58,327 nucleotides of DNA, taken from contig QHWJ01000361.1 of assembly GCA_003222535.1 (NCBI GenBank), forward strand, positions 1-58,327, given 5' to 3'. The notes beneath the pieces are model-generated. The model did not search any database, was not told where the DNA came from, and was given only the letters and a program-made list of their open reading frames with translations. Made by a program: the position numbers and the translations under genes. Source of the DNA: Acidobacteriota bacterium (GTDB lineage Bacteria; Acidobacteriota; Vicinamibacteria; Vicinamibacterales; CAVVIG01). This document shows, one piece after another, positions 1-58,327 of the stretch. The number at the start of each line of letters is the position of its first letter. Position 1 is the first letter of the stretch.

Positions 1-143
1 GTCGCGCGATCGGCGGCCTGCTTGATGAGCTCGTGAATGCGCGCCTCCGAAATCTGCTGCGCGCCGGCGGGCGCCGCGACTATCGTCGTGGCCCCCAGCG
101 CCAGCGCGGTGGCCAGCATCCAGATCGATCCGTTGCGTGTCAT
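1..143 (-). CDS. N-terminus of a secreted protein, probably TolC-family outer-membrane efflux protein (partial)
   Basis: Only the first 47 codons lie in the window; the rest runs off the left edge. The ATG at 143 opens a signal peptide: a short basic start (MTRNGS), a hydrophobic stretch rich in Ala, Leu and Ile, and a likely AxA cleavage site before QQISEARIHEL. I recall the following helix (EARIHELIKQAADRA) from TolC-type channel proteins of acidobacteria, but the diagnostic duplicated domains are outside the window, so this is a guess. The start lies 15 bases past the stop of the Spy-like gene, on the same strand, so the two are probably co-transcribed. A periplasmic stress protein beside an efflux channel would make sense. 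Confidence 0.45.
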   Translation of the reverse strand, partial: MTRNGSIWMLATALALGATTIVAAPAGAQQISEARIHELIKQAADRA

Positions 144-157
144 GACCTGTCTCTCCA

Positions 158-598
158 TTACCTGGCGTCTCCCCGTGACGGCCGCTTGTGATCCCGTTCC
201 CATTGTTCGTGGAGCTTGTTCAGCTTCACGCGCTGCTCGGGCGACAGAACCTGACGCTCTTTCAGGAGCATCAGCGTCCGCATCTTGTTCATGTGAGCCC
301 GAATGGCCTCGACCCTGTCGACCTGCCTGGTGACCAGCGCCTCATCGGCACCCGCCGCGATCTGCTGAGACAGCAGATCTTCCTGCTTGTCCAACTCCTC
401 TTTCTTCGGGCGGAGCTGCGAAATGGCTGCCTGAAAGATGGCGTCGATTCTGGCGGATTGTTCGGTGGACAGGCCAAGCTCCCGCTGGAACTGGGCGTCT
501 CTCCACCATGCAAAACCAAACGATTGTCCATGAATCGAGGCGGCCAGCGCCAGCCCGAAAACCAGCGGCAACAGCCGGCGAGCCCATGTGAGCCTCAT
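158..598 (-). CDS. Spy/CpxP-like periplasmic stress protein
   Basis: A 146-residue secreted protein. A signal peptide (RRLLPLVFGLALAASIHGQS) is followed by an almost entirely helical, charged body with ELGLSTEQSARIDAIF and LSPEQRVKLNKLHEQW. These are the paired LTxEQ-like motifs of the Spy/CpxP/ZraP group of periplasmic chaperones and metal-stress proteins. The ATG at 598 is preferred to a TTG two codons upstream because AGAGG ends seven bases before it. The next gene downstream is the TolC-like start, suggesting an envelope-stress or efflux operon. The family match rests on motif pattern only. Confidence 0.65.
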   Translation of the reverse strand: MRLTWARRLLPLVFGLALAASIHGQSFGFAWWRDAQFQRELGLSTEQSARIDAIFQAAISQLRPKKEELDKQEDLLSQQIAAGADEALVTRQVDRVEAIRAHMNKMRTLMLLKERQVLSPEQRVKLNKLHEQWERDHKRPSRGDAR

Positions 599-673
599 GC
601 GCAAACCTCTGGAAAGTCGTTACTTGAGGCAATACGACGGGCTGCTCGGATGCGTTTAATGGGAGACAACTTT

Positions 674-1921
674 TTACGAAGAGGCCAGGCTGGAAAACGA
701 GCTCCACTCCAGGAGCCCGTCTGAGTAATGCCTCACGGGCTCCTGGTAGCCGCGCTTCGCGCGGAACGACTTGCGAAATTCCGGCCGTTTTCCGTCGGCG
801 GAGTCGACCTGCCCAGGCCTCGGAGCGTGTTCACATTTCTCGGGCAGCGGCAGCCAGGCGGTCGCCGTGGCCTCCACCTTCGATCCCACGGGACGATGGC
901 GAATCTCGTGGATCGATTGCAGACATTCCGGATCCGCAATGTGAAACGTCGGACCTGAAGCCGCGCAGATCCTTGCAAGGTTCGCGGTGTTGCTGCTGTT
1001 GTACCCGCCGATGACGATCATCAGATCGATCGGCTTGTCCCGGAGCAGCGCGACGACGGCATCCTGGCGATCCTGAGTGGCGCTGCAGATCGTGTCGAAC
1101 GCCTGGTAGCGCTCCGGGAGAGCGGCGTCGCCGTACCGGCCGCGCATCGCGTTCCGAATCATCTCGCCGATCTCCAGCGATTCGGTCATCAGCATCGTCG
1201 TCTGGTTTGCGAGGCCGATCCGCTGCAGGTCCTGGTCCGGGTCGAAGCCGGGGGACGCGGCCTTGTCGAACAGCGCCAGGAACGTGCCGCGATCGCCGCC
1301 GTGGCGGATGTAATCGCAGACGAGCCCGGCCTCGGCCCGGTCGAAGGCGACCAGGTATTTGCCGCCATACTGGACGGCTTGCGACGCCGTCGCCTGTGTT
1401 TCCTCGTGCCACACCTTGCCGTGGATGATCGACGTATAGCCGCCCTCGGCGTAGCGGCGCACGTTCTTCCAGACGTTGAGAACGGAGCCGCAGGTCGTGT
1501 CGATGAGCGTGCAGCCGCGGCGATCGAGCTGCTCCAGCATCGCCACGGTAACGCCGAATGCGGGCAGGATCACGATGTCGGACGGGCCGAGCCGATCGAT
1601 CTCCTCCTCCGCGTCGGTCAGGAAACGGATCCCCATCGCACGAAGCTTCTGGTTGACATGCGGATTGTGGATGATTTCGCCCGTCAGGAATACGTCGCGG
1701 TCGGGGTAGCGCCTGCGCGTCTGGTAGGCGTAATCGACGGCGCGATCGACGCCATAGCAGAAGCCGAATTCGCGGGCGAGATGGATCGTCAGCCGGCCCA
1801 CGCGGTACGTGAAGTCTTCGGCCTTGATCCGCTCCACGATCGCGCTGTGATAGTTCTCGGCCAGCATACCGGCGACGGCATGCTTCAGGTCGAGGCCTTT
1901 GCGGAAGATCAGGGAGGGCAT
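674..1921 (-). CDS. ispH: 4-hydroxy-3-methylbut-2-enyl diphosphate reductase, C-terminus replaced
   Basis: Last enzyme of the MEP isoprenoid pathway: reduces HMBPP to IPP and DMAPP using a [4Fe-4S] cluster. The long cyanobacterial-type form is evident from LAREFGFCYGV near residue 50. The three cluster cysteines are C55, C144 and C279, and the substrate residues around H85, H167 and YNSSNT (307-312) are present. The protein reads normally to WLP at residue 358. The expected end with the conserved SGASTP motif is then absent. Instead about 57 unrelated residues follow, starting in a 22-bp element that also ends murB and continuing through a strong hairpin (709-746). Activity is doubtful as sequenced. 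Confidence 0.9.
   Translation of the reverse strand: MPSLIFRKGLDLKHAVAGMLAENYHSAIVERIKAEDFTYRVGRLTIHLAREFGFCYGVDRAVDYAYQTRRRYPDRDVFLTGEIIHNPHVNQKLRAMGIRFLTDAEEEIDRLGPSDIVILPAFGVTVAMLEQLDRRGCTLIDTTCGSVLNVWKNVRRYAEGGYTSIIHGKVWHEETQATASQAVQYGGKYLVAFDRAEAGLVCDYIRHGGDRGTFLALFDKAASPGFDPDQDLQRIGLANQTTMLMTESLEIGEMIRNAMRGRYGDAALPERYQAFDTICSATQDRQDAVVALLRDKPIDLMIVIGGYNSSNTANLARICAASGPTFHIADPECLQSIHEIRHRPVGSKVEATATAWLPLPEKCEHAPRPGQVDSADGKRPEFRKSFRAKRGYQEPVRHYSDGLLEWSSFSSLASS
709..746. repeat. Perfect 12-bp hairpin inside the ispH tail
   Basis: CCAGGAGCCCGT (709-720) is mirrored by ACGGGCTCCTGG (735-746). The 14-base loop itself contains a GAG/CTC pairing. The hairpin lies in the non-homologous tail of the ispH reading frame, just before its stop. 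It could act as a transcription terminator for ispH, although no clean T-run follows. It could also be a dispersed palindrome. Confidence 0.6.
822..843 (-). repeat. 22-bp dispersed element, copy 1 (second copy at 58005-58026)
   Basis: Read on the minus strand, this 22-base stretch begins CCGAGAAATGTG and is identical to 58005-58026 at the end of murB. In ispH it marks the exact point where homology stops. In murB it carries the stop codon. Two exact 22-mers 57 kb apart, both at the 3' ends of genes, indicate a dispersed element. Confidence 0.75.
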
Positions 1922-1934
1922 CAGGAACAGGGGG

Positions 1935-2118
1935 GTTCAGGGTTCAGGGTTCAAGCTTCGTTCTCGTTCTGGGTTCTGGGGTTCGGTGTTCGACGTTCGG
2001 GGTTCGGCGTTCCGGGTTCCGACATCCCGCGGCCGAGGCGAACCCGGAACCGTGAACGTTGAACCATGCACCCAGAACCCAGAACCTGAACGAACCCTGA
2101 ACCTTGAACCTTGAACAT
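1935..2118. repeat. Long mirrored GTTC/GAAC word repeat
   Basis: This fills the gap between the anti-sigma gene and ispH. The left arm (about 1935-2022) is built of GGTTCAG, GTTCTGG and GTTCGG words. The right arm (about 2039-2118) is built of their reverse complements (GAACCC, GAACCTT, CCAGAACC). About 17 bases separate the arms. The whole could fold into an imperfect hairpin about 80 bp long. No gene is seen in it. Confidence 0.85.
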
Positions 2119-2136
2119 CGAAAGGAAGGAGACGCG

Positions 2137-2763
2137 TCAGCGCTGATCGCGAATCTCCCTGATGTGCGGCGTGAGCGCGTCGAACGCCTGCAGCTCGAGG
2201 GTATGGGGCCGTTCGAGCGCGATCTCCAGATCCGACAGGAACGCATCGTCAGCCGCGACGTCGGCCGGGTCTGTGCCTCGCGGGGCGATAGACGTCATGC
2301 GCGCGACTCGCGCCGTACTCGTGTCGGGGACGATGAGCCGTTGCCCGCGACGGGCGCCCCATTGATAGGACGCGCCCATCGCCGCGCCGAGAAACAAGGC
2401 CGCGGCCGTCGCGGCGGCGCTCCATCGCGGAGCCGTGCGGGCGGTCGAGGCGTTGATCGTGCGACGCACGAGCCGTCCCGGGAAGCTGATGACGCGCGCC
2501 GGCCGCGCGGCGTGCTCGATGCGGCGCGCGATCTGCTGACGCTGGACGCGGAGGCGATCCACCGTGAAGATCGAGTCCGCTTCGGCGTCTCCTGCGTGGC
2601 GCAGCGTGTCCATGAAGGCCGTGAGCTCCGCGTAACGGGCGCCGCACGACTCGCAGTCGGCGAGGTGCTCCACGATCGGCGGGTCGACCGGCTCGCCCTT
2701 CCGCTCGGCCATGTAGGAGTCGAAGAGGCGCTCGTCCTGGAGGTGGTGCGCGCGGTGAATCAC
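2137..2763 (-). CDS. Zinc-finger anti-sigma factor
   Basis: A membrane-anchored regulator that probably sequesters the ECF sigma factor encoded just upstream. The 208-residue protein has an N-terminal HLADCESC, matching the H-x3-C-x2-C pattern of ZAS-type anti-sigma domains. A central hydrophobic helix (SAAATAAALFLGAAMGA) is flanked by Arg, and a C-terminal part of unknown role follows. The GTG start at 2763 overlaps the sigma-factor stop as GTGA, so the pair is translationally coupled. A longer upstream reading in this frame is only a shadow of the sigma gene. Confidence 0.85.
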   Translation of the reverse strand: MIHRAHHLQDERLFDSYMAERKGEPVDPPIVEHLADCESCGARYAELTAFMDTLRHAGDAEADSIFTVDRLRVQRQQIARRIEHAARPARVISFPGRLVRRTINASTARTAPRWSAAATAAALFLGAAMGASYQWGARRGQRLIVPDTSTARVARMTSIAPRGTDPADVAADDAFLSDLEIALERPHTLELQAFDALTPHIREIRDQR

Positions 2764-3470
2764 GGCTTGCCTCCGAGCAGGCCGCGCAGCTTGCGCGCGG
2801 CCCGAAACAGGTGAACACGCACGGTGGACTCGTTCAGGCCCGTCATGATGCTGACTTCGCGCGGCGTGCAATCGCCGTAGTGGCACAACATGAACACCGT
2901 CCGCTGGCGGCCGTCCAGCCGGTCGATGGCCGCCGCGATGCGCGCGCGCCGCTCACGCGCCAGGAGCCGGTGCTCGGGATCGGTCGCCGGCCCCGTCGCC
3001 GAGGCGCGGGCTTCGTCCGCGCTCGTGGCCTCGCCGTCCACGAACCAGCGATCGCGCCGGCTCCGCGCTTTGCGGCGGTCGAGACAGCCGTTGATGAGAA
3101 TCCGCGTGAACCAGACCTCGAAGGGCCAGGCTTCGCGATATGACGTGATGTGAGAAAACACCTTGACGAATGCGTCCTGGACGGCCTCGTCGGCTTCGGA
3201 CGCCTCACGAAGGTACTGATACGCAATGCGTGCCGCGCGCCGCTGGTGAAGCGCGACGAGCTCGCCGAACCGCTCCCGCGCCTCGTCCATCTTGCCGCGC
3301 TCGACCAGACCTCGGATGTCGACCGCCAGCTGCGAGTCCTCGGACGGCGGCGCCCCCACCGCCCGCCGCGCGGCCGCAGCGGCGGAGGGCGGGACGCCCA
3401 GATCCAAGGGGCCGGCGTGAGCCGGGCTGGCCACGATTCCGTCGGGCGCGGTTCGCACATCACTACTCAT
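2760..3470 (-). CDS. ECF-type RNA polymerase sigma factor
   Basis: A 236-residue group 4 sigma factor. After a low-complexity N-terminus of about 60 residues, region 2 reads AYQYLREASEADEAVQDAFVKVF, with the typical (D/E)ADEAVQD core and FEVWFTRILIN. Region 4 reads LDGRQRTVFMLCHYG, then PREVSIMTGLNESTVRVHLFRA, the helix-turn-helix that reads the -35 box. It is followed by the coupled anti-sigma gene. It is divergent from pckA, with 137 bases between. The start is the ATG at 3470; no clear ribosome site precedes it. Confidence 0.93.
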   Translation of the reverse strand: MSSDVRTAPDGIVASPAHAGPLDLGVPPSAAAAARRAVGAPPSEDSQLAVDIRGLVERGKMDEARERFGELVALHQRRAARIAYQYLREASEADEAVQDAFVKVFSHITSYREAWPFEVWFTRILINGCLDRRKARSRRDRWFVDGEATSADEARASATGPATDPEHRLLARERRARIAAAIDRLDGRQRTVFMLCHYGDCTPREVSIMTGLNESTVRVHLFRAARKLRGLLGGKP

Positions 3471-3528
3471 GGAAGCATTACGATGCGCCTGGGTTGGTGT
3501 TTACAGTCTACTGCAAGTGCCGGAATTA

Positions 3529-3557
3529 TTGACTGGATCGATCTCCGAGAGTACGAT
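3529..3557 (+). promoter_or_regulatory. Promoter of pckA
   Basis: TTGACT (3529-3534) and TACGAT (3552-3557) are spaced by 17 bases, a good housekeeping-sigma promoter. Transcription would start near 3564, giving a leader of about 44 bases. AGGGAG (3596-3601) sits six bases before the ATG. Confidence 0.75.
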
Positions 3558-3607
3558 CCACCGGTTCGGCCTATGTTGCTGGGCCCTCATATCTTAGGGA
3601 GTGTTTG

Positions 3608-5197
3608 ATGAGTATCGAGGTTGACCGGGCTCGAGGGCTCGAGCGCGAGGGCATTCTTTCCGATCGCGTGCAGTGGAACCTGCCCACCGCCGCGTTGTTC
3701 GAGGAAGCGGTGCGCCGCCAGGAAGGGCTGATCGCCGCCAACGGTCCGCTGGCGTGCCTGACCGGCCAGCATACCGGCCGCTCGCCCAACGACAAGTTCC
3801 TCGTACGCGAGCCGTCGAGCGAGGCGGTGATTGCCTGGGGCACGGTCAATCGAGCGATGGAGCCGGCCCAGTTCGATTTGCTGCACCGTGATGTGGTGAC
3901 TTCGCTGCAGGGCAAAGAGCTGTTCGTCCTGGACTGCTTCGCGGGAGCTGACCCGAAGTATCGGCTCGGTGTGCGGATTATCAACGAGCTCGCGTGGCAC
4001 AACCTGTTCTGCCGCCACCTGTTCATCGACGAGCCGGCGGCGGCAGAGGCCGCGGCGCCGCAGTTCACCATCATCGATGCACCGAGCTTCAAGGCCGACC
4101 CGAAGCGCCACGGCACCAACTCGGAAGTTGTGATCGCCGTCAACTTCGGGAAGAAGCTGGTGCTGATCGGCGGGACGAGCTACGCGGGCGAGATGAAGAA
4201 GTCGGTTTTCACGGTGTTGAATTACATCCTGCCGCTCGAAAACGTCCTGTCGATGCACTGCTCGGCGAACGCCGGGAAGGACGGCGACGTCGCCCTCTTT
4301 TTCGGGCTGTCGGGCACCGGCAAGACGACGCTGTCGAGCGATTCCGACCGCAGGCTGATCGGCGACGACGAGCACGGTTGGAGCGATCACGGGATCTTCA
4401 ACTTCGAGGGCGGCTGCTACGCGAAGACGATCCGTTTATCGGCCGAGGCGGAGCCGCAGATTTACGCCACGACCCGACGGTTCGGGACCGTGCTCGAGAA
4501 CGTCGTCGTGGATGAGAAGACCCGCGAGCTCGATCTGGCCGACGAGCGTTACACCGAGAACACGCGCGCCGCCTACCCGATTTCGTTCATCGATAACGCG
4601 GTGCCGTCAGGCCAGGGCGGCCATCCGAAGAACGTGGTGATGCTCACGGCCGATGCGTTTGGCGTGCTGCCGCCGATTTCGCGGCTCACGCCGGAAGCCG
4701 CGATGTATCACTTCCTGTCGGGGTACACGGCAAAGGTGGCGGGGACCGAAAAGGGCGTCACCGAGCCCAAGGCGACCTTCAGCACCTGTTTCGGGGCGCC
4801 GTTTCTGCCGCTGGCGCCGAGCCGCTACGCGCGGATGCTCGGCGAGCGAATCGCGGGGCACAGTGCGCGCGTGTGGCTGGTCAACACCGGGTGGACCGGG
4901 GGCCCGTATGGCGTCGGCAACCGCATGAAGATTGCGCACACGCGCGCGATGATTCGTGCGGCACTCTCCGGCGCGCTCGATCGGGTCGCGTATGAAAAGG
5001 ACCCGGTGTTCAACCTGGACATCCCGACGATCTGTCCGGACGTCTCGTCCGGCGTCCTCAAGCCGCGCAACACCTGGACCGACGGCGCGCGGTACGACGA
5101 GCAGGCCGCCCGGCTCGCACGCATGTTCGTGGAGAATTTCAAGACGTTCGAGCCGGGAGTGACCGCCGACGTCCGCGCCGCAGGACCCAACGCGTGA
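3608..5197 (+). CDS. pckA: Phosphoenolpyruvate carboxykinase (ATP)
   Basis: Converts oxaloacetate to phosphoenolpyruvate, consuming ATP, at the entry to gluconeogenesis. At 529 residues it has the usual family length. The kinase-type P-loop GLSGTGKTT is at residues 233-241. LIGDDEHGW follows shortly after, and TGRSPNDKF near residue 57 is the substrate-binding stretch. The C-terminal [12 protein letters not shown] is also canonical. The ATG at 3608 is chosen over an adjacent TTG because of the AGGGAG ribosome site. It has its own promoter and is followed by a mirrored word repeat before gatB, so it may be monocistronic. Confidence 0.97.
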
Positions 5198-5199
5198 AA

Positions 5200-5290
5200 T
5201 TGGTGAGTTGGCGAGTTCGTGAGTTGGCGAGTTGAAGTCGCCAAGTCACCAAGTCACCAAGTCACCAAGTCACCAAGTCGTCAAGTCCCC
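5200..5290. repeat. Mirrored word repeat (GGCGAGTT / AAGTCACC)
   Basis: The left arm (5200-5235) is made of GAGTTGGCGA-like words. The right arm (5236-5290) has four AAGTCACC units and variants such as AAGTCGCC. The same words recur at 37649-37764. The right arm runs up to the gatB start, which has no recognisable ribosome site. Confidence 0.85.
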
Positions 5291-5294
5291 AACC

Positions 5295-6734
5295 ATGTCT
5301 TTTGAACCGGTTATCGGGCTCGAGGTCCACGCACAGCTTCTCACCGCGTCGAAAATCTTCTGCGGATGCAGTGCCGCCTTCGGCGGGGAGCCGAACACAC
5401 ACGTCTGTCCCGTCTGCCTCGGGTTGCCCGGCGCGCTGCCGGTGCTGAATCGTGCCGCGGTCGACTACGCGATTCGCGCGGCGCTGGCTCTCGGCTGCGC
5501 GGTTCACCGGACATCCATCTTCGCGCGCAAGAACTACTTCTATCCGGACCTGCCGAAGGGCTATCAGATCTCGCAGTACGAGTTGCCGATCGCGACGGCC
5601 GGCGTGGTCGAGCTCCAGAGCCGCGGCGAGCCGCGCCGCGTGGGCATCCGTCGTGTCCACCTCGAGGAAGACGCCGGCAAGTCGCTGCATGAGGGGTTCG
5701 TCGACTCGGACCGGAAGACCTACGTCGACTACAACCGCAGCGGCGTGCCGCTCATCGAGATCGTGACGGAGCCGGATCTTCGGTCGGCGGCCGATGCCGC
5801 CGAGTTCTTCAGCCGGCTGCGCGCCCTCCTCGTCTGGCTCGGCGTCAACGACGGCAACATGGAAGAGGGCAGCCTGCGGTGCGACGCCAACGTCTCGGTG
5901 CGCCCGCAGGGTACGACCCCGCTCGGCACGAAGGCCGAAGTGAAAAACCTCAACTCGTTCCGGTTCCTGCAGAAAGCGCTCGAGCACGAAATCGACCGGC
6001 AGATCGAGGTCCTGGGCGGCGGCGGACGCGTCGTGCAGGAGACGCGACTCTGGGATTCGGCGGCCGGCCGCACCGTGTCGATGCGCAGCAAAGAGGAAGC
6101 GCACGACTATCGGTACTTTCCCGAACCCGACCTGCCGCCGGCGATCGTCGATCCCGAGCGCGAGCAGCGCATCCGGGCGGCAATGCCTGAGCTGCCTGAG
6201 GCGCGCCGCCGCCGGTTCGTCGAGCGCTACGCCCTGCCCGAATACGACGCCGGGCAACTCACACAGACGCGTGGCCTCGCCGAGTACTTCGAGGCGGTCG
6301 TGGCGGGAGGCGCCCCGGCGAAGGCCGCCAGCAACTGGATCATGGGTGAGCTCGCGAGGGCGCTGAAAGAACGGAATACCGACATCACCTCGTCCCCGCT
6401 GGGCCCCGGGCGGCTGGCGGGTCTCATCGCCCTTATCGAGAAGGGCGCGATCAGCGGGTCGATGGCGAAAGACGTCTTCGAGAAGATGTTCGCCACGGAC
6501 CGGGCGGCGGACGCCATCGTCGCCGCCGAAGGGCTCGCACAGATCGACGATGAATCACAGATCACCGGTTTGATAGCGGAGGTGATCGACCGAAACACGG
6601 ACGCCGTCGCCCAGTACCGCGGCGGCAAGACCTCGGCCTTTGGCTTCCTGGTCGGTCAGGTGATGAGGGCAGCGGCGGGGAAGGCCAACCCCAGACGCGT
6701 CAACGATCTGTTGAAGCGCGCGCTCGACACATGA
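5295..6734 (+). CDS. gatB: Asp-tRNA(Asn)/Glu-tRNA(Gln) amidotransferase subunit B
   Basis: The tRNA-binding and kinase subunit of GatCAB, which converts mischarged Glu-tRNA(Gln) and Asp-tRNA(Asn) to the amides. The 479-residue protein opens with [13 protein letters not shown], the GatB signature. Zinc ligands are CGC near residue 24 and CPVC about 15 residues later. [17 protein letters not shown] and [18 protein letters not shown] follow. The C-terminal tail domain runs to LLKRALDT. The ATG at 5295 is the only start consistent with the family; upstream codons are word-repeat translation. gatA and gatC are not in the window. Confidence 0.97.
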
Positions 6735-6941
6735 GCGACCGTGTGGCCGCGAAATACTCATCCAGGTGTCCTCGCGCGTCGGCGGCAGCCGCGCGCGGCC
6801 CGACTTGACCGTCAATCCCCACGGGAGCGAGCGCGTCAGTGTCGATACGAGCGGCCGTTGGTGGATGAGTCGGCGGCCTCATACCGCACTGGCGATGGTG
6901 CCCGGAGGCGTGATATATACTCCGAGTCCTTTCACCGACAA
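6735..6941. other. Gap between gatB and ftsE
   Basis: I see no gene here. TGATATATA (6911-6919) looks like an extended -10 element (TGA plus TATATA) about 25 bases before the ftsE start, with no convincing -35. This is a weak promoter call. Confidence 0.35.
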
Positions 6942-7601
6942 TTGATCGAGACCTCCCACCTTTCGAAGTTCTACAACCGCGGCGTCTACGCGCTGCGCGA
7001 CCTCACGCTCACGATCGACAAAGCCGAGTTCGTTTTTCTCACGGGTCCAAGCGGCGCCGGCAAGTCGACGTTCCTGCGCCTGCTGCTGCGCGAAGATCTG
7101 CCGAGCGAAGGCGATCTCAAGGTGCTCGGCCGCGATCTGAAGGCGCTTCGCCCTTCCCAGGTGCAGACCTACCGCCGCAACGTCGGCTTCGTGTTTCAGG
7201 ACTTCCGGTTGATTCCGCGCTTTACGGTGTTCCAGAACATCGCGTTCGTCATGCGTGTGCTCGGCCTCCCGCTGTCGACCCAGCAACGCAAGACCTTTCA
7301 GGTGCTGAAATGGGTCGGCCTGCAGCACCGGATGAACGCCTATCCCGAAGAGCTCTCGGGCGGCGAGCAGCAGCGGATTGCGATCGCCCGCGCGCTGGTG
7401 AACGACCCGCAGCTCGTGCTGGCCGACGAGCCGACGGGGAACCTGGATCCGGATCTGTCGCTCGAGATCATGAACCTGTTCCGTGAAATCAACGCGCGCG
7501 GTACGACCGTGGTCGTCGCCACGCATGACCGCGAGCTCATTCGGCGGGTCGGTCGTCGTGCGGTGACGCTCGATCATGGCCGGGCGGTCGAGCTCGCCTG
7601 A
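6942..7601 (+). CDS. ftsE: Cell division ATP-binding protein FtsE
   Basis: The ATPase of the FtsEX complex, which activates peptidoglycan hydrolases at the septum. The 219-residue ABC domain has Walker A GPSGAGKST at residues 35-43, Q-loop FVFQDFRL, signature LSGGEQQR beginning at residue 138, Walker B LVLADEPTGNLDP and switch HDRE. The start is a TTG at 6942, giving MIETSHLSKFYNRG, which matches the family N-terminus. The longer upstream reading has no similarity. Its TGA overlaps the ftsX ATG (TGATG). Confidence 0.93.
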   Translation: MIETSHLSKFYNRGVYALRDLTLTIDKAEFVFLTGPSGAGKSTFLRLLLREDLPSEGDLKVLGRDLKALRPSQVQTYRRNVGFVFQDFRLIPRFTVFQNIAFVMRVLGLPLSTQQRKTFQVLKWVGLQHRMNAYPEELSGGEQQRIAIARALVNDPQLVLADEPTGNLDPDLSLEIMNLFREINARGTTVVVATHDRELIRRVGRRAVTLDHGRAVELA

Positions 7602-8461
7602 TGCGTGCGCTGCGCTACTCGGTCGAAGAAGCCGTCGCCAGCCTCTGGCGCGGCCGTCAAGCCGGTCTGCTGTCGACGGCGACGATCGCGCTGGCGCTGT
7701 TCGTTCTCGGGGGGTTTCTCGTCGTGACCGCGAATCTGGAGCGGCTCGGCGCTGAATGGGGAAGCGCGGCGGAACTGTCGGTCTATCTCAAGGACGAGGT
7801 CAGCCCGGCCGAGCGTCGCGCCGTCGAGGCCGCGCTGTCGCCGGGCGACATCGTTGCATCGCATGAGTACGTCTCGAAGGCCGACGCGCTGGTGCGTTTC
7901 AAGCAGACCTTCGGCGAGCTCGCGGCAGCCGTCGACGGTCTTGGCGACAACCCCCTGCCTGCGTCGGTCGAGGTCCGCCTTCGACCGGGCCCCGGCGCGG
8001 GCGCCGGCGTGGACAGCCTTGGGAACCGGTTGCGCCAGATGCCAGGCGTCGCCGACGTGCGTTACGACCGGCAGTGGCTGAACCGGGTGCTGACGGCAAT
8101 CGGCATCATCCGCGGCGTCGGGTTGGTCCTGGGAACCGTGCTCGCCGTCGCGGCGGCGGTGACGGTCGCCAATGTGGTTCGCCTCGCGCTGTACGCGCGG
8201 CGGGACGAGCTGGAGATCATGCAGCTCGTCGGCGCGCCGCAGGCCTATATCCGCGGCCCGTTCGTGATGGAGGGTGTTCTCCAGGGGGGCATCGGTGCGC
8301 TCGTCGCCTTGAGTGCGCTCGGCGGGGCCTTCCTCGCCCTGCGCGACCGGTATCTCGCGCCGCTGGCGTCCGCGATGAACATATCCGAACCGCCAGCCAC
8401 TAGGTCTTACGGAATCTTGACACTCGTTTTGCGGCGGCGCTACACTGAGAGCACCATCTGA
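7601..8461 (+). CDS. ftsX: Cell division protein FtsX, C-terminal membrane segment missing
   Basis: Membrane partner of FtsE. Visible parts are a short cytoplasmic start, TM1 (about residues 23-46), the extracellular domain (about 50-165), TM2 (about residues 168-200) and TM3 (about residues 220-245). FtsX normally ends with a fourth helix. Here, after YLAPLASAMN, the frame continues with about 26 polar residues (ISEPPATRSYG to the end). These are encoded by what looks like intergenic DNA, including the next gene's promoter. The fourth helix therefore appears deleted. Confidence 0.88.
   Translation: MRALRYSVEEAVASLWRGRQAGLLSTATIALALFVLGGFLVVTANLERLGAEWGSAAELSVYLKDEVSPAERRAVEAALSPGDIVASHEYVSKADALVRFKQTFGELAAAVDGLGDNPLPASVEVRLRPGPGAGAGVDSLGNRLRQMPGVADVRYDRQWLNRVLTAIGIIRGVGLVLGTVLAVAAAVTVANVVRLALYARRDELEIMQLVGAPQAYIRGPFVMEGVLQGGIGALVALSALGGAFLALRDRYLAPLASAMNISEPPATRSYGILTLVLRRRYTESTI
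8417..8446 (+). promoter_or_regulatory. Promoter of the 94-aa gene
   Basis: TTGACA (8417-8422), an 18-base spacer, then TACACT (8441-8446). This is among the best promoter matches in the window. It lies inside the present 3' end of the ftsX reading frame. The start would be near 8453. Confidence 0.75.
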
Positions 8462-8488
8462 CAACTGAACTCAGCCTGAGGAACCTGC

Positions 8489-8773
8489 ATGCCACGCTTC
8501 GTTCCCGATTCGAGGCCAATCAGCGCGCAGCACGCGATTGCAGAGTTTTACAGGGAAGAATTCCTGAAGCATCACCGGTGCCTGCAACGGCAGCGGGCGT
8601 ACTATTCCGAGAGCGCGATCACCGATGTTGAGGCGGCGCTCACGAAAGTCATGGGACAGCTCGAACATCTATCCACGCGAGACAACGCCCCGCAACTGGT
8701 CAGCTCCCTCCTCAAGAAATTCGACGTCGTGACCGGGCTCTCGGCCTGGTCGGACCCCAAGCAGTCACACTGA
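8489..8773 (+). CDS. Small conserved-looking protein of unknown function
   Basis: A 94-residue soluble protein rich in His, Glu, Gln and Ser, without a signal peptide or membrane segment. I do not recognise the family. The helical N-terminal half (AIAEFYREEFLKHHRCLQRQ) and a second helix (ITDVEAALTKVMGQLEHL) suggest a small helical bundle. The gene is well supported: it has its own strong promoter (8417-8446), GAGGA six bases before the ATG, and a stop that overlaps the start of the glycerate kinase. Translational coupling suggests that both products are needed together. Confidence 0.7.
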   Translation: MPRFVPDSRPISAQHAIAEFYREEFLKHHRCLQRQRAYYSESAITDVEAALTKVMGQLEHLSTRDNAPQLVSSLLKKFDVVTGLSAWSDPKQSH

Positions 8774-10107
8774 CCCGCTCACACACGCAGCTTCGACACG
8801 ACGTCCTGGCGATTGTCCGGGCCGGCATTCGTGCGGCCGCGGCGGATGCACTCGTCGACCGCGCGCTCGCCGGGGACGCAGGGCACCGCGTAAGGCGCCG
8901 CGTAGGGCACCGCTTTAGCGGTGCCGGGATGCCTAACGTACGAATCATCGCCGCCGGCAAAGCGGCGCCGGCGATGGCGGCCGCGGCGGCGCGGTGTCTC
9001 GGTTCGCGCATTCGCGCCGGGCTTGTCATTGGCGCGGCGCCGGCGCCGTGTCCGCACGGCTTCGAGCAGATTGTCGGTGGTCATCCGCTGCCGACAGCCG
9101 CAAGCGAGGAAGCCGGACGCTGCGCGCTCGCCCTGGCCGGCTCGCTGGCGGCCGACGAGAGGCTGCTGGTGCTGCTCTCGGGTGGCGCGTCGGCGCTGAT
9201 GGCCGTCCCCGCGCGTGGCGTGACGCTCGACGACAAGCGCGCGACGACGGAGCGACTGCTGCGGGCAGGTGCCGACATTCACGCCCTCAACACTGTGCGG
9301 AAGCATCTCTCAGCGATCAAAGGCGGCTGGCTGGCCGCGCACACGCGCGGCGCGTGTCGCGCACTGGCGATTTCAGACGTCGTGGGCGACGACCTGAGCG
9401 TCATCGCCTCGGGACCGACTGTCGGCGACGCCAGCCGCTTTCAGGACGCACTCGACGTGCTCGAGCGGTTTGGCGGAGCGGCCGCGTATCCGCCCGCGGT
9501 CGTCGGCCGGCTGCGCAATGGCGCTCGGAGCACGGCCGGCGCCGCTCCCGAGACACCGAAGCCTGACGATCCGCGACTGGCTCGGACCACGACGACCGTC
9601 ATCGGCTCACGACTGGATGCCATGACCGGCGCGGCGGGAGAAGCGGCGTCGCTCGGCTACCACCTCCTGCGGGTGGACGACGCGGTGATCGGCGATGCGC
9701 GCACGGCCGCGGTGTCGCATCTTCGGGCGGTGCTGGAGCGCGCCGCGGGCGTCGGGCGCCCGGCCTGTATCATCTCGAGCGGTGAAACGACGGTCCATGT
9801 CACCGGCGGCGGCAAAGGCGGCCGCAATCAGGAATTCGCGCTGGCCGCGGCGGAAGGGCTCGCCCGGCTTGGCGCCGCTGTCGTGATGGCGAGCGTGGGC
9901 ACCGACGGGATCGACGGTCCGACCGACGCCGCGGGAGCGGTCGCCGATTCGACGACCCTCGAGCGTGCGCGAGCCGCCGGGCTCTCGCCCGATCGCCATC
10001 TCTCAGACAACAATGCCTACGCGTTTTTCGACGCGCTGGGCGATCTCATTCACACCGGTCCGACCGGCACCAATGTCGGCGACCTTCAAATAATTCTGTT
10101 AGCCTGA
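8770..10107 (+). CDS. Glycerate 2-kinase (MOFRL family), probable CTG start
   Basis: Phosphorylates D-glycerate to 2-phosphoglycerate (DUF4147 plus MOFRL domains). The first ATG, at 8929, gives 392 residues that begin in mid-domain at RIIAAGKAAPAM. The frame is open further upstream and encodes LRHDVLAIVRAGIRAAAADALV, the expected N-terminal helix. The only start there is CTG at 8770, overlapping the preceding stop as CTGA, so I annotate 445 residues. Motifs include LSGGASALM, SDVVGDDLSVIASGPT, SSGETTV, GKGGRNQE and the C-terminal PTGTNVGDLQ. A palindrome (8881-8925) is read in frame as an insertion in the N-terminal part. Confidence 0.85.
   Translation: MTRSHTQLRHDVLAIVRAGIRAAAADALVDRALAGDAGHRVRRRVGHRFSGAGMPNVRIIAAGKAAPAMAAAAARCLGSRIRAGLVIGAAPAPCPHGFEQIVGGHPLPTAASEEAGRCALALAGSLAADERLLVLLSGGASALMAVPARGVTLDDKRATTERLLRAGADIHALNTVRKHLSAIKGGWLAAHTRGACRALAISDVVGDDLSVIASGPTVGDASRFQDALDVLERFGGAAAYPPAVVGRLRNGARSTAGAAPETPKPDDPRLARTTTTVIGSRLDAMTGAAGEAASLGYHLLRVDDAVIGDARTAAVSHLRAVLERAAGVGRPACIISSGETTVHVTGGGKGGRNQEFALAAAEGLARLGAAVVMASVGTDGIDGPTDAAGAVADSTTLERARAAGLSPDRHLSDNNAYAFFDALGDLIHTGPTGTNVGDLQIILLA
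8881..8925. repeat. 12-nt tandem units ending in a perfect palindrome, in frame in the glycerate kinase
   Basis: Three related 12-mers run GGGCACCGCGTA, AGGCGCCGCGTA and GGGCACCGCTTT. The last starts the perfect hairpin GGCACCGC-TTTA-GCGGTGCC (8906-8925). It is translated in frame as HRVRRRVGHRFSGAG. It resembles the two hairpins between ffh and rpsP in design: an 8-9 bp stem opening GGCRAC or GGCACC, with a short A/T-containing loop. Confidence 0.7.
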
Positions 10108-10113
10108 ATTCAG

Positions 10114-12368
<2,255 letters not shown>

Positions 12369-12372
<4 letters not shown>

Positions 12373-14340
12373 AGTCGGTCGTGGTCGGAACGGCGGGGCA
12401 CATCGATCACGGCAAGAGCGCCCTGGTGCGCGCGCTGACCGGCACCGATCCCGACCGCCTCAAGGAAGAGAAAGCCCGGGGCATTACCATCGACCTCGGG
12501 TTCGCCCACCAGACCATCGACGGCATCAACTTCGCGTTCGTCGACGTGCCGGGCCACGAGCGGTTCGTCAAGAACATGCTGGCCGGCGTCGGTGGCATCG
12601 ATCTCGTCGTGCTCGTCGTCGCGGCCGACGAGTCCGTGATGCCGCAAACACGTGAGCATTTCGACATTTGCCGGCTGCTGCGGGTGCCGACCGGCCTTGT
12701 CGCCCTCACCAAGGCGGACCTGGTCGACGCCGACACGCTGGAGCTGGTGCGTCTCGAAGTCCGTGCACGGCCGCGCCGTCCACGGCGTGACGCGTCTGCC
12801 GATCGACCGCGTGTTCTCGATGAAAGGCTTCGGCACCGTCGTCACCGGCACGCTCGTGTCGGGGCGGATTGCCGTCGACGCCGGACTGGCTGTCGCGCCA
12901 GGCGACAGGCAGGTGAAAGTGCGCGGCGTGCAGGTGCATGGGCAGCGGGCGAGCGAGGCAATCGCCGGCCAGCGGGTAGCGGTCAACCTTGCGGGAGTCG
13001 AAGTCGACGAGATCGACCGCGGGCAGGCGCTCGTCACTCCCGGTGGTTTCGAAGCGACGCGAGTCGTCGACGTCGTCGTCGAAGTGCTGCCCGGCGCCAG
13101 GCCGCTGAAGCACGGCGCGCGCGTGCGGTTTCATCAGGGGACGGCGGAGATTCTCGGACGCGTCGCCCTTGTCGGGCCGGCAGGGACGGAGGCAGCTCCC
13201 GCCGCCGCCGAGGCCGGGCTCGCCGCCCAGCCTCCGCCAGGGCTACGGCAGTCCGCCGAAGCTTCAGCGAAGGCGGAAGCGCTCGATCCGCGCAGGCGGC
13301 CTCCCGGGCGGACGAAGGTCGGCCGGCCTGGACGCGAGCGCGTCGTGCCGGTGATCGCGCCTGGTGCGCGCGCGTTCGCGCGATTGCGGCTGGAAGGGCC
13401 GGCGGTCATTGCGCGCGGCGACCGTTACATCCTGCGCGCGTATTCGCCGCCGGTCACGATTGCCGGCGGGCTCATTCTCGATCCGCGCCCGCCGCGGATG
13501 CCGATTCGGAGCGCGGCCGCGCTGGAGCGATGCCGGAGGCTGGACTTCGATCCGGCGTCGGACGATTCCGTTGACGTGGAACAGCGTGCCGCCGCGGTGA
13601 TGATCGAAGACGCTGGGCCCGCAGGGCTCCCGCTTGCTGCGCTCACCTCTCGCGCCAGCGTGGATCCTCGCAACGTGAACGCGCGCGCCGATTCACTCGT
13701 CGCCGCCAGGCACGCGGTCCGCGCAGACGACGTGCTCGTCGCGTCGAAGATCGTCACGCAGCTGAAGGACGCCATCGTCGCGGCGTTGACCGAGCATCAC
13801 CGCGCCCAGCCGCTCTCGGAAGGAGTGCCGCGCGAGGAACTGCGCGAGCAGCTCGCCGCGCATGCCCATCCAGCCGTCTTCGACGGCGTGTTGGTCGATC
13901 TGGCGGCCGCCGGCACGATCAGCGTCCGAGATCGGATTGCGTTGACGACGCACCGGGTCGCGCTGTCGCCGGAAGAAGCGCGCGCGCACGCCGCGATCGA
14001 GCGCGCGTACCGCGACGGCGGGCTCAAGCCGCCGGACGCGGCGTCGATCGCGACCACCACCGGTGTGCCCGCCGCCGCCGCGGACCGGATGCTGAAGTTA
14101 CTCCAACGTCAGAAGGTCCTGGTGCGCGTGGATGTGCTCTTGTTCCACGACGAGGCGTTGAAACGATTGAAAGCGGAAGTGGCGGCGCTCAAGACCTCGG
14201 CGGGCGCCGGGGCGCGCATCGACGTCGCCACGTTCAAGGAGCGGTTCGGCGTCACGCGGAAGTTCGCGATTCCGCTGCTCGAGTACCTGGACCGCGAGCG
14301 CGTCACGCGCCGCATGGGCGAGAGCCGCGTCGTGCTATGA
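12369..14340 (+). pseudogene. selB: Selenocysteine-specific elongation factor SelB, frameshifted with internal deletion
   Basis: SelB delivers Sec-tRNA to UGA codons with a SECIS element. The first frame encodes the G domain: GHIDHGKS (residues 10-17), DVPGHERF and TKAD (114-117). After LELVRLEV the frame changes near 12765-12785. The second frame carries [28 protein letters not shown], the EF-Tu-like domains and C-terminal winged helices (TRKFAIPLLEYLDRERVTRR). Between TKAD and RLPID only about 25 residues' worth of DNA is present where about 60 are usual. The end of the G domain is therefore missing and the gene is out of frame. An in-frame palindromic element interrupts the linker at 13231-13279. 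No selA, selC or selD is in view. Confidence 0.88.
13231..13279. repeat. Dispersed palindromic element read in frame inside selB
   Basis: A 49-bp stretch containing TCCGCCGAAGCTTCAGCGAA and GGCGGA can fold on itself (TCCGCC with GGCGGA). It is translated in frame as a 16-residue insertion beginning PPPGLRQ. The wording matches palindromic elements I remember from other acidobacterial proteins. That memory was not checked. Confidence 0.6.
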
Positions 14341-14509
14341 CGCCCTTCGGTTCTGGTCGCCCTTGTCGTCTTTGTCTTTCATTTCGTCTTTGAAATTCTT
14401 GATCGCGTTGCCGATGCCCCGGCCAAGGCCCGGCAGGCGGTTTGCGCCGAAGATCACGATGACGATCAGCAGAACGACGACGAGCTCCGGGAATCCAATT
14501 CGCGGCATA
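14335..14509 (-). CDS. tatA: Twin-arginine translocase subunit TatA
   Basis: Pore-forming component of the Tat export system. The 57-residue protein has one N-terminal membrane helix ([20 protein letters not shown]), the hinge [13 protein letters not shown] that forms the amphipathic helix, and a short charged tail ([11 protein letters not shown]). The ATG at 14509 has AGGAG seven bases upstream; the longer reading from 14577 is not supported. The 3' end overlaps the selB end by six bases, tail to tail. No tatB or tatC is in the window. Confidence 0.93.
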
Positions 14510-14533
14510 CGAGTGCTCCTTCGCTTGGCGCAG

Positions 14534-14542
14534 ATTGTACCA
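14534..14542 (-). promoter_or_regulatory. Extended -10 promoter of tatA
   Basis: On the minus strand the sequence reads TGGTACAAT, a TGn motif joined to TACAAT. No clear -35 is seen. The predicted start is about 18 bases before the tatA ATG. Confidence 0.5.
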
Positions 14543-14698
14543 CTCTTCGTCGCCGCTCCTCTCGTCTCGCTCGCCACGACGCCTTATGCGCAATTTACGT
14601 CGGGCGTGAACCTGGTTGAGCGTGGTGGTGAACTTTCCGGGCGTCCGGGGCGGGCGCGGACCGGAGGATCGAGAGGATTTTACTTCGGGCCGTGATCC

Positions 14699-14721
14699 TT
14701 CACACGCTCTTCAGCCGGACC
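14699..14721. repeat. 23-bp dispersed element (identical to 41506-41528)
   Basis: TTCACACGCTCTTCAGCCGG plus ACC occurs identically here and at 41506-41528. Read on the minus strand here it supplies the C-terminal VRLKSV of the reductase and its stop codon. It belongs to the GTCCGGCT/AGCCGGAC palindrome family clustered at 41274-41528. Confidence 0.75.
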
Positions 14722-15881
14722 GAACGGAGTGCCCGCCACGCAAGACCGACTTCGAGCGTTTTCGCCAGCCGCCACTTGAGCGTTGCGTAAGGCTGGCGGC
14801 CGGCGACGAGATCGGCCATCACGGCGCGGATGCCCGCGCTCTGTTGCAGCGCGCGCATCATGAGCCCGATGAACGCCGGACGAAAAAACCCCGCCTTCAG
14901 CCGCGCGGCGCGTCCGAGCTCGGACCCGGCCTCATCCCGGACGCGCGACCCGTAGACGCTCATGGAGCCGCCGGCGATCAGCGCATCGGCGATCCATTGG
15001 CCCGATGCGAGCGCGAAGTAGATGCCCTCCCTTGTAATCGGATCGACGAGCCCGGCGGCATCGCCGACGAGGCCCCACCGCGGGCCGGTCAAATCGAGCG
15101 AGTCGAAGTCACGCGCGCTCAGCGACGGAATCGGCCAGGAGTAGGGATCGAGCCGTCCCCCGCCGGCGATTCCGGTCGCGGTGATCCACGCGGCGATCCT
15201 CGACCGCAGCGCTTCTGCGGTGACGCCGGCATCCGCCTGCGCGCAGATGCCGACGGCGAGGTGATCGGGACGCGGAAACGACCAGATGTAGCCCGGCGGA
15301 TCGGACGTGAGCTCGATGACGATCTCGTCGCTCGTGACGCCGTGCGCGAAGAACCCGGTAGCAATCGACAGCTGGTCGCGGCGGAACGCGGTCTCGACGC
15401 GGCGGCGGACGAGGCTGTTCGCGCCGTCGGCGCCGATCACGAACGCGGCGCGACGCCTGCCACCGGTCGTCTCGAGGCACGCGCCGCTGGCCTCGACCGT
15501 CACGTTGACGACCCGCGATCGATCCAGGACCGCGCCGGCGCGTTCGGCGGCCGCCAGCAGGGCGGCGTCGAAGGTCGCGCGGCTCGCGACCAGCAGCGCG
15601 CTCCCGGCACTCGCGCCGTGACCGTCCAGCAGCACAAACGCCGACTGGCCCCGACGCGAATCAATGAAGCGAGCCGAACGGATCACCGAGGCGGCGCAGT
15701 CGGCCGCGTCGAACGTATCGGCGACCAGTGCCAGCGCGCGGCCGGTGACGCCACCGCCACACGGTTTCTCGCGCGGGTGCGACCTGTCGAAGAGCGTCAC
15801 GCGGGCGCCATGGCGCGCGAGCACGTACGCCGCCCGTGCACCTGCCGGTCCCGCACCCACAATCGCAACGTCAGTGTGCAC
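14700..15881 (-). CDS. FAD-dependent oxidoreductase of the geranylgeranyl reductase family
   Basis: A 393-residue flavoprotein likely to reduce polyprenyl chains of lipids or quinones. The FAD-binding VAIVGAGPAGARAAYVLAR is at the very N-terminus. CGGGVTGRAL is the family's conserved early motif. The second nucleotide motif is GLVGDAAGLVDPITREGIYFAL near residue 280. The GTG at 15881 (MHTDVAIVGAG) is preferred; codons further upstream come from the CGCAC repeat. The last residues, VRLKSV, are encoded by a dispersed palindrome whose 23 bases also occur at 41506-41528. The substrate cannot be told from sequence. Confidence 0.85.
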   Translation of the reverse strand: MHTDVAIVGAGPAGARAAYVLARHGARVTLFDRSHPREKPCGGGVTGRALALVADTFDAADCAASVIRSARFIDSRRGQSAFVLLDGHGASAGSALLVASRATFDAALLAAAERAGAVLDRSRVVNVTVEASGACLETTGGRRRAAFVIGADGANSLVRRRVETAFRRDQLSIATGFFAHGVTSDEIVIELTSDPPGYIWSFPRPDHLAVGICAQADAGVTAEALRSRIAAWITATGIAGGGRLDPYSWPIPSLSARDFDSLDLTGPRWGLVGDAAGLVDPITREGIYFALASGQWIADALIAGGSMSVYGSRVRDEAGSELGRAARLKAGFFRPAFIGLMMRALQQSAGIRAVMADLVAGRQPYATLKWRLAKTLEVGLAWRALRSVRLKSV

Positions 15882-16075
15882 GCCGCACACTCGCACGCCG
15901 CACACTCGCACGTCGCACGCTCACACGCTGCATGTCACACACCGTACGCTCGCACGTCCCCACGCTCGCGCTCTCGCACCCTCGCATCCCGCCCTCTCAT
16001 CCTCGGCATCCCGCCCTCGCACCCTCCACGCTCGCACTCTCGCACGTCGCCCCTTCCACCTCTCCACCCTCGTGA
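15882..16075. repeat. C/A-rich word repeat (CTCGCACGC-like)
   Basis: About 190 bases between two divergent genes hold words such as CGCACACTCGCACGC, CGCACCCTCGCATCCC and CGCCCTCGCACC. The plus strand is pyrimidine- and A-rich with few runs of G. No mirrored arm is present, unlike most other repeat gaps here. I see no gene in it. Confidence 0.75.
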
Positions 16076-16089
16076 TACATTACACGCCC

Positions 16090-16548
16090 ATGGTTCAGGT
16101 CGACGTCGGCCGGTTCACGATTGGAGTGTTTCAGGATCTCGCGTGGGCGGCAAAAGGGCTCGACGCGCTTACACGCGCCGGGTTTGCGGCTGAGTCGTTG
16201 ACCATTCTCGCGAAGGACAGCCCGGAGGCATCGGCGTTCATCGAAAAGGCACTCGGCTCGCCCGGAGAACGTCTCGACGTGGCGGGCCTCGGCCCCATCG
16301 TCGTGCGCGGGCCGCTGGTGGCCGCGCTCCAAGGCGCCGCCGGCGATCTTTCGAAGCTCGGTTTGGCGGGGACGATGCGACGCGTCGGGTTTCAGGCGCA
16401 TGATGCGCGCATCTTCGAGACGCTGTCGGGGCGGGGTGGCATTCTGGTCGCCATCCGCAACGAACCGCGCGCGGCCGATGCGATCGCGCTTCTTCATTCC
16501 TACGGCGGAGGCAACGCCGCGATTGGTGCCTGGACCGGCCGTGTCTGA
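16090..16548 (+). CDS. General-stress-like (YflT/GSP17M-type) domain protein
   Basis: A 152-residue soluble protein. Its N-terminal half, FTIGVFQDLAWAAKGLDALTRAGF followed by LTILAKD, has the pattern of the YflT / general stress protein 17M domain: a Val-Gly-Val strand, then an Ala-rich helix, then GF. The middle has a glycine- and alanine-rich segment (LGPIVVRGPLVAALQGAAGDL) like that found in such proteins. The end, FETLSGRGGILVAIRNEPRAADAIALL, looks like a second alpha-beta unit. The ATG at 16090 is the natural start because upstream codons are repeat. The function is unknown. Confidence 0.6.
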   Translation: MVQVDVGRFTIGVFQDLAWAAKGLDALTRAGFAAESLTILAKDSPEASAFIEKALGSPGERLDVAGLGPIVVRGPLVAALQGAAGDLSKLGLAGTMRRVGFQAHDARIFETLSGRGGILVAIRNEPRAADAIALLHSYGGGNAAIGAWTGRV

Positions 16549-16722
16549 TGACCCCTCTGAAGGGGACAGCCGGCCGAGTCGAAGCCAAGCCGTCAATTAG
16601 ATACGCACGAGTTTCGAGGCACTCCTTTTGCAGTTGCAGCGGCCAGACCGGTGCGCAACAATATCTCAGCGAGCCCGCTGGCATTCCCGATGGCCCAGCC
16701 CAACCAGACGGCAGGAGTACGC
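16549..16722. other. Gap before tonB
   Basis: No gene is visible. A small hairpin CCCCT-CTGA-AGGGG lies at about 16553-16566 just after the stress-protein stop; it lacks a T-run. AGGAG at 16713-16717 is the ribosome site for the tonB GTG. Confidence 0.4.
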
Positions 16723-17607
16723 GTGAATGAGTCCGCCGGCCACCTGTCCGTCCACGTCGAGGGCGCGCACCCGGTCGAGGTTGCATTTCTGTTCGAACAG
16801 CCCGAAAAGCGAATTGCGCCTGCATTTGCCGGGTCGCTGGTTTCTCACGCTGCGTTCGGCCTGCTGGCGCTGTTTCTGGTCCGCTATGGTTCGACCGCCT
16901 CAACCACGGCGGCCCTGTTGCCTGAACAGCCCAACGTCAACATCACCTGGCTGAATCAGCCGGGGCCGGGCGGGGGCGGCGGCGGCGGTGGCAACCGGAT
17001 GAAGGAACCGCCGCGCAAAGCCGAGCTGCCGGGCAAGGACAAGATCACCGTTCCTGTTTCGAAACCGCCCAAGCTCGAAATGCAGGAGGCGAAGAAAGAA
17101 CCGGACCCGGTGGCTCAGCTGAACATCCCCGCCAAAAGCCTGGCAGCCGCGCAGGATTCCCTGCCCGGCGCGATCGAAGCACCGCCCGGACCGCCGACCT
17201 TGTCGCAAGGGTCAGGCAGCGGCGGCGGCGCCGGCACGGGCATCGGGACGGGCGTGGGACCTGGAACAGGATCCGGTCTCGGCCCCGGGAGCGGTGGAGG
17301 CACCGGCGGCGGGGTCTATCGGCCTGGCAATGGCGTCACCCTGCCGCGCGTGCTGCACGAGGAACGTCCGCAGTACACGTCCGACGCGATGCGCGCGAAG
17401 GTTCAGGGGACGGTGCTGCTCGAATGTGTTGTGCGGACTGACGGAACTGTCGGCGACGTGCAGGTGATCCGGTCGCTCGATCCGACGTTCGGCCTCGATC
17501 AGCAGGCGGTCACCGCCGCACGGAAGTGGCGTTTCGCTCCCGGCACCAGGCTGGGTGAGGCGGTTTCCGTGCTGATCACGATAGAGCTCACGTTCACGCT
17601 TCGCTAA
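16723..17607 (+). CDS. TonB-family energy transducer
   Basis: Couples the inner-membrane proton gradient to outer-membrane receptors. From the GTG at 16723 the protein has 294 residues. There is a cytoplasmic start of about 45 residues, one membrane helix (SLVSHAAFGLLALFLVRYG), and a long Pro/Lys/Gly-rich periplasmic linker with poly-Gly runs and a GTGIGTGVGPGTGSG repeat. The TonB C-terminal domain follows: RPQYTSDAMRAKVQGTVLLE, VDGTV-like RTDGTVGDVQVIRSLDP, LDQQAVTAARKWRFAPG. The GTG is preferred because AGGAG lies five bases upstream; ATG 16690 is an alternative. No exbB or exbD is adjacent. Confidence 0.87.
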   Translation: MNESAGHLSVHVEGAHPVEVAFLFEQPEKRIAPAFAGSLVSHAAFGLLALFLVRYGSTASTTAALLPEQPNVNITWLNQPGPGGGGGGGGNRMKEPPRKAELPGKDKITVPVSKPPKLEMQEAKKEPDPVAQLNIPAKSLAAAQDSLPGAIEAPPGPPTLSQGSGSGGGAGTGIGTGVGPGTGSGLGPGSGGGTGGGVYRPGNGVTLPRVLHEERPQYTSDAMRAKVQGTVLLECVVRTDGTVGDVQVIRSLDPTFGLDQQAVTAARKWRFAPGTRLGEAVSVLITIELTFTLR

Positions 17608-17615
17608 GAGCGGGG

Positions 17616-17650
17616 TAGGGCAGGTAGGTCGGGTAGGGCAGGTCGGTAAA
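17616..17650. repeat. GGGTAGGGCAGGT word repeat
   Basis: GGGTAGGGCAGGTAGGTC is followed by GGGTAGGGCAGGTCGG directly after the tonB stop and before its terminator. It is single-sided, with no mirrored arm. Confidence 0.65.
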
Positions 17651-17654
17651 CAAG

Positions 17655-17687
17655 AGGCCCGGGAGCGTCGGCTCGCCGGGCCTTTTT
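17655..17687 (+). terminator. Rho-independent terminator after tonB
   Basis: AGGCCCGG (17655-17662) pairs with CCGGGCCT (17676-17683) and is followed by a run of five T. The reverse strand reads GGGCCTCTTGTTT after the stem, so it may also weakly stop groEL transcripts coming from the right. Confidence 0.85.
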
Positions 17688-17768
17688 GAATGTGGAATGG
17701 TGAACTTGGAATCTGGAATACGAATTCCAAATTCCAAATTCCAACTTCTTAATTCTTAATTCTTCATC
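17688..17768. repeat. Mirrored TTGGAAT / ATTCCAA word repeat
   Basis: The left words are GGAATGGTGAACTTGGAATC and TGGAATACG. The right words are AATTCCAAATTCCAAATTCC, then TTAATTC twice. It fills the gap between the tonB terminator and the groEL stop. Confidence 0.75.
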
Positions 17769-19448
<1,680 letters not shown>

Positions 19449-19766
19449 TTACTTCTTGGACTTCTTCGTCCCGGCGGCCTCATCGATGACGGCCAGGACT
19501 TCATCTTCACGCATGATGAGGTATTCCTCGCCGTCGAGCTTGATTTCCTGGCCGGAGTACTTGCCGAACAGGATGAGGTCGCCGGCCTTCACGTCGAGCG
19601 GCACGCGCTTGCCGTCGTCCTTGGATTTGCCGTTGCCGGCGGCGATGATTTTGCCCTGCATGGGCTTTTCCTTGGCGGAGTCGGGAATGATGATCCCGCC
19701 GATTTTCTGTTCGCCTTCCTCGATGCGATGGACAATGATGCGGTCGTGCAGCGGTCTGACGTTCAT
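19449..19766 (-). CDS. groES: Co-chaperonin GroES
   Basis: The 10-kDa lid of GroEL. The 105 residues begin [19 protein letters not shown]; the mobile loop [17 protein letters not shown] and [20 protein letters not shown] are canonical. A lysine-rich tail (GTKKSKK) is slightly longer than usual. The ATG at 19766 follows GGAG by eight bases. An upstream GTG in the same frame lies inside the CIRCE operator and is not the start. Confidence 0.98.
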
Positions 19767-19840
19767 GCGTTGTACTCCGTGAGGCGTTAAGTTGGAGGTT
19801 CCTTCCCGATGACCTGAAGATCGGTGCCGCGCCCTGCCGG

Positions 19841-19867
19841 TTAGCACTCGCCGAGCACGACTGCTAA
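19841..19867 (-). promoter_or_regulatory. CIRCE operator (HrcA binding site) of groES-groEL
   Basis: TTAGCACTC (19841-19849), nine bases, then GACTGCTAA (19859-19867). This is the CIRCE inverted repeat with one mismatch (GAC for GAG in the right half on this strand). It lies just downstream of the groES -10 box, the normal position for HrcA repression released on heat shock. hrcA itself is not in the window. Confidence 0.92.
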
Positions 19868-19894
19868 GTATATGGCAGTTGTTGGCACTGTCAA
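19867..19894 (-). promoter_or_regulatory. Promoter of groES-groEL
   Basis: On the minus strand: TTGACA (19894-19889), a 16-base spacer, TATACT (19872-19867), touching the CIRCE element. An inverted repeat TGGCACT/AGTGCCA (19883-19889 and 19901-19907) flanks the -35 box and may be a further control site. Confidence 0.85.
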
Positions 19895-19911
19895 GGGGGG
19901 AGTGCCAGACC

Positions 19912-19953
19912 CCGAATCGCCGATCGGAGATCGCCGATCGGGCGATCGCCGAT
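19912..19953. repeat. GATCGCCGATCGG word repeat
   Basis: Overlapping palindromic words (GATCGGAGATCGCCGATCGG, then GCGATCGCCGAT) sit between the groES promoter and the end of the Fis-like gene. Confidence 0.6.
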
Positions 19954-20163
19954 TTACCGTCGCTTGATCTTGTACTCCCCCATTTTCCGCGTGAGTGTGT
20001 TGCGGTGCATGCCGAGCGCGCCGGCGGTCTTCGTCAGGCTGCCGTCGCACCGGCCGAGCATGCGCGCGATGAACCGTTTCTCGAATTCGCGGACGGCATC
20101 CTCGAATTGGACGCCGCGGTCGACCATCTCCTCGACAAGGCGATCGAGCCGGTCGCTGATCAC
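19954..20163 (-). CDS. Small Fis-type helix-turn-helix protein
   Basis: A 69-residue protein. The C-terminal half is a Fis/NtrC-type [39 protein letters not shown], where the turn is between TAGALGM and HRNTLTRK. The N-terminal half ([28 protein letters not shown]) is an acidic amphipathic helix likely to dimerise. The GTG at 20163 overlaps the purC TGA as GTGA, so it is translated with purC. It could be a nucleoid or enhancer-binding protein; its targets are unknown. Confidence 0.8.
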
Positions 20164-21089
20164 GATTGGTCGAGCTCCCGCCCGGTCAGACGGCGAAACG
20201 CTTCGACGTATTTCTCGCGCGTCTTCGTCACGACGTCGTCGGGGAGCGACGGCGCGGGCGGCTGCTTGTTCCAGCGGATCCGCTCGAGATAATCGCGCAC
20301 GAACTGCTTGTCGAAGCTGGGTTGCGCACCGCCCGGGTGGTACTCATCCCGGGCCCAGAAGCGCGACGAATCGGGGGTGAGCGCCTCATCGATGAGGATG
20401 ACGCGATCCCCAATCGTGCGGCTGTCGCCCTCGTCGGGGAGCAGGCCGAACTCGAACTTGGTGTCGGCGACGATGATGCCGCACGACTCGGCGTGCGCGG
20501 CGCCTTCGGCGTACAGGCGCAGCGTCAGATCGCGGAGGCGGTCGAGCACGCGCCGGCCGACGAGATCGGCGGCGTCCTTCTCGCTGATGTTGATGTCGTG
20601 GCCGCTCTGAGCTTTCGTCGCCGGCGTGAAGATGGGCTCCGGGAGCCGGTCCGATTCGCGCAGACCCCTGGGCAGGCGAACGCCGCAGATCTCGCCGGTG
20701 GCCGCGTAGTCCGCCCAGCCCGACCCTGACAGATACCCGCGGGCCACGCATTCAATCGGCAGCGGTTCGGAGCGTGTGACGAGCATCGAGCGGCCCCGGA
20801 GCAGCGTGGCGGCGCGGCGCGCCTCGCCGGGGTAGGTCGCCGGGTCGGTGGACAGCACGTGGTTGGCGACAATGGTCTGCGTGCGGGCGAACCAGAACGC
20901 GGACATCTGCGTGAGGACCTTGCCCTTGTCAGGGATTCCCGACCCGAGCACGTAATCGAACGCCGAGATGCGATCGCTGGCGACGATTAACAGACGGTCG
21001 CCGAAATCGTAGATGTCGCGGACCTTGCCCTGGCGATCCGGACGTCGGTCAGCGAGTGTGGTCTGAAGAATGGGCGGGGCGAGCGGCAA
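20160..21089 (-). CDS. purC: Phosphoribosylaminoimidazole-succinocarboxamide synthase
   Basis: Joins CAIR and aspartate with ATP to make SAICAR in purine synthesis. The 309 residues match the longer type: GKVRDIYDFGDRLLIVASDRISAFDYVLGSGIPDKG, PIECVARGYLSGSGW, KAQSGHDINIS, DTKFEFG, DEALTPDSSRFW. The TTG at 21089 is chosen because AGAGG lies six bases upstream; the longer reading to 21182 runs through the promoter. It is coupled to the Fis-like gene and divergent from the flippase-like gene. Confidence 0.93.
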   Translation of the reverse strand: MPLAPPILQTTLADRRPDRQGKVRDIYDFGDRLLIVASDRISAFDYVLGSGIPDKGKVLTQMSAFWFARTQTIVANHVLSTDPATYPGEARRAATLLRGRSMLVTRSEPLPIECVARGYLSGSGWADYAATGEICGVRLPRGLRESDRLPEPIFTPATKAQSGHDINISEKDAADLVGRRVLDRLRDLTLRLYAEGAAHAESCGIIVADTKFEFGLLPDEGDSRTIGDRVILIDEALTPDSSRFWARDEYHPGGAQPSFDKQFVRDYLERIRWNKQPPAPSLPDDVVTKTREKYVEAFRRLTGRELDQS

Positions 21090-21115
21090 CAAAATCCTCT
21101 GCGAAGAAGTTTTGA

Positions 21116-21144
21116 ATCTTACAGGCTGCGTGACACGCTGACAA
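21116..21144 (-). promoter_or_regulatory. Promoter of purC with palindromic spacer
   Basis: Minus strand: TTGTCA (21144-21139), a 17-base spacer, TAAGAT (21121-21116). The spacer contains the perfect 11-bp palindrome GCGTGACACGC (21128-21138), a possible operator. On the plus strand TATAGT (21164-21169) may be the -10 of the divergent gene, with a poor -35. Confidence 0.7.
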
Positions 21145-21187
21145 CAACAACATGTAGGGGCGTTATAGTAGTGGACGCTCAAGCCGA

Positions 21188-22234
21188 ATGCGTTCCCACA
21201 TCCGCACCCTCATCGTACTGGCGATCGCCCTCGCGTTGATCGCCGTGTTTCTGCACAACGTCGATCTCTGGGGTGTCATGACGACTATTGCCCATGCGCG
21301 TCCCGAGTGGCTGGCGCTCTCGCTGGCAACGATGGTCGTGAACCTCGCGATTCGGGCCCTGCGCTGGAAGTACCTGCTCGAGCCGCTGGGGCACACCTCG
21401 TTTGCGAGCGCGTTTCGCGCCACCGCCGTCGGGTTCGCCGCAAGCACCGTGCTGCCGGCACGCGCAGGTGAGGTCATTCGCCCGTACTTCCTCGCCAGGC
21501 AGGCGCGCCACGACCAGCACCGGCGCATGACCGCGACGGGCGCGTTTGCCACCATCATCCTCGAGCGCCTGCTGGACGTCGTGACCGTCCTCGTCCTGCT
21601 CGCCTCCTTCGTCTTCGTCTTCGGCAAGGACCTCGCCGGCGTCAACCCGACCGGCTTTGCCATCGTGAAGTGGGCCGGTGCGAGCGCCGGCGCCATCTCG
21701 ACATCCGCGCTTGCGGTGCTCTTCGTCCTCGCGGGTGATCCGGAGCGTCTCGGCCGGACGATGACGCGGCTGGAGCAGGTGCTGCCGTCGGCGCTCGCGG
21801 GATTGATTGCGAGGGTCGCGGAGAAGTTTGCACGTGGGCTCGGAGCCATTCGCCGGCCGGGCCGACTGGCGATCGCCCTCGCGTGGTCGTTTCCGCTGTG
21901 GCTGTCGATTTGTCTCGGAATCTGGGCAGTGGCGATGGCCTTCCGCTTCGCCATACCGTTCACCGGATCGTTCCTGCTGCTCGCGTTGCTCGTGCTCGGC
22001 GTGACCGTCCCGACGCCCGGGGCGATCGGCGGATTCCACGAGGCGTTTCGCGTGGGCGCCACGGTCTTCTACAGCGCGCCGGACGCTGCGGCCGTCGGTG
22101 CCGCGATCGTGCTGCACCTGTTTTCGATCGGGCCGTCGCTGCTGTTTGGGCTGTTCTTCGCGGCCCAGGAGGGGCTGAATCTCGGCGGCATGCGGCGGCT
22201 CGCCGGTCAGGCCGAGCAGGGCAACACCGCATGA
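21188..22234 (+). CDS. Flippase-like integral membrane protein (UPF0104 / LPG synthase membrane domain)
   Basis: A 348-residue protein with about eight hydrophobic segments, starting TLIVLAIALALIAVFL. The pattern NLAIRALRWKYLLEPLG, then FRATAVGFAASTVLPARAGEVIRPYFL, then a C-terminal PTPGAIGGFHEAF, matches the lysylphosphatidylglycerol synthase transmembrane family, which includes glycan and lipid flippases such as AglD. There is no catalytic aminoacyltransferase domain, so a lipid- or glycan-transport role is more likely. The gene is divergent from purC and followed by a CAAGTCT repeat. Confidence 0.85.
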   Translation: MRSHIRTLIVLAIALALIAVFLHNVDLWGVMTTIAHARPEWLALSLATMVVNLAIRALRWKYLLEPLGHTSFASAFRATAVGFAASTVLPARAGEVIRPYFLARQARHDQHRRMTATGAFATIILERLLDVVTVLVLLASFVFVFGKDLAGVNPTGFAIVKWAGASAGAISTSALAVLFVLAGDPERLGRTMTRLEQVLPSALAGLIARVAEKFARGLGAIRRPGRLAIALAWSFPLWLSICLGIWAVAMAFRFAIPFTGSFLLLALLVLGVTVPTPGAIGGFHEAFRVGATVFYSAPDAAAVGAAIVLHLFSIGPSLLFGLFFAAQEGLNLGGMRRLAGQAEQGNTA

Positions 22235-22239
22235 CCTGC

Positions 22240-22320
22240 AAGTCTCAAGTCTCAAGTCTCAAGTCTGAAAGCTCAGCCATGGCGGAGACTCTCTTGACCG
22301 TTGAGTTTGGCGGTTGAGAG
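22240..22320. repeat. CAAGTCT tandem words with loose mirrored arm
   Basis: CAAGTCT is repeated four times (from about 22240). After about 25 bases come the looser opposite words CTCTTGA, GTTGAG and GTTGAGAG. The CAAGTCTC word recurs at 26507-26530. The repeat ends directly at the nrdR start. Confidence 0.75.
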
Positions 22321-22324
22321 TTGT

Positions 22325-22783
22325 ATGAAGTGTCCTTACTGCTCGCACCTGGGCGACAAGGTCGTCGATTCGCGCGAGTCGAAGGAAGGCGAGGTCATCC
22401 GGCGACGCCGCGAGTGCCTCGATTGCGGCAAGCGTTTCACCAGCTACGAGCGGATCGACGAGATCCCGTATATGGTGGTGAAAAAGGATGGCACGCGCGA
22501 GCGCTTCGACCGTCAGAAGCTGATTACCGGCCTGCTGAAGGCGTGCGAGAAGCGGCCGGTCGCCGTGGCGGCGCTCGAGGCGGTCGCCGACCGCGTGGAA
22601 GCGACGCTCCAGGAGCGTCCGGAGAAGGAAATCGCGACGGCCGACATCGGCGCCTTTGTGATGGAGGAGCTCAAAAAGCTCGACAAAGTGGCATACGTCC
22701 GGTTTGCGTCGGTCTATCGTCATTTCCGCGACATCAACGAATTCGCCGACGAGCTCAAACAGCTGCTGAATCCGAAAGAATGA
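22325..22783 (+). CDS. nrdR: Transcriptional regulator NrdR
   Basis: Represses ribonucleotide reductase genes in response to dATP/ATP. The 152-residue protein has the N-terminal zinc ribbon [17 protein letters not shown] with CLDCGKRF, the following [10 protein letters not shown] and the ATP-cone domain ([20 protein letters not shown] through [17 protein letters not shown]). The ATG at 22325 follows a word repeat rather than a ribosome site. ntrY begins six bases after the stop. Confidence 0.97.
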
Positions 22784-22789
22784 GCAGGT

Positions 22790-24979
22790 ATGCCGGCAAC
22801 CGTCACGTCGATTACGCCGAGACGCACGAGTGGCCCGAGCCGGACTCCCGCCCCGCACCGCCGGCCGTTCCGCGACAATCCACGCCTCATCCTCGCCGGC
22901 ATCGGCGTGCTCGTCGCCGCGCTGATCGCGCTGCTGGTGATCGCCGGCGGCACGTCCCGGTTCTCTCCCGATTTCCTCAGCGAGTTCGTGCTGTACGGAT
23001 TGTCGGCCGCCGACCTCACGATGCTGGCCGCGCTCCTCTTCGTGCTCGCGCGGAACATCATCAAGCTCGTCGTCGAGCGGCGGAGAGCGCTGCCCTTCGC
23101 CCGGTTCCGCGCGAAGCTCGTCGCGCTGCTGCTCGGCATGACGCTCGTGCCGACGGTGCTCGTGCTGATCGTCGGCAGCGAGCTCATCCGCACGAACATC
23201 GACCGGTGGTTCAACGCGCCGATGGCGGAGATTCTGTCGTCGGCCAATCAGATCGCGAGCGACTACTACCACGAGCAGCAGATGCGGGCGAGCGATCACG
23301 CCAACCGTCTCGCGCGCACGCTGGCGGCCGTCGACCTGACGACCGTGGACGTGCGCCCGATACGCGATGTGCTGGCGCCGGACGTGACGCTGCAGCGGGT
23401 GCAGATGGTGGAGGTCTACCGCGTGGTGCCGTCCACCGGGTCGCTCCCGAGCCTGGAGCCGGTGATCGACGTCGCGGCGCCGGCGCTGCCGTCCGGCTAC
23501 AGCCGGGCGGCGGTCGACCGGCTGGCCGCGCAGGCGCTGGCGGGCTCGGCCGAAACCCGTTCGATCGAAACACTCGGCACGTCGGGCGACTTGCTCCACG
23601 CGGCGGCGATCATCCGGGGGAAGGACGCCCGTCCGGCGGGCGTCGTGGTCGCGACCGCGTATCTGACCGGAGATCTGGCGGCCCGATCGCGCCGGATGAC
23701 GCAGGCCTTCGAGAGCTACAACCAGCTTCGCGTCCTGAAGCGGCCGTTGACGGGGCTGTATCTGTCCTTCTTCCTGATGGTCACGCTGCTGATTCTGTTC
23801 GGCGCCACGTGGATGGGGTCGTATCTGGCGAAGCGCATCACACGGCCCGTGCTGAGGCTGTCCGCCGCGGCGCGCGAAATCGGCGCGGGCCGCCTGGACC
23901 AGCGCGTCGAGCCGGAGAGCAACGACGAGTTCGGGTCGCTGGTGGAGGCATTCAATTCCATGGCGAGCGAGCTCGCGGCCAGCCGCCGCAAGGTGGACCG
24001 CGGCACGATCGACCTCGAGCGGAAGCACGTCGAAGTCGAAGGCCGGCGCCGCTACATCGAGACGATCCTCGAGCGCATCACGACCGGTGTGGTGTCCATT
24101 GACGCGGGTGGAGCCGTCACCACGATCAACACCGCCGCGGCGAGGCTGCTCAGCCTCAATCGCCGGATCGTGGGTCAGCCGGCGATGGCGGTGTTCGCCC
24201 GCGCGGATCTGCAGCCGCTTGGCCGTCTGCTCGCCGGGGCCGAGCGCGGGATGGCCGAGCCGGCGGCGCACGAGATCGCGCTGGCGCGCGAGGGCCAGGA
24301 GCTCCATCTCGCGGCCGTCGCGACGGCGCTTGTCGGCGACAGCGGTGCGCCCGAGGGTGGCGTCCTGGTGCTCGACGATGTGACGCCGCTGATTCGGGCC
24401 CAGAAAGTGGCGGCGTGGCGCGAAGTGGCCCGGCGGCTCGCGCACGAGATCAAGAATCCGCTGACGCCGATTCAGCTGTCCGCCGAGCGGCTCCGCCGGC
24501 ATTTCGCGGGAGCGCCTCCGCAGGCCAAAGCCCTTGTCGACGAATGCACGCAGACGATCGTCGGCGAGGTGGAATCGCTGAAAGGTCTGGTCGACGAGTT
24601 CTCGCAGTTCGCGCGGATGCCGTCCCCGCGGACGGTCCCGACCGATCTCGGCCAGCTCGACGCGGAGCAGATCCGCCGCGTCGTCATCAATCTCGTCGAC
24701 AACGCGATCGAGGCGATGGAACGCCGCGGACAGATCGTCGTCGAGACGCAGCTGGATGCCGCGAACAGCGTCGTGCGCCTGATCGTGGCCGACGACGGAC
24801 CGGGGATTCCGCCGGCCGAGCGCGAAAAGCTGTTCCTGCCGTACTACTCGACGAAACGGCGGGGCAGCGGGCTCGGCCTCGCGATCGTCCGGCGCATCAT
24901 CGCCGAACACGGCGGCAGCATCGAGGTCGGCGATAACGCGCCGAGGGGAACACGGTTTACCATCGAGTTACCGTGCTGA
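22790..24979 (+). CDS. NtrY-like sensor histidine kinase with an internal deletion
   Basis: Sensor partner of the NtrX-like regulator downstream. The 729 residues comprise two or three N-terminal membrane helices (about 33-115), an extracytoplasmic sensor region (about 125-310), a helix (LSFFLMVTLLILFGATWMGSYLA), HAMP, a PAS domain (about 420-520), and the phosphoacceptor box REVARRLAHEIKNPLTPIQ with H552. The ATP domain has NLVDNAIEAM, DDGPGIP and GSGLGLAIVRRI. Between FARMPSPRTVPTDL and DAEQIRRVVINL about 30 residues usual in this family are absent, in frame (near 24648-24662). This removes the first strand of the ATPase fold. Confidence 0.88.
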   Translation: MPATVTSITPRRTSGPSRTPAPHRRPFRDNPRLILAGIGVLVAALIALLVIAGGTSRFSPDFLSEFVLYGLSAADLTMLAALLFVLARNIIKLVVERRRALPFARFRAKLVALLLGMTLVPTVLVLIVGSELIRTNIDRWFNAPMAEILSSANQIASDYYHEQQMRASDHANRLARTLAAVDLTTVDVRPIRDVLAPDVTLQRVQMVEVYRVVPSTGSLPSLEPVIDVAAPALPSGYSRAAVDRLAAQALAGSAETRSIETLGTSGDLLHAAAIIRGKDARPAGVVVATAYLTGDLAARSRRMTQAFESYNQLRVLKRPLTGLYLSFFLMVTLLILFGATWMGSYLAKRITRPVLRLSAAAREIGAGRLDQRVEPESNDEFGSLVEAFNSMASELAASRRKVDRGTIDLERKHVEVEGRRRYIETILERITTGVVSIDAGGAVTTINTAAARLLSLNRRIVGQPAMAVFARADLQPLGRLLAGAERGMAEPAAHEIALAREGQELHLAAVATALVGDSGAPEGGVLVLDDVTPLIRAQKVAAWREVARRLAHEIKNPLTPIQLSAERLRRHFAGAPPQAKALVDECTQTIVGEVESLKGLVDEFSQFARMPSPRTVPTDLGQLDAEQIRRVVINLVDNAIEAMERRGQIVVETQLDAANSVVRLIVADDGPGIPPAEREKLFLPYYSTKRRGSGLGLAIVRRIIAEHGGSIEVGDNAPRGTRFTIELPC

Positions 24980-24980
24980 C

Positions 24981-25098
24981 AGGGCTGATGGCTAGGGGCT
25001 GAGGGCGGAGGGCTGATGGTCGTCCAACCATACGCGGCCCATTGGCCATAGCCATCAGCCATCAGCCATGACAAACGTCATCAGCCGTCAGCCATGAC
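24981..25098. repeat. Mirrored GGGCTGATGGCT / AGCCATCAGCC word repeat
   Basis: The left arm (24981-25019) carries GGGCTGATGGCTAGGGGCTG and GGGCTGATGG. The right arm (25044-25098) carries GCCATAGCCATCAGCCATCA, then CATCAGCCGTCAGCCATGAC. The same words appear at 36338-36391 in front of ribBA. Confidence 0.85.
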
Positions 25099-25107
25099 AC
25101 AGGTTCT

Positions 25108-26496
25108 GTGAAACCAACGATCCTGATCGTCGACGACGAGCCCGGCGTGCGGACCGCCCTGGGCGGCGTGCTCCGCGACGAAGGCTACAGCGTGGAGGCG
25201 GTGTCGAGCGGTGAGGAATGCCTCGAGCGGCTCACGCGCGGTGCCGTCGACCTGATCCTGCTCGACGTCTGGCTGCCGGGCATGGACGGGCTGGCGACGC
25301 TGGCGCGCCTCCGCGAGCGGCAGGTCGACGCGCAGATCGTGCTGATCTCCGGCCATGGCAACATCGAGTCGGCGGTGCGCGCGATCAAGATGGGCGCATT
25401 CGATTTCGTCGAGAAGCCGCTGTCGCTCGACAAAACGGTACTCGTCATCCGCAACGCCCTGCATCAGCGCCATCTCGAAGCCGAGAACCGCGCGTTGCGC
25501 GCCCGGGTCGATCGGCATCAGACGATGGTCGGCGAGAGCTACGCGATGCGGCAGCTCCGCGAGCAGGTCGCCATGGCCGCCCCGACCAACGGCCGCGTCC
25601 TCATCTACGGCGAGAACGGGACGGGGAAGGAGCTCGTCGCGCGCGCGATTCACGCGCTGAGCCGGCGCCGGAGCGGCGCCTTCGTCGAGGTCAACTGCGC
25701 CGCGATTCCCGAGGAGCTGATCGAGAGCGAGCTGTTCGGCCACGTCCGAGGCGCGTTCACGGGCGCGGTGGCGGATCGCCGCGGCAAGTTCGAGGTCGCC
25801 GACGGCGGCACGATCTTCCTCGACGAAATCGGCGACATGAGCCTGAAGACGCAGGCCAAGGTGCTGCGCGTCCTTCAAGAGCAGACGATGGAAGCGGTCG
25901 GCGGTACGGCCCGGATCAAGGTCGACGCCCGGGTGCTGGCCGCGACGAACAAGGATCTGCAGGCCGAGATCCGCGGCGGGCGGTTCCGCGAGGATCTGTA
26001 CTTCCGCCTCAACGTGATCCCGATCTTCGTCCCGCCGCTGCGTGATCGGCAGGAAGACATCTCGCTGCTCGCGGATCATTTCATGGCCGACTTCGCGCGC
26101 GAATACGGCCGGCGCCTCAAGCGCTTCGAGTCGGGCGCGAGCTCGACGCTGCAGCACTACACGTGGCCGGGCAACGTGCGCGAGCTGCGGAACGTGATCG
26201 AGCGGCTGATGATCATGGTGCCTGGGGACGTGGTTTCGGCGGCGGACCTGAGCTTCCTCGACCCGAGCGCCCTCACGCGCCCTGCGCCCGATGCCTCGGG
26301 CGATCGCCGGACGCTGCACGAAGCGCGGGACCAGTTCGAGCGCGATCTCATCCTGCGGACGCTCGCCGAATTGCAGGGCAACATGTCGCGGACCGCGGAG
26401 GTCCTCGGCGTCGAGCGCAGCAACCTCTATCGGAAGATGAAGGCGTTCGGGATCGCGCCATCACGACGCGCCGACGAAGAGCCGGAACAGGTGTGA
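25108..26496 (+). CDS. NtrX-like sigma-54-dependent response regulator
   Basis: A three-domain activator of 462 residues. The receiver domain has phospho-acceptor D53 ([11 protein letters not shown]) and ends in [13 protein letters not shown]. The AAA+ domain has [16 protein letters not shown], the sigma-54 contact loop GAFTGA at 215-220, [12 protein letters not shown] and [12 protein letters not shown]-terminal Fis-type HTH reads [23 protein letters not shown]. It is complete, unlike its partner kinase. The GTG at 25108 fits the family N-terminus ([12 protein letters not shown]). Targets are expected to have -24/-12 promoters; none was recognised with confidence here. Confidence 0.93.
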
Positions 26497-26506
26497 ACCC
26501 GGACGT

Positions 26507-26637
26507 GCAAGTCTCAACGCTCAAGTCTCCACACCACGAAATTCACGAAAAAGATCATCTTGTTTCGTGTCTTTCGTGTCTTTCGTGGCTCTTCAGACGC
26601 GAGAGTTGAGAGTTCAGCCTTGAGAGTTGATGGTTCT
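26507..26637. repeat. Nested mirrored repeat with two word types
   Basis: The order is CAAGTCTC words (26507-26530), CACGAAA words (26531-26550), about 15 bases, TTTCGTG words (26563-26590), then GAGAGTTGAGAG and TTGAGAGTTG (26599-26628). The two word types are nested symmetrically. It lies between convergent ntrX and ftcD and could terminate both, though it lacks a classic T-run. Confidence 0.85.
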
Positions 26638-27519
26638 CAGCTTGTTCTCGAGCACCTGGTCTTTGTTGAACCCTTCGATCTGCAGGTAGAACTCGGCGGA
26701 CGAGGTCAGCGCGGCCGACGGCACCAGCCCGACAATCTCGCTCTCGAGGACCGCCACGCCGTAGCGCCCGGCCTCGCGCTTGACCGCTTCGAACACCCGG
26801 AAGATGGGCGTCTTCTCGTAGTTTGTCAGGTTCATCGAGACCTGGACGATCCCGCGGCCTTCGAGCGTGATGCCCATCGCCTTGACGAACCGGTACCCGC
26901 CGCTGCTCTGGCGAATCGCGGCCGCGACCTTCTTCGCCACATCGAGCCGATTGGTGGCGAGGTTGATGTTGTACGAGATGAGCGGCATGCGCGCGCCGAC
27001 GACGGACGCCCCGGCGCTCGGATGCGGTGCCGCCGGACCGAAGTCGGGCGTCCAGCCCGCCGTCGCCATCTTGACGGCGAGCATTTCGAACTGGCCGCGA
27101 CGGATGTCCTCCAGATTCCTGCGAGCCGGATCACTCGAGGCCTCTTCGTAGAGATAGACCGGTACCCTGAAACGGTCCGCGACCGACGCGCCGACCTTTT
27201 TCGCGAGCAACACGCACTCCGCCATCGTCACGCCTTCGATTGGCACGAACGGAACGACATCGACGGCGCCCATGCGGGGATGCTCCCCTCGGTGCGTGCG
27301 CAGATCGATGTCGGCGACGGCGCGTTCGAACATCGCCAGCACGGCCTGCTCGACGCCGTTGGCGTCGCCGGCGAACGTGAAGACCGATCGATTGTGCGAG
27401 GCGTCCGAGGAGCAGTCGAGGAGCCGGACGCCGGCGACACCGCGGATCGCGTCGGCGATCGCCGCGACGATCTCGGGCCGTCGCCCCTCGCTGACGTTCG
27501 GTACGCACTCGATGAGCAT
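26614..27519 (-). CDS. ftcD: Glutamate formiminotransferase
   Basis: Transfers the formimino group from formiminoglutamate (histidine breakdown) to tetrahydrofolate, or works as a formyltransferase. The 301 residues begin LIECVPNVSEGRRPEIV, the family hallmark, followed by DASHNRSVFTFAG, RGEHPRMGAVDVVPF and NYEKTPIFRVFEAVKREA. It lacks the cyclodeaminase domain found in the bifunctional enzyme. The ATG at 27519 fits the family. No histidine-degradation genes are adjacent. The C-terminal residues overlap the word repeat. Confidence 0.93.
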   Translation of the reverse strand: MLIECVPNVSEGRRPEIVAAIADAIRGVAGVRLLDCSSDASHNRSVFTFAGDANGVEQAVLAMFERAVADIDLRTHRGEHPRMGAVDVVPFVPIEGVTMAECVLLAKKVGASVADRFRVPVYLYEEASSDPARRNLEDIRRGQFEMLAVKMATAGWTPDFGPAAPHPSAGASVVGARMPLISYNINLATNRLDVAKKVAAAIRQSSGGYRFVKAMGITLEGRGIVQVSMNLTNYEKTPIFRVFEAVKREAGRYGVAVLESEIVGLVPSAALTSSAEFYLQIEGFNKDQVLENKLRTINSQG

Positions 27520-27563
27520 GGCGGAGCTCGATTCTAGCGCGCGGCGCGGTACTTCCGCCACGA

Positions 27564-27572
27564 TGCTATAAT
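27564..27572 (+). promoter_or_regulatory. Extended -10 promoter of the TPR/RDD/pgpA group
   Basis: TGCTATAAT is a consensus TATAAT at 27567-27572 with a TGn extension. No clear -35 is seen. The start would be about 17 bases before the ATG at 27596. Confidence 0.65.
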
Positions 27573-27595
27573 CGCCGCGGTTCGCGATAGTCCCT

Positions 27596-28465
27596 ATGTC
27601 CGATCCGTTTCGTACGGACGATTCTCGCGCGCACGGCACGGCGTCCGGTTCGGATCGCGACGCGAAAATCGAGCAGCTCCTGCTCGACGGCCTCGATCAC
27701 TACTTCGCCGCCCGCTACGAGCTCGCCATCAACGTGTGGACGCGCGCGCTGTTCCTCGACCGGAGCCATGCCCGGGCGCGTGCCTACATCGAGCGGGCGC
27801 GCAGCGCGCTCGCCGAGGGGCAGCGCGAGTCGGAAGAGCTGCTGCAGAACGGTGTCGCGGCGTTTCACCGCGGCGATGGCGAGCAAGCCCGTCGTCTGCT
27901 GCAGGCGGCGATCGATGGCGGAGCGCCTTCCGAAGAGGCGCATGCCCTGCTCGAGCGGTTGAACCGCCTCGAAACGGCGGGCACTCCCGCGGCCGCCACG
28001 CGATCGGGCCGGGCGCTCCGCGGGCGCGTTCCGCCCGCCTCACCCGGACCGCGGCGCTCGATCGGCCGCGTCGTGGCCGTCATCGCACTGGCCGCGGTGA
28101 TTGTGGTCCTCGGTGGTTTTGCCGCGTGGAAGGTGCGGATCGATTGGCGACCGCTGGTGGCGCTGGCGCGAAGCGCGGTACGCGCCGACGTTCCGTCGTC
28201 GATGTCTCCTGTGGCCGTCGCGCGGGATTCCTCCCTGCCGTTGCCGCGGCGAGGCGAGATGACCCTGAGCCGCGCGCGGGCGCTGGCGGCCGGCGGCCAT
28301 CTGCGCGATGCGGTATCGCTGCTTCAGTCGATCCGTTCCACGGATCCGCAGAAAGCCGAAGCCGATCGGCTGTCGGCCGACATGCAGCGCCAGTTGCTCG
28401 CCCTGACGACTGTTCCGTCTGCCGCGGCTCCGGACGGCGAGAAAGGGGATCGCCGCGTTCCATGA
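27596..28465 (+). CDS. TPR-containing single-pass membrane protein
   Basis: A 289-residue protein. The N-terminal cytoplasmic half has tetratricopeptide-like units (LLDGLDHYFAARYELAINVWTRALFLDRSHARARAYIERAR, and LLQNGVAAFHRGDGEQARRLLQAAI). A membrane helix (about 156-177, VVAVIALAAVIVVLGGFAAW) follows. The periplasmic tail contains a further unit (LSRARALAAGGHLRDAVSLLQSI). It has its own promoter and overlaps the RDD gene by ATGA. Its function is not known; TPRs usually hold protein partners. Confidence 0.75.
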   Translation: MSDPFRTDDSRAHGTASGSDRDAKIEQLLLDGLDHYFAARYELAINVWTRALFLDRSHARARAYIERARSALAEGQRESEELLQNGVAAFHRGDGEQARRLLQAAIDGGAPSEEAHALLERLNRLETAGTPAAATRSGRALRGRVPPASPGPRRSIGRVVAVIALAAVIVVLGGFAAWKVRIDWRPLVALARSAVRADVPSSMSPVAVARDSSLPLPRRGEMTLSRARALAAGGHLRDAVSLLQSIRSTDPQKAEADRLSADMQRQLLALTTVPSAAAPDGEKGDRRVP

Positions 28466-29424
28466 AGTGCCCCAAATGCGGCTATCTCGGCTTCGAGCGC
28501 GTCGAACGTTGCCGCAATTGTGGATACGACTTCTCGCTGGCGTCGTCGGCGCCCGATCCGGATCTTTCCATCCGGAGCGACACGCGCACGATCGACCCGC
28601 TCGACGACTTGTCACTCGTCGACGCGGCGACCGCGAGGCCGCCCGCGCGCACATCCGACATTGTTGCCGATCTCGACCACGCCTTCGGCGGGCCGGAGGA
28701 CATGGCCCCGGCGAGCTCGGCGCCGTCTGTGCGGTCGGCGCCGATACGGCCCCGAGGTGAGCTGCCGCTTTTCGGTCCGCCAATTCCGGACGATCAGCCG
28801 CTCATCACCCGGGCGTCGCCGCCGCGTCCGCCACTCGCCGTCCGCCGCGCGACGCCGGAAGTGGCGAAACCGCGCGCCGGGCAGCCTCGCGCGGCCACAT
28901 TCGACCTCGCATTCGATCTCGACGGCCCGGCCTCGACGCCCGGCCTCATGCGGGGTGCGCCCGGTGAAATGAGCCGCCAGGATTCGTGGTCTGCCGACGA
29001 TGCGCCGCCGGATGCGGGCGTTGGCGCGAGATTTCTCGCGGTGGTCATCGACCTGCTGATTCTCATGGTCATCGATGCCGCCGTGATCTATTTCACGATG
29101 CAGATCTGCGGCGTCGACGTCAAGGACATCGACGTCCTGCCGAAAGGCCCGCTCCTCGCGTTTCTGTTCGTGCAGAACTCGGGCTATCTGGTGGCATTCA
29201 CCGCGGGCGGACAAACGCTCGGCAAGATGGCGGTCGGGATCCGCGTCGTGCCGGATGGGGACGGATCGTCGCTCGACCTCGGCCGCGCGTTTCTCCGCAC
29301 CTTGATGTGGCTGCTGCTCGCCGTGCCCGCCGGTCTGGGATTCGCGACAGCCCTCTTCAGCCGGGATCATCGGGGCCTTCACGACCGTTTCGCGGGGACG
29401 CGCGTCGTTCGCGCGACGGCGTGA
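28462..29424 (+). CDS. Zinc-ribbon and RDD-domain membrane protein
   Basis: A 320-residue protein. The N-terminal zinc ribbon MKCPKCGYLGFERVERCRNCGYDF (two CxxC) is followed by a Pro/Ala-rich acidic linker of about 155 residues. The RDD domain starts GARFLAVVIDLLILMVIDAA, with Arg and Asp residues in the first helix. It continues through GGQTLGKMAVGIRVV and FSRDHRGLHDRFAGTRVV. RDD proteins are poorly characterised membrane proteins. It is coupled to the TPR gene by an ATGA overlap. Confidence 0.85.
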   Translation: MKCPKCGYLGFERVERCRNCGYDFSLASSAPDPDLSIRSDTRTIDPLDDLSLVDAATARPPARTSDIVADLDHAFGGPEDMAPASSAPSVRSAPIRPRGELPLFGPPIPDDQPLITRASPPRPPLAVRRATPEVAKPRAGQPRAATFDLAFDLDGPASTPGLMRGAPGEMSRQDSWSADDAPPDAGVGARFLAVVIDLLILMVIDAAVIYFTMQICGVDVKDIDVLPKGPLLAFLFVQNSGYLVAFTAGGQTLGKMAVGIRVVPDGDGSSLDLGRAFLRTLMWLLLAVPAGLGFATALFSRDHRGLHDRFAGTRVVRATA

Positions 29425-29428
29425 CGGC

Positions 29429-29498
29429 GGGATTCGGGACTCGTGATTCGCGCAGAGGATCGACGACCCCCCAAACCCGAATCGCGAATCACGACCAC
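29429..29498. repeat. Mirrored GATTCGGGACTCGTGATTCG / CCCGAATCGCGAATCACGA
   Basis: The left arm (29429-29451) is GGGATTCGGGACTCGTGATT plus CGCG. The right arm (29476-29494) is CCCGAATCGCGAATCACGA. The putative pgpA GTG start lies inside it. Confidence 0.75.
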
Positions 29499-29988
29499 TA
29501 TCGCGCTGGCGATGGCCACCTTTGGCGGCGTGGGCTACGTGCCGTTCGCACCCGGGACGTTCGGCTCGGCTGCAGGTCTGCTCGCCTGGTGGCTGCTCGG
29601 ACCGTCCGCGGTCGTGCAGGGCACGGCGATCGTCGTCCTGTTTGCTGGTGGCGTGTGGAGCGGCGGAGTCTGTGAGCGCCATTTCGGGCGCACCGATCCG
29701 GGGCACGTCGTCATCGATGAGGCGATGGGCATGCTCATCACGCTGTTTCTCAACCCGGTTGGATGGCGCGGCGCGCTCGGTGCATTTCTCCTCTTCCGCA
29801 TCGCCGACGTGATCAAGCCGTTTCCCGCCGATCGCCTCGAGAGCCTGCACGGCGGCGTCGGGGTCATGGCCGACGACGGAATGGCCGCGGTCTACGCCAA
29901 TCTGACGCTGCGCGTCTGCCTCTGGTTATCGGGTCGTCTGGTTATATGGTCATTGATTGTTCGGTCGGCCAGCCCAATGATCAAATGA
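29443..29988 (+). CDS. pgpA: Phosphatidylglycerophosphatase A
   Basis: Dephosphorylates phosphatidylglycerol phosphate in phospholipid synthesis. The core TFGGVGYVPFAPGTFGSAAG, VIDEAMGMLITLF, FRIADVIKPFPADRLESLHGGVGVMADDGMAAVYANL is typical of the family. From the GTG at 29443 it has 181 residues, but the first 15-20 and the last 15 are encoded by word repeats (29429-29498 and 29925-30008). The true start may be the ATG at 29512, although that would cut into the first helix. Confidence 0.88.
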   Translation: MIRAEDRRPPKPESRITTTIALAMATFGGVGYVPFAPGTFGSAAGLLAWWLLGPSAVVQGTAIVVLFAGGVWSGGVCERHFGRTDPGHVVIDEAMGMLITLFLNPVGWRGALGAFLLFRIADVIKPFPADRLESLHGGVGVMADDGMAAVYANLTLRVCLWLSGRLVIWSLIVRSASPMIK

Positions 29989-30008
29989 CCGGATAACGAG
30001 ATGACCAA
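29925..30008. repeat. Mirrored GGTTATCGGGTC / GACCGGATAAC word repeat
   Basis: The left arm (about 29925-29957) has TGGTTATCGGGTCGTCTGGT and TATATGGTCATTG. The right arm (about 29976-30008) has CAATGATCAAATGACCGGAT, AACGAGATGACCAAATG. The left arm codes for the end of PgpA and the last word of the right arm supplies the cinA start codon. Confidence 0.85.
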
Positions 30009-31289
30009 ATGAGGGCCTGCATTGTGGCGATAGGCAGTGAGATGCTGACGCCGTTTCGCGTCGACACGAACTCCCTGCTCATCACCGACCGGCTGAACAC
30101 AATTGGGTACGACGTGCGCCTCAAGGCCGTCGTCGCCGACGACGTCGACGAGCTCGCGCGCGTGCTGGAAGGGGCGCTCGCCTGGGCCGATCTCATCGTC
30201 GTGACGGGCGGGCTTGGTCCGACCGAAGACGACATCACCCGCGACGCGGTCGCGCGGGTGTTCGACATGCCGCTCGACGTCGACGAGCGGATCGTCGAAC
30301 GGATTCGTGACAGGTTCGCCCGGCGCGGCATGACGATGCCGGAGATCAACCGGCGGCAGGCGATGGTGCCGCGCGGCGCCACGGTGCTCGCAAATCCCAA
30401 CGGGACGGCGCCCGGCTTGTGGTTGGAGCGGGACCAGACCGCGCTGGTGCTGCTGCCGGGACCACCGCGCGAGATGACGCCGATGCTGGAGTCGGTGATT
30501 CGCGAGCGGTTGGCGCCGAAGACGGGCGGCCGCGGCCTCTTCCGGCGGGTCCTGAAAATCACCGGACGGGCTGAGTCCGATGTCGATGCGCGGGCGCAGC
30601 CGGTCTACAGCAAATGGACCGCGCAGTCCGTGCCGATCAGCACGACGATTCTGGCCGTCCTCGGTCAGATCGAGCTGCACCTGACGGCGCAGGCGGCGAG
30701 CCGGATCGAAGCGGACGAAGCGCTCGAGGCGGCCGTTCGCGAGCTGCAGGACGCCCTGGGACCGGCGGTCTACAGCACCGACGGCCGGCCGCTCGAAGTC
30801 GTCGTCGGCGACCTGCTGCGCGAGCGCAAGCTGACGATCGCGGTCGCCGAGTCGTGCACCGGCGGGCTGCTGACCTCACGGCTCACCGACGTGCCGGGCA
30901 GTTCCGAGTACGTCGAGCGCGGCGTGGTGTGTTACAGCAACCGCGCCAAGACGGAGCTCGCCGACGTGCCCGAGGCGCTCATCGTCGCGCATGGTGCGGT
31001 CAGCGAGCCGGTCGCGCGGGCGATGGCCGAAGGCATCAGGTGGCGATCCGGTACCAACATCGGCATCGGGGTCACCGGGATCGCGGGACCTGGCGGCGGC
31101 ACGCCGGAGAAACCGGTGGGCACCGTTGCGATCGCGGTCGCGGCAGACGAAGAGGTGCGCGTGCGCACATTCCAGTTCCTCGGCGGCCGCGACATGGTGA
31201 AGTTTCAGTCGGCGCAGTCGGCGCTCAACATGACGCGCGTGATGGTGGCGAAGCTTCAGAGCGGGCGCGAGTGGGCCGAACGCAGGTAG
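30009..31289 (+). CDS. cinA: CinA family nicotinamide-nucleotide amidohydrolase
   Basis: A 426-residue protein with both CinA domains. The N-terminal molybdopterin-binding-like COG1058 domain has AIGSEML, VVTGGLGPTEDDITRDA and NPNGTAPGLW. The C-terminal NMN deamidase domain has VAESCTGGLLTSRLTDVPGSS, GAVSEPVARAMA and GVTGIAGPGGGTPEKPVGTV. It recycles NMN to NaMN in the pyridine-nucleotide cycle. The start ATG lies in the last unit of a word repeat, without a clear ribosome site. Confidence 0.95.
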   Translation: MRACIVAIGSEMLTPFRVDTNSLLITDRLNTIGYDVRLKAVVADDVDELARVLEGALAWADLIVVTGGLGPTEDDITRDAVARVFDMPLDVDERIVERIRDRFARRGMTMPEINRRQAMVPRGATVLANPNGTAPGLWLERDQTALVLLPGPPREMTPMLESVIRERLAPKTGGRGLFRRVLKITGRAESDVDARAQPVYSKWTAQSVPISTTILAVLGQIELHLTAQAASRIEADEALEAAVRELQDALGPAVYSTDGRPLEVVVGDLLRERKLTIAVAESCTGGLLTSRLTDVPGSSEYVERGVVCYSNRAKTELADVPEALIVAHGAVSEPVARAMAEGIRWRSGTNIGIGVTGIAGPGGGTPEKPVGTVAIAVAADEEVRVRTFQFLGGRDMVKFQSAQSALNMTRVMVAKLQSGREWAERR

Positions 31290-31294
31290 GGTCC

Positions 31295-31445
31295 GCGGTT
31301 CTTGGTCCTTCGTGCCTGGTCCGTCCAATGGTCCTTAGTCCGTCCAACGTCCTCGGTCCTTGGTGCGCGGACCAGGACTGCGGACCAGGGCCGGACCGCA
31401 GGCCACGAACGGACCGAGTAGCAAGAACAAGGGACCAGGGACGTC
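31295..31445. repeat. Mirrored TGGTCC / GGACCA word repeat
   Basis: The left arm (31295-31367) has TTGGTCCTTCGTGCCTGGTC, CGTCCAATGGTCCTTAGTCC and CTCGGTCCTTGG. The right arm (31370-31443) has GGACCAGGACTGCGGACCAG, CGGACCGAGTAGCAAGAACA and GGGACCAGGGAC. The words recur at 53909-54059. It fills most of the gap between cinA and thpR. Confidence 0.85.
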
Positions 31446-31479
31446 GCGTTCACCTGAAGTTTGTGGGATACGTTCCAGC

Positions 31480-32049
31480 ATGCGCCTGTTCGTCGCCGTC
31501 GATCTGTCGGAGGGCGCGAGGCGCCGTATCGCGGGTCTGCAGCAGCGGATCGCGGCCGCGCCTGGCGGCCCGCCCATGTCGCTCAAGTGGGTCACGGCCG
31601 AGCACGCGCATCTGACGCTGGTCTTCCTGGGACGCGTCGACGACACCCTTGTGCCATCCGTGGTCGATGCGTTCGGCCGCGACGTCGACAGGCCGCCGTT
31701 CGACATGGTCCTCGATGGGTTGGGCGTGTTTCCGCCACGTGGCGCGCCACGCGTTCTGTGGGCCGGCGTCGCTGCCGGCGCGCCGGAGCTCGGCGACCTG
31801 CAGCGCCTGATGGCCGAGCGCGTCATCGCGCTCGGGATCGAGCTCGAGGACCGGCCTTTCCATCCGCATCTCACGCTGGGACGTTGGCGCAGGTCGCGGC
31901 CGCCGGATCGCGACAGAGCGCTTGCGGCGGTGCCCTCGGGCGCGATCGCCCGGGTCGGAGTCACGTGCGCGACGCTTTACGAGAGCCGATTGTCGTCTTC
32001 CGGTCCGACTTACGTCGCGCACGCGCGTGCTACTCTGGCGCGTAGCTGA
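31480..32049 (+). CDS. thpR: RNA 2',3'-cyclic phosphodiesterase (LigT/2H family)
   Basis: A 189-residue member of the 2H phosphoesterases that opens 2',3'-cyclic phosphates on RNA ends. It has MRLFVAVDLSEGARRRI at the start and the two catalytic His-x-Thr motifs, HLTLVFLG near residue 44 and HPHLTLGRW near residue 128. The ATG at 31480 matches the family. The stop and the plsY ATG share bases (TGATG), beginning a tightly packed run to ribE. Confidence 0.93.
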   Translation: MRLFVAVDLSEGARRRIAGLQQRIAAAPGGPPMSLKWVTAEHAHLTLVFLGRVDDTLVPSVVDAFGRDVDRPPFDMVLDGLGVFPPRGAPRVLWAGVAAGAPELGDLQRLMAERVIALGIELEDRPFHPHLTLGRWRRSRPPDRDRALAAVPSGAIARVGVTCATLYESRLSSSGPTYVAHARATLARS

Positions 32050-32633
32050 TGGCTTCCGCCATTCTCGCCGCGTACCTCGTAGGATCGATTCCGTTCGCGC
32101 TGATGATTTCCCGGGTCTGGGGGCAGTCCGATTTGCGGCACGTCGGCAGCGGCAACCTCGGCGCGGCGAACGTCATGCGCGCGTCAGGCGTGACTGCGGG
32201 CCTGCTGGTGGCCTTGCTCGACATGGCCAAAGGCGCGGCGAGCGTCTGGCTGGCGGAACGGGTCGGCACTGGCGCCGCGCTCCCGGCGGCCGCCGGGCTC
32301 GCGGCGATCGTCGGGCACATCTATCCGGTCTGGCTCCGGTTCCGCGGCGGCAAGGGCGTGGCGACGGCCTGCGGCGTGTTTTCGATCCTGACGCCGCTGG
32401 CGGTCCCGCCGGCCGTTGCGATTTTTGCCGCCGTCGTCTGGCTGACCAAATACGTCTCGCTCGGCTCGCTCCTCGCGTCGATCGCGTTGCCTCCGCTGGC
32501 ATATGCGCTGGGGAGCCCTGAGCCGGCGGTGCTCGCGGCGCTCGGCGCGTCGGCCATCATCATCTTCAGCCATCGTTCGAACGTGCTGCGGCTGCGCGCG
32601 AGAACGGAGCGCCGCCTCGGAGAGCGCGCCTGA
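32049..32633 (+). CDS. plsY: Acyl-phosphate:glycerol-3-phosphate acyltransferase PlsY
   Basis: Membrane enzyme making lysophosphatidic acid from acyl phosphate. The 194 residues show the expected helices and motifs: YLVGSIPFALMISRVWG, the GSGNLGAANVMR motif, RFRGGKGVATACGV and FSHRSNVLRLR. It overlaps thpR and gpsA by TGATG on both sides, so the three are one translational unit. gpsA makes its acceptor, glycerol 3-phosphate. Confidence 0.96.
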   Translation: MASAILAAYLVGSIPFALMISRVWGQSDLRHVGSGNLGAANVMRASGVTAGLLVALLDMAKGAASVWLAERVGTGAALPAAAGLAAIVGHIYPVWLRFRGGKGVATACGVFSILTPLAVPPAVAIFAAVVWLTKYVSLGSLLASIALPPLAYALGSPEPAVLAALGASAIIIFSHRSNVLRLRARTERRLGERA

Positions 32634-33637
32634 TGCGGACCGTCACGGTCCTCGGCGCGGGCAGCTGGGGCACCGCGCTCTCCGTGCATCTCGGGCGGAT
32701 CGGACATGACGTCCGCTTGTGGGCGCGCGATCGCGCACTGGTCGACGAAATCGCCGTCCGTCGGGCGAACGCCGTCTACCTTCCCGAGATCCGGCTGCCT
32801 GACAGCGTGGCGGTGACGCACGCGTTGCCCGACGCGCTTCGCGGCGCGGACCTCGTCGTCTCGGCGATTCCGTCGCACGGTTGCCGCGGCGTGATTCAGA
32901 GCGCCGCGCGCTCGCTCGCGCCGCGCGCGGTCATCGTGAGCGCCACCAAGGGTCTCGAAGCCGCGACGATGTTCCGGATGTCCGAGGTCGTCGCGCAGGA
33001 AGCAGGGCCGGCGCATCCGGTGGTCGTCCTGTCGGGGCCGAGCTTTGCGCTCGAAGTGGCGCGCCAACTGCCGACGGCCGTCCTTGCGGCGTCGAGCGAT
33101 GCCGCGGCGATCGAGCTGGTGCAGGCGGAGTTTCGCGGGTCGTATTTCCGTTTGTACGGGAGCGACGACGTGATCGGCGTGGAGATCGGCGGGGCGATGA
33201 AGAACATCATCGCCATCGCCGCCGGCGTCGTCGAAGGCCTTGGCCTCGGGCACAATGCGCTCGCGGCGCTGATCACGCGGGGGCTGGCGGAGCTGACGCG
33301 GCTGGCGTGCGCCGCCGGAGGACGCCGCGAAACCCTCGCCGGCCTGAGCGGCCTCGGCGATCTCGTCCTGACGTGCACAGGAACTCTCAGCCGGAACCGG
33401 CACGTCGGGATCGAGCTGGCTCGCGGCCGGGCCCTGGCCGACATCCTGGACGGGATGAAGATGGTGGCGGAAGGCGTGCTGACCACGGGCGCGGCGCTCG
33501 CGCTCGGCGCGCAGTACGGCGTCGAGCTGCCGATCGCGACCCAGATGGCGGAGGTGCTCAGCGGGCGCACCGACGTGCGTACCGCCCTCGAGGCGCTCAT
33601 GCTGCGCAGGCAGCGTGCGGAGGCGGAGACAGGCTGA
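32633..33637 (+). CDS. gpsA: Glycerol-3-phosphate dehydrogenase [NAD(P)+]
   Basis: Reduces dihydroxyacetone phosphate to glycerol 3-phosphate for phospholipids. The 334 residues begin with the dinucleotide motif VTVLGAGSWGTALSVHL. SGPSFALEVARQLPTA, GAMKNIIAIAAGVVEGLGLGHNA, TRGLAELTRL and LSGLGDLVLTCTG are canonical. It is complete. It is followed by a short GGGTAATC repeat before ftsY. Confidence 0.97.
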   Translation: MRTVTVLGAGSWGTALSVHLGRIGHDVRLWARDRALVDEIAVRRANAVYLPEIRLPDSVAVTHALPDALRGADLVVSAIPSHGCRGVIQSAARSLAPRAVIVSATKGLEAATMFRMSEVVAQEAGPAHPVVVLSGPSFALEVARQLPTAVLAASSDAAAIELVQAEFRGSYFRLYGSDDVIGVEIGGAMKNIIAIAAGVVEGLGLGHNALAALITRGLAELTRLACAAGGRRETLAGLSGLGDLVLTCTGTLSRNRHVGIELARGRALADILDGMKMVAEGVLTTGAALALGAQYGVELPIATQMAEVLSGRTDVRTALEALMLRRQRAEAETG

Positions 33638-33646
33638 CGTCGGTAT

Positions 33647-33673
33647 AGGGTAATCGGGTAATCGGGTAATCTG
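33647..33673. repeat. GGGTAATC tandem repeat
   Basis: Three copies of an 8-nt word (GGGTAATC) lie between gpsA and the ftsY GTG. Single-sided. Confidence 0.75.
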
Positions 33674-33678
33674 GTGAC

Positions 33679-34602
33679 GTGAGCATCTTTACCCGCCTCC
33701 GTGAGGGGCTGGCGCGCACCACGCAGCAGATCGTCGAACGCTTCGACGACATCGTCCGCCGCTCAGATGCCCCCGAGCGCCGGTCGCGTCCGGTCGACGT
33801 CGAGACCGTCGCCGCGCTCGAAGAGCTGCTCATCTCGGCCGACGTCGGCGTCGCCGCCACGGAGCGGATCATCGCCGCTGTCACCACGCAGTCGCGCAAC
33901 GGAGCGAGCCTGCGCGATCTGGTGAAGGCGGAGATCCGCAGCGTGTTTGCCGCAGTCGATCGTCCGATCACCGTCGTGGCGCAGCCCCAGGTGACCCTCA
34001 TCGTCGGCGTCAACGGAACGGGGAAGACGACGACGGTCGGCAAGCTGGCGAACCTCCTGAAGAGCGAAGGGCGGACGCCGTTGATTTGCGCGGCCGACAC
34101 GTTCCGCGCCGCGGCGGTCGAGCAGCTCGAGATCTGGGCGCGCCGCGCCGGCGTCGACATGGTGCGGGCGCGAGAGGGCGCCGATCCGGCGGCCGTCGTG
34201 TTCGATGCGATCTCGTCGGGCAGGGCGAAAGGACGCGATCCCATCCTCATCGACACCGCAGGACGTCTGCACACCCGCATGAACCTGATGAACGAGCTCG
34301 AGAAGATCCGGCGGATCGCCGCGCGCGAAGTGCAGGGCGCGCCCCAGGAAGTGCTCCTCGTGCTCGATGCGACCGTCGGTCAGAACGGCGTCGCCCAGGC
34401 CAGAGAGTTCATGGGAGTGGCCGGCGTGAACGGTATCGTGCTGGCCAAGCTGGATGGCACCGCGAAGGGTGGCGTTGCCGTCGCCATCGCCCACGATCTC
34501 AAGCTGCCGATCCGGTACGTCGGCGTCGGCGAAGGCATCGACGACCTCGTGCCGTTCTCGGCCGACGAGTACGTGAACGGCCTCTTCGAAGAGAAATGGT
34601 AG
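33679..34602 (+). CDS. ftsY: Signal recognition particle receptor FtsY
   Basis: SRP receptor GTPase that docks ribosome-SRP complexes at the membrane. The 307 residues lack the long acidic A domain. The N domain (about 1-95) is followed by G1 GVNGTGKTT at 110-118, then AADTFRAAAVEQL, DTAGRLHTRMNLMNEL, TKLD-type AKLDGTAKGG and GVGEGIDDLVPF. The GTG at 33679 gives the expected SIFTRLREGL start. Its partner ffh lies 4 kb downstream. The end overlaps the ribD start. Confidence 0.97.
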   Translation: MSIFTRLREGLARTTQQIVERFDDIVRRSDAPERRSRPVDVETVAALEELLISADVGVAATERIIAAVTTQSRNGASLRDLVKAEIRSVFAAVDRPITVVAQPQVTLIVGVNGTGKTTTVGKLANLLKSEGRTPLICAADTFRAAAVEQLEIWARRAGVDMVRAREGADPAAVVFDAISSGRAKGRDPILIDTAGRLHTRMNLMNELEKIRRIAAREVQGAPQEVLLVLDATVGQNGVAQAREFMGVAGVNGIVLAKLDGTAKGGVAVAIAHDLKLPIRYVGVGEGIDDLVPFSADEYVNGLFEEKW

Positions 34603-35726
34603 AGCCCGCCGGTGTCCAGCGCGACGTGGAGCATCGCTTCAGCGGCGCCGATCTGCACTATATGGAGCGGGCGCTCTTTCACGCGGCGCGCGGCAGCGGC
34701 CGAACCAGTCCCAATCCGCTCGTCGGCGCGGTCGTCGTATCGGCGGACGGCGTCGTCGTCGGTCAGGGGTTCCACGAGCGCGCGGGCGAGCCGCACGCCG
34801 AGGTCCACGCGCTGGAGGCGGCGGGTGCGCGGGCGCGGGGCGCGACGTTGTACTGCACGCTCGAGCCGTGCTGTCACCAGGGTCGCACCGGCCCGTGCGT
34901 CAGCCGCATCGTCGACGCGGGCGTCGCGCGGGTCGTCGCCGCGGTGGAAGATCCGAATCCGGCCGTGTGCGGCCGCGGCTTCTCGTTTCTCCGGTCGGGC
35001 GGCGTCGCCGTCGACGTCGGTCTGGCGGAGGAGACCGCTGTCGAGCTGAACCTGCCGTTTTTCACGCTGATGCGCGAGGGACGGCCGTTTGTCGTCCTGA
35101 AGGCGGCGACCAGCCTTGACGGCCGCATCGCCGGAACGACCGGGGGGCGGACCCATCTGACGTCGGCGGCGGCCAATCGCCACGCCCATCGCGTCCGGGC
35201 CGAGATCGACGCGATCGGGGTCGGCAGCGGGACCATTCTCACCGACGACCCCGAGTTGACCCCGCGCGGCGCGTACCGTGAGCGCCCGCTCGTCCGCGTG
35301 ATCTTCGATCGGCGCCTTCGGACACCGCCGCATGCTCGAGTGCTCTCGACAGGTGACGCCGGGCCTGTCATCATCGTCACCACGGCACCGGCGGCGGAGC
35401 GCGCCGAGCTGCGCATGCGGCTCGAAGCGCGCGGCGCGCAGGTTGAGGTGGCTCGAGACGAGACGTTCCGCGCGGCCCTGCAGCGTCTCGCCGCGCGGCA
35501 GGTTGGTTCGCTGCTGATCGAGGGGGGCGCCGCCGTGCACGCGGCCGCCTGGGACGAGGGCCTCGTCGACTATGTGCGGCTGTACGTCACGCCGCGCGTG
35601 CTCGGCGCCGGCGGCGTCGCACTCCTTCCGGGACGGTCTTTTTCGTCGGCGGATCTGCGCGATCGGCGAATCGCGCCGCTCGGTCCTGATGTCTTGATAG
35701 AGGGCTATGTTCACGGGTCTGGTTGA
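34596..35726 (+). CDS. ribD: Bifunctional riboflavin deaminase/reductase RibD
   Basis: Carries out the deamination and reduction steps after GTP cyclohydrolase II in riboflavin synthesis. The 376 residues have a deaminase domain with PHAEVHAL and TLEPCCHQGRTGPC (zinc ligands), and a reductase domain starting about 148 with VVLKAATSLDGRIAG and IEGGAAVHAAAW. The ATG at 34596 overlaps the end of ftsY by seven bases; GTG 34626 or ATG 34662 are possible alternatives. The 3' end overlaps ribE by 20 bases. Confidence 0.94.
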   Translation: MVEPAGVQRDVEHRFSGADLHYMERALFHAARGSGRTSPNPLVGAVVVSADGVVVGQGFHERAGEPHAEVHALEAAGARARGATLYCTLEPCCHQGRTGPCVSRIVDAGVARVVAAVEDPNPAVCGRGFSFLRSGGVAVDVGLAEETAVELNLPFFTLMREGRPFVVLKAATSLDGRIAGTTGGRTHLTSAAANRHAHRVRAEIDAIGVGSGTILTDDPELTPRGAYRERPLVRVIFDRRLRTPPHARVLSTGDAGPVIIVTTAPAAERAELRMRLEARGAQVEVARDETFRAALQRLAARQVGSLLIEGGAAVHAAAWDEGLVDYVRLYVTPRVLGAGGVALLPGRSFSSADLRDRRIAPLGPDVLIEGYVHGSG

Positions 35727-36336
35727 GGGCGTCGGCGAGCTGGTCGAGCGGAAGCCGACCAGCGGCGGGTTCCGCCTGCGGATTGGATCGCGGCTCGCGC
35801 CAGAGCTCGCACCCGGGGACAGCCTGGCGGTCAACGGCGTGTGCCTCACCGTCATCCTCGCCAAACAGAACGAGGTTCACGCGGACATCGGACCCGAGAC
35901 CGTCCGCGTGACGACGCTCGGGTCGCTGCCGCGCGGAAGCACGGTGAATCTGGAGCGCCCGCTGCGGGCTGACAGCCGGCTCGGCGGACACTTCGTCCAG
36001 GGGCACGTCGATGCGATCGGCCACATCGAGGAGCTCCGCCAGGATGCCGACTTCCACTGGCTGACCATCAGCTTTCCGTCGTATCTCGCGCCGTTCATCG
36101 TGCACAAGGGGTCGATCGCAGTGGACGGCATCAGCCTCACCGTAGCCGGACTCGGAGCCGATCGATTCGACGTTCAGGTCGTGCCCTACACGATGGCGCA
36201 CACGAACCTCAGTCGCGTCCAGATCCGCGATCGGGTCAACCTCGAGGGCGACATGGTCGGCAAGTACGTCGTCCGCGCCGCCGAGCTGGCCGGGTTGACA
36301 TTCACCACGGCGCGGCCTGGACAGGTGACGCATTGA
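35707..36336 (+). CDS. ribE: Riboflavin synthase alpha chain
   Basis: Dismutates two 6,7-dimethyl-8-ribityllumazines to riboflavin. The 209 residues contain the duplicated lumazine-binding barrels: MFTGLVEGVGELVE, NGVCLTV and GHFVQGHVDAIG, then GISLTVAGLG, VPYTMAHTNL and VNLEGDMVGKYV. It overlaps ribD. A GATGGCT word repeat separates it from ribBA. Confidence 0.97.
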   Translation: MFTGLVEGVGELVERKPTSGGFRLRIGSRLAPELAPGDSLAVNGVCLTVILAKQNEVHADIGPETVRVTTLGSLPRGSTVNLERPLRADSRLGGHFVQGHVDAIGHIEELRQDADFHWLTISFPSYLAPFIVHKGSIAVDGISLTVAGLGADRFDVQVVPYTMAHTNLSRVQIRDRVNLEGDMVGKYVVRAAELAGLTFTTARPGQVTH

Positions 36337-36337
36337 A

Positions 36338-36391
36338 ATGGCTGATGGCTGATGGCTAAGGGCTGATGGCTAAGGGCTGATGGCTAAGGGC
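36338..36391. repeat. GGCTGATGGCTAAG tandem words
   Basis: Two GGCTGAT words are followed by three copies of a 14-nt word (GATGGCTAAGGGCT) between ribE and ribBA. It is the same vocabulary as 24981-25098. Single-sided. An in-frame ATG inside it (36380) is a misleading start for ribBA. Confidence 0.85.
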
Positions 36392-36415
36392 ACCAGGCAA
36401 CAGGCAGAGGACGAT

Positions 36416-37651
36416 GTGAAGAAACTCAAGATCGCAAAGAAAACGAAAACGCCGTTTGCGCGCATCGACCAGGCGGTCGAGGCCATCCGGGCCGGCCAGA
36501 TGATCATCATCGTGGACGACGCGGATCGGGAGAATGAGGGCGATCTGACGATCGCCGCCGAGAAGATCACGCCTGAAGCGGTGAATTTCATGGCCCGGTA
36601 CGGGCGCGGGTTGATTTGCCTCTCGATGACGCCGGAGCGCCTCGACGAGCTCGAGATTCCGTTGATGGTGTCGCAGAACAGCTCGCGGTTCGATACGGCG
36701 TTCTGCATTCCGATTGAAGCGAAGGATCGGACGAGCACCGGCATTTCCGCCGCGGACCGCGCGGCCACCGTGCTCGCCGCCATCGATCCGGCGACGCGGC
36801 CCTCCGATCTGCTCCGACCCGGGCACATGTTTCCGCTGCGCTCGCGGACCGGCGGCGTGCTGGCGCGCACGGGGCAAACCGAGGCGTCGGTCGACATCGC
36901 GCGGATCGCGGGACTGTACCCGGCCGGGGTCATCTGCGAGGTGATGAACGAAGATGGGACGATGGCGCGGGTGCCGCAGCTGGCGCGGTTCGCCAGGCGG
37001 CACGGCCTGCTGATGATCACGGTCGCCGATCTGATCACCTACCGGATGAGCACGGAGTCGCTCGTCAAGCGCGTCGCCTCGGCGAAGATGCCGACCGAGT
37101 ATGGCGATTTCCGCGTCCACGCGTTCGAGAATCAGGTCGATCACCAGACGCACGTCGCGCTCGTTCGCGGCGATATCGAGGACGGCGCGGACGTCCTCGT
37201 CCGCGTCCACTCGTCGTGCTTGACCGGCGACGGATTGCACTCGATCCGCTGTGACTGCGGCGCCCAGCTCGATTCGGCCATGCAACGGATCGCCGAGGAA
37301 GGCCGCGGCATCCTGCTGTATTTGAATCAGGAAGGCCGCGGCATCGGGCTCGCGAACAAGATTCGCGCGTACGAGCTCCAGGACCAGGGCTTCGACACGG
37401 TCGAGGCCAACGAGCGGCTCGGCTTCAAAGCGGATCAGCGCGATTACGGAATGGGTGTCCAGATCCTGCGCGAGCTGGGCGTCCGCTCGATGCGTCTGCT
37501 CAGCAACAACCCGCGCAAGCTGGTGGGGATCGAAGGGTACGGCTTGTCGGTCACCGAGTGGCTGCCGCTCGAAATCGCCCCTTCTGATTCGACGCGCCGA
37601 TACCTGACGACCAAGAAAGAAAAGCTCGGACACAAACTCTCATCGGTGTGA
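36416..37651 (+). CDS. ribBA: Bifunctional DHBP synthase / GTP cyclohydrolase II RibBA
   Basis: Makes both precursors of riboflavin. The 411-residue protein has the RibB domain (DDADRENEGDLTIAA, RTSTGISAADRA, RPGHMFPLR) and the RibA domain from about residue 220. The RibA domain has VRVHSSCLTGDGLHSIRCDCG, whose three cysteines bind zinc, and NQEGRGIGLANKI. The GTG at 36416 is preferred since AGAGG lies five bases upstream; the ATG at 36380 is in a word repeat. No ribH follows, although it often does. Confidence 0.95.
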   Translation: MKKLKIAKKTKTPFARIDQAVEAIRAGQMIIIVDDADRENEGDLTIAAEKITPEAVNFMARYGRGLICLSMTPERLDELEIPLMVSQNSSRFDTAFCIPIEAKDRTSTGISAADRAATVLAAIDPATRPSDLLRPGHMFPLRSRTGGVLARTGQTEASVDIARIAGLYPAGVICEVMNEDGTMARVPQLARFARRHGLLMITVADLITYRMSTESLVKRVASAKMPTEYGDFRVHAFENQVDHQTHVALVRGDIEDGADVLVRVHSSCLTGDGLHSIRCDCGAQLDSAMQRIAEEGRGILLYLNQEGRGIGLANKIRAYELQDQGFDTVEANERLGFKADQRDYGMGVQILRELGVRSMRLLSNNPRKLVGIEGYGLSVTEWLPLEIAPSDSTRRYLTTKKEKLGHKLSSV

Positions 37652-37764
37652 CTTGGTGACTTGGTGACTTGGTGACTTGGTGAATGTGGCGATGGCAGCA
37701 ACTCACCAACTCGCCAACTCGCCAAGTCACCAACTCGCCAACTCGCCAATTCACCAACTCTCAC
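37649..37764. repeat. Mirrored CTTGGTGA / TCACCAAC word repeat
   Basis: The left arm (37649-37684) has four CTTGGTGA words. The right arm (37693-37764) has CAACTCACCAACTCGCCAAC, then CGCCAAGTCACCAACTCGCC and variants. The same words are at 5200-5290, 32 kb away. Confidence 0.9.
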
Positions 37765-37766
37765 CT

Positions 37767-38156
37767 GTGATTCTCTTCGACGGCGTGTGCAACCTCTGCA
37801 GCGGGTTCGTACAGTTCGTCATCGCCCACGATCCCGCAGGACGCTTTCGATTCGCGGCGCTTCAGTCTGACGCCGCGCGCCGGCTTCTCCGTCAGCCTGA
37901 TGCGGCCCGTAGCGCGTCGCCCGCCAGCGTCGTGCTCGTCGAGGGCGATCGCGTGTTCACGCAATCGACGGCCGCGCTGCGGATCGCACGCGGGCTTGGC
38001 CTGCCGTGGCGGCTCGTCTACGGCTTGATCGCCGTCCCACGGCCGCTGCGCGACTGGATGTACGACATCGTCGCGCGGCACCGCTACCAGTGGTTTGGCC
38101 GGCGGGACGGGTGCCTGGTGCCAACCGCGGACGAGAGGGCGCGGTTTCTCGACTGA
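37767..38156 (+). CDS. DCC-family thiol-disulfide oxidoreductase-like protein
   Basis: A 129-residue DUF393 protein. The N-terminal ILFDGVCNLCSGFVQFVI carries the DGVCNLC motif that names the family. FAALQS and the C-terminal WFGRRDGCLVP are typical. A role in thiol-disulfide exchange is proposed for the family but is not proven. The GTG at 37767 is chosen because all upstream codons are word repeat. Confidence 0.88.
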   Translation: MILFDGVCNLCSGFVQFVIAHDPAGRFRFAALQSDAARRLLRQPDAARSASPASVVLVEGDRVFTQSTAALRIARGLGLPWRLVYGLIAVPRPLRDWMYDIVARHRYQWFGRRDGCLVPTADERARFLD

Positions 38157-38165
38157 CGTGATTGT

Positions 38166-38195
38166 TTGACACTCAGACAGCCCGTTCGCTACGAT
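38166..38195 (+). promoter_or_regulatory. Promoter upstream of the 104-aa gene and ffh
   Basis: TTGACA (38166-38171), an 18-base spacer, TACGAT (38190-38195). The start is near 38202. It probably drives the 104-aa gene and the ffh-rpsP-trmD ribosome/secretion operon. Confidence 0.75.
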
Positions 38196-38255
38196 AAGGG
38201 TTTGCGGTAGAGCGGGTTAGCGGATCATGTTCGAGTCTTTCAGCAGACGCCCTCA

Positions 38256-38570
38256 ATGACCGTCAAAGGCCAGCTTCACGCGTGTCGGGACTCCCTCATG
38301 GCTGGCATGCGTGCGTCGGCGCGCGGCGCGGCGCCGAACGAACGCGCGGCGACGTTGCTCCGAGCCTGTCTCGATCTCGTCGAACACCTGGTGCGGCAGT
38401 CGATGGACGTCAAGTCCGGCGAGGTCGAAACCACTCTCGGCGTGCTCGAGCAGGCTTATGCCGAACTGGAGGCCGAGGTCGGCGCCACACACGCCGTGTC
38501 GGTCTCGCTTCGAAACGCGATCGGGAAGCTGAAGGCCCTGCGGATCGAAATGGACGCCAAGCCCGGGTAG
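38256..38570 (+). CDS. Small helical protein of unknown function upstream of ffh
   Basis: A 104-residue protein, mostly alpha-helical by composition, with no signal or membrane segment. The second half (LVEHLVRQSMDVKSGEVETTLGVLEQAYAELEAEVG) has a heptad-like spacing suggesting a helical hairpin or coiled coil. I do not recognise it. It sits behind a strong promoter and ends five bases before ffh, so it is likely to be co-expressed with the SRP GTPase. Confidence 0.65.
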   Translation: MTVKGQLHACRDSLMAGMRASARGAAPNERAATLLRACLDLVEHLVRQSMDVKSGEVETTLGVLEQAYAELEAEVGATHAVSVSLRNAIGKLKALRIEMDAKPG

Positions 38571-38575
38571 CGGTC

Positions 38576-39937
38576 ATGTTCGACTCCCTCGGCACACGCC
38601 TGCAGGACGTTTTCAAAACGCTTCGCGGCGAGTTCAGGCTGACACCGGAGACGATCGAGGCCGCGCTTCGCGAGATTCGTCTCGCCCTGCTCGAAGCCGA
38701 CGTCAATTTCAAGGTCGTCAAGGCGTTCATCGACCGCGTCCGCGATCGCGCCATGGACCAGCAGGTCCTGGGCAGCCTGTCGCCGTCGCAGCAGGTCGTC
38801 AAGATCGTCCGCGACGAGATGGTGGCCCTCTTCGGCGACGCCGAAGGCGGCCTTCAGACGACGAGTAAGCGGCCGCGGGTGATCCTGCTGCTCGGGCTTC
38901 AGGGCGCGGGCAAGACCACCACCGCAGGCAAGCTGGGTCTGTGGCTCGCCAAGCAGGGGCGCCATCCGCTGCTCGTGTCGACCGACGTCAAGCGGCCAGC
39001 CGCGATTCAGCAGTTGAACGTCGTCGCCCGGAAGGCGTCGCTACGGGTGCACGACCCGGCGGGCCAGATGGATCCGGTGACGCGCGCCAGGGGGGCCGTG
39101 GCTGAAGCCGCGACGCTGGGCTTCGACGCCGTGATCGTGGACACGGCCGGCCGCCTGCACATCGACGACGAGCTGATGACCGAGCTCGTGGCGATTCGCG
39201 ACCTCACGGACCCGTCGGATCGGCTGTACGTCGCCGACGCGATGACGGGGCAGGACGCCATCAAGAGCGCCGGCGAGTTCAACCGGCGCGTGGGGGTCAC
39301 CGGCGTCGTGCTGACAAAGCTCGACGGCGATGCGCGGGGCGGCGCGGCGTTGTCGGTCGTGTCGGTGGTCGGCGTGCCGATCGCGTTTGCCGGCAGCGGC
39401 GAGCGGCTCGAGGATCTGGAGCCGTTCCATCCCGAGCGCGTGGTGTCCCGCGTGCTGGGGATGGGCGACGTGCTCTCGCTGATCGAGCGCGCCGAAGCGG
39501 CGATCGACGTCCAGGACGCGGAGCGCCTCGAAGAGAAGATCCGGGCGAACGAGTTCACGCTCGAGGACTTCCGCGATCAGCTCAAGACGATCCGGAAGAT
39601 GGGTCCCATCGAGCAGATCATGGGGATGCTGCCCGGCATGGGCCAGCTCAAGGCGCTGGCCGCAAACAAGCCGGACGACAAGCAGATTACGCGGATCGAA
39701 GCCATCATCAACTCGATGACGCCCGACGAGCGGTGCAAGCAGCACATCATCAACGGGAGCCGCCGCAAACGCATCGCGAAGGGCAGTGGAACGTCGGTCG
39801 AAGAGGTGAATCGCCTGCTGAAGCAGTTCGTGCAGATGCAGAAGATGTTGAAGTCGCTCGGCGCGATGGCCGGGCTCGCCGGCGGCGGCAAGAAGGCGCG
39901 CCGTCAGGCCGTGGAAATGCTGCGCAACCGCCGGTAA
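38576..39937 (+). CDS. ffh: Signal recognition particle protein Ffh
   Basis: The GTPase and signal-sequence-binding subunit of SRP. The 453 residues have an N domain, G1 GLQGAGKTTT from residue 107, DTAGRLHIDDELMTEL, TKLDGDARGGAALSV and GSGERLEDLEPF. The methionine-rich M domain (about 300-453) has MGPIEQIMGMLPGM and the RNA-binding RRKRIAKGSGTSVEEVNRLLKQF. It is complete. The 4.5S RNA gene was not found in the window. Confidence 0.98.
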   Translation: MFDSLGTRLQDVFKTLRGEFRLTPETIEAALREIRLALLEADVNFKVVKAFIDRVRDRAMDQQVLGSLSPSQQVVKIVRDEMVALFGDAEGGLQTTSKRPRVILLLGLQGAGKTTTAGKLGLWLAKQGRHPLLVSTDVKRPAAIQQLNVVARKASLRVHDPAGQMDPVTRARGAVAEAATLGFDAVIVDTAGRLHIDDELMTELVAIRDLTDPSDRLYVADAMTGQDAIKSAGEFNRRVGVTGVVLTKLDGDARGGAALSVVSVVGVPIAFAGSGERLEDLEPFHPERVVSRVLGMGDVLSLIERAEAAIDVQDAERLEEKIRANEFTLEDFRDQLKTIRKMGPIEQIMGMLPGMGQLKALAANKPDDKQITRIEAIINSMTPDERCKQHIINGSRRKRIAKGSGTSVEEVNRLLKQFVQMQKMLKSLGAMAGLAGGGKKARRQAVEMLRNRR

Positions 39938-39954
39938 CGGCGGCGCTCGAAGAC

Positions 39955-40030
39955 GGCGACGCCGAAAAGCGTCGCCCTGCATGGACGGAGCTGACGTCGC
40001 CAGATGCAGGGCGACCCTTTCAGGGTCGCC
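39955..40030. repeat. Compound palindromes between ffh and rpsP
   Basis: Hairpin 1 is GGCGACGC-CGAAAA-GCGTCGCC (39955-39976). Hairpin 2 is GGCGACCCT-TTC-AGGGTCGCC (40010-40030). An outer pairing GTCGCCCTGCAT (39971-39982) with ATGCAGGGCGAC (40004-40015) competes with both. The alternative folds resemble an attenuator, but could simply be two copies of a dispersed palindrome in opposite orientation. Confidence 0.75.
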
Positions 40031-40091
40031 GATCTCGCGCAGCGAAACAGGCGTTCGGGTTCGAGCCCCGGAGGTCATTCAGGAGAACGCA

Positions 40092-40373
40092 ATGGTCGCC
40101 ATTCGTTTGCGCCGGGCCGGTTCCAAGAAGCGCCCGTTCTTCCGCGTCGTCGTCACCGATTCGCGCGCCGCCCGCGACAGCTCGTTCGTCGAAAACCTCG
40201 GACATTACAACCCCCGCACCAGACCGGCCATCGTGAAGGTCGACAAGGAGCGCGTGGACTTCTGGATCAAGAAGGGCGCGCAGCCGTCGGATTCGGTGCG
40301 GACGCTGATCGCGCGTCATCTGACGCCGGTGCCAATCGCCGCTCCGGCAGCAGCGGCGACCGTGGCGAAATGA
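40092..40373 (+). CDS. rpsP: 30S ribosomal protein S16
   Basis: Small-subunit assembly protein. The 93 residues begin VAIRLRRAGSKKRPFFRVVVTDSRAARD, with the typical NLGHYNPRT and RVDFWIKKGAQPSDSVRTL. An Ala/Pro-rich tail of about 15 residues follows. The ATG at 40092 has AGGAG six bases upstream. The stop overlaps the khpA ATG (ATGA). Confidence 0.97.
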   Translation: MVAIRLRRAGSKKRPFFRVVVTDSRAARDSSFVENLGHYNPRTRPAIVKVDKERVDFWIKKGAQPSDSVRTLIARHLTPVPIAAPAAAATVAK

Positions 40374-40624
40374 GTTCCGAGACTGGTGTTCGCGCCGTCG
40401 TCGAGGTGCTGGCGAAGGCGCTGGCCGATCGTCCCGACGACGTGCGCGTCACCGAGTCGCAGCACAAGCAGGTGACGCTCATCGAGCTGTTCGTGTCGCC
40501 GCAGGACATCGCCAAGCTGATCGGGCGTCAGGGCCGGACCGCGGCGGCGTTGCGTACCCTGGCGTCGACCGCGGGAGAGCGAGAGGGGAAGCAGGTCACG
40601 CTCGAGATACGGGAGAGCCGGTGA
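40370..40624 (+). CDS. khpA: KH-domain RNA-binding protein KhpA (YlqC)
   Basis: An 84-residue single KH domain protein. The GxxG loop is in LIGRQGRTAAALRTL, preceded by VTLIELFVSPQDIA. The family sits between rpsP and rimM in many bacteria and binds RNA with KhpB. It is translationally coupled to rpsP. The C-terminal residues end at the beginning of a GCAGGATT word repeat. Confidence 0.92.
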   Translation: MSSETGVRAVVEVLAKALADRPDDVRVTESQHKQVTLIELFVSPQDIAKLIGRQGRTAAALRTLASTAGEREGKQVTLEIRESR

Positions 40625-40746
40625 GATGGCAGGATTACAGGCGGTGAGATTGCAGGATTACAGAATGGCAGGATTGCAGGAAAGAAAGGCTTGAAGGCCC
40701 CTTTCGTTTCCCTTTCTGCAATCCTGCAATCCCTGAAATTCTGCAA
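40625..40746. repeat. Mirrored GCAGGATTAC / GCAATCCTGC word repeat
   Basis: The left arm (40625-40684) has GATGGCAGGATTACAGGCGG, then TGCAGGATTACAG and TGGCAGGATTGCAGG. The right arm (40711-40746) has TTTCTGCAATCCTGCAATCC and TTCTGCAATGG. The last unit contains the rimM ATG. The words recur at 42368-42476. Confidence 0.88.
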
Positions 40747-41306
40747 TGGCGGCGAAGTGGGAAGAGATGGCGCTCGTCGGGCGCGTGGCTCGCGCGCACG
40801 GGATTCACGGTCAGGTGATTGTGAACCCTGAGACCGACTTTCCGGCAGAGCGGTTCCGGCCCGGTGCCGAGCTGTTCATTGAACGCGCCGGGCGGGTCGA
40901 AGGGCTTCGCGTCACGACCGCCCGATTCCATCGGGAGCGACCGGTGATCGGGATTGACGGCATCGAGACGATGAACGATGCGGAGACGCTCGCCGGGTAC
41001 GAGCTGCGCGTGCCGATCGATCGGCTCGCGACGCTTCCGCCCGGCACTTTCTATCGGCACGACCTGATTGGGTGTCGGGTGGAAACAGGGGACGGCCGGG
41101 CGGTCGGCCTCGTCAGCGACGTCGAGGGCACGATGGCGGGCAGCCTGCTGGTGGTCGACGGCGCGGACGGCGAAGTGCTGATTCCGCTGGTGTCGCACAT
41201 CTGCACGGTCGTCGAGCCGGCCGCCAGGCGGATCGTGATCGATCCGCCTGAGGGGTTGATCGAGGTGAACGAGGTCCGGCTGAAGCCGGACACTACCGGA
41301 ACGTGA
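40746..41306 (+). CDS. rimM: Ribosome maturation factor RimM
   Basis: Binds S19 and helps 30S head maturation. The 186 residues have the N-terminal barrel (LVGRVARAHGIHGQVIVNPETDFPAERF) and the PRC-barrel (GCRVETGDGRAVGLVSDVEG, GEVLIPLV). The C-terminal VRLKPDTTGT after EGLIEVNE is not part of the family. It is translated from a GTCCGGCT/AGCCGGAC palindrome at 41274-41291. The ATG at 40746 lies in a word repeat. Confidence 0.95.
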   Translation: MAAKWEEMALVGRVARAHGIHGQVIVNPETDFPAERFRPGAELFIERAGRVEGLRVTTARFHRERPVIGIDGIETMNDAETLAGYELRVPIDRLATLPPGTFYRHDLIGCRVETGDGRAVGLVSDVEGTMAGSLLVVDGADGEVLIPLVSHICTVVEPAARRIVIDPPEGLIEVNEVRLKPDTTGT

Positions 41307-41528
41307 GAGGGCAGTAACGGTATTGCGGCTTCAGCCGGACCGTCGGCGGCATCGCACGTTGGGCGGGATCGGAACGTGAGATCGACGGTATCGGTGTCCG
41401 GCTTCAGAGCTTGTGAGGAAACACGACGTTCAACGCAGAACTCGCGGAAAACCCCTAAGCACTTTTCTCTGCGGGTTCCGCATTTTCTGCGTTGTACGTG
41501 ATTTCTTCACACGCTCTTCAGCCGGACC
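41274..41528. repeat. Cluster of GTCCGGCT...AGCCGGAC palindromes and a mirrored TCTGCG repeat
   Basis: Copies: GTCCGGCT-GA-AGCCGGAC (41274-41291, the end of rimM), GCGGCTTCAGCCGGAC (41325-41340), GTCCGGCTTCAGAGC (41396-41410), and the 23-mer at 41506-41528 identical to 14699-14721. Between them lies a mirrored repeat: CAACGCAGAACTCGCGGAAA (41431-41450) against TCTCTGCGGGTTCCGC and TTCTGCGTTG (41466-41494). No gene is seen in 41307-41537. Confidence 0.8.
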
Positions 41529-41537
41529 TTCGCTGCG

Positions 41538-42431
41538 ATGACTTTTGACATCGTCACGATCTTTCCGGCGATGATCGAGCAGCCGCTGGCGGCTGGCGTG
41601 CTCGGCCGGGCGATCGAGCGGGGCACTCTGGACGTCAAGGTTCGTGATCTGCGGGACTTCACGACCGACCGCCATCGGGTCGTGGACGACGTGCCGTATG
41701 GTGGAGGACCGGGGATGGTGCTGAAACCCGAGCCGATCTTCCGCGCGCTCGACGCGATCGAAGCCGAGCGCGGGACGCCGCTGACCGTGATCCTGACCTC
41801 GCCGCAGGGGATGCGCTTCACGCAGGTCGAGGCGCAGCGGTTGAGCGGTCTCGAGCACATCGTGCTCTTGTGCGGGCGATACGAAGGGTTCGACGATCGC
41901 GTGCGCGAGCGGGTGACCGAGGAGCTGTCGATCGGCGACTACGTGCTGACGGGCGGGGAACTGCCGGCGCTCGTCGTGCTCGACGCCGTGGCTCGCTTCG
42001 TGCCGGGCGTCGTCGGGGACGGGCAATCGGTGGCGGCAGATTCGTTCAGCCGCGGGCTGCTCGATTTTCCGCAGTTCACGCGGCCAGCGGAGATCGCGTG
42101 TCGCTCGATCGTTGAAGCCGAGCGCGACGTGGGTCGCGCGAACAGCGACGTTGGCAGCGCGAAGAGTGCGCGTGTCAGCGCGACGCGCGACGGGAGCGCG
42201 AAGGCTTCAGCCGAGCGTATGCTGAAGGTCCCCGACGTGCTGTTGTCGGGGAACCACGCGGAGATACGGCGCTGGCGGAAGCGTGAAGCGCTGATCCGGA
42301 CGCTGGATCGGCGCCCGGATCTCCTGGAGGACGCGAGCCTGGACGACGAAGAAGAGCAGATGCTTCGAGAATTGCAGGATGGCAGGATTGGAGAATTGCG
42401 GAAAGGGAAGGCGGAAGGGGACGGGTCTTAG
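41538..42431 (+). CDS. trmD: tRNA (guanine37-N1)-methyltransferase TrmD with an inserted repeat
   Basis: Methylates G37 of tRNAs, preventing frameshifts. The 297 residues show [50 protein letters not shown], the knot [21 protein letters not shown] and [18 protein letters not shown]. After RPAE (182-185) the family continues within about six residues to [10 protein letters not shown]. Here about 43 extra residues (187-229) intervene, encoded by degenerate AGCGCGAA-type repeats and a GGCTTCAGCC palindrome. The last 20 residues are translated from a GCAGGATT word repeat. Confidence 0.95.
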
Positions 42432-42476
42432 GCCCTTCCCTTCCTGCAATCCCGCCCTTCTGCAATCCTGCAATTT
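42368..42476. repeat. Mirrored GCAGGATT / CAATCCTGC word repeat
   Basis: The left arm (42368-42406, inside trmD) has TGCAGGATGGCAGGATTGGA and GAATTGCGG. The right arm (42436-42476) has CTTCCTGCAATCCCGCCCTT and CTGCAATCCTGCAATTTC. It shares its vocabulary with 40625-40746. Confidence 0.85.
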
Positions 42477-42493
42477 CAGCCGTGGAGGGTGTG

Positions 42494-42844
42494 ATGGGCG
42501 CGATTGAGCTGGTGGAACGATCGCAACTGGCCGAGCGGCCGGCGATGAAGGCGGGCGACACCGTTCGCGTGCATGTGAAAGTGCGCGAGGGTGACAAGGA
42601 GCGCGTTCAGATCTTCGAAGGCGTCGTGATCGGCCTGCACCGCGGCGGCACGCGCGCGTCCTTCACCGTGCGCAAAGTATCGTTCGGTCAGGGCGTCGAG
42701 CGCATCTTCCCGCTGCACTCGCCGACGATCCAGAAGGTCGAGGTGACGCGGTCGGCCAGGGTCCGGCGCGCGAAGCTGTACTACCTGCGCGACCTCAAGG
42801 GCAAGGCGGCGCGCATGAAGGACGTCGTCAAGCCCCAGGGCTGA
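42494..42844 (+). CDS. rplS: 50S ribosomal protein L19
   Basis: Located at the 30S-50S interface. The 116 residues include [29 protein letters not shown], the family pattern, then [18 protein letters not shown] and [20 protein letters not shown]. The ATG at 42494 is chosen because GGAGGG sits four bases before it; a GTG four codons upstream is the alternative. It is followed three bases later by rnhB. Confidence 0.97.
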
Positions 42845-42847
42845 TCG

Positions 42848-43507
42848 ATGACGCGCGTACCTGCGATGCGCACGTTGGAGAACGCGCTGCGCCGCGTCGG
42901 GTTCGTGCACGTGGCGGGCGTCGACGAGGCAGGGCGCGGCTGTCTGGCCGGCCCCGTCGTCGCGGCGGCGGTCGTTCTCCATCCCGAGCGTCACATCTCC
43001 GGCGTCTGCGACTCGAAGACTGTTCCGGCGGCCGAGCGCGAGCGGCTGTACGACCGAATCGTCCGCCACGCCGTCGCCTGGGCGGTCGCATCGGCGGATC
43101 CGTCCGAGATTGACCGGATCAACATTCACCAGGCGTCGCTGCGCGCGATGCAGCGCGCCGTGCTCGCGCTCGCGCCGCTGCCCGACATCGTTCTGGTCGA
43201 TGCGTTCCGGGTGCCCGAGCTGCCGATGGCGCAGCGGGGTGTCCTGCACGGCGATCGACGGTGTTCGGCCATCGCGGCGGCGTCGATCATCGCCAAAGTG
43301 ACGCGCGACCGGCAGATGCTCGAGCTGCACGGCCGCGACCCGCGTTATGGCTTCGATCGCCACAAGGGCTACGCGACGGCCGATCATCTCGACGCCGTCG
43401 CCCGCTTCGGCTACTCGGACATCCACCGGCGCTCGTTCCGCCCTCCGACGCTGTTTGATACGATTGATTCGCGACCGGCGACTGGCGACCCACGACCTGG
43501 CAACTAG
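42848..43507 (+). CDS. rnhB: Ribonuclease HII
   Basis: Removes ribonucleotides and RNA primers from DNA. The 219 residues have the active-site VAGVDEAGRGCLAGPVVAAAV (first Asp and Glu), CDSKTVPAAERERLY, VLVDAF and AAASIIAKVTRDR. HKGYATADHLDAVARFG and HRRSFRPPT follow. The last 15 residues, around RPATGDPRPGN, are encoded by a GCGACTGG word repeat (43478-43507). It ends the ffh-rpsP operon. Confidence 0.96.
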   Translation: MTRVPAMRTLENALRRVGFVHVAGVDEAGRGCLAGPVVAAAVVLHPERHISGVCDSKTVPAAERERLYDRIVRHAVAWAVASADPSEIDRINIHQASLRAMQRAVLALAPLPDIVLVDAFRVPELPMAQRGVLHGDRRCSAIAAASIIAKVTRDRQMLELHGRDPRYGFDRHKGYATADHLDAVARFGYSDIHRRSFRPPTLFDTIDSRPATGDPRPGN

Positions 43508-43509
43508 CT

Positions 43510-45684
43510 GTGCCGATTGATCGCGCTGTCACACTGCGCAACGCCGAGAAGCTGATCCGGCAGGGCAAGCTCGACGCCGCCATCGCGGAATTCGTGCGCC
43601 TCGTCGAAGATCAGCCGCGAGACTGGAACGGCAAGAATTCCCTCGCGGATCTCTACGCCCGCGCCGGGAAGGTCGACAAAGCCGTCGAGCAGCTCATGGA
43701 GATTGCCGGGAATCTCAACGACGAAGGCGCGGTTGCAAAAGCCGGCGCGGTCTACAAGAAGATTCTCAAGCTCAAGCCCGATCACGAGCACGGGCTCCTG
43801 CAGGTCTCCGAGATCCTGGGGGGCCAGGGGCTGTACGCCGACGCGAGGGCTCACCTGAACACGCTCATCGAGCTGCGGCGCGCCAAAGGGGACGTGCGTG
43901 GCGTGCTCCAGGCGAAGATCCGCCTCGGATCGCTCGATCCCGAGGATTACGAAGGGCGTCGGACGGCGTCGAACGCGCGGATCGAAATGGGCGACAAGGC
44001 CGGCGCCCTGAGCGATTTGAAAGACATCGCGGCGGCGCTCACCGAAAAAGGGCGGCAGGCCGAGGCCGTCGAGGTCCTGCGCGATGCCGCGAAGCTGCAT
44101 CCCGACGACGAGGAGATTCGGGAGCGGCTCCTGGACGTTTACTTCGCCGCCGGAGACCTGGCGCATGCACGGGAGTGCGCAACCACTGTCGAGCAGTTCA
44201 GGATGGTCGCCGCGGCGTTCGAGGCACGGGGAGACGTCGACGAGGCGCTCGGGACGTTGCGCCAGGCAGCCAGCCAGAATCCTGCCGACACGGATCTGAA
44301 GGCGGACCTCGCGCGCGCATTCGTCGTCCGCGGCGATATCGCGACCGCGGCGGAGTATCTCAGTGTGGAAACGGCCGGCGACGATCCGGTGTTGCTGCTC
44401 ACCGTCGCCGACATCAAGCTCCGCGGCGAAAGCGTCGAGGACGGCCTGGTCATCGTGCGGCGGTTGCTCGAAGAGGATGCGTCGCGCCGGGAGCAGATCG
44501 CGCTTTTGGGGTGGACTGTGGCCGAGCGCCACCCTGAAGCCGGTTTTCAGGTCGTCGAGCTCGCTGCCGAAACCGCCGTCGCTCAAGGCGACTGGCCGGG
44601 CGCCGCGGCGGTGCTGCAGGAGTTCGTCACCCGCGTGCCGAATCACATCCCGGCGTTGATGCATCTGGTCGAGCTGTGCGTCGACGGTGGACTCGAAGCG
44701 ACGATGTTCAGCGCGCAGGCACAGTTGGCCGACGCCTATATCGCGGCGGGCGCCGCGACGGAAGCGCGGTTCATCGCCGAGGATCTCGTGGCGCGAGAGC
44801 CGTGGGACAAGGCGAATGTCGAGCGCTTTCGGCGGGCGCTCGTGCTGCTGGGCGAACCCGATCCGGACGCGCTGATTGCCGCGCGATTGAGCGGGGAGTC
44901 GCCCTTCACGAGCACCGACCTGTCGTTCGACGACCATGAGCTCGACGAGATGCCCGCTGATGCCGGCGGCGCCTTGGCGCCACCTGATGTCATGAGCTTG
45001 GAAGACCTGATGGCGGCCGCCGCCGTGGCCGACGATCCGGTCGTGAAGCCGGCACGGAAGAGATCCCGCCATGAGGAGCGTCATTTCGAGCTGAGCGCCA
45101 ATGCGGTCGAGTTCGAAAGCCTCTTGAGTGAGCTCGAATCGGCGCCTGCGTCGGCGCCCGGCGCTTCCGAAGGCGTGGAAGTGGACCTCAGTATCGTGAT
45201 CGACGACATCAAGAAGCCGGCGGCCCCGCCTCCCGCCGAGACGGCGTCGGGCGGCCTCGACGCCGTCTTCGGAAACATGCGCGAGGCCTCTCGACGCTCG
45301 GGGCTGGACGACGCGGAGAAGGAATACAAGCGGGGGCTGGCGCTGCGCGACGCCGGCGACATCGACGGGTGCATCAAGGCCCTGGAAAAAGCGTCGCGCG
45401 CGCCGAAGCTGCGCTTTGCCACCGCCCGCCTGATCGCCCGCCTCTATCGCGAGCGCAACAGGATGCCGGAGGCCCTCGAGTGGCTCGAGCGCGCCTCGCA
45501 CGCGCCGGCGTCCAACGTCGACGACTCGCATCAGCTGCTGTACGAGCTCGCGGAGGCGCTGGAGAAGATCGGCGAGGTGGCGCGTGCGCTCGCCGTCTGC
45601 CTGGAGCTGCGGTCCGAGGCCGGCGAGTACCGCGATATTGCCGAGCGGATCGATCGACTCACCAAGGTACAGGCCGGGGGGTAG
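43510..45684 (+). CDS. Large tetratricopeptide-repeat protein
   Basis: A 724-residue soluble protein without a signal or membrane helix. At least eight helical repeats of about 34 residues can be seen, for example AEKLIRQGKLDAAIAEFVRLVEDQPRDWNG and VYKKILKLKPDHEHGLLQVSEILGGQGLYADARAHLNTL. A low-complexity Ala/Pro/Asp linker (about 455-600) separates a final block of repeats (EYKRGLALRDAGDIDGCIKALEKASR, ALEWLERASHA). The GTG start is two bases after the rnhB stop. TPR proteins act as scaffolds; the partner is unknown. Confidence 0.85.
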   Translation: MPIDRAVTLRNAEKLIRQGKLDAAIAEFVRLVEDQPRDWNGKNSLADLYARAGKVDKAVEQLMEIAGNLNDEGAVAKAGAVYKKILKLKPDHEHGLLQVSEILGGQGLYADARAHLNTLIELRRAKGDVRGVLQAKIRLGSLDPEDYEGRRTASNARIEMGDKAGALSDLKDIAAALTEKGRQAEAVEVLRDAAKLHPDDEEIRERLLDVYFAAGDLAHARECATTVEQFRMVAAAFEARGDVDEALGTLRQAASQNPADTDLKADLARAFVVRGDIATAAEYLSVETAGDDPVLLLTVADIKLRGESVEDGLVIVRRLLEEDASRREQIALLGWTVAERHPEAGFQVVELAAETAVAQGDWPGAAAVLQEFVTRVPNHIPALMHLVELCVDGGLEATMFSAQAQLADAYIAAGAATEARFIAEDLVAREPWDKANVERFRRALVLLGEPDPDALIAARLSGESPFTSTDLSFDDHELDEMPADAGGALAPPDVMSLEDLMAAAAVADDPVVKPARKRSRHEERHFELSANAVEFESLLSELESAPASAPGASEGVEVDLSIVIDDIKKPAAPPPAETASGGLDAVFGNMREASRRSGLDDAEKEYKRGLALRDAGDIDGCIKALEKASRAPKLRFATARLIARLYRERNRMPEALEWLERASHAPASNVDDSHQLLYELAEALEKIGEVARALAVCLELRSEAGEYRDIAERIDRLTKVQAGG

Positions 45685-45687
45685 GGT

Positions 45688-45957
45688 CTGTTCCGCCGAT
45701 TCCTTTACGTCGTATTCTTCGTCCAGGTCGGCCTGCTGCTCATCATCCTGCCGTGGTGGCCCGCCTTCTGGGAACACAACTATTTCGTGCTCGCGTGGCC
45801 GCCGCTCCGGATGTTTCTATCGAACAATTTCGTGCGCGGCGCCGTGAGCGGTCTCGGCCTGGTGAATCTCGTCGCCGGCTTCGTGGATCTCGCCCTGCTG
45901 TTTGCGGCGCGCGACCGGAGGGAGATCTCGCTGCGCGACGGCACCGGCCGCCGGTGA
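45688..45957 (+). CDS. Small two-helix membrane protein with probable CTG start
   Basis: An 89-residue open frame with no ATG, GTG or TTG in the right place. It begins (CTG) FRRFLYVVFFVQVGLLLIILPWWPAFWEHNYF, a membrane helix followed by aromatic residues. It goes on to LRMFLSNNFVRGAVSGLGLVNLVAGFVDLALLFAARDR, a second helix with a basic C-terminal end. The orderly codon use, the G-rich GGGGGGTAGGGT just before the CTG, and tight packing between two genes (GTGA overlap with thiE) support it. I do not recognise a named family. Confidence 0.7.
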   Translation: MFRRFLYVVFFVQVGLLLIILPWWPAFWEHNYFVLAWPPLRMFLSNNFVRGAVSGLGLVNLVAGFVDLALLFAARDRREISLRDGTGRR

Positions 45958-46652
45958 CACCGGTGACGATCTGCCTCGTCAGCGATCGGCGCCGTCTGGT
46001 TCCGGCTGACGCGCCGGCCGACGCGTCACGCCGCTGCCTCCTGGCCCAGGCGCGTCATGCGTCGGGCGCGGGCGTGGACCTCATTCAGATCCGCGAGCGC
46101 GATCTCGACGCCGCGGAGCTGGCGCGGCTCGTCGACGACGTGCTCGCCGTCACGCGCGGCACCCCGACCCGCGTCGTCGTCAACGATCGACTGGACGTCG
46201 CGCTCGCGTGCGGCGCTCACGGTGTGCACCTGCGCGGCGACTCGATTCCGGTGGGGGCGGCGCGCCGGCTGGCGCCCGCCGGGTTCCTGATTGGCTGCTC
46301 CGTTCACGGGATCGACGACGCGAGACGGGCAGCGGGCGCCGATTATCTGATCGCCGGCACGGTGTTCACGACCGCATCCAAGCCGGCCGGGCAGCCGCCC
46401 CTCGGCGCCGACGGTCTGCGATCCATTGTGAGTGCTTCGGATGCACCGGTTCTCGCGATCGGCGGGATCACCGAAGATCGCATCGACTTGATTGCCGCTG
46501 CCGGCGCGATGGGGTTCGCGGCCATTGGTCTGTTTATCGCGCCCCGCTCCGCCGACGGGCGCACCCGGGAGCCTGTCTGCCGCGCGGTTCCGCTCGACGG
46601 CGTCGTGGAGCGGGCGCGGACCCGGTTTGACAGGGTGTTGAGGGCTCCTTGA
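45954..46652 (+). CDS. thiE: Thiamine phosphate synthase (ThiE/TenI family)
   Basis: Joins the thiazole and pyrimidine halves of thiamine. The 232-residue TIM barrel has ICLVSDRR, GVDLIQIRERDLDAAELARL, VVVNDRLDVALACGAHGVHLR, GCSVHGIDDARRAAGADYLIAGTVFTTASKP and APVLAIGGI. Family members can also be TenI-like regulators, and no other thiamine gene is adjacent, so the function is probable rather than certain. The GTG at 45954 overlaps the upstream stop (GTGA). Confidence 0.85.
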   Translation: MTPVTICLVSDRRRLVPADAPADASRRCLLAQARHASGAGVDLIQIRERDLDAAELARLVDDVLAVTRGTPTRVVVNDRLDVALACGAHGVHLRGDSIPVGAARRLAPAGFLIGCSVHGIDDARRAAGADYLIAGTVFTTASKPAGQPPLGADGLRSIVSASDAPVLAIGGITEDRIDLIAAAGAMGFAAIGLFIAPRSADGRTREPVCRAVPLDGVVERARTRFDRVLRAP

Positions 46653-46666
46653 CGGGCTGCTAACAT
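46638..46666 (+). promoter_or_regulatory. Possible promoter of the RodZ-like gene
   Basis: TTGAGG (46638-46643), a 17-base spacer, TAACAT (46661-46666), about 24 bases before the ATG at 46690. A moderate match. Confidence 0.45.
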
Positions 46667-46689
46667 AAGCGCGGTTGTCGCGCCCTTCC

Positions 46690-47577
46690 ATGGCTGCCGA
46701 TCGGACGTCCAGCGGTTTCGGCGGCGCGCTTCGCGAGGCCCGCGAGCGTCGCGGCGTCTCCCTCCGCCAGATCGCGAACGCCACGAAGATTTCGGTCGCC
46801 GCGCTCGAAGCGCTCGAGCGCAACGACATCTCGCGTCTGCCCGGCGGCATCTTCAGCCGGGCCTTCGTCCGCTCCTACGCGATAGAGGTCGGGCTCGATC
46901 CTGAGGCGACGATCCAGGAGTTCGTCACGCAGTTTCCCAACGACTCGGTGACGGCGGGCCATCCGGCCACGGATCGCGGCGAGGACCACGAGGCTGTCGA
47001 AAGCGATCGGCGGCTGGCGGGCACGTTGTTGTGGTTGATCCTCGTCAGCATTCCGATCGCGGGGGCGGTGCTGTACTTTGCCACGGCCGGTCGAACCGCC
47101 GCGCCCGACGCGCCGCCGGCGGTCGCCGCGACGGCGCCGGCTTCGGATGCAAAGCCGGTTACCGGTCCGCCACCGTCGCCGGCATCCACGCCAGCGCCGG
47201 CATCCACGCCAGCGCCAGCGCCAGGGCCGGCGCAGGCGTCGCCGGCTTCGAAAGTGCCTGCGCCGCCGGCCGTCGCGACACCGCCGCCCGCTGTCACGCC
47301 ACCCGTCAGCGATCACCTTTCTGTCTCGCTCTCGGTGAAGCGCCCCTGCTATGTGTCCGCCACAGTGGATGGCAGGAAGACGATCGATCGCCTCCTGCAG
47401 CCCGGCGCCCGGCAGACGATCGACGTGCGACGGGAAATGGTGCTCACGGCAGGCGATGCGTCCGCGATTGCGCTCACGTTGAATGGCGTTGAAGCCAGAC
47501 CGCTCGGCAAGTCGGGCGAGGTCGTCACTGCGCGCTTCAACCTCACCAACTTCAAGGACTACCTGCCGGGCCGGTAA
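46690..47577 (+). CDS. RodZ-like membrane protein with N-terminal helix-turn-helix
   Basis: A 295-residue protein with the RodZ layout. The N-terminal HTH_25 domain (FGGALREARERRGVSLRQIANATKISVAALEALERNDISRLPGG, FSRAFVRSYAIEVGLDP) is followed by one membrane helix (TLLWLILVSIPIAGAVLYFA). A Pro/Ala-rich periplasmic linker and a C-terminal DUF4115-type domain (LSVSLSVKRPCYVSATVDGRKTIDRLLQPGARQTI) complete it. RodZ links MreB filaments to the elongation machinery; no mre genes are nearby. The stop overlaps the next ATG (TAATG). Confidence 0.8.
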   Translation: MAADRTSSGFGGALREARERRGVSLRQIANATKISVAALEALERNDISRLPGGIFSRAFVRSYAIEVGLDPEATIQEFVTQFPNDSVTAGHPATDRGEDHEAVESDRRLAGTLLWLILVSIPIAGAVLYFATAGRTAAPDAPPAVAATAPASDAKPVTGPPPSPASTPAPASTPAPAPGPAQASPASKVPAPPAVATPPPAVTPPVSDHLSVSLSVKRPCYVSATVDGRKTIDRLLQPGARQTIDVRREMVLTAGDASAIALTLNGVEARPLGKSGEVVTARFNLTNFKDYLPGR

Positions 47578-48359
47578 TGAGCCTGACGCCGCTCCTGGAT
47601 TACTTCAAGCGAGGCGAGGTCGAGCGCGAGGTGCGGTTGCAGGCCGCTCAGGGCGCGCTGGCGCCGCGCGCGCACGAACAACTGGCCATCCTGGTGCTGC
47701 TTCTCGAGGACAAGGAAGCTGAAATCCGCGAGACCGCCGATGCCACGCTGAACCGGATCCCGGTCGAGGCGCTGCAGGCATTTCTTGCGCGCTCGGACGC
47801 GCCGGTCGACCTGCGCGAGTTTTTCGGCGATCGCGGCATCTTTCCGGCTGAGATTCCCTCGATCCAGTTCGACGCCGACGACGCGTTGATCGATACCGAC
47901 CCGCCGGCGTCGTCCGACGATGAGGAAGACGGCGAGGGGCGCCAGTCGGGGGTTCAGGCGCTGGCGATGATGACGTTCCCCGAGCGCCTCAAGGCCGCCG
48001 TGAAGGGCACACGCGAGATGCGCGCGATCCTGATCCGCGATCCGAACAAGCTCATTGCCTCGTCCGTCCTCAGCAGTCCGAAGGTCAGCGTTCCCGAAGT
48101 CGAGAGCTTCGCGCGGATGCAGAACGTCTCGGAGGACGTGCTGCGGATCATCGGCAGCAACCGCGCGTGGCTGAAAAGCTACGGCGTCGTCCTGGCCCTG
48201 GCCAAAAACCCGAAGACGCCACTGGCGATGTCGATGAACCTGATGAACCGGCTGACCACGAAAGACCTCCAGAGACTCTCGGTGGACCGAAACGTCGCGG
48301 AGGCGCTCCGCATCTCGGCGCGGAAGAAGTGCGTCGCGAACCAATCGGGCAAGGAATAG
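47577..48359 (+). CDS. Conserved hypothetical protein with HEAT-like helical repeats
   Basis: A 260-residue soluble protein. The N-terminal part (LLEDKEAEIRETADATLNRIP) looks like an Armadillo/HEAT repeat. The middle is acidic and disordered (TDPPASSDDEEDGEGR). The C-terminal part has regular helices with RDPNKLIASSVLSSPKVSVPEVESFARMQNVSEDVLRIIGSNRAW and LAKNPKTPLAMSMNLMNRL. I remember the NPKTPL pattern from uncharacterised proteins of acidobacteria and deltaproteobacteria but no function. It is coupled to the RodZ-like gene. Confidence 0.75.
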   Translation: MSLTPLLDYFKRGEVEREVRLQAAQGALAPRAHEQLAILVLLLEDKEAEIRETADATLNRIPVEALQAFLARSDAPVDLREFFGDRGIFPAEIPSIQFDADDALIDTDPPASSDDEEDGEGRQSGVQALAMMTFPERLKAAVKGTREMRAILIRDPNKLIASSVLSSPKVSVPEVESFARMQNVSEDVLRIIGSNRAWLKSYGVVLALAKNPKTPLAMSMNLMNRLTTKDLQRLSVDRNVAEALRISARKKCVANQSGKE

Positions 48360-48362
48360 AAT

Positions 48363-48412
48363 TCCGACTTCCGACTTCCGACTTCAGACTTCAGACTTCA
48401 GACTTCTAACTT
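48363..48412. repeat. GACTTCC / GACTTCA tandem words
   Basis: TTCCGACTTCCGACTTCAGA and further GACTTCA units lie between two convergent genes, in the 3' end of the 78-aa gene. Single-sided. Confidence 0.75.
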
Positions 48413-48620
48413 TCTTCTTACCCCTGCTCCAGTCCGCCCTCATCTGCGCCATGCCTTCCATGTAGACGGTGGCGCGCTCCCGTTCCGCTTCGCTTGCCAT
48501 CGACTTGAGCAGATCGAGCGCTTTCGTCAGGTCCTTCTGAATCGACCGGCGTGTCGTCCGGAAGTACAGGGCGCGGATTTCCGCGAGCTTGTCGTCGGCG
48601 CTGAGCATCGGGAGCTTCAC
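48384..48620 (-). CDS. Small helical protein of unknown function coupled to polX
   Basis: A 78-residue protein: LSADDKLAEIRALYFRTTRRSIQKDLTKALDLLKSMASEAERERATVYMEGMAQM. It is basic and helical with no membrane segment. The GTG at 48620 overlaps the polX TGA as GTGA; ATG 48608 is an alternative. The last ten residues (KKVRSLKSEV) come from the GACTTC word repeat. Its family is not recognised. Coupling suggests expression together with PolX. Confidence 0.65.
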   Translation of the reverse strand: MKLPMLSADDKLAEIRALYFRTTRRSIQKDLTKALDLLKSMASEAERERATVYMEGMAQMRADWSRGKKKVRSLKSEV

Positions 48621-50341
48621 GACCGTCTCCGATGCCGTCTCAATAAGGCACGGAATGCCTCGAACGGCCTCGTGTTGAGGACGTCGGCGGGCTGAATCCA
48701 TGCGCGGCGTGCGACCATCACGCCCCAGCGCAGCCGGCCGAAGGCGTGGCGGGAGTGCGCGTCGCTCGAGATGACCAGCGGCACGCCTCGGTCGCGCGCC
48801 AGCTTGGCGTGGACGTCGTTGAGGTCCAGGCGGTGCACCTGACAGTTGATCTCGATCGCCACGCCGTGGCGCGCTGCGGCATCGATCACCGCCTCCATGT
48901 CGACCGGGTAGGGCTGGCGCTTCAGGATGAGGCGGCCTGTCGGGTGACCCAGGATATCGACTTGTGGGTGCTCGATCGCGCGGAGCAGGCGGGCGGTCAT
49001 CTGCTCGCGATCCTGAGTGAACGCCGAGTGAACGGACGCGACGACGATGTCGAGCGCCGCGAGGCAGTCGTCGGCGAGATCGAGGGATCCGTCCGCTTTG
49101 ATGTCGCATTCGACACCCGCGAGGAGCCGGACGCCGAGGCCTTCGGCATCGACGGCCCGAATGCGGGCCGCGCTCTCGATCGCGCGCCGCTCGTCCAGGC
49201 CGTTCGCCATGGCCAGCGACCGCGTGTGATCGGTGATGGCGATGTACTCCAGCCCCGCCTCCCGCGCCGCCTCCGCCATCGTCCGCACGTCGTCCTTGCC
49301 GTCCGTCTCGGTGCTGTGCATGTGGAGGTCGCCGCGCAGATCGCCGCGATCGATGAGGCGGGGCAGGGCGTGGGACCGGGCGGCGTCGATCTCGCCCCGC
49401 ATCTCGCGCAGCTCCGGCGGAATCCAGTCGAGGCCCAGCGCGGCATAGATGTCCTCCTCGCGCTGGCCGGCCACCTTCACATCGTCTGCGGTGCGGAACA
49501 GGCCGTACTCGTTCAGCTTGAAGCCCTGGTCGATCGCGCGATCGCGCAGCGCGATATTGTGCGCCTTCGATCCGGTGAAGTACTGCATCGCGGCGCCCCG
49601 GCTGTCGGCGGCGACGAGCCGCAGGTCGGCCTGGAATCCGCCCCGGACCAGCACACTCGACCTGGTGTCGCCGTGTCCGAGCACGCGCTCGACAAGGCGG
49701 TACTCGACGAAGTCGTCCATGAGAGACTGCGGCGCACCCGAGGCGAGGAGGTCCAGGTCGCCGCACGTGTCGCACCCTCGCCGCAGGCTGCCGACGGGCT
49801 CGATCGTCGCGTCCGGCGCGCGCTCCCGCAGATACACGACGAGCGCGGCGGCCGCGTCGTGCGCATCGGGCAGCAGGTGACGTCCCGCGAAGCGCTTCCG
49901 CTCCTCGAGCGCCTTGAGGATCAGCCCCTCCTTCCTGGCGCCCATGCCCCGGAGCGCGCGAATGCGGCCGTCGAGCGCGGCGCTCTCCAGGTCCTCCAGG
50001 GTGCGGATGTCGAGCTCGCGGTACAGGGTCGCAACCGTCTTGGGCCCGACACCCTGCAGATGGAGCAGGTCGAGGATCGTGGGCGGGAACTCGGCGATCA
50101 GCTCTCGATGGAACGCGGTGTCCCCGGTCCCGGCGATCTCACGGATGCGCGCGGCGAGATCCTTGCCGATTCCGGGAATCTCCCGGAGTCCGGTTTCGTC
50201 GAGGAGCGACAGCTCGTGCGGATGATTGGCGGCGATGTCGGCGCCGTTGCGGTACGCACGGATCTTGAACGGGTTGTCGTCCTTGATCTCGAGGAGATCG
50301 GCGATCTCCCGGAGGATGCGCGCGATCGCGAGGTTATCCAA
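48617..50341 (-). CDS. polX: DNA polymerase/3'-5' exonuclease PolX
   Basis: A family X repair polymerase with a PHP nuclease domain. The 574 residues have helix-hairpin-helix motifs (LREIPGIGKDLAARI, LLHLQGVGPKTVATLY), the nucleotidyl-transfer site GSLRRGCDTCGDLDLL near residue 185, and the PHP domain with GDLHMHSTETDGKDD, AITDHTRSLAMANGL and SSDAHS. It fills gaps in base-excision repair. The start is a TTG at 50341, overlapping the GHMP-kinase stop by eight bases. No better start exists. Confidence 0.94.
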   Translation of the reverse strand: MDNLAIARILREIADLLEIKDDNPFKIRAYRNGADIAANHPHELSLLDETGLREIPGIGKDLAARIREIAGTGDTAFHRELIAEFPPTILDLLHLQGVGPKTVATLYRELDIRTLEDLESAALDGRIRALRGMGARKEGLILKALEERKRFAGRHLLPDAHDAAAALVVYLRERAPDATIEPVGSLRRGCDTCGDLDLLASGAPQSLMDDFVEYRLVERVLGHGDTRSSVLVRGGFQADLRLVAADSRGAAMQYFTGSKAHNIALRDRAIDQGFKLNEYGLFRTADDVKVAGQREEDIYAALGLDWIPPELREMRGEIDAARSHALPRLIDRGDLRGDLHMHSTETDGKDDVRTMAEAAREAGLEYIAITDHTRSLAMANGLDERRAIESAARIRAVDAEGLGVRLLAGVECDIKADGSLDLADDCLAALDIVVASVHSAFTQDREQMTARLLRAIEHPQVDILGHPTGRLILKRQPYPVDMEAVIDAAARHGVAIEINCQVHRLDLNDVHAKLARDRGVPLVISSDAHSRHAFGRLRWGVMVARRAWIQPADVLNTRPFEAFRALLRRHRRRS

Positions 50342-51323
50342 TCTGGAGGCCCTCGGTCTCGATATGGTAGTCGAGCAGCCGCGCGCCGCCCTTCGCGAGC
50401 GCGTCGGCGATCGCGGATCGCGAGCCCGCCGGACCGTAGCAGATCAGGCATCCGCCGCCGCCCGCGCCGCACACCTTGCCGGCCATCGCACCGGCGGCCT
50501 TCGCGCGCGCCATCAGATCGTCGATCGTCGGCGTCGTGACGCCCGGCGCCAGGCCCTTGCGGTTTTCCCACTCGATGCCAATCTGGCGGCCGACTTCATC
50601 CCAGTCGCCGCGCTGGAGCGCCGTTCGCATCGCCACCGCCGTATCGCGAATCCGCTCGAAGCAATCGAAGATGTGCCGATCGCCGTCGATATGACGCTTG
50701 ATGATCTCCCAGTTGTTGGTGCCGGATCTGCGCGGCGCGCCGGTGTACGCCAGCACGATGCGGCGCTCGAGCTCGCGCGGATCGACGTCGAGCACCACAC
50801 GGGTGATCCCGGCGACGCCGAGCTCGATGGCCGCGACGCCGCCGTAGAGCGCCGGACGATAGTCCTGCACGCCGGTTGGGACCCGGATCGTCTGGCATTC
50901 GACGTTCATCGCCACCTGCAGGATGTGCTCGGGATCCGACGATGACGCGGTCCAGCGCGCGAGCGCGCCGCAGACGGCGATCGTCAGCGCCGACGAGCCG
51001 GCGATGCCCGCACCCGCGGGCGACTCGCCGCGCGTCGTCAACGTCGCGTTTTCCATTTGGTAGTGGCGGGCGAGCAGCGCGAGCAGCGACAGGTCGCCTG
51101 CGCCGTCGAGGTCCGCCCATCGCGGCGCGTGCACCGTGCGATCGGTGTCAAGCGATCGGAGCTCGACGCCGCCGGAGGGTCGCGATGCGACCTCCGCGTG
51201 CGCGCGCAGGCTGATCGCGGCGTTCAGCGTCGATGCGCCGTCGTGAAACAGGTAGAGCGGCCAGATGTCGATGGTCCCGCCGGCGAGGTCGATTCGCGTC
51301 GGCGCAGAGGACGACGTGCGCAC
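50334..51323 (-). CDS. GHMP-family sugar kinase, probably leaderless
   Basis: A 329-residue kinase of the galactokinase/mevalonate/heptose-7-phosphate group. The N-terminal APTRIDLAGGTIDIWP is typical of heptokinase-like and fucokinase-like members. The ATP loop is SPAGAGIAGSSAL near residue 102. The C-terminal motif is KVCGAGGGGCLICYG. The substrate is uncertain; it could be a heptose phosphate for LPS. The GTG at 51323 is only about seven bases after a consensus TATAAT, so the transcript would have no leader. Confidence 0.85.
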   Translation of the reverse strand: MRTSSSAPTRIDLAGGTIDIWPLYLFHDGASTLNAAISLRAHAEVASRPSGGVELRSLDTDRTVHAPRWADLDGAGDLSLLALLARHYQMENATLTTRGESPAGAGIAGSSALTIAVCGALARWTASSSDPEHILQVAMNVECQTIRVPTGVQDYRPALYGGVAAIELGVAGITRVVLDVDPRELERRIVLAYTGAPRRSGTNNWEIIKRHIDGDRHIFDCFERIRDTAVAMRTALQRGDWDEVGRQIGIEWENRKGLAPGVTTPTIDDLMARAKAAGAMAGKVCGAGGGGCLICYGPAGSRSAIADALAKGGARLLDYHIETEGLQIG

Positions 51324-51329
51324 ACGGCG

Positions 51330-51358
51330 ATTATAGAGGCGTCTGCGGCTCGTGTCGT
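51330..51358 (-). promoter_or_regulatory. Promoter of the GHMP-kinase operon, leaderless start
   Basis: Minus strand: ACGACA (51358-51353), a 17-base spacer, TATAAT (51335-51330). The expected start falls on or next to the GTG at 51323. Confidence 0.6.
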
Positions 51359-51381
51359 GCGGCTGATGGTTCAGTACACCC

Positions 51382-51426
51382 GCTCGTCCTGAGCGCTTCG
51401 ACTCGCCGCTCATCCTTCGACTGTCA
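51382..51426. repeat. Dispersed CTCATCCTTCGAC-type palindrome, copy 1
   Basis: GCTCGTCCTGAGCGCTTCGA and GCTCATCCTTCGACTG. A related stretch is at 58056-58115 (GCTCATCCTGAGCCTGTCGA, GGTTCGACAAGCTCACC). Confidence 0.6.
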
Positions 51427-51464
51427 GACCGGACTCGTCCATGAGGCTGACGTTCAGACGGAAA

Positions 51465-51572
51465 GCCACGAAAACCACGAAAACCACGAAAGTCACGAAA
51501 GACACCACGAAAGACACCACGAAAGACACGAAAGCCACGAACCTCACGAACCTCACGAACCTCACGAAACAG
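51465..51572. repeat. CACGAAA tandem words, about a dozen copies
   Basis: Units of 8-12 nt: CACGAAAAC, CACGAAAGT, CACGAAAGACAC and CACGAACCT. These are the same words as the inner pair of the nested repeat at 26507-26637. Single-sided. Confidence 0.85.
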
Positions 51573-51873
51573 CATGATCTCTTAGCAGTGCGAGGGCGCC
51601 GAACAATAGCCGGCTCAGACTTCGCTCGAAATGGCTCGGTCGCTGCGCGAAGCGAGATGACACCACCCACGGCGCCGGCCGCACCACCAGCTGATATTTC
51701 ATACCAGTCCGCGATCACCGCTCCGTCGGGTGGGACACCGACAGCGCACAATTGATTGAGCAACGTCGCCGTGCCTGCCAGGGCGGTTTTTGCGGTCTCG
51801 CCAACAACCGGGGCGCTGCGCCGTGTCTCGATCGGACCGCCTTGAGCCGGGCGCGCTGATAGAATCGGAGGTG

Positions 51874-52971
51874 ATGTCTCCAAGCGCGCTGCGGCGTCAG
51901 ATTGGTCAGCTGTTGATAGCCGGATTCAACGGGCAGCAGATTCCGGCTGAGCTTCGGTCGCTGGCGAAGGAGTTCGGGCTGGGCGGCGTCATCCTGTTCG
52001 CGCGAAACATCGCCGAGCCCGAGCAGGTCGCCGAGCTGGCGTTCGATGCCGCACGGCTGGTGCCGGATCTCCCCGTGTGGGTCTCCGTCGATCAGGAAGG
52101 CGGGCGCGTCGCGCGGTTGAAATCGCCGTTCACGGAGTGGCCGCCGATGGCGACGCTCGGGCGGAGCGGCGACGTGACGCTGGCCGAACGATTCGCCCGG
52201 GCGCTCGCGATGGAGTTGAAGAGCGTCGGCGTCACGCTGGACTACGCGCCCGTCCTGGACATCCACACCAACCCGAAGAATCCCGTCATCGGCGATCGCG
52301 CGCTGGCGGAGAAGGCCGAGGAGGCTGCGCGGCTCGGCAGCGCCATCGTGCGGACGCTGCAGGCCGAGGGCATCGCGGCGTGCGGCAAACATTTCCCCGG
52401 TCACGGCGACACGAGCACCGACTCCCATCTCGAGTTGCCGATCGTGGAGCATCCGCCGGACCGTCTCCGCCGCGTGGAATTCCTGCCATTCAAGGCGGCG
52501 ATTCAGGCCGGCGTGGCGACGATCATGACCGCGCACGTCCTGGTGCCGTCGCTCGACGAGAAACGCCCCGCGACGCTGTCGAGCCGCGTGGTGACCGACC
52601 TGCTGCGCCACGAGCTGCAGTACGACGGCGTCATCCTCAGCGACGATCTCGAGATGAAAGCGATTGCCACCGAGTACGCGGTCCCGGCGGCGGCCGTCTT
52701 CGCGATCGAGGCCGGCTGTGACGGCGTGCTGATCTGCAGCGGCGACCACGAGACGCAGACCGCGGCGCTCGAAGCGCTCGTGCGAGCGGTCGAGGACGAG
52801 CATCTCCGGCGGTCGCGCGTCGAGGACGCGCTCTTGCGACAGCAGCGCGCCAAGGAGCGCTTTCTCGCGTCGCCGGTCTCGGCCAGGCCTCTCGCCGGCC
52901 GCGCGTTGCGCGCGGCGATCGGCCGCGAAGAGCATCATGCGATCGCCGAGGAGATGGCGCGCTTCCTGTGA
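51874..52971 (+). CDS. nagZ: Beta-N-acetylhexosaminidase NagZ
   Basis: Cleaves GlcNAc from anhydromuropeptides in cell-wall recycling (GH3). The 365 residues have the loop with catalytic His and Asp (KHFPGHGDTSTDSH, 172-185), GVILFARNI, WVSVDQEGGRVARL, and the nucleophile in VILSDDLEMKAI. The ATG at 51874 is preferred; a GTG lies directly before it. TAGAAT at 51860-51865 suggests a very short leader. It is followed by ldcA with a TGATG overlap, consistent with wall recycling. Confidence 0.93.
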   Translation: MSPSALRRQIGQLLIAGFNGQQIPAELRSLAKEFGLGGVILFARNIAEPEQVAELAFDAARLVPDLPVWVSVDQEGGRVARLKSPFTEWPPMATLGRSGDVTLAERFARALAMELKSVGVTLDYAPVLDIHTNPKNPVIGDRALAEKAEEAARLGSAIVRTLQAEGIAACGKHFPGHGDTSTDSHLELPIVEHPPDRLRRVEFLPFKAAIQAGVATIMTAHVLVPSLDEKRPATLSSRVVTDLLRHELQYDGVILSDDLEMKAIATEYAVPAAAVFAIEAGCDGVLICSGDHETQTAALEALVRAVEDEHLRRSRVEDALLRQQRAKERFLASPVSARPLAGRALRAAIGREEHHAIAEEMARFL

Positions 52972-53894
52972 TGCGCAAGCCCCGTGCTCTGAGCCCAGGC
53001 GATCGCCTCGCCGTCGTCGCCCCCGCCAGCCCGTTCACCCGCGAGGAGTTCGATCGCGGCCTCGACGAAATCCGCCGCCTCGGGTTCGAGCCGGTGTACG
53101 ACGGCTCGGTCTTCGCGCGGCAGCGCTACGTGGCCGGTCCGGCGGAACTGAGGGCCGGCGCGATTCACGCCGCGTGGCGCGATCAGTCGATCGCAGGCCT
53201 CGTCTCCGCGCGCGGCGGCTACGGCAGCGCGCAGGTGCTGCCGCTGCTCGATTGCGACGAGGCCCGGCGCGCCTGCAAGCCGTTCGTCGGGTACAGTGAT
53301 TTGACGTCGCTGTTGACGTTTCTCACGCTGGGCTGCGATCTCGTCGCGTTTCACGGTCCGATGCTCGCGGGCCGCCTGGGCCGCGGCGGGGAGGGCTACG
53401 ACCTGGACTCCTTCGTGCGGGCGCTGTGCCGGCCCGAGCCAATGGGCGAGCTGGCGCCGCCGGGACTCGAATCCATTCGGCCCGGCGAGGCACGTGGACC
53501 GCTGCTCGGCGGCACGCTCACGCAGCTCCTCGCGTCGCTCGGCACGCCGTTCGCGTTCGATCCGCCGCCCGGCTACGTGCTGTTTCTCGACGAAGTCGGC
53601 GAGCGTCCCTATCGCCTCGATCGCATGGTGACGCAGCTCCGGCAGACGGGGCTGCTGGCACGCGCCTCGGCCGTCGTCATCGGCGAGCTGCCGAAATGCG
53701 ACGAGCCATCGGGCGATCCCACCGCGCGCGCCGTGATGGCGGAGCTGCTCGCAGACTTTCCGGGGCCGGTCGTCATCGGCTTTCCGTCCGGCCACACCGT
53801 CACGCCCGCGATGACGCTGCCGTTCGGCGTGAAGGCTCGCGCGATCGGCGGCCCGCAGCCACGGCTTGTGATCGAGGAGGCCGCCGTTGGCTGA
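52971..53894 (+). CDS. ldcA: Muramoyltetrapeptide (LD-) carboxypeptidase
   Basis: An S66 serine peptidase that trims the terminal D-Ala from murein tetrapeptides in the cytoplasm. The 307 residues show LSPGDRLAVVAPASP, SARGGYGSAQVLPLLD and the nucleophile motif FVGYSDLTSLL. AFHGPML, FLDEVGERPYRLDRM and the C-terminal His in FPSGHTVTPAMTLPFG follow. The ATG at 52971 overlaps the nagZ stop. The substrate comes from NagZ-processed peptides, and Mpl downstream reuses the product. Confidence 0.93.
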   Translation: MRKPRALSPGDRLAVVAPASPFTREEFDRGLDEIRRLGFEPVYDGSVFARQRYVAGPAELRAGAIHAAWRDQSIAGLVSARGGYGSAQVLPLLDCDEARRACKPFVGYSDLTSLLTFLTLGCDLVAFHGPMLAGRLGRGGEGYDLDSFVRALCRPEPMGELAPPGLESIRPGEARGPLLGGTLTQLLASLGTPFAFDPPPGYVLFLDEVGERPYRLDRMVTQLRQTGLLARASAVVIGELPKCDEPSGDPTARAVMAELLADFPGPVVIGFPSGHTVTPAMTLPFGVKARAIGGPQPRLVIEEAAVG

Positions 53895-53908
53895 CGCACG
53901 CGGGAGTG

Positions 53909-54059
53909 GTCCCTGGTGCCTGGTGCTTCGTACGCACGGACCAGGGACCAAGGACCAGGGACGGACCAAGGACATGGGACGGACCGAGTACCGAGAACCA
54001 AGACTCGTAGGGACTAGGAACTGGGGACTGGGGACTGGGGACTAGGAATCAAGGACCAG
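53909..54059. repeat. GGACCAAGGACC word repeat
   Basis: A short left arm (TGGTCCCTGGTGCCTGGTGC) is followed by GGACCAGGGACCAAGGACCA, GGGACGGACCAAGGACATGG and a run of three GGGGACT units. It shares its vocabulary with 31295-31445. It fills the gap between ldcA and mpl. Confidence 0.85.
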
Positions 54060-54064
54060 GCATA

Positions 54065-55399
54065 GTGAAGATCCACCTGATCGGCATCTGCGGCACGGCC
54101 ATGGCGACGCTCGCCGCGATGCTGAAGCGAAAAGGGCACGACGTTCGCGGCTCGGATCAGGACGTCTACCCGCCGATGAGCGACTTCCTCGCATCCGAAG
54201 GCATTCCGACGCTCGCCGGGTACGCATCGGATCACATCCCGAGCGATCTCGACCTCGTTGTCGTCGGCAACGCCATCTCGCGGGGCAATGCCGAGCTGGA
54301 GGAAGTGCTCGACCGCAAGATCCGGTACTGTTCGCTGCCCGAGGCGATCCGCGAGCACTTTCTCTGGGGCGCGCGGTCGATCGTGGTCGCGGGGACGCAC
54401 GGCAAGACCACGACGGCCTCTTTGGCGGGCTGGCTGCTGACCGACGGCGGCGTCGACCCGAGCGTGCTCGTCGGGGGCATCGCGCGCAACTTCGGCGACC
54501 AGGGATCCAGCTATCGGATCGGGCGGGGCCGCGACTTCGTGATCGAAGGCGACGAGTACGACAGCGCGTTCTTCGACAAGACGGCGAAGTTCCTGAAATA
54601 TCTGCCGGACATCGCCGTGATCAACAACGTCGAGTTCGATCACGCGGACATCTATGCCGACTTCGATGCGGTGACGCTGGCGTTTCGGCGCCTCGTGACC
54701 CTCGTGCCGCGGCGCGGGCTGCTGCTGATTGGCGCCGACAGTCCTGGCGCACGCGCCCTCGCCGACACTGCCGTCTCGCGCGTCCAGACATTCGGCACCA
54801 GAGACGATGTCGACTGGCAGGCGCACGATCTCGAGCCGGCGGGCGCCGCGACCCGGTTCCGGGTGCGCCGCAACGCGGCGCCGTTCGGCGGCTTCGAGGT
54901 GCCGCTGGTCGGGGCACATAACGTGCGGAACGCGACGGCCGCCATCGCCGTGGCCACGGAGGCCGGCATCGGCGTCGAGCGCATCGCCGAAGGGCTGCGC
55001 GCGTTCGCGGGCGTGAAGCGGCGGCTCGAGGTCGTCGGGATCGCCGATGGCGTCACGGTCTACGACGACTTCGCGCATCATCCGACCGCCATCGCGACAA
55101 CGATCGATGGTCTGCGCCGCGCGGTCGGCGCTTCGCGCATCCTCGCCGTGCTCGAACCTCGCTCAAACACGATGAAGCTTGGAACGATGAAGGCAGCGCT
55201 CCCGGAGAGCCTGCGCGACGCTGATCGTGTCTATTGCTATGCCGCCAATCTCGGCTGGGACGTCGCTGCCGCGCTGTCGCCGCTCGACGGCAAGACCGAG
55301 ATCCATACCGATCTCGGCGCGTTGATCGAATCGATCGCACGGGATGCACGGCCGGGCGATCACGTGCTCGTCATGAGCAACGGCGGAGCCGGGCGGGCG
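54065..55399 (+). CDS. mpl: UDP-N-acetylmuramate:tripeptide ligase Mpl, fused in frame to PxpB
   Basis: Joins recycled tripeptide to UDP-MurNAc. The Mur-ligase fold is clear: IHLIGICGTAMATLAAMLKRKGHDVRGSD at the N-terminus, ATP loop GTHGKTTT at 110-117, EGDEYDSAFFDKTAKFL, NNVEFDHADIYAD, HNVRNATAAIAVA, YDDFAHHPTAIATTI, and LEPRSNTMKLG. The family normally ends about ten residues after LVMSNGG. Here no stop codon follows, and the frame runs from SNGGAGR straight into PxpB at residue 446. The GTG at 54065 fits the family start. Confidence 0.93.
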
Positions 55400-56102
55400 A
55401 TGAACGGCGCCGGTACGTATCGCGTCGTGCCGGCCGGCGACTCCGCGATCATCGTCGAATTCGACGAGCGAATCGACCCGGTCGTCAACGCGCGGACGGT
55501 CGCCTTCGCCGACGCCATTCAGGCAGCCGACCTTCGCGGCGTTCGGGACGTGGTGCCGACCTACCGTTCCATCGCGATTTACTTCGATCCGCTGCGGACC
55601 GACGGCGACGCCCTGATGGCGTCGGTCGAGCGTGAGGCGACGCAGCCGTCCCGCGAACTGGCGATCGCGCGCGAGCCGGTCCGAATCCCGGTCTGCTACG
55701 GCGGCGATCTCGGGCCTGATCTTCCCGGCGTCGCGGCATTTGCAGGGATGCGGGAAGCCGAAGTCGTCCGTGTGCACACGGGAACGGTGTATCGAGTTTT
55801 TCTGCTTCGCGATGCCGCGACATACGACGCCGCGCGTCCGGGTGCCGCTCGGTTCCGTCGGCATTGCCGGCGTGCAGACCGGGGTGTATCCCGCGGAAAC
55901 GCCGGGTGGCTGGCAGGTGATCGGCCGCACGCCGCTGCAACCGTTCGACCCCGCGCGCGACGATCCATTTCTGATGAAAGCCGGCGATGCCGTGCAGTTC
56001 TATCCGATCGCGCGCGATGAGTACGATCGCCTCGTGCCGGATTCGCACCACCTCCCGGCCGCCGCGGCGGCCCGGCGCTCGGGCCTCCGGGGGATTGTGT
56101 GA
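55400..56102 (+). pseudogene. pxpB: 5-oxoprolinase subunit B (PxpB), frameshifted with deletion
   Basis: PxpB works with PxpA and PxpC to hydrolyse 5-oxoproline. The first frame, continuous with Mpl, gives [51 protein letters not shown] and HTGTVYRVF. The second frame then takes over with [42 protein letters not shown] to the stop at 56102. The conserved piece between VYRVF and MPRHTTP (the GFLPGF region, about 18 residues) is missing at about 55795-55812, together with the frame. The stop overlaps the pxpC GTG. Confidence 0.88.
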
Positions 56103-57061
56103 GCGCGGGCGTCGCACCGGCAACGATGTCGGTCGTCAAAGCCGGCATGCTGACGACGATTCAGGATGCCGGGCGGTGGGGTTTCCAGTCGCGCGGCGTG
56201 CCGGTGGCGGGGCCGATGGATCCCGTTTCGCATCGACTCGCGAACGCGCTCGTCGGCAACGACCGCGCCGCCGCCGCGCTCGAGATCACGCTGCTTGGTC
56301 CGGTGCTGGAGTTCGTGGACGAACGGCTCGTCGCCGTCGCCGGCGCGGAGTTCGAGCTCTCGCTGGACGGGCGTTCCGTCCCGTCGAATGCGCCGTTCAC
56401 CGTCTCGGCCGGATCGCACCTCCGCTTCGGTGCGCGGCGCCTCGGCTCGCGCGCGTATCTCGCCGTGTCGGGCGGCATCGCCGTGCCTCCAACGCTCGGC
56501 AGCCGATCGACGCATCTGGTCAGCGCGATGGGCGGTCTCAGGGGACGCGCGCTCACAGCCGGCGACCGGTTGCCGCTCGGCGACCCCACCAGAGTGCCGG
56601 GGACGGCCCTGGCCCCGCAGACGGCGATCGTGCCGCTGCCCGACGGCCACGCGACGATCCGCGTGCTGCCGGGACCCCAGGTGGAGTACTTCAGCGCGGA
56701 CGCGCTCGACGTGCTGCAGTCGGCGCCGTATGTGATCGGACACCACTCCGATCGCATGGGATTCCGCCTCGAAGGTCCGCGGCTGACCCACGCGCGCGGC
56801 GCCGACATCATCTCCGACGCCACACCGCTGGGCGTCATGCAAGTACCGGCATCGGGACAGCCGATCCTGCTGATGGCCGATCGACAGACGACGGGCGGCT
56901 ATCCGAAGATCGCGACGGTGATCGCCGCCGACATCGCCGTCGCCGGACAGTTGGGGCCGGCCGATTCGATTTCGTTCGCCGTCTGCACGCCGCGCGAAGC
57001 GATGGCGGCGCTGATCGCTCAGGAGCGTGCGCTGATGGCCGTCGAGGATCGGCGCGCATGA
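56099..57061 (+). CDS. pxpC: 5-oxoprolinase subunit C (PxpC)
   Basis: Catalytic partner of PxpA and PxpB (biotin-dependent-carboxylase-like domain). The 320 residues show [43 protein letters not shown], the family start. [57 protein letters not shown] and the end [22 protein letters not shown] also fit. It is complete. The GTG start overlaps the pxpB stop as GTGA. pxpA is not in the window. Confidence 0.93.
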
Positions 57062-58017
57062 CGGACTTCGTGGCCGCGATGCACTCGGCGTTCGGCGCGG
57101 AGCGTCTGCGATCGCACGTGCCGCTCGCCGCGTTCACGACGTTCCGTGTCGGCGGCCCGGCCGACTGGCTGCTCGAAACGCGCACGAGCGACGAGATCGT
57201 CACGGCGCTGAAGCTCGCGCGCTCGGCGAACCTGCCGGTGACAATGCTTGGCGGCGGATCCAACGTGCTGGTCGCAGACGCCGGAGTCCGCGGGCTCGTG
57301 ATCCGGACGCGCGGCGGCGGCGTGTGCGCGATGGACGAGGCGCACGTGCGCGCCGATGCCGCGGTGACGATCAACGGCCTCGTCCGCTGGACGATCAACC
57401 ACCGCCTGGGCGGGCTCGAAGCCTGGGCCGGGACGCCCGGAACCGTCGGCGGCGCGATCTTCGGCAACGCGCACTTCGCCGGCCGTCTGATTGGCGACCT
57501 CGTCACCGAGGCTCGCCTCGCCGGGCCGGACGGCGCGGTCGCCGATGCGCCTGCGCCGGCGATGGCGTTCGGATACGATCGCAGCCGCTTGCAGGACACG
57601 GGCGAGATCCTGCTGTCGGCGGTGTTCCGCGTCTCGGCGGGCGAGGCCGCCGCGCTCCGCGCCATCGCGCGCGCCTCGCTCGCCTTTCGCAAGCGGACGC
57701 AGCCGCTCGACACGCCCAGCGCGGGGTGCATCTTTCAGAATCCGGACCCGGGCCGCGACCCCGTGCCGGACGGTCTCCCCTGGTCGGCCGGCGCGCTCGT
57801 CGATCGGGCGGGCATGAAGGGCGCCGCGCTCGCGGGCGCCCGCGTCTCGACGACGCACGGCAACTTCATTGTGAACGAAGGGGACGCGACGGCCGCCGCC
57901 ATCAGGCGCTTGATCGATCAGTGCCGGACCGCCGTCCGCGACCGCTTCGGCGTCGAGCTGCGCGAGGAGATCGTGTATCTCGGCGCCTTCGACGAGGAGC
58001 GTGTCCGAGAAATGTGA
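57058..58017 (+). CDS. murB: UDP-N-acetylenolpyruvoylglucosamine reductase
   Basis: Reduces UDP-GlcNAc-enolpyruvate to UDP-MurNAc. The 319 residues have PLAAFTTFRVGGPADWLLE, the FAD motif LGGGSNVLVADAGVRGLVI, GLEAWAGTPGTVGGAIFGNA, and SAGCIFQNP. This last lies where the family active site has a Ser (SAGSxF); here it is Cys, as in some type II enzymes. The C-terminal STTHGNFIVNEGDATA follows. The ATG overlaps the pxpC stop. Its stop codon lies in the loop of a hairpin (57995-58027). Confidence 0.95.
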   Translation: MTDFVAAMHSAFGAERLRSHVPLAAFTTFRVGGPADWLLETRTSDEIVTALKLARSANLPVTMLGGGSNVLVADAGVRGLVIRTRGGGVCAMDEAHVRADAAVTINGLVRWTINHRLGGLEAWAGTPGTVGGAIFGNAHFAGRLIGDLVTEARLAGPDGAVADAPAPAMAFGYDRSRLQDTGEILLSAVFRVSAGEAAALRAIARASLAFRKRTQPLDTPSAGCIFQNPDPGRDPVPDGLPWSAGALVDRAGMKGAALAGARVSTTHGNFIVNEGDATAAAIRRLIDQCRTAVRDRFGVELREEIVYLGAFDEERVREM

Positions 58018-58027
58018 ACACGCTCCT
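57995..58027. repeat. Hairpin at the murB stop containing the 22-bp dispersed element (copy 2)
   Basis: AGGAGCGTGT (57995-58004) pairs with ACACGCTCCT (58018-58027). The loop carries the murB TGA. The 22-mer at 58005-58026 is identical, inverted, to 822-843 in ispH. Confidence 0.75.
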
Positions 58028-58219
58028 AGTGTGGCGAGTTTGACGCTCCGTAACACGCTCATCCTGAGCCTGTCGACGGATGAGCCGTGTTGCTCGTGGT
58101 TCGACAAGCTCACCAGGAGCGATGCGTATGGCGATCTCGGACTCGCTACGCTGGCGACGACTGACGAACGACTGAGGACGAACGACTAAGGACGAACGAC
58201 TAAGGACGAACGACTATTC
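58018..58219. other. Repeat-filled gap between murB and murA
   Basis: It holds a CTCATCCTGAGC-type dispersed element (58056-58115) and a 14-nt tandem repeat, ACGAACGACTAAGG with variants, four copies (58162-58215). I see no gene and no clear promoter for murA. Confidence 0.75.
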
Positions 58220-58327
58220 ATGTCCACGCTGTTGATTGAAGGCGGCCAGCGTCTGTCTGGCGCCGTCGACGTCGAAGGAAACAAGAACTCCGCGCTGCCG
58301 CTGCTGGCCGCCTGTTTGTTGACCGTG
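58220..58327 (+). CDS. murA: UDP-N-acetylglucosamine 1-carboxyvinyltransferase, N-terminus (partial)
   Basis: The first 36 codons, cut by the window end. [33 protein letters not shown] has the MurA start pattern. It includes the K-N of GNKNSALP, where Lys and Asn bind UDP-GlcNAc. It makes the substrate of MurB, the gene just upstream. Confidence 0.9.

Follow-up and report, generated by a model that had tools for sequence, protein, structure and literature searches.

In the window (the whole 58,327-nt stretch of DNA analysed here), the interval around the end of rimM and ahead of trmD holds one intact, one damaged and one split REP, and a MITE-like element lies inside the split copy (Table 1). 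The initial annotation had counted four copies of a palindrome within 255 bp at this place; in fact, the full palindrome is found in only one of them, and two are the halves of a single REP around another element. The intact palindrome (GTCCGGCTGAAGCCGGAC, 41274–41291) was seen in none of 100 shuffles of the window, and GTCCGGCTN{0,20}AGCCGGAC, searched as an exact pattern, has a single match in the window but none in 100 shuffles. Allowing up to 2 mismatches, the window contains 13 matches to a single arm (GCTTCAGCCGGAC), compared to 3.55 ± 1.83 in the shuffles. Searching with a weight matrix of the family (score ≥12), we obtained 41273–41296 as the sole match in the window, the damaged REP scoring under this cut-off. 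As had been claimed, the intact palindrome extends RimM: the protein is read through 41274–41291 and ends VRLKPDTTGT. The 23-mer CTTCACACGCTCTTCAGCCGGAC is indeed repeated exactly in the window (41505–41527), but its other copy lies at 14698–14720, one base to the left of the position first given (14699–14721). Both copies are the same composite of half a REP and a MITE end. The one at 14698 supplies the tail VRLKSV of a FAD-dependent reductase, which had been recognised correctly; this tail is a composite remnant, with VRLK coming from the REP half and S, V and the stop from the MITE end.

Table 1. Positions of genes, REPs and MITE-like sequences in the window
Feature	Position	Strand	Details
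Half REP	14710..14720	+	TTCAGCCGGAC; source of VRLK in the reductase tail
MITE end remnant	14698..14709	+	CTTCACACGCTC; minus strand encodes the end of VRLKSV (S, V, stop TGA)
rimM	40746..41306	+	Pfam PF01782, PF24986
Intact REP with tag	41273..41296	-	core 41274-41291; tag ACTAC 41292-41296 (GTAGT on the minus strand)
REP-encoded end of RimM	41274..41306	+	VRLKPDTTGT, then stop
Damaged REP	41320..41341	+	GTAT tag-like; left arm shortened, right arm GCCGGACC intact
Third REP, left half	41396..41406	+	GTCCGGCTTCA; loop TTCA (41403-41406) at its end
MITE-like element	41407..41516	+	110 bp; ends GAGCTTGTGAGGAAAC / ATTTCTTCACACGCTC; long internal hairpin
Third REP, right half	41517..41528	+	duplicated loop TTCA (41517-41520) and GCCGGACC
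trmD	41538..42431	+	Pfam PF01746
REP of second family (B)	42194..42217	+	GAGCGCGAAGGCTTCAGCCGAGCG; within the trmD reading frame

The tRNA methyltransferase TrmD has absorbed the family-B REP, which is read in frame. The linker of TrmD that holds this REP comprises about 40 residues, more than in relatives, and is much shorter in the genome G009 (RPPEIAGAAERPLKVPDV). Long palindromes with a period of 8 nt (TGCAGGATTGCAGG...CCTGCAATCC) flank rimM and trmD at 40633–40747 and 42370–42475; the latter codes for a 20-residue tail of TrmD, and similar tails are present in G011 and G014. An Rfam search returned sub-threshold matches only, and nearly all of these pair the 8-nt periodic palindromes with microRNA families.

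The host genome (G000; 8.06 Mb in 450 contigs, 95.5% complete) contains 129 perfect copies of GTCCGGCTNNAGCCGGAC and none of the reversed pattern. In a sample of 1.29 Mb (61 contigs, partly picked for matches), 37 of 52 copies selected on the core alone carry GTAG or GTGG at one fixed spot 5' of the stem. Together with the next base these tags read GTAG-T (18 copies), GTGG-C (13), GTGG-T (5) and GTAG-A (1), and the following base is coupled to the tag (Fisher p = 7e-6 for the first three classes); T stands after GTAG in 18/19 and C after GTGG in 13/18 copies. The fifth stem pair is G-C at 39, C-G at 12 and mismatched at 2 of 53 places. At a score of 14 the weight matrix gave 83 matches on both strands compared to 1 in the Markov control, and the looser cut-off of 12 gave 81 distinct places. 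The family REP is 23–24 nt long and consists of GTRG, one base and the hairpin GTCCGSC-TTCA-GSCGGAC. Its fully paired 7-bp stem with a TTCA or TTTA loop agrees with the rules for REPs, i.e. a fully paired stem of 7–20 bp and a loop of 2–5 nt (PMC6006769). Like GTAG-tagged REPs, it has GTAG/GTGG 0–2 nt 5' of the hairpin, a high copy number and a mainly extragenic location; the palindromes are a GTAG/GTGG-tagged REP family. Family B (GAGCGCGAAGGCTTCAGCCGAGCG) has 17 exact copies in the same 1.29 Mb, with 0 in the reversed control.

The initial annotation had advised a search for a REP-associated transposase, and a RAYT gene is present in the genome. The Pfam Y1_Tnp search of G000 found one gene (L016:1387–1881, 164 aa; E = 9.9e-12), to which an alignment search adds two fragments. 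Its product combines the Y1 transposase domain with the HuH and catalytic Tyr motifs expected of a RAYT (HVH, WQ and Y...NP), and the gene is flanked by inverted family REPs at −272 (+), +309 (−) and +353 (−), the first of them being the variant GTCCGACTTCAGTCGGAC. The same layout of inverted REPs is found at the RAYTs of G013, G023, G038 and L298 (a contig of G021); the RAYT of G012 has a family REP on one side only, and next to the RAYTs of genomes without the family REP we found other GTRG hairpins or none. L298 (CALQBJ020000040.1), which has an Acidobacteria-type RAYT and REPs, is titled Bifidobacterium breve, a name that looks wrong. The records of the closest relatives are mostly titled Acidobacteria, several of them gp6 or Vicinamibacterales.

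Among 60 relatives, the six genomes with the closest RAYT (≥268 bits; next 217) contain 57–383 REPs each, whereas the other 54 have a median of 0 and at most 131 (p = 2e-5); five of the six had seeded the alignment and been chosen partly because they are rich in REPs. In a scan across genome contigs, the family REP adjoins 10 of 13 RAYT loci at ≥52% identity vs 2 of 34 below, a line set after the table had been seen and drawn through 47 loci of which several come from the same genomes as the test on 60 relatives. These comparisons of sequences, rather than an observed transposition event, suggest that the RAYT is probably the copier of the REPs. Five genomes (G006, G010, G011, G022 and G047, of which G006 is 66% and G047 74% complete) contain 14–45 REPs each without any Y1_Tnp match, and G026 has 131 REPs and four RAYTs, with the family REP beside none of them; thus REP copies seem to outlast their RAYT or to arrive without it.

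We located the REPs relative to genes predicted by a simple codon-usage caller (1009 genes in the G000 sample). Of 81 REPs, 42 (52%) are intergenic, compared to 17% of random positions. Gene 3' ends hold 11 (random 6%) and 5' ends 3, and the remaining 25 lie deeper inside predicted genes. Among the 36 classifiable intergenic REPs, 10 fall into convergent gaps and 2 into divergent gaps, which make up 15% and 24% of the intergenic bases, respectively. A similar picture was obtained for G013 (51 of 74 REPs intergenic, random 15%; 12 at 3' ends, random 7%), where the 330-kb sample comprises mostly contigs with REP matches. Neighbouring REPs ≤200 bp apart (n = 26) are arranged 8 ++, 6 +−, 6 −− and 6 −+; with no orientation bias among such pairs, and the inverted pair not being the dominant unit, we rejected a reading as REPINs. 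The proposal of a mobile or copied element that lands at gene ends is borne out by the repeat, the RAYT in the genome and the enrichment between genes and at 3' ends, though not in its second part, the ‘tagging’ of proteins. Hairpins that favour 3' ends and convergent gaps and are depleted in divergent gaps could also be ordinary intrinsic terminators or mRNA-stabilising structures, immobile and kept under selection at gene ends. The GTRG tag with its matching RAYT, the 25/81 copies well within predicted genes, the copy number of 0–383 among relatives and a rimM junction free of REPs in 20/25 genomes all speak against this explanation, which we regard as highly improbable. After insertion, REPs may have a role for the host.

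How a REP ends a protein depends on frame and orientation. By our reading of the sequence, the frames of one orientation give a GPAEAG-like peptide, a VRLKPDTT-like peptide or S-G-stop, and one frame of the other orientation opens with the TAG of the tag. For 23 REPs at gene 3' ends, the REP supplies the stop in 18 (TAG in the tag, 8; TGA in the loop, 9; TAA in the loop, 1), in four the VRLK frame is used, and one abuts the gene's own stop. The excess of supplied stops is significant against a naive expectation of one in three (p = 1e-5), with read-through cases that run far falling outside the 3'-end class. That GTAG REPs often provide ORFs with their TAG stop has been published (PMC3733652). 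RAYT genes themselves show such ends: those at L173, L181, L176 and L174 end in -SG, with the stop in the loop of a downstream REP (TGA in three, TAA in one), and at L016 a REP arm directly follows the TAG stop of the RAYT.

We then counted the tails themselves, as had been suggested with the claim that the palindromes tag proteins with VRLK. In the 1.29-Mb sample 5 of 968 complete genes encode such a tail, and in the high-copy relative G013 0 of 283, which does not amount to a tagging system; only one frame in one orientation yields the peptide. The tail motif had 7 matches, from which C26 and C37 (both AKHVRLK) were dropped as, by our reading, a domain motif; C26 does carry a REP-like weight-matrix match, in which the tag departs from the consensus and one pair is mismatched. 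Two VRLK-tailed proteins in one window and five in the sample might hint at a functional C-terminal signal common to many proteins. However, all five tails overlap with REPs or REP halves, G013 has no such tail despite 3 times more perfect REPs in under half the DNA, the tail changes with the frame (VRLK, or SG and a stop), and RimM orthologues end otherwise (see below). A signal at the protein level has next to no probability in our view; the VRLK tails are REP read-through.

The initial annotation had named conservation of the tails at orthologous positions as the mark of a function at the protein level. We found rimM in 26 of the 27 genomes of the family, and its end and the junction could be read in 25, including G000. 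A family REP (score ≥12) is present at the junction in 5 of these 25 genomes and in none of the other 20. The state differs among the five: in G000 the REP is read as the VRLKPDTT tail, in G012 a degenerate REP (score 15.9) gives the tail RRMKPDVT, in G013 and G023 RimM ends in SG at a stop carried by the REP, and in G017 the REP lies past the stop in the opposite orientation. RimM orthologues in relatives end in EANARG, LELNA etc.; the closest relatives, G005 and G020 (RimM 76 and 79% identical), have no REP, the tail EANARG and a gap of −1. Since the junction REP is missing in 20/25 genomes, including the two closest, the RimM tail represents a local insertion and not a conserved peptide. 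With the tail unconserved in relatives, the reading as a protein function fails by the annotation's own measure, and the reading as an element survives. At the same rimM-trmD junction, G011 (L145) and G024 (L137) have a different periodic palindrome (ACCACAAAG...TTTGTGGT).

The sequence that splits the third REP is an element of another kind. TTCA, the REP loop, stands on both sides of the 110-bp inverted repeat 41407–41516, which is too short to hold a transposase gene and is 83% identical to its 119-bp form; element and REP halves fold as one hairpin (−42.9 kcal/mol; DNA fold z = −9.3). A length of 109–124 bp, the lack of a transposase gene and ends like GAGCNTGTGAARAA and its complement are those of a MITE. 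We read 16 copies in G000. BLAST with the 119-bp form gave matches in 14 of 27 family genomes and at ≥32 distinct places in G000, counts that are lower bounds as they derive from the best 32 candidates per genome. Full-length copies among the matches listed are 92–96% identical in G017, another genus; RimM of these two genera is 71% identical. In a phylum sample of 247 genomes (best 3 candidates per genome) at least 7 match, and the strong ones (three) belong to this family only. At L120 near 13278 (contig C105 of G000), REP-like arms enclose a much shorter palindrome that has both MITE-like ends (GAGTGTGTGAAAAAA...TTTTTTCACACGCTG).

A further 40 high-scoring copies, 20 each from G017 and G012, were fetched by element sequence, and both ends are present in 38 of them. 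Among the 53 copies with both flanks, 29 show an exact 4-bp target-site duplication (24 do not), compared to 0.54% of random sites; for the copies fetched by element sequence alone the figure is 24 of 38. The duplicated 4-mers (TGAA 13, TAAA 5, TTCA 4, TTTA 4, TCAA 2, GTAA 1) are nearly all REP loops read on either strand. In three genera, the MITE has entered loops belonging to several REP families, its surrounding arms being those of the main REP family, of family B (GAGCGCGAAGGCTTCAGCCGAGCG) and of GCAGGCC and GCAGCCC stems; therefore, a single element inserts at the hairpin tips of various REP families. Beside the RAYTs of several phyla (47 loci), REPs often have the tip CTTCAG/CTTTAG in common and differ in their stems; this tip is the target of the MITE.

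In G000, REP-like arms border 15 of 16 copies on one side or both (random 1.6%) and 9 of 15 on both (random 0.005%), figures for which the list of arms and loops was drawn up after the data had been seen, two of the copies (L155, L157) were fetched with a pattern containing a REP arm, and one copy is that of the window itself. A plain test of arm complementarity was weak (≥7/10 pairs in 5/16 vs 15% random; ≥8 pairs in 1/16 vs 2.5%), probably because the family-B REP is an imperfect palindrome, and it was replaced by the consensus arm test and then by the duplication test. These arms, together with the folding of the whole stretch as one hairpin, would also fit a single composite element (41396–41528) that moves as a unit and has the REP halves as its true termini. 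However, the arms vary by copy (GTCCGGC, GTCCGCC, GCTCGGC, GCAGGCC, GCAGCCC) around an inner element that belongs to a single family, and the 4 nt separating arm from element match REP loops and form an exact duplication in 29/53 copies, so that we consider a composite very unlikely and an insertion of the MITE into the REP loop the better account.

A putative transposase of the DDE kind may move the MITE; beside 2 PF05598 and 6 PF01609 matches in three genomes, no element with the MITE ends was found. The locus L286 was rejected as the site of a parent transposase, having only another MITE-like end nearby, and so was C92 (L116) as the end of a full-length IS, as the listed adjacent ORFs did not look transposase-like to us. 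Tentatively, and with somewhat more doubt than conviction, we picture the MITE as a hyperparasite that reads the tip of an extruded REP hairpin by its structure (a loop C-TTCA/TTTA-G carried by any GC-rich REP stem), not by a single sequence, and has recently crossed genera. If guided by structure, it could follow whatever REP families the RAYTs of a genome had made.

Taken together, we hold with high confidence that a REP family copied by a cognate RAYT, together with a MITE homing to REP loops, accounts for the locus. Most likely, the cognate RAYT (TnpA_REP), whose gene lies on another contig, copies the REPs in the form of single-stranded hairpins. New copies persist chiefly in intergenic DNA and at the 3' ends of genes. 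A REP at such a place either comes after the stop codon, provides it (as TAG of the tag or, on the opposite strand, as TGA/TAA of the loop) or is read through in a single frame, which extends the protein by a VRLKPDTT-like peptide. The non-autonomous MITE-like element of 109–124 bp targets the tip of the REP hairpin and duplicates its 4-nt loop, and one such insertion interrupted the third REP of the rimM-trmD interval. For annotators this is a warning that VRLKPDTT-like tails are REP read-through. In addition, a well-marked REP/RAYT pair is added for a branch of the Acidobacteria represented here by MAG records, the range of 0–383 REP copies between relatives is useful for the question of how REPs spread, and the dense set of loop insertions with many clean duplications offers material for asking whether a hairpin tip guides a transposase.

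In a search limited to one paper collection, we found no report of the REP sequence, of VRLKPDTT or of a transposase-less MITE that breaks REPs across several families. REPINs are tied to RAYTs, and Rickettsia palindromic elements are palindromes read in frame inside proteins. Unlike in REPINs, no fixed inverted REP pair dominates in G000, and unlike in the Rickettsia elements, only a minority of the REP copies is read in frame. REPINs have been described as REP-based short mobile DNA (PMC3116915), and Rickettsia palindromic elements are named in PMC3733652. The family resembles the GTAG REPs described by Di Nocera et al. 2013 (PMC3733652) in its GTAG/GTGG 5' tag, short stem-loop, high copy number and dimers or clusters, as well as in its frequent position beside genes, the TAG stop provided by the tag and the presence of some copies within ORFs; the main text of that paper does not contain CCGGAC, and it names Acidobacterial transposases but not the REP of the window. 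The RAYT shares PF01797, HuH and Y...NP motifs and inverted flanking REPs of high genomic abundance with known RAYT/TnpA_REP proteins (PMC2817692, PMC6006769), from which it differs in being lineage-specific. Insertion sequences that target REPs are likewise known (IS1397, ISKpn1, ISPpu9/10, ISPsy8 and ISRm22; Tobes & Pareja 2006, PMC1525189), and ISRm22 breaks its REP at the axis of the palindrome with a 6-bp duplication. The MITE is similar to these in its fixed insertion point within the REP and its short duplication (PMC1525189); unlike them, it is 109–124 bp long, lacks a transposase gene, has the 4-nt loop as its duplicated target and is found in several REP families of three genera. REP/RAYT pairs and REP-breaking elements are thus known systems, and the transposase-less MITE in the loops of several REP families is the notable part.
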